Below, piece after piece: positions 1 to 42,515 of a DNA stretch of 42,515 bases. The notes under the pieces were generated by a model that worked only from the letters and a program-made list of their open reading frames with translations, had not been told where the DNA came from and did no database searches. Positions within the stretch are counted from its first letter, which is position 1; the number at the start of each line of letters is the position of its first letter. The stretch covers positions 1-42,515 of the forward strand of contig JAUYSB010000180.1 of assembly GCA_030696525.1 (NCBI GenBank), in the 5' to 3' direction. The stretch is from Hydrogenophaga sp. Lineage in GTDB: Bacteria > Pseudomonadota > Gammaproteobacteria > Burkholderiales > Burkholderiaceae_C. The position numbers were made by a program, and so were the translations under genes.

Positions 1-1304
1 TTGGTCTGCTCGGCGGCAATCTGGCCCAGGCCGCCCGCGATCATGATGGGCTTGTGGTAGCCGCGCGTCACGCCGCCCACGTCTTGTTCGTACTCGCGGA
101 AATAGCCCAGCAGGTTGGGACGGCCGAACTCATTGTTAAAGGCAGCGCCACCCAGCGGGCCCTCGGTCATGATCTGCAGCGGGCTGGCGATGTGCTCGGG
201 TTTGCCGCCCGGCTGGTCACTCAAACCGCCCCAAAGTTTGGAGACCGTGAAACCGGTCAGGCCCGCCTTGGGCTTGGAGCCCCGGCCGGTGGCGCCCTCG
301 TCGCGGATTTCACCGCCCGCGCCGGTGGAGGCGCCGGGGAACGGGGAAATCGCGGTCGGGTGGTTGTGGGTTTCCACCTTCATCAGGATGTGGTGGGTGG
401 CGGCTTCCGCTTGGTACGCTGGCGACGTGTTCACATCGGCGCGGGCCACGAAGCGCTCGAGCTGGTGGCCTTCCATGATGGAGGCGTTGTCGGAATAGGC
501 CACGACCGTGTGCTGCGGGCTGCTCTGGTGCGTGTGGCGGATCATGCCGATCAGGCTTGTGTCCTGCGCCACGCCGTCGATGGTGAACTGCGCGTTGAAA
601 ATCTTGTGGCGGCAGTGTTCGCTGTTGGCCTGCGCAAACATCATCAGCTCGACGTCGGTCGGGTTGCGCTTCAAGCCCTTGAAGGCGTTGACCAGGTAGT
701 CGATCTCGTCGTCGGCCAGGGCCAGGCCCCAGTCGGTGTTGGCTTTTTCCAGTGCAGCGCGTCCGCCACCCAGCACGTCCACATGCTCCATCGGTGCGGG
801 GTGCAGCTCGGTGAACAGGGCTTCGGCCTGGCTGCGCTCGGTGCTCACGGCCTCGGTCATGCGGTCGTGCAGCAGATCGGCCACGGCGCGCAACTGGGCC
901 TCATTCAGGCTGGCCTTGCCCAGCAGACCGCTTTTCAGGCCGAGGCGGAATTCCACCAGGCGCTCCACGCGGTGCAGCGCCAGGCCGCAGTTGTGCGCGA
1001 TGTCGGTGGCTTTGGAGGCCCAGGGCGAGACGGTGCCCAGGCGCGGCATGACCAGCAGTGCCGGACCAGCGGCCTTTTCAAGGGCCAGATGTGCCTCGGT
1101 GGCCGGCTCGCCATAGGTCAGCAGCTGCCCCAGTCGGTCCACGGTGGCGGCGTCGGGTGCCGCATCGAACGACGCCAGGTGCACGAAGCGGGCGCTCAGG
1201 CCCGTGATCTTGTCGGACACCGCTTGCAAGCGGGGCAGGAGTTGCTGGACTTTGAAGTCGCTGACGGCATTGCCGCCGTCAAAAAAGCGCAGATGCAGGG
1301 TCAC
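1..1304 (-). CDS. purL: Phosphoribosylformylglycinamidine synthase (PurL), N-terminal part, runs off the left window edge
   Basis: Minus-strand translation from GTG at 1304: [26 protein letters not shown]...[21 protein letters not shown]...[34 protein letters not shown]..., diagnostic PurL motifs. Not in the supplied ORF track, which lists only antisense frames here. Confidence 0.95.
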
Positions 1305-1364
1305 AGTGGGTGGCCTTGGGGCTGAGGGGCGCAGGGTGCACCCGGGGATGGGTGGAAACCCGGA

Positions 1365-1370
1365 ATTTTA
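1365..1370 (-). promoter_or_regulatory. Candidate -10 element (TAAAAT) for purL
   Basis: Minus-strand GGGTAAAATTCCGGG about 60 nt upstream of the purL GTG; no clear -35. Confidence 0.35.
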
Positions 1371-1441
1371 CCCGGGGCCACCTGCCTCTGAGCCTTGAGC
1401 CCGGGGAGCCCGGGCCGGTGTTGTTCAGGCGACGTGCCGAA

Positions 1442-1885
1442 TCAATACGCCTGGGTCGCGCTCAGCGCATGCGCCAGCTGGGCCATGGCCTGGGTGGACA
1501 CGTAGCCGGCATAGCTGGCGCCGTGTTGGCAGTGGTTGTTGTCGCTGCTGTACTTGCGCTTGTTGCCCGCCTCGGTGATCTCCAGCACGTAAATCGTGCT
1601 GTTTTCGTTGCAATGCAGGTTGGCGCGGGTGGGTGCCAGGCCCTGGATCATGGCTTTGACGTCTTCGCTGGCCACCGACAGGTCGGTGTTGTAAGCCACC
1701 TTGCGCCGGTTGAGGTTGGCGTTCAGGTCGTCGTACACCACGAGCCGCACATCGGCATGAAAACCGTTCCACAAGGCCGCGAGTCGCTCGGATTCAGAGG
1801 CTGACACCTGCGAACTGCAAGCCACCAGCTGCTGCCCCAGCACGGCCGTGACGGCCAAAACGGCGAATGAGCGAAATGTGATCAT
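1442..1885 (-). CDS. Small putative lipoprotein/secreted protein, function unknown
   Basis: 147 aa, signal peptide with lipobox-like LVAC (MITFRSFAVLAVTAVLGQQLVACSSQ). No family recognised. Confidence 0.75.
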   Translation of the reverse strand: MITFRSFAVLAVTAVLGQQLVACSSQVSASESERLAALWNGFHADVRLVVYDDLNANLNRRKVAYNTDLSVASEDVKAMIQGLAPTRANLHCNENSTIYVLEITEAGNKRKYSSDNNHCQHGASYAGYVSTQAMAQLAHALSATQAY

Positions 1886-2100
1886 GGTCCTCTCCCTGGG
1901 TGGGCGCTTGTTTGGGTGTCTGCCGTCTGGTCAGAACCCTGCACCTCATGGGACTGAATTACATCACCGAAGCCCTTTAAAAGTTAAATTTAGAAGTCAA
2001 CATTTTGTCAAACGAGACTTTTTGCGAGGGCAAACCACACGGCAAAGTGGGCCGCCCAGGGGCACAGGCCCTATACACAGCGCGCGGCAATGTCAACTGC

Positions 2101-2106
2101 GATAAT
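2101..2106 (+). promoter_or_regulatory. Candidate -10 element GATAAT for map, 8 nt before ATG
   Basis: GATAATCGCGACCCATGAAC; nearly identical to the sequence before dapC. Confidence 0.45.
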
Positions 2107-2114
2107 CGCGACCC

Positions 2115-2936
2115 ATGAACATCACCTACAAGGACGCGGCCGGTGCGGCCGGCATGCGCTTGGCGGGACGACTGGCCGCCGAGGTGCTGGACCACCTGAC
2201 CCCGCTCATCGTGCCCGGCATCACGACCAAGGAAATCGACCGCATCGCGGCCGAAGTCATGAAACAACAGGGCTCGGTGTCGGCCACCATCGGCTACCAG
2301 CCCGGTGGCTACCCGCCCTACCCGGCCCACCTGTGCACCTCGGTCAACCACGTGGTCTGCCACGGCATACCGAACGACAAGCCGCTGAAAAAGGGCGACA
2401 TCGTCAACGTGGACGTGACCGTCATCAAGGACGGCTGGTACGGCGACACCAGCCGCATGTTCCTGGTGGGCGAGTGCTCCATTGCCGCCAAGCGCCTGTG
2501 CCAGCTGACCTTCGAGGCCATGTGGAAAGGCATTGACATGGTGCGTCCCGGCATCCGCCTGGGCGACATTGGCCACACCATCCAGACCTTTGCCGAGAGC
2601 AACGGCTTCTCGGTCGTGCGCGAGTTCTGTGGCCACGGCATCGGTCAGAACTTCCACGAAGACCCGCAGGTGCTGCACTACGGGCGCCCCGGCACCGGCG
2701 TGGAGCTGGTGCCGGGCATGGCCTTCACCATCGAGCCTATGATCAACCTGGGCCGCCGCGAGGTGAAGGAACTGGGCAACGACGGCTGGACCATCATCAC
2801 CAAGGACCGCTCGCTTTCAGCCCAGTGGGAACACACCGTGTTCGTGACCGACAGCGGCTACGAAGTGATGACGCTTTCGGCCGCATGCCCGCCGCCGCCC
2901 GCCTTCGTGGTGAACGGCGTGGCCACCAGCGCCTGA
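2115..2936 (+). CDS. map: Type I methionine aminopeptidase
   Basis: MNITYKDAAGAAGMRLAGRLAAEVL..., GYPPYPAHLCTSVNHVVCHGIP, VREFCGHGIGQNFHEDPQVLHYG, MAFTIEPM; canonical MetAP motifs. Confidence 0.96.
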   Translation: MNITYKDAAGAAGMRLAGRLAAEVLDHLTPLIVPGITTKEIDRIAAEVMKQQGSVSATIGYQPGGYPPYPAHLCTSVNHVVCHGIPNDKPLKKGDIVNVDVTVIKDGWYGDTSRMFLVGECSIAAKRLCQLTFEAMWKGIDMVRPGIRLGDIGHTIQTFAESNGFSVVREFCGHGIGQNFHEDPQVLHYGRPGTGVELVPGMAFTIEPMINLGRREVKELGNDGWTIITKDRSLSAQWEHTVFVTDSGYEVMTLSAACPPPPAFVVNGVATSA

Positions 2937-2948
2937 CGGCCGCGCGCC

Positions 2949-5603
2949 ATGCCCGAGGTGGTCAACGACGCCGATTTCGCGGCCCTGCGCCAGCGCTACA
3001 AACAAGACAAAGCCGCCCTGTTCGAGCGCCTGGCGCACAGCGGCAGCAGCACACGTGGTGTGCGCACAGCCCTGTACGCGCTGGCCCGCCTGACCGACCA
3101 GGCGCTGTCGGAGCTGTGGGCGCGCGCGGGTTTTGGTGCCCATTTCAGCCTGGTGGCGGTGGGCGGCTACGGGCGCAGCGAGCTGTTTCCGTATTCCGAT
3201 GTGGATGTGCTGCTGCTGCTGCCGGACGACGCCAGCCCCGATGCCGACGCAGCGCTGAAAACCCGCATCGAAGCCTTCATCGGCAGCTGCTGGGACCTGG
3301 GCCTGGACATCGGCTCCAGCGTGCGCACCGTGGCCGACTGTGTGGCCGAGGCCGCCAAAGACGTGACCGTCTTGACCTCCTTGCTTGAATGCCGCCTCAT
3401 CGTCGGGCAACGGGCGCGCTTCACGGCGCTCTCGCGCGCCTTGACCGAGGCCATGGACCCCAAGGCCTTTTTTGTGGCCAAGCAGCTGGAAATGCGCCAG
3501 CGCCACCAGAAGTTCGAGAACACCCCCTACGCGCTGGAACCCAACTGCAAGGAGTCGCCCGGTGGCCTGCGCGACCTGCAGATCATCCTGTGGGTGGCCA
3601 AGGCGGCGGGCCTGGGCCGCAGCTGGGACGAGCTGGCCCGCAAAGGCCTGGCCACGCCTCTGGAGGCGCGCCAGATCAAGGCCAACGAGGCCTTGCTGAG
3701 CCTCATCCGCGCACGCCTGCACCTGATTGCGCACCGGCGCGAAGACCGCCTGGTGTTCGACCTCCAAACCGCCGTGGCCGAGTCCTTCGGCCTCAAGCCG
3801 CAGTTGCCCGCCGAAGGCAGTGCCAGCGCGCGCGGCGCGCGCCGTGCCAGCGAGGCGCTGATGCGCCGCTACTACTGGGCGGCCAAGGCCGTGACCCAGC
3901 TCAACCAGATCCTGCTGCTCAACATCGAGGAACGCCTGGCCAGCGACGAAGCGCGCTCGGCCACGCTGCGGCCCATCAACGAGCGCTTTTTCGACCGTGG
4001 CGGCATGCTGGAGGTGGCCAGCGACCACCTGTATGTGCAGCAGCCGCACGCCATCCTGGAAACCTTCCTGCTCTACCAGACCACGGTGGGCATCAAGGGG
4101 CTGTCGGCCCGCACCCTGCGCGCGCTCTACAACGCGCGACCGGTGATGAACGCGAAGTTCCGCGCCGACCCGGTCAACCGGGCCACCTTCCGCAGCATCC
4201 TCATGGAGTCCGAAGGCATCACCCACGCCATGCGGCTGATGAACCAGACCTCGGTGCTGGGCCGCTACCTCTGGGTATTCCGGCACATCGTGGGCCAGAT
4301 GCAGCACGACCTGTTCCACGTCTACACGGTGGACCAGCACATCCTGATGGTCCTGCGCAATGTTCGCCGCTTCTTCATTGCCGAGCATTCGCACGAATAC
4401 CCGTTCTGCTCCCAACTGGCCGCCGGCTGGGACAAGCCCTGGATCCTCTACATCGCGGCGCTGTTCCACGACATCGCCAAGGGCCGTGGCGGCGACCACT
4501 CCGACCTCGGCGCCAAAGACGTGCGCGTGTTCTGCCGCCAGCACGCCATCCCCAAGGAAGACGCCGAGCTGGTGGCCTTTCTGGTGCAGGAGCACCTGAG
4601 CATGAGCCAGATCGCGCAAAAGGCCGATCTCAGCGACCCCGAGGTGATTGCCGCTTTCGCGCAGCGCGTGGGCACCGAGCGGCGGCTGACCGCGCTCTAC
4701 CTGCTGACTGTGGCCGACATCCGTGGCACCTCACCGAAGGTCTGGAACGCCTGGAAAGCCCGGCTGCTGGAAGACCTGTACCGCTACACCCTTCGCGCCC
4801 TGGGTGGGCGCGCGCCCGACCCCGACGCGGTGATCGAGGCCCGCAAGCGCGACGCCCTCACCCTGCTGGCCCTGCACGCCCTGCCCCACATGGCTCACAA
4901 GGCCTTGTGGGACCAGCTTGACGTGAGCTATTTCATGCGCCACGACGCCAGCGACATTGCCTGGCACACGCGGCAGGTGTCGCGCGAGCTTGCGCGCGCG
5001 CCCGAACAGCCCTTCACCCCCACCATCGTGCGTTCCCGCATTTCGCCCGATGGCGAAGGCCTGCAGGTGCTGGTCTACGCCCAGGACCAGAACGACCTGT
5101 TCGTGCGCATCTGCGGCTACTTCGACCAGGCCGGTTTCAGCATCCTGGACGCCAAGGTGCACACCACCCGCGACGGCCACGCGCTCGACACCTTCCAGGT
5201 CGTGGCGCCGACCATGTCCGACCACTACCGCGAGCTCATCAGCATGGTGGAATCGGGCCTGTGCCGGGCCATCGAGGCCAAGGGCGAGCTGCCCGCGCCC
5301 AGCCGCGGCCGCCTGTCGCGCCGCGTCAAGAGCTTCCCCGTCATCCCGCGCGTGGATCTCCGCCCTGACGAAAAGGCGCAACGCTGGCTGCTCAGCGTCT
5401 CGGCCAGCGACCGCACCGGCCTGCTCTACTGCATTGCCCGCGTGCTGGCCCGCCATGGCATCAGCCTGCAACTGGCCAAGATCACCACCCTGGGCGAGCG
5501 GGTGGAAGACACCTTCCTCATCAGCGGCCTGCACCTGCAGCACAACCGCACCCAGATCGAGATCGAGACCGAGTTGCTGGACGTGCTCAAGCAGGGCGCC
5601 TGA
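2949..5603 (+). CDS. glnD: [Protein-PII] uridylyltransferase/uridylyl-removing enzyme
   Basis: 884 aa; NTase motif [23 protein letters not shown] domain ([15 protein letters not shown]), two C-terminal ACT regions; adjacent to map as is common. Confidence 0.96.
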
Positions 5604-8600
5604 ACAGGCGGCCGAACCACAGGGCGACGTCATCCACCAGGGTGAACACCGCCGGGATGACCAGCAGACTCAGGAAAGTGGAGGTGATCAGCCCGCCGAT
5701 CACGGCCACCGCCATGGGCGAGCGGAAGCTGCTGTCGGCCGCGCCCCAGCCCACCGCAATCGGCAACATGCCCGCGCCCATGGCGATGGTGGTCATGACG
5801 ATGGGCCGCGCGCGCTTGTGGCAGGCGTCGAGGATGGCGTCGAGCCGGTTCATGCCCGCCACCGCGGGCCGTCCGTCGCTGCCGTCGTGCCCACGCCGTG
5901 CCTCGATGGCGTACTCCACCAGCAGGATGGAGTTTTTGGTGGCCACGCCCATGAGCATGATCAGGCCGATCAGCGAAGGCATGGAAAAGCTCTTGTTGGT
6001 CAGCAGCAGCGCCACAAACGCGCCGCCCAGCGACAGCGGCAGCGCCGCCAGGATGGTGACAGGGTGCAGAAAGGCCTTGAACAGCAGCACCAGCACGATG
6101 TAGATACACAACACGCCGGTCAGCATCGCCAGGCCAAAGCTGGCGAACAGCTCGCCCTGCACCTCGGCGTCACCAATCTCGATCACCTTCACACCGGCCG
6201 GCAGGCTGTTGACGCTGGGCAACCTGTCCACCGCCGACTTCATGTCGCCCAGGGCGATGCCGGCGAGTTCGACTTCGAAGTTGATGTTGCGCGAGCGGTC
6301 GTAGCGGTCGATCACGGCCGGGCCGCCACCAAAGCTCAGGCTGGCCACCTGCTCCAGCATCACGGGCCCTCGTGAGCCCGGCACGGCCAGCCGCCCCAGC
6401 ATGGACAGGTCCTGCCGCGCCTCAACGTCGAGCTTGACCACGATGGGCACCTGACGCTGCGGCAGGTTGAGCTTGGGCAGCGCGCTGTCGTAGTCGCCCA
6501 CGGTGGCGATGCGCAAGGTCTCGGCGATGGCGTTGCTGGTCACGCCCAGGTCGGCGGCGCGCGCCAGGTCGGGCGTGACGATGATCTCGGTGCGCACCAG
6601 CGCGGCGGTGGACTGTATGCTGCCCACGCCCGGTATGGTGCGCAGATCGCGTTCGATGCCGCGCGCGGCCTCGGCCATCGCGCGGGTGTCGTTGCCGGTC
6701 AGCGTCAGGATGTATTTTTCACCCGAGCCGCCCAGGCCCACCTTGCTGCGCACGCCCGGCAATTCGGCCATGGCCTCGCGGATCTGGTTCTCGAGCACCT
6801 GCTTGCGCGGGCGCTGGCCGCGCGGGTCCAGCTGAATGGTCAACGCCGCCTTGCGCGACTCGGCCGCGCCCTGGGGCGCAAACGGGTCGGTGCCGGCCGA
6901 GCCCGAACCAATGGTGGTGTAGACCGACTTCACATGTGGCACGGCCGCCACCAGCAGACGCGCCCTTTCCGATGTGGCCACCGTCTGCGCCAAGGTGGCC
7001 CCGGGCGCCAGCTCCAGGTAGACCTGGGTCTGCGAGTTGTCGTCGGCCGGAATGAAGCCCTGCGGCAGCAGCGGGATCAGCATCAGCGAACCGACAAAAA
7101 ACAGACCGGCACCGATCATGGTGATCCAGCGGTGGCGTATGCACCACGCGGCCCAATGGCGGTAGTGGTCCAGCCAGGCCGGCTCCTTCTGGTTGTGCAG
7201 CCAGGCCCAACCCCAACCCAGCACGCGGTGGCGCTGCGCCCAACCGGGGCGCTGGGTGGCGTCCAGCACCGGCTTCATCAGGTAGGCCGCCATCATGGGC
7301 GTGAGCGCGCGCGCCACCACCAGCGAGGCGAACACCGCAAACGAGGCCGTCCAGCCGAACTGCTTGAAAAACTTGCCCGGAATGCCCGACATGAAGGCGG
7401 TGGGCAGAAACACGGCAATCAAGGTGAAGGTGGTGGCAATCACCGCGAGGCCAATCTCGTCGGCGGCCTCCATCGCCGCCTGGTACGGCGTCTTGCCCAT
7501 GCGCATGTGGCGCACGATGTTTTCCACCTCGACGATGGCGTCGTCCACCAGGATGCCGATCACCAGCGACAGCGCCAGCAGCGTCACCACGTTGATGGTG
7601 AACCCCATGTAGTGCATGCCGATGAAGGCCGGAATGGCCGACAGCGGCAGCGCCACGGCCGAGACGATGGTGGCCCGCAGATCGCGCAGGAACAGCCAGA
7701 CCACCAGCACCGCCAGCAGCGCGCCTTCATACAGCAGCGTCATGGAGGCGTTGAACTCCTCCTCCACCGGCGTCACGAAATCAAAAGACTCGGTGATGCG
7801 CAGGTCGGGCCGCGCGGCGCGCAGTTCAGCGAGACGGGCGCGCACGCCATGGCCCACCTCCACCTCGCTGGCGCCGCGGCTGCGCGCCACCTCGAAACCC
7901 ACCACCGGCTTGCCGTCCAGAAAGGCGGCGGCCGTGGGATCGGCCACGGTGTCCACCACGCGGGCGATCTGGTCCAGCCGCACGCGGCGGCCGTCCGACA
8001 GCGCGATTTCCATGGCCGCCAGCGCCTGCGCCGAGCCCAGCGCCGACAGCGTGCGCAGTGGCTGCTGGCTGCCGCCGAGCTCGGCCTTGCCGCCCGCGCT
8101 CTCGATCTGCACCTTGGCCAACTGGCGCGAGACATCGGCCGCCGTGGCGCCCAAGGCCAGCAGGCGCATCGGGTCCAGCTGCACCTGCACCTCGCGGCTG
8201 ACGCCACCCACCCGGTTGACCGCGCCCACGCCGCGCACCGACAGCAGCAGCTTGGCCACGTCGTTGTCCACAAACCACGACAGCGCCTCGTCGTCCATGC
8301 GGTCCGAGGCCACGGTGTAGGCCAGCACGGCGCCGCCGGCCAGCTCCAGCTTGTTGATGATGGGCTCGCGCAGGTCGCCCGGCAGGTCGCCGCGCACCTT
8401 GGCCACGGCCGAGCGCACGTCGTCCAGCGCCTCCTGCGTGTTTTTCTCGATGCGGAACTCGGCGGTGATGGAGACCGAGCCGTCCTGCACCTTGGTGTAG
8501 ATGTGCTTGAGCCCCTGCAGCGAGGCCAGGCTGTTCTCGATCTTGCGCGCAACGTCGTTTTCCAGCTGGTTGGGAGCCGCACCCGGCAGGCTGGCCACGA

Positions 8601-8739
8601 TGGTGATGTTGGGCACGTCCAGGTCCGGGAAGTTCTGCACCTTCATGGACTGGAACGAGAGCAGCCCCGCCAGCGTCAGCATGACGAACAGCATGGCCGC
8701 CGGAATGGGGTTGCGTATGGACCAGGCGGAAACGTTCAT
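5587..8739 (-). CDS. RND efflux transporter permease (AcrB/HAE family)
   Basis: 1050 aa, [47 protein letters not shown]..., [32 protein letters not shown]; typical RND architecture. Confidence 0.94.
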
Positions 8740-8751
8740 GGCGCCCTGCCC

Positions 8752-9873
8752 TTACTGGGCGACCTTGACCAGGTCGCCCTCGTTGAGGAAACCCGCGCCC
8801 TGCACGGCCACACGCTCCTCGGCCTTGAGCCCTTGCAGCACTTCGACCACGTCGCCCACACGCCGGCCCGTCTCGACCTTGCGCTGTGCCACCTTGTTCT
8901 GCGCATCGACCACGAACACATAGCTGTGGCCGTCGCGCTGCACCACGGCCTGGGCCGGCACCGTCAGTGCGCTGCTCGCGGGCAGTACAAAACGCCCACG
9001 CGCAAAGGTGTTGGCCTTGAGTTCGGCGTGGCGCGGCAGGTCCACATAGACCAGGATGTTGCGGGTTTGCGGGTCGGCACTGGGCGCGATGGCGCGCACC
9101 GTGCCGCCCAGCGTGGTGCCGCTGGCCAGCGTGACCTCGGCCTTCTGGCCACGCGCGACGCGGGCGATCTCGGTCGGCGTGACCTCGGCCCGCCACTCCA
9201 TGCGCCCCTGGCGCAACAGGCGAAACAGCTCCTGGCCAGCACCCACCACCGCGCCCACCGTGGCCACGCGGGCTGAAATCACACCGTCGTCGGGCGCCAG
9301 CAGGCGGGTGTGGTCCAGCCGCACACGCGTGGCCGCCACCACCGCCTGCGAGGCCTCCCATTGCGCCTTGGCCACTTTCTCAGCCGTCAGGTACTGCGAC
9401 ATCTGCGAGGCCGACAGCGCGCCGCTGTCCTGGATCGAGCGGGCGCGGTTGGCGTCGGCCTGGGCGCTCTCGAACTGCGCCTGGGCCTGCAACACGGCCG
9501 CCTGGGCCTGCAGGGTTTCTGCCTGCGCGGTGTCGGCCGCAAAACGCGCCAGCTCCTGCCCGCGCTTGACGACGTCGCCCACGTTGACGTGCACCGCCGC
9601 CAGCCGAAGTCCGTTCACTTCGGCGCCCACGCTGGCTTCCTGCCAGGCCACCACATTGCCGTTGGCCAGCAAGCTGTTGGCCAGGCTGGCCGTGCGCGGC
9701 TGGGCCACGCTCACGGTCAGGGCGGGTTTCGGGGCCGCGGCCGGTGCATCGGCGGCCGGGCTGCGCAAGGACACACCCACCAGCCCCAGGGCCACCAGCA
9801 GCGCCGTTGCCGACACAGGCCAGGCCCGGTGCAGCCGGTTCAGACGGGAATACACAGGTAATGGCAGCTTCAT
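8752..9873 (-). CDS. RND efflux periplasmic adaptor (membrane fusion protein)
   Basis: Start taken as ATG at 9873 (MKLPLPVYSRLNRLHRAWPVSATALLVALG); the track ORF 8752..10920 is over-extended. EVNGLRLAAVHVNVGDVVKRGQELARF is an HlyD/biotinyl-lipoyl-like motif. Start overlaps the OMF stop (ATGA). Confidence 0.92.
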   Translation of the reverse strand: MKLPLPVYSRLNRLHRAWPVSATALLVALGLVGVSLRSPAADAPAAAPKPALTVSVAQPRTASLANSLLANGNVVAWQEASVGAEVNGLRLAAVHVNVGDVVKRGQELARFAADTAQAETLQAQAAVLQAQAQFESAQADANRARSIQDSGALSASQMSQYLTAEKVAKAQWEASQAVVAATRVRLDHTRLLAPDDGVISARVATVGAVVGAGQELFRLLRQGRMEWRAEVTPTEIARVARGQKAEVTLASGTTLGGTVRAIAPSADPQTRNILVYVDLPRHAELKANTFARGRFVLPASSALTVPAQAVVQRDGHSYVFVVDAQNKVAQRKVETGRRVGDVVEVLQGLKAEERVAVQGAGFLNEGDLVKVAQ

Positions 9874-11324
9874 GAGGGCTCTCGGGCAAGCGGTTGTGGG
9901 GCCTCGGCGCTGGCCTGGGCGGGTTCGAAACCACCACCCAGGGCGACATACAGCCGCAGCCAGGCGGCCAGGCGCTCCTGGCGCAGCGACAGGGCGGCGG
10001 TGTCGGCCGCCAGCAGGTAGCGCCGGGCTTCTTCGAGTTCGGCGAGGCTGGCCAGGCCGGCGCCCCAGCGCGACTCGGTGCCGGCCAGCGAACGGCGGTA
10101 GCCCGCCGCCGCCACGTCGGCGGCCTGGGCGCGGTCGGCCAGCGCTGCCAGCGAAAGCAGCGACTGTTCGACTTCGGACACCGCCTGGCGCACCGCGGCG
10201 GCGTAGGCGCTGCCGGCGGCTTCGAAAGCGGCTTCGGCGGCGGCCACCTCGGCGTTCAGCCGCTCGCGGCCCAGCAAGGGCAGGCTCAGGGTCAGCGGCC
10301 CCAGCGACCAGGTGTTGAGCGTGGCGCTGGCGCCCAGTGCGCGCACCCGGTTCACCATCAGGTTGCCCGTCAGGCTCAGGCTGGGCAGCAGCGCGGCCTG
10401 CGCCAAACCCACCGACTGCGCGGCCGCCACCCACTGGCGCTGCGCGCGGTAGACGTCGGGGCGCTGGCGCAGCACGTCGGCCGGCACACCCGGCACGCTC
10501 AGCAGGCCGTCCAGTGGCAGGTCGCGGCGCGGCCGGGCGTCCAGCTGGGCGCGCAGTTCGGGCTCGGCTTGCCCGGTCAGCGCCACCAGCGCCTTGAGCT
10601 GGCGCTCGCACTGGTCGGCCACCGCGAGCACCCGGCCACGGCTCTCGGCGGCGCCGGCGCGCGCCAGCGCGGCCACCGCCGGCGCGGTGAAACCCGCCTG
10701 TTCGGTGGTGGCGGTGGTGTCGGCGGTGCGCTGGCGCGAGGCGCTGTCGGCGCTGGCCACGGCCAGCTGCGTGCGGCACAGCCACCAGCCAAAGTAGACC
10801 TGTGCCACCTCGGCTGCCACCAGCACACGCGCTTCGTGCCAGCCGGCACCGGCCGCGTCCTGGCGCGCTTGTGCAGCGCTCACGCGCGCGCCGTCTTCGC
10901 CCCACAGCGCAAGCGCCCACGAGGCCTGCACCCCCGCACTCAGCACGGTGGCGGCCGGAACGGCGGGGTCGGTGAAGGCGCGGCTGCCGCTCAGCGCACC
11001 GGCCAGTTGCGGGCGGCCTTGCTGTTCAGCCCCGCTGAGCGCGGCGCGCGCGGCAAACACCTGCGCACGCGCGGCAGCCACGTTGGGGCTGAGCTGCTGG
11101 GCGCGAGCGATGCTGGCGGTGAGCAGCGGGTCGTCGAAACGCGACCACCAGTCGGCCAACTGCTGCGTGCCGCCCTGGTGCGGCAGGCGCGGCGCCAGCC
11201 ACGCGGCCGGCGCCGCCACTTCCGGCATGGGCGGCAGGGAGGGTGAGCGCGCCACGCTGCACCCCACCAACATCACCAGCGCCACAGGCGCCAGCCAGGC
11301 GCGCATGAGGGACAAGCGGGGCAT
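9870..11324 (-). CDS. Outer membrane efflux lipoprotein (OprM/NodT family)
   Basis: MPRLSLMRAWLAPVALVMLVGCSVA (lipobox) then two OEP-like repeats; first gene of the tripartite efflux set. The track start at 11333 is TTG; ATG at 11324 or 11306 is more plausible. Confidence 0.92.
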   Translation of the reverse strand: MPRLSLMRAWLAPVALVMLVGCSVARSPSLPPMPEVAAPAAWLAPRLPHQGGTQQLADWWSRFDDPLLTASIARAQQLSPNVAAARAQVFAARAALSGAEQQGRPQLAGALSGSRAFTDPAVPAATVLSAGVQASWALALWGEDGARVSAAQARQDAAGAGWHEARVLVAAEVAQVYFGWWLCRTQLAVASADSASRQRTADTTATTEQAGFTAPAVAALARAGAAESRGRVLAVADQCERQLKALVALTGQAEPELRAQLDARPRRDLPLDGLLSVPGVPADVLRQRPDVYRAQRQWVAAAQSVGLAQAALLPSLSLTGNLMVNRVRALGASATLNTWSLGPLTLSLPLLGRERLNAEVAAAEAAFEAAGSAYAAAVRQAVSEVEQSLLSLAALADRAQAADVAAAGYRRSLAGTESRWGAGLASLAELEEARRYLLAADTAALSLRQERLAAWLRLYVALGGGFEPAQASAEAPQPLAREPS

Positions 11325-11329
11325 GGGGT

Positions 11330-11866
11330 TCAATCGTCTTCCTGCGGCAGACCGGGAAACAGCACCTCGTTGAAGCCGAACTGGCTGAAATCGCGCACCC
11401 GCATGGGGTAGAGCTTGCCGATCAGGTGATCACACTCGTGTTGTGCGACACGCGCGTGAAAATCGCTCACGGTGCGATCGATCGGCTGGCCGAGTTCGTC
11501 GAAGCCCGTGTAGCGGATGTGGCGCCAGCGCGGCACCACGGCGCGCAGCCCTGGCACCGACAGGCAGCCCTCCCAGTCGCTGACCTCTTCCTCGCCCAGC
11601 GGCGTGATGACAGGGTTGATCAGCACGGTGCGCGGCACCGGCTCGTACTGCGGGTAGCGCGGATTCACCTGTCCGGTGCCAAAAATGACCAACTGCAGGT
11701 CCACACCGATTTGCGGCGCCGCCAGGCCAGCGCCGTTGGCGGCCGCCATGGTGTCCTGCATGTCGGCGATCAGGGCGTGGAGTTCGGGCGTGTCAAACGC
11801 GGTGACGGGCTGGGCAACACGCAGCAGGCGCGGGTCGCCCATTTTCAGGATGGTGTGTACGGCCAT
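11330..11866 (-). CDS. def: Peptide deformylase (likely accessory paralog)
   Basis: [21 protein letters not shown]; all three PDF motifs: [18 protein letters not shown]. Start set at ATG 11866. Confidence 0.94.
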
Positions 11867-11899
11867 GGTCAAGCGCAAGGATGAAAGCTGACAAGAATA

Positions 11900-12127
11900 T
11901 CACCTGGGTCTGCCGAGCACGTGCCGCAGCAGGCGCCACAGGCCGTACAGCGTGGCCAGCGCTGCGAGCACCACCACGCCCACCAGCGCCGACGACGAAC
12001 AGGCCTCGCCCCCGTTGACCACACAGTCCAGCGCCGGCATCAGCCACTGGTTGGCGGCAAACACCAGGCCCCAGAACACCAGGACCATGCCCACGAGGGC
12101 CGCCACCCACCACCAGACTTTGTGCAT
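11900..12127 (-). CDS. Small hypothetical protein with two predicted TM helices (75 aa)
   Basis: MHKVWWWVAALVGMVLVFWGLVFAANQWLMPALDCVVNGGEACSSSALVGVVVLAALATLYGLWRLLRHVLGRPR; sits between ligA and def with short gaps. Confidence 0.65.
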   Translation of the reverse strand: MHKVWWWVAALVGMVLVFWGLVFAANQWLMPALDCVVNGGEACSSSALVGVVVLAALATLYGLWRLLRHVLGRPR

Positions 12128-12156
12128 GACGTGGCTCCCAACGGTTGGCGGGCAGA

Positions 12157-15295
<3,139 letters not shown>

Positions 15296-15306
15296 GTGTC
15301 GGTTCT

Positions 15307-18300
15307 TCAGGAATCCATGAGGCTCGTGGCGGCTTCCATGTCCACCGCCACGATGCGCGAAACGCCCTGCTCCTGCATGGTCACGCCAATCAGTTGCTCG
15401 GCCATTTCCATGGCGATCTTGTTGTGGCTGATGAACAGGAACTGGGTGCCTTTTTTGCTCATGCTGGTCACCAGCTTGGCGTAGCGTTCGGTGTTGGCGT
15501 CGTCCAGCGGCGCGTCCACCTCGTCGAGCAGACAGAAAGGCGCGGGGTTGAGCTGGAAGATAGCGAACACCAGGGCGATGGCGGTCAGCGCCTTCTCGCC
15601 GCCCGAGAGCAGGTGGATGGTCTGGTTCTTCTTGCCCGGCGGCTGCGCCAGCACCTGCACGCCGGCGTCCAGGATTTCCTCGCCGGTCATCACCAGCCTG
15701 GCGTTGCCGCCGCCAAACAGCTCGGGGAACATGCGGCCGAAGTGTTCGTTGACGGTGTTGAAGGTGCTGCCCAGCAGGTCACGCGTTTCGGCGTCGATCT
15801 TCTTGATCGCGTCTTCCAGCGTGTTGATGGCGTCCAGCAAGTCCTTCATCTGGGCGTCGAGGAAGCCCTTGCGTTCGCGCGCGGCGGTCAGTTCGTCCAG
15901 CGCCGCCAGGTTGACCGCGCCCAGGGCGGCGATCTCGCGGTTCACGCGGTCGATTTCGCTTTGCAGCCCGCTCAGGCGCACGCTGTCGGCCGCTATGCTG
16001 GCGGCGACAGCGGCCAGATCGGCGTTGGCCTCGGTCAGCAGTTGGGCGTATTGCTCTATGCCCAGCTGGGCGGCCTGCTCCTTGAGCTGGAATTCGGTGA
16101 TGCGCGCGCGCAGCGGGTCCAGCGCCCGTTCCGTCTGCAGGCGGCGCTCGTCGCTGGCACGCAGTTTGGCGGTCAGGTCGTCGTACTGGCTGCGCTGGGT
16201 GGCCAGCAGTTGTTCGCGCTCCATCTTGGCGTTCAGCGCGTCCTGCAGGCCGCCTTGGGCGGCGGCATCGCTCAGGCGCGACAACTCGTCGCGGGCGCGC
16301 TGGTCTTCGTCGGTCAAGGCCGTGATCTGCTGGCGGGCGGTGTCCACCGCGCGCTCCAGCTCGCCGCGCCGCGCTTGCAGGCTGCGCTGCGAGAAGGTGG
16401 CCTCTTGCGCCTGGCGCTCCAGCGTGCGCAGTTGCTCGCGGGCCTGGCCCAGCTTGCGCTCGGCCTCGATCACCGCGTCGTCGAGCTGGCTGTGGCGCTC
16501 CTGGCTGTCGGCCAGCATCATGTCGAGTTCTTCGAAGCGGGCCTCGGCCGCCACGCGGCGCTCCTGCAGGTCGTCGAGCTGGGCGTCGATCTCGGCCATG
16601 TCGCCCGCGATCTGTTCGCGCCGGGCACGGGCCTGTTCGCTCAATTGCCGCAGCCGCAGCACCTCCACCTGCAATTCATGCACCCGGCCCTGGCCTTCGG
16701 TGGCTTCGCGGCGGGCGCTCACCAGACGCTGGGATGCATCAGCGTAGCCGGCTTCGGCACGCGTGAGAGCGGTGCGGGCTTCGTCCAACAGCAGCACCTG
16801 GGCGCGTTGGCTTTTCTCGAGATTCTCGATTTCCTGCGCGCGCGCCAGCAGGCCGGCCTGCTCCGAATCGGGCGCGTAAAAACCCACGCTGTGGGCGCTG
16901 ACCACGTGGCCGCTGGCCACAAACACCTGTTGGCCTGGCGCCAACTGGCTGCGTTGGGCCAGGGCATCTTCCAGGCTGGGCGCGGTCAGGCAGCCGTGCA
17001 ACCATTCGCCCAGCAAGGCCTGCAGGCCGGCGTCGTTCAACCGCAGCTTGGCCGCCAGCGGTGTGAAGCCGGCCACGCAGGCCTGGGTGGGCGCGGCACC
17101 GCTGGGCGGGCTGTAGAACACCAGTTTGGCCGGCGGCGCATCCTGGCTTTGGTGGCCGAGGAAACCCCGCACCATCTCAAGCCGCGACACTTCAAGCGCG
17201 CCCATGCGTTCGCGCAGCGCGGCCTCCAAAGCGTTTTCCCAGCCGGTTTCAATGTGCAGTTTGCTCCACAGACCGGCCATGCCCTCCAGGCCGTGCTGGG
17301 CCAGCCAGGGCCGCAGTTTGCCGTCGGTCTTGACCTTTTCCTGCAAGGCCTTGAGCGCCTCCAGACGGGCCGACACATCTGCCTGGCGGGCCGTTTCGCT
17401 GTTGAGCACCTGCTGACGCTGGCGGCGTTCGTCGTCCAGCCCGGGCACCTGCTCCTGCAGTTCGTGAAAGCGCGCGTCGGTTTCTTCCTGCACCGCCTGG
17501 GCCTCGTGCCACTGTTCTTCCAGTTGATGCAGCCGTGCATCGTCGGGCGCGGCCAGGGCATTTTTGTCGGTGTTCAGGCGCTCGCGCCGCGTGTTCAGGC
17601 CACGCGACTGTTCTTCGATGCTGCGCTGTTCGGCCGCCAGCACCTGGATCTGCTGCTGCACCTGGGTGACGCTGGCGCGCTGCTCGTTGCTGCGCGCCTG
17701 GGCCTGGCGCAGCGCGTCTTCCAGCGCGGGCAGGCGCTGGGCTTCGTCTTCGAGCTGGGCGGCCAGGATCTCGGCCTGTTCCTCGGCCTGCTCGCCAGTG
17801 GCGGCCAGGTTTTCAATTTCAGCCGTGGCGTCGTCCTGGCGTGCCGCCCACTGGGCCATCTGCTCCTTGAGCTGCACCAGGCGCTGCTCCACCCGCTGCC
17901 GGCCTTCGACCACGTAACGGATTTCGGCTTCGAGTTTGCCCACCTCGGCGCTGGCCTCGTAGAGCTTGCCCTGGGCCTGGTTGACCTGGTCACCGGCCGC
18001 GTAGTGGGCCTGGCGCAGGGTTTCCAGCTCGGCTTCCACGTGGCGCAGGTCGGCCACACGCGATTCCAGCTCGTTGACACCCTTGAGGCCTTCGGCCTGC
18101 ACCCGCGCCAGCTCGGCCTCGGCGTCGCTGCGCTTCAAGAACCACAGCTGCTGCTGGCGCAGCGTCACCTGGGCGTTGAGCTGCTTGTACCGCGCGGCCA
18201 CCTCGGCCTGTTTTTCCAGTTTTTCGAGGTTGGCGTTGAGCTCGCGCAGGATGTCTTCCACCCGCGTGAGGTTCTCGCGCGTGTCGTTCAGGCGGTTGGC

Positions 18301-18840
18301 GGTCTCGCGGCGGCGCTCCTTGTATTTGGAAACGCCAGCGGCCTCTTCGAGGAACAGGCGCAGCTCTTCGGGCTTGCTCTCGATGATGCGGCTGATGGTT
18401 CCCTGGCCAATGATGGCGTAGGCGCGCGGCCCCAGGCCGGTGCCCAGGAACACGTCCTGCACATCGCGGCGGCGCACCGGCTGGTTGTTGATGTAGTAGC
18501 TGCTGGTGCCGTCGCGCGTGAGCACACGCTTGACGGCGATCTCGCCGTACTGGTTCCACTGGCCGCCGGCACGGTGGTCGGCGTTGTCGAACACCAGCTC
18601 CACGCTGGAGCGGCTGGCCGGCTTGCGGTGGTTGGTTCCGTTGAAGATGACGTCCTGCATGGACTCGCCACGCAACTCGGACGCCTTGCTCTCACCCAGC
18701 ACCCAGCGCACCGCGTCCATGATGTTGGACTTGCCGCAACCGTTGGGCCCGACCACCCCCACCAGCTGCCCTGGCAGCATGAAGTTGGTGGGTTCGGCAA
18801 AGGACTTGAAGCCGGAGAGCTTGATGGAATTGAGACGCAC
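15307..18840 (-). CDS. smc: Chromosome segregation protein SMC
   Basis: Start at GTG 18840 (MRLNSIKLSGFKSFAEPTNF); Walker A GPNGCGKSN, hinge, signature LLSGGEKALTAIALVFAIF, Walker B FCLLDEVDAPLDDAN. Confidence 0.96.
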   Translation of the reverse strand: MRLNSIKLSGFKSFAEPTNFMLPGQLVGVVGPNGCGKSNIMDAVRWVLGESKASELRGESMQDVIFNGTNHRKPASRSSVELVFDNADHRAGGQWNQYGEIAVKRVLTRDGTSSYYINNQPVRRRDVQDVFLGTGLGPRAYAIIGQGTISRIIESKPEELRLFLEEAAGVSKYKERRRETANRLNDTRENLTRVEDILRELNANLEKLEKQAEVAARYKQLNAQVTLRQQQLWFLKRSDAEAELARVQAEGLKGVNELESRVADLRHVEAELETLRQAHYAAGDQVNQAQGKLYEASAEVGKLEAEIRYVVEGRQRVEQRLVQLKEQMAQWAARQDDATAEIENLAATGEQAEEQAEILAAQLEDEAQRLPALEDALRQAQARSNEQRASVTQVQQQIQVLAAEQRSIEEQSRGLNTRRERLNTDKNALAAPDDARLHQLEEQWHEAQAVQEETDARFHELQEQVPGLDDERRQRQQVLNSETARQADVSARLEALKALQEKVKTDGKLRPWLAQHGLEGMAGLWSKLHIETGWENALEAALRERMGALEVSRLEMVRGFLGHQSQDAPPAKLVFYSPPSGAAPTQACVAGFTPLAAKLRLNDAGLQALLGEWLHGCLTAPSLEDALAQRSQLAPGQQVFVASGHVVSAHSVGFYAPDSEQAGLLARAQEIENLEKSQRAQVLLLDEARTALTRAEAGYADASQRLVSARREATEGQGRVHELQVEVLRLRQLSEQARARREQIAGDMAEIDAQLDDLQERRVAAEARFEELDMMLADSQERHSQLDDAVIEAERKLGQAREQLRTLERQAQEATFSQRSLQARRGELERAVDTARQQITALTDEDQRARDELSRLSDAAAQGGLQDALNAKMEREQLLATQRSQYDDLTAKLRASDERRLQTERALDPLRARITEFQLKEQAAQLGIEQYAQLLTEANADLAAVAASIAADSVRLSGLQSEIDRVNREIAALGAVNLAALDELTAARERKGFLDAQMKDLLDAINTLEDAIKKIDAETRDLLGSTFNTVNEHFGRMFPELFGGGNARLVMTGEEILDAGVQVLAQPPGKKNQTIHLLSGGEKALTAIALVFAIFQLNPAPFCLLDEVDAPLDDANTERYAKLVTSMSKKGTQFLFISHNKIAMEMAEQLIGVTMQEQGVSRIVAVDMEAATSLMDS

Positions 18841-18971
18841 GCGAAAACCCTGTTGACCCGCCCTGCGGGCCGTACACCTGAAGCAGACCCTTGATTTTGT
18901 TCGATATTTCCCCCCGCCCAGGAGCCGGCACGGATGGAAGTGATGCGAGATGTTAACTGAGCACCTTCCGG

Positions 18972-18977
18972 GATAAT
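18972..18977 (+). promoter_or_regulatory. Candidate -10 element GATAAT for dapC, 8 nt before ATG
   Basis: GATAATCGAGGCCCATGAAC, 18/20 identical to the map start region. Confidence 0.45.
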
Positions 18978-18985
18978 CGAGGCCC

Positions 18986-20227
18986 ATGAACCCCTTGCTG
19001 TCCCACCTGCAGCCCTACCCCTTTGAGCGGCTGCGCCAACTTTTCGCCAAGGTCACGCCCAGCGCGGCCCACCGCCCCATCAGCCTGGGCATTGGCGAGC
19101 CCAAACACGCCACGCCGGCTTTCTTGAAGCAGGCGCTGTGTGATGCCATCAACGACCCGGCCGGCGGCCTGGCCGCCTACCCGGCCACCATAGGCACACC
19201 GGCCCTGCGTGCGTCCATGGCGGGCTGGATGTCGCGCCGCTATGGCTTGCAGGTCGATCCCGCCACCCAGGTGCTGCCGGTCAACGGCTCGCGCGAGGCA
19301 CTGTTTGCCTTCACCCAGGTGGTGGTGGATGCATCAAAGGGCACGGCCGAGGGCCCGCCGCTGGTGGTCTGCCCCAACCCCTTCTACCAAATCTACGAAG
19401 GCGCGGCCCTGCTGGCCGGCGCCCAGCCCTGGTACGCCAACAGCGAGCCGTCGCGCAATTTCGGCATCGATTGGGCAGCGGTTCCGGAATCGGTGTGGGC
19501 GCGCACGCAGCTGCTGTTCGTCTGTTCGCCCGGCAACCCCACCGGCGCGGTGATGCCGTTGGCCGAGTGGAGGCTGCTGTTCGAGCTGAGCGACCGTTTT
19601 GGCTTCGTGATCGCTTCCGACGAGTGCTACAGCGAGATCTACTTCCGCGACGAAGCACCGCTGGGCGGGCTGGAAGCCGCAGCCCAGCTGGGCAGGGGCG
19701 ACTTCAAGAACCTGATGGCCTTCACCAGCCTGTCCAAACGCAGCAACGTGCCCGGCCTGCGCAGCGGTTTTGTGGCCGGTGATGCGGCGCTGATCAAGGC
19801 CTTTGGCCTGTATCGCACCTACCACGGCTGCGCCATGAGCCCGGTGGTGCAGACCGCCAGCATCACCGCCTGGGACGACGAAGACCATGTGGTGGACAAC
19901 CGCCGCCAGTACCGCGAGAAGTTCGCCCGCGTCACGCCCATCCTGGCCGAGGTGCTGGACGTGCGCCTGCCCGATGCCGGTTTTTACCTGTGGGCGGGCG
20001 TGCCCGCACACTTCCACCGGCCCGAATCCGGCCTGAGCGCGGACGAGCTGTTCGCGCGTGATCTGCTGGCTCAATACAATGTGACCGTTCTTCCAGGCAG
20101 CTACCTCGCGCGCACCGCTTTGGGCGTCAATCCGGGCACCGACCGGGTGCGCATGGCCCTGGTGGCCGAGACCGCCGAATGTGTGGAAGCGGCCGAACGC
20201 ATTGCAGCCTTCTGCCGGGCAGCCTGA
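18986..20227 (+). CDS. dapC: Succinyldiaminopimelate transaminase
   Basis: 413 aa class I/II aminotransferase ([22 protein letters not shown]-Lys motif), adjacent to dapD/dapE. Confidence 0.92.
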
Positions 20228-20265
20228 ACCCTCGCTCAACTCTCAAACCTCTTCGCTCAACGAAC

Positions 20266-21099
20266 ATGACGCAACAACTTCAGCAGATCATCGACACCGC
20301 CTGGGACAACCGCGCCAGCCTCTCGCCCGCCGCCGCACCCCAAGAGGTGGTGGATGCCGTCGAACAGGTGATCTCGCAACTCAACGTCGGCCAGCTGCGC
20401 GTGGCCACCCGCGAAGCCGTGGGCCAGTGGACCGTGCACCAGTGGATCAAGAAGGCGGTGCTGCTGTCCTTCCGCCTGAACGACAACGCCGTGATGCGCG
20501 CTGGCGACCTGGCCTTTTTCGACAAGGTGAAAACCAAGTTCGCCCACCTGAGCGAAGAAGAGATGAAGGCCACCGGCGTGCGCGTGGTGCCGCCGGCCGT
20601 GGCCCGCCGTGGCAGCTTCATTGCCAAGGGCGCCATCCTCATGCCCAGCTACGTCATCATCGGCGCCTATGTGGACGATGGCACCATGGTCGACTCCTGG
20701 GCCACCGTGGGCAGCTGTGCACAGATTGGCAAGTACGTTCACCTGAGCGGCGGCGTGGGCATTGGCGGCGTGCTGGAGCCGCTGCAGGCCGGCCCCACCA
20801 TCATCGAAGACAACTGCTTCATCGGGGCCCGCTCCGAGGTGGTTGAGGGCGTGGTGATTGAAGAGAACTCGGTGCTGGGCATGGGCGTGTACATCGGCCA
20901 GAGCACCCCCATCTTCAACCGCGACACCGGCGAGACCTTCTATGGCCGCGTGCCCAGCGGCAGCGTGGTCATCAGTGGCAACCTGCCGAAAAAGACCAAG
21001 TCGGGCCAGGACTACAGCACCTACGCCGCCATCATCGTCAAGACGGTGGACGCGCAAACCCGCTCCAAGACCAGCCTGAACGACCTGTTGCGCGACTGA
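20266..21099 (+). CDS. dapD: 2,3,4,5-tetrahydropyridine-2,6-dicarboxylate N-succinyltransferase
   Basis: Start at ATG 20266 ([19 protein letters not shown]); left-handed beta-helix hexapeptide repeats ([35 protein letters not shown]). Confidence 0.96.
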
Positions 21100-21109
21100 T
21101 TGCTTGGCC

Positions 21110-21199
21110 ATGACGAATGACTTCGCTTCGCGTCAATGACGAATGAATCGAGTGGTCCTTCATTTGTCATGGCAGGCGCAGCCGCTGGTCATTCGTCAT
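21110..21199. repeat. Cluster of two direct and two inverted copies of an 11-mer ATGACGAATGA
   Basis: ATGACGAATGA at 21110-21120 and 21136-21146; reverse complement TCATTCGTCAT at 21189-21199 (exact) and TCATTTGTCAT at 21160-21170 (one mismatch). Confidence 0.9.
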
Positions 21200-21213
21200 C
21201 GCAGGAGAACCCA

Positions 21214-22383
21214 ATGAGCACCCCCAACGGCACCGGCACCATGGAGCGCATCCTGCGGTTGATGGCGGAGAAAAAAGCGTCCGACATCTACATGTCGGCC
21301 GGCTCGCCGGTGCAGATCAAGATCAACGGCGTCACCCAGCCCATCAATGGCCAGGTGCTGCCGGCCGATGCACCCCGCGCGCTGCTGGCCGAGGTGCTCT
21401 CGGAAGCGCACATGGAAGAACTGGCCCATTCGGGCGAGCTCAACATGGCCCACGCCCTGCCCGGTGTGGGGCGCTTCCGTATCAGCGGCATGCGCCAGCG
21501 CGGCACCTACGCGGTGGTGATCCGCTACATCCAGACCGAGGTGCCCAAGCTCGACGCACTGGGGGTGCCCGAGATCCTGAAAGAGATGATCCTGGCCAAG
21601 CGTGGCCTGGTGCTCATGGTCGGCTCCACCGGCGCCGGCAAAAGCACCACGCTGGCGGCCATGCTGGACCACCGCAACGAGAACATGTCCGGTCACATCC
21701 TGACGGTGGAAGACCCGATGGAGTACCTGTTCCGCAACAAGAAGTCCATCGTCAACCAGCGCGAGGTGGGCACCGACACCGCATCGCTGCACGTGGCCTT
21801 GAAAAACGCACTGCGCCAGGCACCCGACGTGATCATGATCGGCGAGATCCGCGACCGCGAAACCATGTCGGCGGCCATCGCCTACGCGCAGTCGGGCCAC
21901 CTGTGCCTGGCCACGCTGCACGCCAACAACAGCTACCACGCGCTCAACCGCATCCTGAGCTTCTACCCCGTGGAGGTGCGCCCCACCCTGTTGGGCGACC
22001 TCGCGGCCTCGTTGCGCGGCGTCATCTCGCAGCGCCTGCTGCGCACGGTGGACGGCAGCCGCGCGCCCGCGATGGAGGTGATGGTCAACACCAAGCTGGT
22101 GCAGGAGCTGATTGAAAAGGCCGACTTTTCCGGCGTTCGCGAAGCCATGGAAAACTCCATGGCCGAAGGCTCGCAGACCTTCGAGGAAGACCTCGCGCGG
22201 CTCATCACCTCCGGCCGCATCGACCGCAAGGAAGGCCTGGCCTACGCCGACTCGCCCACCAACCTGCTGTGGCGCCTGCAGAACACCTATGCCAAGGGCC
22301 CGCAGTCGGGCGCCGAGCAAGCCAGCGAAGACGCCGCCGCCGGCCCTTCCTTCACCGAGTTTTCGCTCGAAATCAAGCACTGA
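21214..22383 (+). CDS. Type IV pilus retraction ATPase, PilT/PilU family (PilU-like)
   Basis: Start at ATG 21214 (MSTPNGTGTMERILRLMAEKKASDIYMSAG); Walker A GSTGAGKST, ASP box VALKNALRQAPDVIMIGEIRDRETM, ATLHANN. Confidence 0.93.
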   Translation: MSTPNGTGTMERILRLMAEKKASDIYMSAGSPVQIKINGVTQPINGQVLPADAPRALLAEVLSEAHMEELAHSGELNMAHALPGVGRFRISGMRQRGTYAVVIRYIQTEVPKLDALGVPEILKEMILAKRGLVLMVGSTGAGKSTTLAAMLDHRNENMSGHILTVEDPMEYLFRNKKSIVNQREVGTDTASLHVALKNALRQAPDVIMIGEIRDRETMSAAIAYAQSGHLCLATLHANNSYHALNRILSFYPVEVRPTLLGDLAASLRGVISQRLLRTVDGSRAPAMEVMVNTKLVQELIEKADFSGVREAMENSMAEGSQTFEEDLARLITSGRIDRKEGLAYADSPTNLLWRLQNTYAKGPQSGAEQASEDAAAGPSFTEFSLEIKH

Positions 22384-24455
<2,072 letters not shown>

Positions 24456-24677
24456 CTGCGTTTGTGTATGTCTTTGCTGTGGCCCAACCACTTGCCTAGC
24501 CATTGGTGTCATCACCGGCGATGCCGCCGTTCTTCATGTGATGAAAATGCTTTTTTGCAGATATGATCGCGTACATATTTGCGCAACGACCCGCAACGCC
24601 ACACGGACATTCTCCAACCGCGTTTTTGTGTGTAGCTCCGTTGTGCAGCATTTGAAAGTCCAGGGACGGGGGCAAAC

Positions 24678-25001
24678 ATGGCGACACTTTCGGTTCGACG
24701 CGATATCGGGTATGCCGACAAGCTGAGGAAGTACCGTATCTTCGTCAACGATTCGGAGATAGGTCAGCTCGCCGAAGGTGCGGTGTTGCACCAAGACGTC
24801 GGCGAGGGACCACACACCGTCGAAGCAAGAATAGATTGGTGCAGCAGTCGTCCGCTCAAGCTGGATGCCTTGACCAGTGGCCACGTGGTGGTTGTCCGAA
24901 GTTCTCTTCGCGGCTGGCGCGTGGTCCTGGCCTTGTGGTACCTGATTTTCAATAGGCAAGACTACTTGACCCTTGAGCTTCAGTCGCACAGCGGCGTATG
25001 A
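24678..25001 (+). CDS. Small uncharacterised protein, PEGA-like beta-domain plus C-terminal hydrophobic segment
   Basis: 107 aa MATLSVRRDIGYADKLRKYRIFVNDSEIGQLAEGAVLHQDVGEGPHTVEARIDWCSSRPLKL...; resembles a family of short conserved hypothetical proteins as I recall; SD-like purine run before ATG. Confidence 0.75.
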   Translation: MATLSVRRDIGYADKLRKYRIFVNDSEIGQLAEGAVLHQDVGEGPHTVEARIDWCSSRPLKLDALTSGHVVVVRSSLRGWRVVLALWYLIFNRQDYLTLELQSHSGV

Positions 25002-25246
25002 ACCGAAGCAGGCATCGTTTGACGCCCCCGACGAACGAGTGGCGCAGCCCGCAGTCGGCGACACGACCCAGGCTCAAGCAATTGCTGATGTCTGATCAGG
25101 CGCGTGCCGAGTGGGTGTTGCCCACCCGTGGTCTTGCCAACCGTCGCCCGCCACAAGCGCTTGGTTGAGCCGTGTGTCTGCTTGACGTTTGAGCAGTGCT
25201 GACGCAGTCTGTCGGCAGGCGGCCTGAGCATCCCCCGCCCCTGCGG

Positions 25247-25252
25247 CACAAT
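25247..25252 (+). promoter_or_regulatory. Candidate -10 element (CACAAT) for the ABC-F gene
   Basis: CCTGCGGCACAATCGAGG; the 15-mer CCTGCGGCACAATCG recurs on the minus strand at 40863-40849. Confidence 0.4.
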
Positions 25253-25315
25253 CGAGGCTTAACGCGCCGCCCGCTGCGGGCAGTCTGCGCCCCCTTCTCC
25301 GCTTCACGTTTTCGG

Positions 25316-25342
25316 CCGCACCCGGTGTGCGGTCTTGTTTTT
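25316..25342 (+). terminator. Terminator-like hairpin plus T-tract in the 5' leader of the ABC-F gene (possible attenuator)
   Basis: CCGCAC-CCGGT-GTGCGG followed by TCTTGTTTTT, ending 2 nt before the ATG at 25345. Confidence 0.5.
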
Positions 25343-25344
25343 CC

Positions 25345-27339
25345 ATGATCCAACTCAAAAACGTCACGCTGCGCCGTGGCACCAAGGTCGTGCTCGACGC
25401 CGCGTCGGCCACCCTCAACCCGGGCGAAAAGGTCGGCCTGGTGGGGCGCAATGGTGCGGGCAAGTCCAGCCTGTTTGCCCTGCTCACCCATGTGCTGCAC
25501 GAAGACAGTGGCGACTTCAGCATCCCCACGCAGTGGCGCATGGCACAGGTCGCGCAGGACATGCCCGAGACCGAACAACCGGCCACCCGTTTTGTGGTGG
25601 AAGGCGATACCACGCTGCTGGCGGCCGAGCTGGAAGTGACAGAGGCCGAGGCCAGTGGCGACGGCGAGCGCATGGCACACGCCTACATGGCCTTGCACGA
25701 CGCGGGCGCGCACGATTCGGTGTCGCGTGCGCAGGCGCTGCTGATGGGCCTGGGCTTCAACAACGCCGAGCTGGAGCGGCCGGTGAACAGCTTTTCGGGC
25801 GGCTGGCGCATGCGCCTGCAACTGGCGCGCGCACTGATGTGTCCGAGCGACTTGCTGCTGCTGGACGAACCCACCAACCACCTGGACTTGGACGCCCTGG
25901 TCTGGCTCGAAGCCTGGCTGCGCCGCTACGAAGGCACGCTGCTGGTCATCAGCCACGACCGCGAATTCCTGGATGCGGTCACCACCGTCACCCTGCACAT
26001 CGAGAAGGCCAAGCTCAACCGCTACGGCGGCAACTACAGCCGCTTTGAGGACATGCGCGCCGAACAGCTGGCGCTGCAGCAGACCAGCTACGCCAAGCAG
26101 CAAGAAAAAATCGCCCACCTCCAAAAGTTCATCGACCGCTTCAAGGCCAAGGCCAGCAAGGCCAAACAGGCGCAAAGCCGGGTCAAAGCGCTGGAGCGCA
26201 TGGAAAAACTCGGCCCGGTGCTGGCCGAGGCCGATTTCGAATTCGAGTTCCGCGAACCCGCCAACCTGCCCAACCCCATGCTCACGCTGGACGCGATCAG
26301 TGTGGGCTACCCCGGCGAGGCCGAAGGCGACGCACCGACGGTCATCGTGCAGGGCATCAGCAAGTCGGTCATGGCCGGCCAGCGCATCGGCATCCTGGGC
26401 GCCAACGGCCAGGGCAAGTCCACGCTGGTCAAGACGGTGGCGCGCACGCTGAAGGCCATTGACGGTCAGATCACCGAAGGCAAGGGCCTGAACATCGGCT
26501 ACTTTGCCCAGCAGGAACTCGACGTGCTGCGCCCGCAGGACAACCCGCTGGAGCACATGGTTCGCCTGGCCAAGGAGGTGTCGCCGCAGGCGCGCGAGCA
26601 GGAGCTGCGCAACTTCCTGGGCAACTTCAACTTCACCGGCGACATGGTCAAGCAAAGCGTGGGCAGCATGAGCGGCGGCGAAAAAGCCCGCCTGGTGCTT
26701 TGCATGATCGTCTGGCAGCGCCCCAACCTGCTGCTGCTGGACGAACCCACCAACCACCTCGACCTGGCCACGCGCGAGGCCTTGAGCGTGGCGCTCAACG
26801 AATTCGAAGGCACGGTGATGCTGGTCAGCCACGACCGCGCCTTGCTGCGCGCCGTGTGCGACGAGTTCTGGCTGGTGTCGCGCGGTGGCGTGTCGCCGTT
26901 TGATGGCGACCTGGACGACTACCAGCGTTACCTGCTGGACGAATCCAAACGCCTGCGCGAACAGGCCCAGAACCGGGCCGCCAACGCCGCCAAGGAAGAA
27001 CAGGCCGCTGCGGCCGCGGCCCTGGTGGCCGCCAAGGCTGCGCCGGCGCCCGAGGCCCCCAAGCTGGGTGGCGCCGAACAGCGCAAGGCCGACGCCCAGC
27101 GCCGGCAGGAACTGAACGAGAAGCTGCGCCCACTCAAACGCGAACTCGCCGACGTGGACAAACGCCTGGCGTCCCTGAACGCCGAACAGGCACAGCTCAA
27201 CGAGCGCCTGCTCGTCAACCTGCCGCCGGCCGAGCTGGCCGAGATCGGCAAGCGCCTCAAGGCCATCGACACCGAGCTGGCCGAGCGCGAGGAACGCTGG
27301 CTGGAGCTGAGCGAAGCCTTGCAGGCACTGGACGGATAA
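25345..27339 (+). CDS. ABC-F family ATPase (YheS/Uup-like)
   Basis: MIQLKNVTLRRGTKVVLDAAS; two ABC domains (GRNGAGKSS, GANGQGKST), two LLLDEPTNHLD, linker, charged C-terminal coiled coil; no TM. Confidence 0.94.
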   Translation: MIQLKNVTLRRGTKVVLDAASATLNPGEKVGLVGRNGAGKSSLFALLTHVLHEDSGDFSIPTQWRMAQVAQDMPETEQPATRFVVEGDTTLLAAELEVTEAEASGDGERMAHAYMALHDAGAHDSVSRAQALLMGLGFNNAELERPVNSFSGGWRMRLQLARALMCPSDLLLLDEPTNHLDLDALVWLEAWLRRYEGTLLVISHDREFLDAVTTVTLHIEKAKLNRYGGNYSRFEDMRAEQLALQQTSYAKQQEKIAHLQKFIDRFKAKASKAKQAQSRVKALERMEKLGPVLAEADFEFEFREPANLPNPMLTLDAISVGYPGEAEGDAPTVIVQGISKSVMAGQRIGILGANGQGKSTLVKTVARTLKAIDGQITEGKGLNIGYFAQQELDVLRPQDNPLEHMVRLAKEVSPQAREQELRNFLGNFNFTGDMVKQSVGSMSGGEKARLVLCMIVWQRPNLLLLDEPTNHLDLATREALSVALNEFEGTVMLVSHDRALLRAVCDEFWLVSRGGVSPFDGDLDDYQRYLLDESKRLREQAQNRAANAAKEEQAAAAAALVAAKAAPAPEAPKLGGAEQRKADAQRRQELNEKLRPLKRELADVDKRLASLNAEQAQLNERLLVNLPPAELAEIGKRLKAIDTELAEREERWLELSEALQALDG

Positions 27340-27403
27340 GGCCGTCAACTCCCCCGAAAGAGGGATGCCGGCGGCACCATGGCGCAGTTATGATTTGTTG
27401 ACA

Positions 27404-29416
27404 ATGCTGTCCACCGTACCGTTTGCCCCGTTCCCGGCCCGCCCAACGATGCGCTGGAGGCCACGCACCCCGTCGGCTGCAGTGGCCCAGGGTGCGGCGC
27501 TGCTGCTCGCCCTGGGTTTGGTGCCGCAGGCGGCCACGGCGCAAACCGCCGCATCGGAACAAGACTACTTCGAGGCGCTGCCGGTGGTGCTGACGGTGAG
27601 CCGCCTGGCCCAGCCCATCAGCGAGACGCCAGGCGCGGTCACGGTGATCGACCGCAAGACCATCGAAGCCCTGCAGGTGCGCGACATGGCCGAGCTGCTG
27701 CGCCTCGTGCCCGGCTACTTTGTGAGTGGCTTCAACGGTGCGCACCCGATCGCGGTCTACCACGCGCCGCTGGACGAATTCGGCATCCGCAACCTGGTGC
27801 TGATCGACGGCCGGCCGGCCTACTCGTCTTACTACTTCGGCGGCACCTCGCGCGGCCTGATGTCGGTGGACCCGCAGGAGATCGAACGCGTCGAGGTGCT
27901 GCGCGGCGCCAATTCGGCCGCCTTTGGTGCCAACGCCATGTTCGGCGTCATCAACATCGTGACCCGCCACGCGGCCGACACCTTGGGTGGCTCGGCCTCG
28001 CTGCGTGCGGGCGGCGGCGGCGTGCGCGATGCCCGCGTCAGCCTGGGCCGTGGCGACCAGGCACTGAGCTACCGCATCAGCGTCCTGCGGCGCAGCGACG
28101 ACGGCCTGCGGGGCCTGTTCGACAGCCGCGAACTCAACCAGCTGCGCCTGCGCGTGGACGCCACGCCCAGCACCCGCGACGACATCCAGCTCGACGCCGG
28201 CCTCAGCGATTTGAGGGCCGGCGATGGCTACGCGGGCGACGTCGGCAACCCGGCGCGCACGCTGAACTGGCGCGACTGGCACCTGCACGGCGTGTGGCGC
28301 CGCCAGCTGTCCGAGACCGAGCAGCTCAAGTTCTCGCTGAGTGCCACCCGCGAGTCACTGCGCGACCGCTACGACTACCTGCCGGTGCCCGGCATCGTGG
28401 TGGACTTCAGCGGCGTGGGCCGGCGGCTCGACGCCGAACTGCAGCACCAGCGCAGCCTGGCGCCCGACGTGCGCCTGGTCTGGGGCCTGGGGTTGCGGCA
28501 GGAAGAAGCGCAGTCGCGCCCGCTGTTCTACCGAGACGATGCCCTGAGCTTTCGCGAAACCCGGCTGTTCGGCAACCTGGAGTGGCGCCCTACCCCGGCC
28601 TGGACCGTCAATGGCGGGCTGTTTCTGGGCCACCACAGCTGGACCGGCTCTTTCGCCACGCCACGGCTCATGGTCAACCACCAGCTGAGCGAGGACCACA
28701 CGCTGCGCGCCGGCATCAACCGCTCGGTGCGCACGCCCTCGCTGTTCGAACTGGCCGCCGACGTGCGTTACGACATGAACGGCGAAACCCTGGGCCGCAC
28801 CTTTGCTGCCACCGGCCAGGTGCGCCCCGAAAGCATGGTCAGCCAGGAACTGGGCTACTTTGCCAACCTGCGCGATCTGCGCATGACGCTGGACGTGCGC
28901 GTGTTCCGCGAACGCATGGACGGGTTCATCCGCAACGGCGACTACCAGCTGCCCGAGCCGCTGCTCTACACCGGCACCACGGTCACCGACTACGTCAACG
29001 GACAAGGCCCGCGCCTGTCTGGCCTGGAATACCAGTGGCGCTGGTCGCCCAGCCCCAACACCGAGCTGTGGCTGGCCCAGGCATTCACCCGGGTGCAGTG
29101 GCCCGAAGCGTCGGTGGGCTTCGCGCCGGTGCGCTCGAGCACACTGGCACTGTTTCACGAACTGTCCAACCGCCTCAAGCTCGGGCTGGTGCTGACCGAG
29201 CGACGGCCCATGAGCTGGCTGGGTGTCGGCTACATGCCCCGCGCGCTGCGCCAGGCCGACCTGCACCTGTCCTACCCCATGCGGGTGGGCGGCAGCAACG
29301 TGCGGGCCGCGCTCACGGTGCGCAACCTCAATGGCGCCAAGCCGCTGTTCGAGTCGCGTTTTTCCGCGCCGCAGTCGCGGCGCCAGGCCTATGGCAGCCT
29401 GGACATCGAGTTCTGA
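27404..29416 (+). CDS. TonB-dependent outer membrane receptor
   Basis: Signal peptide, plug domain (SETPGAVTVIDRKTIEALQVRDMAELLRLVPGYFVSG, VEVLRGANSAAFGANAMFGVINIVTR), beta-barrel ending in GSLDIEF. Start at 27404 preferred over the track start 27365. Confidence 0.9.
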   Translation: MLSTVPFAPFPARPTMRWRPRTPSAAVAQGAALLLALGLVPQAATAQTAASEQDYFEALPVVLTVSRLAQPISETPGAVTVIDRKTIEALQVRDMAELLRLVPGYFVSGFNGAHPIAVYHAPLDEFGIRNLVLIDGRPAYSSYYFGGTSRGLMSVDPQEIERVEVLRGANSAAFGANAMFGVINIVTRHAADTLGGSASLRAGGGGVRDARVSLGRGDQALSYRISVLRRSDDGLRGLFDSRELNQLRLRVDATPSTRDDIQLDAGLSDLRAGDGYAGDVGNPARTLNWRDWHLHGVWRRQLSETEQLKFSLSATRESLRDRYDYLPVPGIVVDFSGVGRRLDAELQHQRSLAPDVRLVWGLGLRQEEAQSRPLFYRDDALSFRETRLFGNLEWRPTPAWTVNGGLFLGHHSWTGSFATPRLMVNHQLSEDHTLRAGINRSVRTPSLFELAADVRYDMNGETLGRTFAATGQVRPESMVSQELGYFANLRDLRMTLDVRVFRERMDGFIRNGDYQLPEPLLYTGTTVTDYVNGQGPRLSGLEYQWRWSPSPNTELWLAQAFTRVQWPEASVGFAPVRSSTLALFHELSNRLKLGLVLTERRPMSWLGVGYMPRALRQADLHLSYPMRVGGSNVRAALTVRNLNGAKPLFESRFSAPQSRRQAYGSLDIEF

Positions 29417-30382
29417 GTGTTGACGCCAGCGCCACCCGTCCCATCCGCGGCACCCGGCCGCCGCGCGCTGCTGGGTGTTGCGCTGGGCGCCTGGGCACTG
29501 GGCCACAGCGGTGGCGCACGTGCGGCCGACCCGCTGCTGTGGCTGGTGGCCCCCGACCAGACCGGCGCCTATGCCCAAGCATTGGCAGCACTGCGCGAAG
29601 GGCTGCCCGGCACCACCTTGCGCAGCCTTGCGCCCACCCAGTTGCCCGCGCCGGGGCGCGAGCCGCCACCCGCCTTGGTCATCACGCTGGGCAGTGCCGC
29701 CTACGGCGCAGCGCTGGCGCGTGCCGCCGCCGACCCCGCGCTGGCCCAGGTGCCGGTGGTGGCCGGCCTGTTGCCGCGCGCCAGCTTCGAGGCCCAGCCG
29801 CAGCGTGCCAGCCCGCCGGTCACCGCCGTCTGGCTGGACCCCGGCGTGGAGCGCCACCTCGACCTCATCCGCCTGGCGCTGCCCACGCGCAAAAAGGTCG
29901 GTGTGTTGTGGGGCCCCAGCTCGCGGTTGTGGCGCCCGGCGCTGCAACGCGCGGCCGCTGAACGCGGCTTGCAGCTGGTGGACGCCGAACTGCCCGACAC
30001 CGAACTCTTCCCGGCCCTGAGCCGCGTGCTGGACGAGGCCGACGTGTTTCTGGCCCTGCCCGACAACGCGGTGTTCACGCCCGCCAGCCTCAACAACATG
30101 CTGATCGCGGCCTACCGCCAGCGGGTGCCGGTGCTGGGCTATGCCGCCACCCATGTGCGGGCCGGTGCGGTGTTGGCCCTGCACACCGAACCCCACCAGG
30201 CCGGGCGCGAAGTGGCCCAGCTGGCGCGCCGCGTGCTGGCCGAGCGGCGCGTGCCGGCGGCCGGCCCGGCGCGGCTGTTGAGCGTGGGCCTGAACGACCA
30301 GGTGGCCCGCTCGCTCGGCCTGGTGCTGCCCGACGCCGCCAGCCTGACCCAGACCCTGCAGCGCAGCGAGGGCAAGCCATGA
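29417..30382 (+). CDS. Orphan ABC-type substrate-binding protein (PF04392-like), periplasmic
   Basis: GTG start directly after the receptor TGA; signal peptide with GRRALLG; type I periplasmic-binding-like fold (VGVLWGPSSRLWRPALQRAAAERGLQLVDAELP); no permease or ATPase nearby. Confidence 0.78.
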   Translation: MLTPAPPVPSAAPGRRALLGVALGAWALGHSGGARAADPLLWLVAPDQTGAYAQALAALREGLPGTTLRSLAPTQLPAPGREPPPALVITLGSAAYGAALARAAADPALAQVPVVAGLLPRASFEAQPQRASPPVTAVWLDPGVERHLDLIRLALPTRKKVGVLWGPSSRLWRPALQRAAAERGLQLVDAELPDTELFPALSRVLDEADVFLALPDNAVFTPASLNNMLIAAYRQRVPVLGYAATHVRAGAVLALHTEPHQAGREVAQLARRVLAERRVPAAGPARLLSVGLNDQVARSLGLVLPDAASLTQTLQRSEGKP

Positions 30383-31698
30383 CCCACAACCCCGGCATCC
30401 GCGCCCGGCTCTGGCTGGCCGCCGCCCTGCCCACGGTGCTGGTGGTGGTGGCCTTGTTGTGGGTGTTTCTGAGCCGCTACACCGAAGACCTCACCGAAGC
30501 CTGGCAGGAGCGCGCCCGCGTGGCGGCCACCCAGCTGGCCGGATCGGCCGAGTTCCCGCTGTTTGCCAACGACGCCGAAACCCTGCTGCGCCTGGTGGAC
30601 GCCAGCCAGAAGGGTGACAGCCAGCTGCGCGCCGTGAAGCTGTTCGACCGCAACGGCCGCACCCTGGCGGCGGCCGGCACCGCCGAGGGCGGCGTGTTGC
30701 CCTTCGACGCACGCACGCAGCTGCTGCTCGACGAGACGCGCCTGACGGTGCAGGTGCCCATTGCCGCCTCGTCGTCGCGGATCGATCTGTTCCAGGAAAC
30801 CACCGGCGTCACGGTGCCGCAGAGCGATGCCGCGCCCATCGGTTTTGTGATGATGCAGTTCGGGCTGGAAAGCCTGGAGCGGCGGCGCAGCGAACTGCTG
30901 GGCTGGGCACTGGCCGCCACGCTGGCGGCCATGCTGTTGGCCACGCTGTTGTCCACCGCCATTGCCAGCCGCGTCACCGGGCCCATTGGCGAGATCAGCC
31001 AGGTGGTTCAGCGCATCGCCAGCGGTGCGCTCGATGCGCGCGCCGAGCCACAACACTGCGGCGTGCTGTCGGGGCTGGCCCAGGGCGTCAACGACATGGC
31101 CCAGCAGGTGGCCATGACGCAGCAGGAACTGCGGCAGCAGGTGGACCTGGCGACGCAGGAACTGCGGCAGCAAAAAGACGCCGCCGAACAGGCCGCCCGC
31201 CTTGACGCACTGACCCAGGTGCTGGGCCGGCGCGGTTTCACCGACCAGGCGCACACCGAAATCCAGCGCTGCATGCGCTACCAGCACCCGCTGTCGCTGC
31301 TGATGATCGACATCGACCATTTCAAGCTCATCAACGACACCCACGGCCACGCCACCGGCGACGCCGTGTTGCTGCACTTCGCGCAGCTGCTGTCGCGCGA
31401 ACTGCGCGAGAACGACATGATCGGGCGCATCGGCGGCGAGGAATTTGCGGTGCTGCTGCCCAGCAGCAACGCCGAACAGGCCGCGCGCGTGGCCGAGCGC
31501 ATGCGCGCCGCGGTCGACCAGAGCCTGATCCACGTGCGCGGCCAGCCGCTACACTTCACCGCCAGTTTCGGTGTGGCCGAATTCCAGCCGCAGGAGCTCA
31601 GCCTGGAGAGCCTGATGGCACGCGCCGACGCCGCCCTCTACGAGGCCAAACGCCAGGGCCGCAACCGCGTGTTGCTGGCCAGCCCGCCCGGCGCCTGA
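30379..31698 (+). CDS. Membrane diguanylate cyclase: BarA/CHASE8-like periplasmic domain, HAMP, coiled coil, GGDEF
   Basis: Two TM segments; RVAATQLAGSAEFPLFANDAETLLRLVDA...AVKLFDRNGRTLA; HAMP; GGEEF at 31432-31446 with I-site REND five residues upstream. ATGA overlap with the substrate-binding protein. Confidence 0.93.
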   Translation: MTHNPGIRARLWLAAALPTVLVVVALLWVFLSRYTEDLTEAWQERARVAATQLAGSAEFPLFANDAETLLRLVDASQKGDSQLRAVKLFDRNGRTLAAAGTAEGGVLPFDARTQLLLDETRLTVQVPIAASSSRIDLFQETTGVTVPQSDAAPIGFVMMQFGLESLERRRSELLGWALAATLAAMLLATLLSTAIASRVTGPIGEISQVVQRIASGALDARAEPQHCGVLSGLAQGVNDMAQQVAMTQQELRQQVDLATQELRQQKDAAEQAARLDALTQVLGRRGFTDQAHTEIQRCMRYQHPLSLLMIDIDHFKLINDTHGHATGDAVLLHFAQLLSRELRENDMIGRIGGEEFAVLLPSSNAEQAARVAERMRAAVDQSLIHVRGQPLHFTASFGVAEFQPQELSLESLMARADAALYEAKRQGRNRVLLASPPGA

Positions 31699-31732
31699 CG
31701 GCGCCCCACTTCCTTTTCGAATTGTTAGTTTC

Positions 31733-32338
31733 ATGGAAATCCTGTTCCTGCTGGTGGGGCTCGCCATCGTGTGGCGCCTGGCCAACCGCGCGGCCCAGCA
31801 ACGGCGCATCGCGCTGCTGGCGCAGCACCTGAGCCCGCTGCGCATCGAGATGCTGATGAGCACCCTGATGGAAGGCTACCTGCGCGCGCTGGGCGAGACC
31901 GACCCGCAACGCCAGCAGCAGGTCTGGGGTGTGCTGGCCACCGCCGAAGCCGAAATCGAAACCCAGATGGGCCGCCTGGCCGAATCGGTGCGCGCCATCG
32001 ACCCGGCGCAGGCCCGCATCAGCCGCCTGCCCATGGCGGTGCCGCTGATCGACCAGTGGTGGCCTCAAGCCTGTTTCGATCTGCGCGAGGCCTTGGCCAT
32101 CCACGCCCGGGGCGTGGCTTTTGTGCGCTCACAACACGGCTGGACGAACAAGGAACGCGCCTTTGCCATGACGGCCGAGCTGATGCTGATGCAGCACACC
32201 TGCCACTGGTACTGCCAGTCCAGGATGGTGGCGTCGGCACGCGTGTTGGCGCGCCACAAAACCAGCCACGCCCAGGTGCTGGCCGGCGTGTCTGACACCA
32301 CACGCGAGGCCTACCTGAGACTCACCGGCGGCGCGTGA
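31733..32338 (+). CDS. Hypothetical protein with N-terminal hydrophobic anchor
   Basis: 201 aa MEILFLLVGLAIVWRLANRAAQQRRIALLAQHLSPLR...; 34 nt after the diguanylate cyclase stop. Confidence 0.7.
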   Translation: MEILFLLVGLAIVWRLANRAAQQRRIALLAQHLSPLRIEMLMSTLMEGYLRALGETDPQRQQQVWGVLATAEAEIETQMGRLAESVRAIDPAQARISRLPMAVPLIDQWWPQACFDLREALAIHARGVAFVRSQHGWTNKERAFAMTAELMLMQHTCHWYCQSRMVASARVLARHKTSHAQVLAGVSDTTREAYLRLTGGA

Positions 32339-33234
32339 ACCGTGGCGCGGTAGAAGCGCAGGATGCGTTTGACGTACTCCTGCGTTTCGGCATAGGGTGG
32401 CACGCCACCGTGGCGCTCCACCGCGCGCTCGCCGGCGTTGTAGGCGGCCGAGGCCAGGGCCACATCGCCCTCGAAACGCGCCAACAGCCACTTGAGGTAG
32501 GCCAGGCCGCCGCGCACGTTCTGCTCTGGGTCGCGGATGTTGCGCACGCCAAAACGCTCGGCGGTGTCGGGGATGAGCTGCATCAGCCCCTGCGCGTTTT
32601 TGGGCGACACGGCCTCGGCATCGAAGTTGGACTCGGCCCGCGCGATGGCCAGCGCAAAACGCGGGTCCACCGAAAAACGCGGTGCCAGGTACTGGATGAG
32701 CTGGGCGTGGCGGCGCTTGTCGGCCGGCAGCGCCAGCACATAACGTTCCACCACCTCGTGGGGCACGGCCTCGGTGGGCGGCGGCACCAGCGGCGCCGGC
32801 ATGGCCAGCGCCAAGGCCTCGCCGGTCAGCTGGCATTGCGGAGGGTCGCCCATGGCCAGGTCTGAGCCTGCAGCGCTGGCCGATGCCTGCAACTGCATCA
32901 GCAGGGTCTGCGCCACGCCATGGCCGCGTTGTGCCGCCAGCGCCAACGAGGCGCGGCCCTGCGCACGCTGCGCGGCATCGGGGCTTTCGGCCAGCAGGCG
33001 GCCCAGGCGGTATTGCGCATCCACATGGCCCAGCCGAGCCGCCTGGCAATAGCGGTCGGCGGCCTCGGGCAACCAGCCCCCCACCTGGGCGGCGTAGGCC
33101 TGCTCCAGCAGGCGCGACAAGACAGGTGCGTCTTCGGTCCAGTCCGGCGGCGGGTCGGCCGGCAGGCCCGCCTGGGCGGCGCAAGCCAGGCTGGTGCCCA
33201 GCAGAGACAAACACAGGATCACACGTTCAAGCAT
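32311..33234 (-). CDS. Lytic transglycosylase (SLT domain) with Sel1-like N-terminal repeats
   Basis: Signal peptide; AIARAESNFDAEAVSPKNAQGLMQLIPDTAERFGV catalytic region; AAYNAGERAVERHGGVPPYAETQEYV. Confidence 0.92.
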   Translation of the reverse strand: MLERVILCLSLLGTSLACAAQAGLPADPPPDWTEDAPVLSRLLEQAYAAQVGGWLPEAADRYCQAARLGHVDAQYRLGRLLAESPDAAQRAQGRASLALAAQRGHGVAQTLLMQLQASASAAGSDLAMGDPPQCQLTGEALALAMPAPLVPPPTEAVPHEVVERYVLALPADKRRHAQLIQYLAPRFSVDPRFALAIARAESNFDAEAVSPKNAQGLMQLIPDTAERFGVRNIRDPEQNVRGGLAYLKWLLARFEGDVALASAAYNAGERAVERHGGVPPYAETQEYVKRILRFYRATVHAPPVSLR

Positions 33235-33391
33235 GCCCCATTGTCGGCGTTTGCCGGTGGTTTGTCAGTTTTGTCAGCAGGTGTGTCACGCTGTTCTCCT
33301 GGTCCGTGTCGGGGCGCTTGATGCAGGTCAACACCCCGGTGCTGCCGACATGGGCCTGGCCCAGCGCCTCTGACACAATGGGCCGCAGCCC

Positions 33392-35254
33392 ATGACCGCG
33401 ACCACACCCCACACCATTCCTCAGGCTCTGAGCCGGCACCGTGTGCTGGCCCAGTTGGCGTCCGCCACCCTTGACACGCTGGCCAGCCAGGCCACCCAGA
33501 GCCAGCACGCGGCGGGCGAGCTGGTGGCGGCACCCGGGCAGCTGGCCGAGCAGCTCTGGCTGGTGGTGGCTGGTGCGGTGCGCCTGGAAGACCCCGAACA
33601 CGGCTGGCAGCTCACGTTGCAGGCGGGCGACTGGCTCGGTGCCGGTGTGTCCAGCCCCTCGGCCCAGCTGCAGGCGCAGGTGATCGCCGTCACCGCAGCC
33701 GAGCTGTTGGCTTTGCCACTGGCAGCCGTGGTGGCCGCCAGCGCCAGCGAGCCCACGCTGGCCAGCCAATTGGGTGCGCTGCCACCGGCCGCGCCGGGTC
33801 ACGGCCTGCACCGGGTGCACAACGACCCCGCCATGAACCTGCTGGCCACGCCCATGCGCAGCCTGCTCAAGCGCGAGCCCATCGTCGCGCCGCCCACCGC
33901 CACCATCCGCGAGGTGGCCACCATCATGGCCACGCAGCGCGCGTCCTCTGTGCTGCTGATCGAACAAGAGCTGCTGTTCGGCATTGTCACCGACCGCGAC
34001 CTGCGCAACCGCGTGGTGGCGCACGGGCTGGACATCGATCGCCCGGCGGCCGACATCGCCACCCTGGCGCCACTCACCGTGCAGGCCCGCAGCCCGGCCT
34101 TCGAGGCCTTGTTGCTGATGGCGCGCCACAATATCCACCACCTGCCGGTGATGGACGGCCAGCGCATTCTGGGCATGGTCACCGCCACCGACCTGACCGA
34201 ACAGCACAGCACCTCGGCCGTCTACCTGGCCAGCGACATCTACAAACAATCCAGCATCGAAGGCCTGGCCGCCGTGAGCGCGCGCGTCAAACGCCTGCAG
34301 CGCCACCTGGCCGCAGCCGACGCCAGCGCCTACAGCACGGGCCACATCGTCACCACCATCACCGATGCGCTGACCACGCGCCTTATCCATCTGGCCGAAG
34401 CGCAACTGGGCCCGGCGCCAGTGGACTATGTGTGGGTGGCGGCGGGCTCTCAGGCGCGCAGCGAACAGACCGCCAAAAGCGACCAGGACAACTGCCTGGT
34501 GCTCGACGATGCCTATGACGAGGCCCAACACGGCGACTACTTCCGTGCCTTTTCCAAGTTTGTGTGTGACGGCCTGGACGCCTGTGGCTACATCCACTGC
34601 CCCGGCGAGATGATGGCCATGACCGACCAGTGGCGCCAGCCGCTGGCGCGCTGGCGGCGCTACTTCCGCCAATGGGTGGAGCAGCCCGACCCGACCGCGC
34701 TGATGCTGACCTGCGTGTTTTTTGATCTGCGTGCGGTGGCCGGCAACACCGCCCTGCTCGACGGCCTGCGCCGCGAGGTGCTGAGCGAAACCCACGGCAA
34801 CACCTTGTTCCTGGCGCACATGGTGGGCAACGCCCTCAAACACCGCCCGCCGCTGGGCCTGTTCGGCCAGATTTCACCCATGCGCGGCGGCGAACACAGC
34901 GGCTGCATCGACCTCAAACACAACGGCATCGTGCCCATCGTCGATCTGGCGCGGGTGTACGCGCTGGCCGGCGGGCTGGACGCGGTCAATTCGCACGACC
35001 GGCTGGAGCAGGCCGCCCACGCTGGCGAAATCAGCGACGACAGCGCCCGCGACCTGCGCGATGCGCTGGAGTCGCTGGGCGAGATCCGCATCGCCCACCA
35101 GGCGCGGCAGATCGAACGCGGTGTGCCGCCCGACAACTTCCTGCGCCTGGACGACCTGAGCAACGTCGAGCGCGCCCACCTCAAATCGGCCTTTGCCGTG
35201 GTTCAGCGCCTGCAAACGGTGCTGGGCACGCGCTACCAGGGCGGCAGGTTCTGA
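33392..35254 (+). CDS. cNMP-binding-like / CBS pair / DUF294 nucleotidyltransferase protein
   Basis: N-terminal Crp-like beta region, CBS repeats (IVTDRDLRNRVVAHG, ILGMVTATDLTE), NTase motif GSQARSEQTAKSDQD at 34445-34489, DUF294_C-like C-terminus. Confidence 0.92.
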   Translation: MTATTPHTIPQALSRHRVLAQLASATLDTLASQATQSQHAAGELVAAPGQLAEQLWLVVAGAVRLEDPEHGWQLTLQAGDWLGAGVSSPSAQLQAQVIAVTAAELLALPLAAVVAASASEPTLASQLGALPPAAPGHGLHRVHNDPAMNLLATPMRSLLKREPIVAPPTATIREVATIMATQRASSVLLIEQELLFGIVTDRDLRNRVVAHGLDIDRPAADIATLAPLTVQARSPAFEALLLMARHNIHHLPVMDGQRILGMVTATDLTEQHSTSAVYLASDIYKQSSIEGLAAVSARVKRLQRHLAAADASAYSTGHIVTTITDALTTRLIHLAEAQLGPAPVDYVWVAAGSQARSEQTAKSDQDNCLVLDDAYDEAQHGDYFRAFSKFVCDGLDACGYIHCPGEMMAMTDQWRQPLARWRRYFRQWVEQPDPTALMLTCVFFDLRAVAGNTALLDGLRREVLSETHGNTLFLAHMVGNALKHRPPLGLFGQISPMRGGEHSGCIDLKHNGIVPIVDLARVYALAGGLDAVNSHDRLEQAAHAGEISDDSARDLRDALESLGEIRIAHQARQIERGVPPDNFLRLDDLSNVERAHLKSAFAVVQRLQTVLGTRYQGGRF

Positions 35255-35255
35255 C

Positions 35256-37424
35256 TCAGTATTTGAGCCGCGCGTAGTAGGTTTTCTCGGCCGCCTCGCG
35301 CGCCTGGCGCAGCGTGTGAATGCCGCGCTCGCGCAGCAGCGGCAGCAGGCGCAGCAGCACCTCGGCGGTCACGAACGCGTCGCCCAGCGCGGTGTGGCGC
35401 CCCAGCACGGTGATGTCGAAACGCTCGGCAATGGCCTCCAGGCGGTGCGAGTCCTGGCTGGGCTGGGCCACGGCAGAGAGCAGCAAGGTGTCGAGCACCG
35501 GCTGTTTGAAACTCAGGCCTGTGCGGCCTTCGAGCAGCTGCAGAAACTTCATGTCGAAGGCGGCGTTGTGGGCCACCAGCACGGTGTCCTGCGCAAAGGC
35601 ATGGAACGAGGGCAACACGGCGGTGATGGCGGGCTGACCGCGCACCATGACGTCGGTGATGCCGTGGATGGGAATGGAGGCAGCCGGAATCGGCTTGCCG
35701 GGGTCCACCAGCTGCTCGAAGCTCTCTTGCCGCAACAACCGACCGTTGACGATGCGGGTGGCGCCGATCTGGATGATCTCGTCGCCCTGCGAGGGGTTGA
35801 GGCCCGTGGTTTCGGTGTCGAACACGGTGTAGGTCAGCTCGGTCAGCGGCACGTCGTCGAGGTCGCTGGAAATGCCGCGCACGCTGAAAAGATCGAAGTC
35901 GTAGTACTCGGGCCGGCTCTCGTGCTGGCCCACCATGGCCGCATCGGCGCCCTCCTGGGCGCTGGCCTGTGGCAGCAGAAAGCGGAAAAACGCCTGCGCG
36001 CGTGCGCGCTCGCGCTCGAACCACATCTCCCCGCTGTGGCGGTCCACCACGTCGCGCACGCTCAGGGGCAGCGTGTCGGCGCCCAGGCGCATGGGGTCCA
36101 TCTCCCAGCTCATCACGGTTTCGGTGCTCATGGCTGCACCCGTCCACATCAGATCGAGCTGCACCCGCCCGCCGGCCGATTGCGCACGCAAGGCCACAAA
36201 CGAGAGGTCGAACTCGTCGCGCAGCCGCTGCGACAGGTAGGCCAGCGCCTGCAGCAGGATGAAGCTGTCCACCCGCATCCACAGGCCGGCTTCCACGTCC
36301 TCGACCACCACCTTGAAACCGCAGTGCGCCTCGATGCGGCGCTGCGCGGCGGTGACCAGGTCGGCGGCCAGCATTTCCTCCATCGGCCAGCGCGTCTTGA
36401 GGCCTTCGGCGGCGCGCTGCACGCTGTCGTTCAGGCGCGTGGTCATGGTGCGCACCTCGTCGCGCACCACGGCCAGAAAACGCTCGCGCATGGCGGGCTC
36501 CAGGTCGTCGTAGCCCAGCATGTCCACCGCCGCCTGGATGTTGGCCAGGGCCGAACGGCTGCCGTCGGTCAGGCTTTGCAGGGTCTGGTCGCGCTGGGCT
36601 TCTTCCTCGAAGTGGCGCGTCACGTTGTCCAGCATCAGCACAAAACCGGCCAGCGGCGCCTGCGCGTCGTTGGCGCCCACCTGCCCAACCGGTGCCATCT
36701 GCACCTTGAGCAACTGGCCCGAGCGGGTGGTGGTGATGAACTGGGCCGAAGGCTGGGCCGCGCCGCGCGCGCGCCGCTCCTGAATGCGCTCCAGCGCATG
36801 GGCCACCAGCTGGCGGTCGAACACGCCGTAGATGGAGCGGCCGATGCCGATCAGCTCGGCGCCGTCGGCCAGCGTGGGCGCCTGCGACAGCGCGCGGAAC
36901 TGCAGCCGCGCGCGGTTGTTGTAGAGCAGGATGCGGCCGTCGAGGTTGCACACCACCACGCTTTGGGTCAGCTCGGCCATGAGTGCGGCCAGGCGGTTCT
37001 TTTCCTGCTGCACGCCCTGGCTGGCCTGTTCGATCTGAGCCGCCACGTCACCGCGCAAGGCCTCGCGCTGGTCGGCCAGGTCGTTGATGGCGCGCGAGAG
37101 TTCGACCAGGCCGACGTCGTCCTCGACAGGCAGGCGCTTGCCGAAGGCGCCGCCCAGCATGCCGCGCACCTGCTCGGCCAGACGCTGCGGCGCGCCGATG
37201 TGGCGGCTGTGCACCCGTTGCCAGACAGCCCACCAAGCGATGGCCGCCAGCACCCAGGCCATCACCAGCAGCGCCACGCGCGGCGACAGCAGCTCGGCGA
37301 CCAGGGTTTGTTCCTGCGGCTCCAGCGTGGACCACAACATGCCCAGCGTGAGCGCCAGCCAGGCGCCCAGCGCCAGCACGCCGCCGGCCACCCCCAGCCA
37401 CAGCGCCTTTTGGCTTGCTTTCAT
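35256..37424 (-). CDS. Membrane-anchored PAS/degenerate histidine-kinase protein fused to a C-terminal DEDDh (DnaQ-type) 3'-5' exonuclease
   Basis: Two N-terminal TM helices, HAMP-like, PAS-like (VVVCNLDGRILLYNNRARLQF), HK-like core lacking the His box, then FDTETTGL / HNAAFDMKF / HTALGD (Exo I, II, III). Confidence 0.9.
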   Translation of the reverse strand: MKASQKALWLGVAGGVLALGAWLALTLGMLWSTLEPQEQTLVAELLSPRVALLVMAWVLAAIAWWAVWQRVHSRHIGAPQRLAEQVRGMLGGAFGKRLPVEDDVGLVELSRAINDLADQREALRGDVAAQIEQASQGVQQEKNRLAALMAELTQSVVVCNLDGRILLYNNRARLQFRALSQAPTLADGAELIGIGRSIYGVFDRQLVAHALERIQERRARGAAQPSAQFITTTRSGQLLKVQMAPVGQVGANDAQAPLAGFVLMLDNVTRHFEEEAQRDQTLQSLTDGSRSALANIQAAVDMLGYDDLEPAMRERFLAVVRDEVRTMTTRLNDSVQRAAEGLKTRWPMEEMLAADLVTAAQRRIEAHCGFKVVVEDVEAGLWMRVDSFILLQALAYLSQRLRDEFDLSFVALRAQSAGGRVQLDLMWTGAAMSTETVMSWEMDPMRLGADTLPLSVRDVVDRHSGEMWFERERARAQAFFRFLLPQASAQEGADAAMVGQHESRPEYYDFDLFSVRGISSDLDDVPLTELTYTVFDTETTGLNPSQGDEIIQIGATRIVNGRLLRQESFEQLVDPGKPIPAASIPIHGITDVMVRGQPAITAVLPSFHAFAQDTVLVAHNAAFDMKFLQLLEGRTGLSFKQPVLDTLLLSAVAQPSQDSHRLEAIAERFDITVLGRHTALGDAFVTAEVLLRLLPLLRERGIHTLRQAREAAEKTYYARLKY

Positions 37425-37801
37425 CCGGCCGCCCCCAGCATTTCGGCCACCTTCAACACCAGCTCGCGGGTGGAAAAGGGTTTGGTCATGTAGGCGTTGG
37501 CGCCCAGCGCCAGGCCTTTGGCCACGTCGGTTTCGCGGCCGCGCGCGGTCAGCATCAGGATGGGTGTGGCTTCCACGCCGGCTGTGGCGCGCACCGCCTG
37601 GCAGACCTCAAAACCGGTCTTGTGCGGCATCATCACGTCGAGCAGCACGAGGTCAGGGTGTTCGCGGGTGATGGCGTCCAGCGCCTCCTGGCCGTCGCGC
37701 GCCACCACCACCTGGTAGCCCTCGCGTTTGAGCAGGTACTCCAGCGAAATCACGATGTTGGGCTCGTCGTCGGCGACCAGAATTTTGTGTGTTGTGCTCA
37801 T
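37421..37801 (-). CDS. Stand-alone CheY-like response regulator receiver protein
   Basis: 126 aa MSTTHKILVADDEPNIVISLEYLLKREGYQVVVARDGQEAL...DLVLLDVMMPHKTGFEV...YMTKPF; no output domain. The track start at 39793 is an artefact; true start overlaps the kinase stop (ATGA). Confidence 0.92.
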   Translation of the reverse strand: MSTTHKILVADDEPNIVISLEYLLKREGYQVVVARDGQEALDAITREHPDLVLLDVMMPHKTGFEVCQAVRATAGVEATPILMLTARGRETDVAKGLALGANAYMTKPFSTRELVLKVAEMLGAAG

Positions 37802-40542
37802 GAAGCGTCTCCCGCTGCGTGGGTATCTGTTTGACGGTGGGACCAGGGCAGGCTGAAGCAGAAGCAGGCGCCGGCCTCGCCGGCGTCCAGCCACAACCGG
37901 CCCCCAAAGTGCTCGACGATCTGGCGGCTGATGGGCAGGCCCAGGCCGGTGCCCTGCGGCCGGTTGGCGGCGTCGCCGCCCTGGCGGAATTTCTCGAAGA
38001 TCAGGCCCTGCTGCGCCGCCGGCACGCCCGGGCCGTTGTCCTGCACGCGCACGGTCAGGCCTTGCGCGTCGCTGGCCAGGCTCAATACCACCTGGCCGCC
38101 GGGCACGGGCACAAACTTGGCGGCGTTGGAGAGCAGGTTGAGCAGCACCTGGGTCAGGCGGTCGGGGTCGGCCATCAGCGTGGGCACCTCGGTCGGCAGG
38201 TCCAGCGTGAGGCGGCACTGGCGCTCGCGGAACAGCTCTGCGGTGGTGGTGGCGGCCTGCTCCACCAGCGCGCGCATGTCCACGGGGCTGTTGTGCCATT
38301 CGGCGTGGCCCGATTCGATTTTGGCCATGTCCAGCACCTGGTTGACCAGGCGCGAGAGGCGCTCGGTTTCGCTCACGATGATGCCGACAAACTGCTGGCG
38401 CTGCGGCGCGTCCATCTCGACGTCGTCGCGCATGAGTTCGGCCAGTGCGCGGATGGAGGTCAGCGGCGTGCGCAACTCGTGCGTCACGGACGACATGAAG
38501 TCGTCCTTCAAGCGGTCCAGGCTCTTGAGCTGTTCGTTGGCGCGGCGCAGTTCCTCGGTGGCGCGCTCCAGCGAACGCGACTTGTCCTCCAGCTCGCGCG
38601 AATAGGCGCGCAGCTGCGAGCTTTCGTCGAGGATGCGTAGCACGTCGTCGGGCGAGAGGGCTTCTTCCTCGGCCACCGAGGCCACCAGCACCCGCGCCGA
38701 GGCGCTGCCCACCGCGCCCGCCAACTGGGTTTCCACAAAAGACACAAAACGCGGGTCGGCCTGCAGCTGCGCGGTGTCGCGCAGGCCGTGCTCGCGTGCG
38801 TACCGCGCCCACAACAGGGACGTGTGGCTGGCGCCCAGAAAACGCTGGCACAGCTTGTGCAAATCGGCCACGCTGGCGCGGCCCTGCCAGAACACCGGGT
38901 CGCGGCTGGCGGTGCGCTTGAACACGTCCACGAACAGCATGGCCTGACTGGCTTCCTGGCCCGAAGGCGGGCGCCACAGCGACACGCCCACATACACCCC
39001 GGTGTTGACCAGCAGGCTCCAGAACAGCGCGTGGGTCAGGCTGTCCAGCCCTTGCAGGCCCAGCAACTGTTCGGGCCGCAGCAGGGCCAGGCCCCAGGCG
39101 CCGTGCTGGATGAAGCCGGCATCCATCCAGCCCGATTTGGCGATCGACGGCAGCATGAGCGTGTAGCCCCACATCAGGAAACCCGCCAGCAGCCCGGCCA
39201 GCGCCGCGCGCTGGGTGCCGCCCTTCCAGTACAGGCCGCCCAGCACGGCGGGCGCAAACTGGGCCACGGCGGCAAAACTTATGAGGCCGATGCTGACCAG
39301 GGCGTAGGCCTCGCCCGCGATGTGGAAGTAGGCGTAGCCCAGCAGCAGGATGCCCAGGATGGCGGCGCGGCGTATGCCCAGCAGCACGCGCGTGAGATCG
39401 GCGCCGGCGCTGTTGCGCCAGTGGCCGCTGCGCAGCAGCCAGGGCAGCACCAGTTCGTTGCAGACCATGGTGGAGACGGCAATCGCCTCGACGATGACCA
39501 TGCCGGTGGCTGCCGACAGCCCGCCGATGAAGACGAACAGCGCCAGCGCCGACTGCCCCGCCGCCAGCGGCAGCGACATGACGAAGTTCTCGGCCCCGCT
39601 GGCGCTGCCAAAGTACAGCAGGCCGCCCACCGCGATCGGCAACACAAACAGGTTGATCAGCAGCAGGTAGAGCGGGAACACCCAGGCCGCGCGGCGCAGG
39701 TGGTTTTCGTGCACGTTCTCCACCACCATGACCTGAAACTGGCGCGGCAGCAGCAGCACCGACAACATGGACAAGAGCGTGAGCGCAAACCACTGCGTCC
39801 AGGCAAAGGGTGTGCCCTGCTCCAGCCGCAGCAGGCGGGCGATGTCGGGCACGGCGCGGGCGCGGGCAAACAGGTCTTGCAGGCCGTCAAACAGGCCGTA
39901 GACCACAAACAGGCCCACCGCCAGAAAGGCCACCAGCTTGACCACGGACTCGAACGCGATGGCCGCCACCAGGCCCTCGTGGCGTTCGGTGCTGTCGAGG
40001 TGGCGGGCGCCAAACACCATGGTGAAACCGGCCAGGGCGAGTGCGATGTAGAAGGTGCTGTCGCTGCTCCAGTGCGGCGCGGCGGTGCTGGCGCTGCCCG
40101 AGGTGAGCAGTGCGTAGCCGGCCGAGATGGCTTTGAGCTGCAGCGCGATGTAGGGAATGATGCCCACCAGCGCGATCAGCGTGACCAGGCCCGCGAGCAG
40201 GTGGCTTTTGCCGTAGCGGCTGCCGATGAAGTCGGCGATCGATGTGATGCGGTAGGTTTTGGCGATGCGCACGATCTTGCGCAGCACCAGCCAGCCCAGC
40301 ACCATGGCCAGTGTGGGCCCGAGGTAGATGGGCAAAAACCACACACCACCGGTGGCCGCGCGCCCCACGCTGCCGAAATAGGTCCAGGCGGTGCAGTACA
40401 CCGCCATCGACAGCGAATAGGTCCAGGGGTTGGCGATCAGCGAGCGGCCCTGTGCGGCACGGCGGTCACCCAGGTGGGCCACCGCAAACAGCAGCAGCAG
40501 GTAGGCAAACGAGGCGGCAAAAACCAGGGCGGGCGACAACAT
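37798..40542 (-). CDS. SLC5/SSSF sodium:solute symporter-type sensor histidine kinase (CrbS-like, likely STAC linker)
   Basis: 914 aa: about 13 TM symporter domain from MLSPALVFAASFAYLLLLF, linker, H-box SVTHELRTPLTSI (HELRTPL codons at 38461-38481), N-box LLNLLSNAAKF, G-box VQDNGPGVP. Confidence 0.93.
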   Translation of the reverse strand: MLSPALVFAASFAYLLLLFAVAHLGDRRAAQGRSLIANPWTYSLSMAVYCTAWTYFGSVGRAATGGVWFLPIYLGPTLAMVLGWLVLRKIVRIAKTYRITSIADFIGSRYGKSHLLAGLVTLIALVGIIPYIALQLKAISAGYALLTSGSASTAAPHWSSDSTFYIALALAGFTMVFGARHLDSTERHEGLVAAIAFESVVKLVAFLAVGLFVVYGLFDGLQDLFARARAVPDIARLLRLEQGTPFAWTQWFALTLLSMLSVLLLPRQFQVMVVENVHENHLRRAAWVFPLYLLLINLFVLPIAVGGLLYFGSASGAENFVMSLPLAAGQSALALFVFIGGLSAATGMVIVEAIAVSTMVCNELVLPWLLRSGHWRNSAGADLTRVLLGIRRAAILGILLLGYAYFHIAGEAYALVSIGLISFAAVAQFAPAVLGGLYWKGGTQRAALAGLLAGFLMWGYTLMLPSIAKSGWMDAGFIQHGAWGLALLRPEQLLGLQGLDSLTHALFWSLLVNTGVYVGVSLWRPPSGQEASQAMLFVDVFKRTASRDPVFWQGRASVADLHKLCQRFLGASHTSLLWARYAREHGLRDTAQLQADPRFVSFVETQLAGAVGSASARVLVASVAEEEALSPDDVLRILDESSQLRAYSRELEDKSRSLERATEELRRANEQLKSLDRLKDDFMSSVTHELRTPLTSIRALAELMRDDVEMDAPQRQQFVGIIVSETERLSRLVNQVLDMAKIESGHAEWHNSPVDMRALVEQAATTTAELFRERQCRLTLDLPTEVPTLMADPDRLTQVLLNLLSNAAKFVPVPGGQVVLSLASDAQGLTVRVQDNGPGVPAAQQGLIFEKFRQGGDAANRPQGTGLGLPISRQIVEHFGGRLWLDAGEAGACFCFSLPWSHRQTDTHAAGDAS

Positions 40543-40545
40543 GGT

Positions 40546-40797
40546 TCAGTCGCCTTTGGGCACCGTGTTGGATGCGCTGGGGGGGTCGGCTGGCGCGCGG
40601 CCGCTGGTGCCCTGCTCCACCGCCCAGGCCAGGCCCGCAATCAGCAGCGCCCACAACACGAACAGGGCCACCGGGAACAGCGGCAGGCCCCACAGCGTGG
40701 CGTCGTGGTCCCACAGGGCCAGCAGGGGGAAGTTGAACAGCAGCCACCCGGCCGCAAACAGGGCCAGCAGGCGCTGGGTACCGAGGCGCTCCAGCAC
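40546..40797 (-). CDS. Small two-TM membrane protein (83 aa)
   Basis: Start revised to GTG 40797 with AAGGAGA Shine-Dalgarno upstream (MLERLGTQRLLALFAAGWLLFNFPLLALWD...); stop is 3 nt from the kinase start. Confidence 0.75.
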   Translation of the reverse strand: MLERLGTQRLLALFAAGWLLFNFPLLALWDHDATLWGLPLFPVALFVLWALLIAGLAWAVEQGTSGRAPADPPSASNTVPKGD

Positions 40798-40850
40798 GGC
40801 AAGTCTCCTTATCGGGGGCTCCGGTGCGCAGGCACCGCCCTCTGCAGCCG

Positions 40851-40856
40851 ATTGTG
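40851..40856 (-). promoter_or_regulatory. Candidate -10 element (CACAAT) for the small-TM / kinase / receiver / exonuclease operon
   Basis: Minus strand CCTGCGGCACAATCGGC, identical 15-mer to the ABC-F promoter candidate. Confidence 0.4.
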
Positions 40857-40888
40857 CCGCAGGCACTTACCCACCACTTACGCAGCGC

Positions 40889-40907
40889 CGCCGGGTCAGG
40901 CCCGGCG
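40889..40907 (-). terminator. GC-rich hairpin CGCCGGG-CCTGA-CCCGGCG without T-tract
   Basis: Perfect 7-bp stem, 5-nt loop, just downstream of the 124-aa ORF stop. Confidence 0.35.
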
Positions 40908-40908
40908 T

Positions 40909-40922
40909 TTGACCGGGATCAA
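40909..40922. promoter_or_regulatory. Candidate FNR/ANR-type box TTGACCGGGATCAA
   Basis: Matches TTGAY-N4-RTCAA exactly; overlaps the stop codon of the 124-aa ORF and lies about 71 bp upstream of the predicted TSS of the kinase operon. Confidence 0.5.
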
Positions 40923-41293
40923 GCTTTGCCGCTCTGCAGGGCCTTGGCCTCGCGTGCCGCCTTGGCATGCGCGTGGCGCGACAGGCCAAAGCTCGCGAAG
41001 AACTTGCACCAGATGGTGGAGCCGGCGATGGCCGACCAGGTGGCGTAGTCGAGATGACCCATGAGCACGGTCGCGATCACCACCGCCACCACGGCGCCGG
41101 CGATCAGGTTGATGGCCATTTCATAGGGGGCGAACTGGGCCGCGTTGGGCGGAGACAAGCCACGCTTGAGTGCCACCTCGGAAAAGTCGCGCCGCACCAA
41201 GATGCGCCAGGCCCGGCGCAACCAGAAGAAGGCCATGGGGAACAGCGCCAGGAACAGGATCCAGGTCAAGGCGACACTGACGTCAAAAACCAT
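40919..41293 (-). CDS. Hypothetical membrane protein (124 aa)
   Basis: MVFDVSVALTWILFLALFPMAFFWLRRAWRILVRRDFSEVALKRGLSPPNAAQFAPYEMAINLIAGAVVAVVIATVLMG...; between symporter and kinase operon. Confidence 0.75.
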   Translation of the reverse strand: MVFDVSVALTWILFLALFPMAFFWLRRAWRILVRRDFSEVALKRGLSPPNAAQFAPYEMAINLIAGAVVAVVIATVLMGHLDYATWSAIAGSTIWCKFFASFGLSRHAHAKAAREAKALQSGKA

Positions 41294-41323
41294 GGGGTCA
41301 CTCCAGACGGGGATGAGGCATGT

Positions 41324-41353
41324 AAAAAGCCCTGCCAGCGCGGCCGGCAGGGC
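41324..41353 (-). terminator. Intrinsic (Rho-independent) terminator downstream of the symporter
   Basis: Minus strand GCCCTGCC-GGCCGCGCT-GGCAGGGC-TTTTT: perfect 8-bp stem plus T5. Confidence 0.85.
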
Positions 41354-41405
41354 CTGTATTGTGGCCCCTGCCCGCCGGGGCGAACAGGGGTCGGGTCAGC
41401 AGGGC

Positions 41406-42515
41406 TCAGTGAGCGCCATCCACCATCTTGGAGCCACGCGGGATGCGCACGGCTTCGACCATGGCCTGGATGTGGGCCGGTGGCTCCTTGGTGACCTTGT
41501 CCACCAGGAAGGCGACGAGGAAGTTCACCATTGCACCCACGGCACCAAAGGCTTCCGGCGTGATGCCGAAGAAGCTGTTCGGGCCGCCGATCATGTCGAC
41601 GAAGTCCGTGCCCTTGATGAAGAAGATGCCCTTGTGTGCGAACACGTAGAGCAGCGTGATCAGCAAACCAGCGGCCATGCCGGCCATGGCGCCTTCTTTG
41701 TTCATCTTCTTGGAGAAGATGCCCATCATGATGGCGGGGAACAGCGACGAGGCCGCGATACCGAAGGCCAGGGCCACCGTACCGGCCGCAAAGCCCGGCG
41801 GATTCAAGCCCAGGTAGCCCGAGATCACGATGGCCACGGCCATGGCGATCTTGCCCGCCAGCAGCTCGTTCTTCTCACTGATGTTGGGTGCAAACACACC
41901 CTTGACCAGGTCGTGCGACACGGCAGACGAAATCGCCATCAGCAGACCGGCCGCCGTGGACAGCGCCGCCGCCAGACCACCCGCCGCCACCAGCGCGATC
42001 ACCCAGTTGGGCAGCAGCGCGATTTCGGGGTTGGCCATCACGATGATGTCGGCGTTGACCGTCAGCTCGTTGCCTTTCCAGCCAGCGGCGTCGGCCTTGG
42101 CCTTGGCAGTGGCGTTGGTGGTCTTGTCGTTGTAGTACTGGATGCGGCCGTCACCGTTCTTGTCCTCGAACTTCAGCAGACCGGTCTTTTCCCAACGCTT
42201 CATCCAGTCCGGACGCTCTTCCGCCTTGAGGCTGGCCTCAGGTGCGTACAGGTCGGAGCCGGGTTTGACGGCGGTGTTGACAGTGGCGTGCAGGTTCAGC
42301 TTGGCCATGGCCGCCACAGCAGGTGCCGTGGTGTACAGGATGGCGATGAAGATCAGGGCCCAGCCAGCGGACGAACGTGCGTCTTTCACCGAAGGCACGG
42401 TGAAGAATCTCATGATGACGTGCGGCAGACCGGCGGTACCGATCATCAGCGACAGCGTGTACATGAACATGTTCAGCGTGCTGCCGGCGGTGGTGGTGGT
42501 GTACTTGCCAAAGCC
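41406..42515 (-). CDS. Sodium:solute symporter, VC_2705/acetate-type subfamily, 5' end beyond the window
   Basis: Open to the right edge: GFGKYTTTTAGSTLNMFMYTLSLMIGTAGLPHVIMRFFTVPSVKDARSSAGWALIFIAILY...; SSSF core and a soluble insert with DKNGDGRIQ. Confidence 0.9.
   Translation of the reverse strand, partial: GFGKYTTTTAGSTLNMFMYTLSLMIGTAGLPHVIMRFFTVPSVKDARSSAGWALIFIAILYTTAPAVAAMAKLNLHATVNTAVKPGSDLYAPEASLKAEERPDWMKRWEKTGLLKFEDKNGDGRIQYYNDKTTNATAKAKADAAGWKGNELTVNADIIVMANPEIALLPNWVIALVAAGGLAAALSTAAGLLMAISSAVSHDLVKGVFAPNISEKNELLAGKIAMAVAIVISGYLGLNPPGFAAGTVALAFGIAASSLFPAIMMGIFSKKMNKEGAMAGMAAGLLITLLYVFAHKGIFFIKGTDFVDMIGGPNSFFGITPEAFGAVGAMVNFLVAFLVDKVTKEPPAHIQAMVEAVRIPRGSKMVDGAH

Follow-up and report, generated by a model that had tools for sequence, protein, structure and literature searches.

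A pseudo-histidine-kinase fused to a DEDDh exonuclease in Hydrogenophaga and its genomic association with a receiver-only response regulator

Introduction

What might a histidine kinase that has lost its catalytic residues do when it is joined to an exonuclease? This question is raised by an open reading frame of 722 aa with an ATG start (35256..37424, minus strand) in the window, by which we mean the whole stretch of 42,515 nucleotides from Hydrogenophaga sp. that was analysed here. A sequence-only reading had described its product as a membrane pseudo-histidine-kinase fused to an apparently active DEDDh exonuclease, and had proposed that the dead kinase core may serve as a membrane sensor or a docking platform for a nuclease output, with RNA, nanoRNA, pGpG or ssDNA as candidate substrates. 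Taken separately, regulator-sensing pseudokinases, DEDDh exonucleases and the acetate cluster have all been described. In a literature search, with most subscription journals outside its scope, no description of a histidine kinase-exonuclease fusion was found. The same search, which is not proof, returned no description of a receiver-only regulator in the acetate cluster or of a nuclease as the output of a two-component pathway.

Domain architecture of the fusion protein

The 722-aa open reading frame is genuine, with full-length relatives in the same genus, and its assignment draws on family searches and an AlphaFold model as well. From the N- to the C-terminus the protein consists of two transmembrane (TM) helices, a HAMP/PAS region, a DHp- and CA-like pseudo-histidine-kinase, a conserved linker and a DEDDh exonuclease (all coordinates in this section are on the minus strand). 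The first predicted TM helix (approximately residues 7-33; 37326..37406) is a hydrophobic stretch that corresponds to helix 2-33 of the model. The second (approximately residues 50-72; 37209..37277; model helix 36-91) continues into a HAMP-like, coiled stretch, for which the family search gave a weak CovS-like HAMP match. The PAS-like domain (residues 145-267; 36624..36992) was assigned from PAS families found in 9-12 of 16 relatives and from profile alignment with 4i5s and 3a0r. It is followed by a DHp-like helical hairpin (residues 268-343; 36396..36623), which comprises helices 269-303 and 310-343 in the model, resembles the HK853 and DivL cores in Foldseek and carries Asp287 (36564..36566) in place of the phospho-acceptor His. 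The CA-like (HATPase_c-like) domain (35967..36389), recognised by profile, fold and conservation, lacks both the N-box Asn and the G1 box; its W-x-G motif, H463 and W468 are invariant. The core is connected to the exonuclease domain (35280..35843) by the conserved linker motif RPEYYDFDLF (35886..35915), which is retained in forms without the pseudokinase too.

A histidine kinase fold without kinase residues

The HisKA match of the window protein itself fell under the Pfam cutoff (E 0.13); HisKA was matched by five of the 16 relatives (best E 9e-5) and PAS_4 by 12. A profile of residues 130-528 made from these 16 relatives covered the whole PAS-DHp-CA region of VicK/CovS 4i5s (E 5e-14) and also matched ThkA and the pseudokinase DivL. 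The pLDDT of the AlphaFold model was 77.8 for the full protein and 87.4 for the DHp+CA core. Foldseek searches of the PDB with both AlphaFold models returned histidine kinase cores at a probability of 1.00, including HK853 complexed with RR468, DivL, RetS and ChpT. TM-scores against histidine kinases were approximately 0.5 because, on our reading of the high rmsd, the angle between the hairpin and the CA domain varies among structures. Profile and fold searches alike thus recovered the PAS-DHp-CA fold of a histidine kinase, and the kinase-like core claimed earlier is present.

The residues of a functional kinase are gone. When TDGSR is aligned to the H-box pattern x-H-E-L-R, Asp287 falls in the phospho-acceptor slot, and none of 155 relatives (0/155) has a His there; Asn is not among the common residues of the N-box region (columns 389-399), and WTGAAMST replaces the DxGxG of the G1 box. 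An ordinary kinase was therefore rejected as an explanation, His and Asn being absent from every relative. At the phospho-acceptor position the 155 relatives carry Glu (127), Asp (6) or other residues in the rest. An acidic residue thus replaces His in 133 of 155, possibly as a fixed mimic of the charged state.

The exonuclease domain retains its catalytic residues

RNase_T (Pfam) matched residues 534-690 (E 3e-33), and the domain aligned with the PolC exonuclease 2p1j (E 9e-32); Foldseek also supported the assignment. The DEDDh residues are present in order on an RNase_T fold, and D536, E538, D624, H677 and D682 show no variation among 155 distinct full-length relatives in any row that has a letter aligned. 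All three motifs reported by the sequence-only reading were found, HNAAFDMKF (35544-35570) and HTALGD (35379-35396) where it had placed them; FDTETTGL, given there as 35796-35822 (27 nt), in fact spans 35799-35822 (24 nt). From its residues, the C-terminus of the fusion is apparently a working DEDDh 3'-5' exonuclease.

Related domains occur in other settings. In L217 and L219 the same DEDDh exonuclease is fused C-terminally to an EamA/DMT-like multi-TM transporter, with no regulator nearby. L199 and L200 retain the pseudokinase architecture with a degenerate exonuclease that lacks the DEDD motifs, and no receiver gene was found within 1.5 kb of either.

Distribution and conservation of the family

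Within the genus, the majority of genomes encode a full-length relative with 58-64% identity. Whole-genome searches recovered the architecture in other orders and classes of the phylum as well, in one class in 26 of 48 genomes, and the 155 distinct full-length relatives are spread over several classes. Named relatives belong mostly to Polaromonas, Rhodoferax and Hydrogenophaga, which makes Comamonadaceae the probable source of the window. In the order of G514, two or three paralogs of the fusion are present in many genomes. Far from being a local oddity, the family is old and widespread in bacteria; with the architecture conserved across classes, a sequencing error or local decay was rejected.

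The ortholog survey that had been suggested earlier gave a consistent answer: in these 155 relatives the loss of His and Asn is coupled to retained DEDDh residues, intact H- and N-boxes were seen in none of those examined, and there was no conserved loss of the exonuclease residues. The anatomy is therefore conserved and not due to chance. R290, W427, G429, H463 and W468, together with the linker RPE[FY]YDFDLF, are nearly invariant over great divergence, and as these core positions are non-catalytic, the dead kinase is under selection. Forms without the pseudokinase also exist, namely TM-HAMP-PAS-linker-exonuclease, TM-linker-exonuclease, the exonuclease alone and the fusion to an EamA-like transporter.

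A receiver-only regulator and an acetate-type gene cluster adjoin the fusion

Directly upstream of the fusion lies a gene for a response regulator of 126 aa (37421..37801, minus strand; Response_reg E 2e-29) with D55, T85 and K107 intact. Conservation and tail lengths show that it stops at the end of the receiver domain, without an output domain. It overlaps the fusion gene by 4 nt, and ATGA overlaps at both regulator junctions join kinase, regulator and fusion. The kinase is a CrbS-like sodium/solute-symporter histidine kinase with canonical HisKA and HATPase_c (37798..40542, minus strand), in which the Pfam search found no match to the STAC model; from the operon order, it is likely to be the kinase for the receiver. 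The sequence-only reading had mentioned neither the regulator, nor this kinase, nor the acetate-type context. On the minus strand the genes run from an ActP-like sodium:solute symporter (41406..42470, running off the contig end) through two small membrane-protein ORFs to the CrbS-like kinase, the regulator and the fusion. A convergent gene for a putative cNMP/CBS/DUF294 nucleotidyltransferase, a homolog of PP_0354 (33392..35254, plus strand), ends 2 bp from the fusion. These three neighbours were assigned by family search, and the symporter and DUF294 genes are recurring members of the cluster.

The arrangement is conserved. Among 43 large loci from Burkholderiales and neighbours, the regulator was found in 41, the CrbS-like kinase in 40, DUF294 in 40 and an ActP-type symporter in 39. 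In other classes, where 17 loci were covered, the commonest neighbour was again the regulator (15/17), and the CrbS-like symporter-kinase was present in 9/17; the regulator stays beside the fusion across classes even where no CrbS-like kinase is nearby. In the adjacent regulator gene no LuxR-type DNA-binding output was found. At 37421-40542, then, the gene after the CrbS-like kinase encodes a receiver-only regulator; Pseudomonas and Vibrio rely instead on the LuxR-type CrbR. A role in anti-phage defence was considered and rejected: the PADLOC matches were to the generic DEDDh domain and to candidate-system models that share it, and the context is metabolic.

The link to carbon metabolism rests on Pseudomonas putida, in which PP_0353, a stand-alone homolog, shares an operon with PP_0354, a DUF294/CBS gene. 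The PP_0354 promoter is bound by ErdR (CrbR), the operon is under MxtR/ErdR (CrbS/R) control, and cells deleted for PP_0353 grow more slowly on pyruvate, a defect that was complemented; the authors speculate on mRNA decay (PMC9927547, PMC8402216).

The regulator is present only where the hairpin is present

The DHp hairpin was scored with its own profile at 250 loci, and the regulator was scored as present when directly upstream. It was found at 185 of 196 loci with the hairpin and at none of the 54 without it; the two thus occur together at 185 loci, the hairpin is alone at 11, both are missing at 54, and at no locus was the regulator found without the hairpin. The same holds within one family, where the regulator accompanies 26/28 hairpin-bearing and 0/38 hairpin-less proteins; the short forms of this family still adjoin DUF294 and ActP-type genes. 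In six proteins the CA-like part is kept and the hairpin is deleted or scrambled, and here the regulator is also absent; these do not count as six separate losses, since L174 and L175 share a genus and L173 might reflect an error in the sequence.

In trees from which the pseudokinase columns had been left out, the state of the hairpin switched 11-12 times, with 4-5 independent pairs on supported branches. In these pairs the regulator changed in the same direction or showed no difference, never the opposite, the same-way average being 3.8/4 and 4.7/5. With so few supported independent losses, a sign test gave p 0.06-0.125. Among the 11 loci with the hairpin only, two have an orthologous regulator approximately 5 kb away and two are second paralogs in genomes whose first paralog has an adjoining regulator; L024, L118, L128, L130 and L186 have no clear orthologous regulator, and L324 and L326 are the remainder. 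Mean-field DCA between receiver and hairpin (160 pairs, Meff 88) was underpowered and gave no clear pattern.

The joint presence and loss indicates that it is by way of the DHp hairpin that the regulator is important to the fusion. In true kinases this hairpin is the receiver docking site, and we therefore propose that the regulator docks on it. Of the two roles suggested at the outset, it is the docking platform that receives strong genomic support, the regulator being adjacent only where the hairpin is present.

Discussion

By analogy with known systems, we think it probable that the degenerate histidine kinase is a receiver-docking switch of a membrane-tethered DEDDh 3'-5' exonuclease that tunes acetate/pyruvate use. 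The CrbS-like symporter-kinase would phosphorylate the receiver-only regulator encoded alongside it, and the (phospho-)receiver would dock on the DHp-like hairpin much as DivK~P does on DivL. Once docked, it could, together with the PAS/TM region, alter the activity of the exonuclease or its access. The switch would act on the turnover of nucleic acids at the membrane and so tune the use of acetate and pyruvate, with RNA as a guessed substrate. That the adjacent regulator was retained, in every lineage examined, only together with the hairpin suggests that an acetate/pyruvate-linked signal may pass backwards through the dead kinase to control a nuclease. We tentatively extend this to a reversed two-component branch, conserved across several proteobacterial classes, in which the phosphorylated receiver-only regulator gates the membrane exonuclease via the dead kinase and acetate/pyruvate would thereby act on RNA/DNA turnover, not transcription.

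Against the docking switch stand the small number of supported independent losses and the loci, at least five, that retain the hairpin although no orthologous regulator was found. A further objection is the pseudokinase-less forms in the same cluster, from which it follows that the exonuclease can work without the pseudokinase. PAS-only exonucleases are also what one would expect if the DHp/CA remnant provided only dimerisation and a TM/PAS relay for the exonuclease, the regulator being a remnant of the ancestral operon with another target. Canonical DHp hairpins dimerise, and the CA-like part has been retained without its ATP-binding motifs, both of which favour this account; we nevertheless hold it to be unlikely, as it leaves unexplained the loss of the regulator whenever the hairpin is lost (0/54) and its retention across classes, even without a nearby CrbS-like kinase.

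The signal might instead flow the opposite way, with the pseudokinase sensing through its PAS/TM region and sequestering or stabilising a phosphorylated receiver that acts elsewhere, for example on the CrbS-like kinase, and with the exonuclease as a separate function. There is a precedent in DivL, which has a stabilising effect on DivK~P and a second kinase as its target (PMC5361649); L199 and L200, with their retained pseudokinase and degenerate exonuclease, also fit. However, neither of these loci has a regulator within the 1.5 kb examined, and the invariant catalytic residues of the exonuclease in 155 full-length relatives make this flow quite improbable. An ordinary DnaQ-type exonuclease joined to a decaying, functionless kinase would fit the stand-alone and TM-only versions (L198, L213, L214), but the conservation of R290, W427, G429, H463, W468 and the linker DF over great divergence, and the association of the core with the regulator, which shows selection on the core, render it very improbable indeed.

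Whether signal flow is reversed via a pseudokinase in other two-component systems too was a question raised by the authors of the DivL study (PMC5361649). The fusion family provides natural examples by the hundred, in which the partner gene is defined and the docking module has been deleted repeatedly, and its enzymatic output makes reversed signalling testable by assay. If true, the docking switch would also explain the presence of an exonuclease among acetate/pyruvate genes, reported but unexplained in Pseudomonas (PMC9927547).

Comparison with known systems

The exonuclease shares its fold and all catalytic residues with those of PolC, DinG and Pol III epsilon, but it has no polymerase or helicase partner and is membrane-anchored with a signalling region. 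The TM-HAMP-PAS-DHp-CA order is that of VicK/WalK, ThkA and HK853; unlike these, the fusion lacks the His, the N-box Asn and the G1 box and has a C-terminal exonuclease. The surroundings recall CrbS/CrbR (MxtR/ErdR), where a CrbS-like symporter-kinase, DUF294-CBS, the ActP symporter and a PP_0353-type DEDDh exonuclease co-occur (PMC9927547) and CrbR is a LuxR-type DNA-binding regulator (PMC9100948). In the window, by contrast, the regulator that comes after the kinase has a receiver domain only, and a TM-PAS-pseudokinase is attached to the exonuclease.

The closest likeness is to DivL-DivK of Caulobacter, a histidine kinase fold without the phospho-acceptor His and with a single-domain regulator as partner. 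DivL binds DivK~P without altering DivK phosphorylation, the regulator being the source of the signal and the pseudokinase its recipient (PMC5361649). With its histidine kinase fold, lost catalysis and a single-domain partner assigned by genomic association, the fusion would count as a DivL-type pseudokinase. The two differ in that His is replaced by Tyr in DivL and by Glu/Asp in the fusion family, and in that the regulator gene of the fusion is adjacent and overlapping, unlike that of DivL-DivK. The output of DivL is another kinase, CckA, whereas the pseudokinase of the fusion carries a nuclease.
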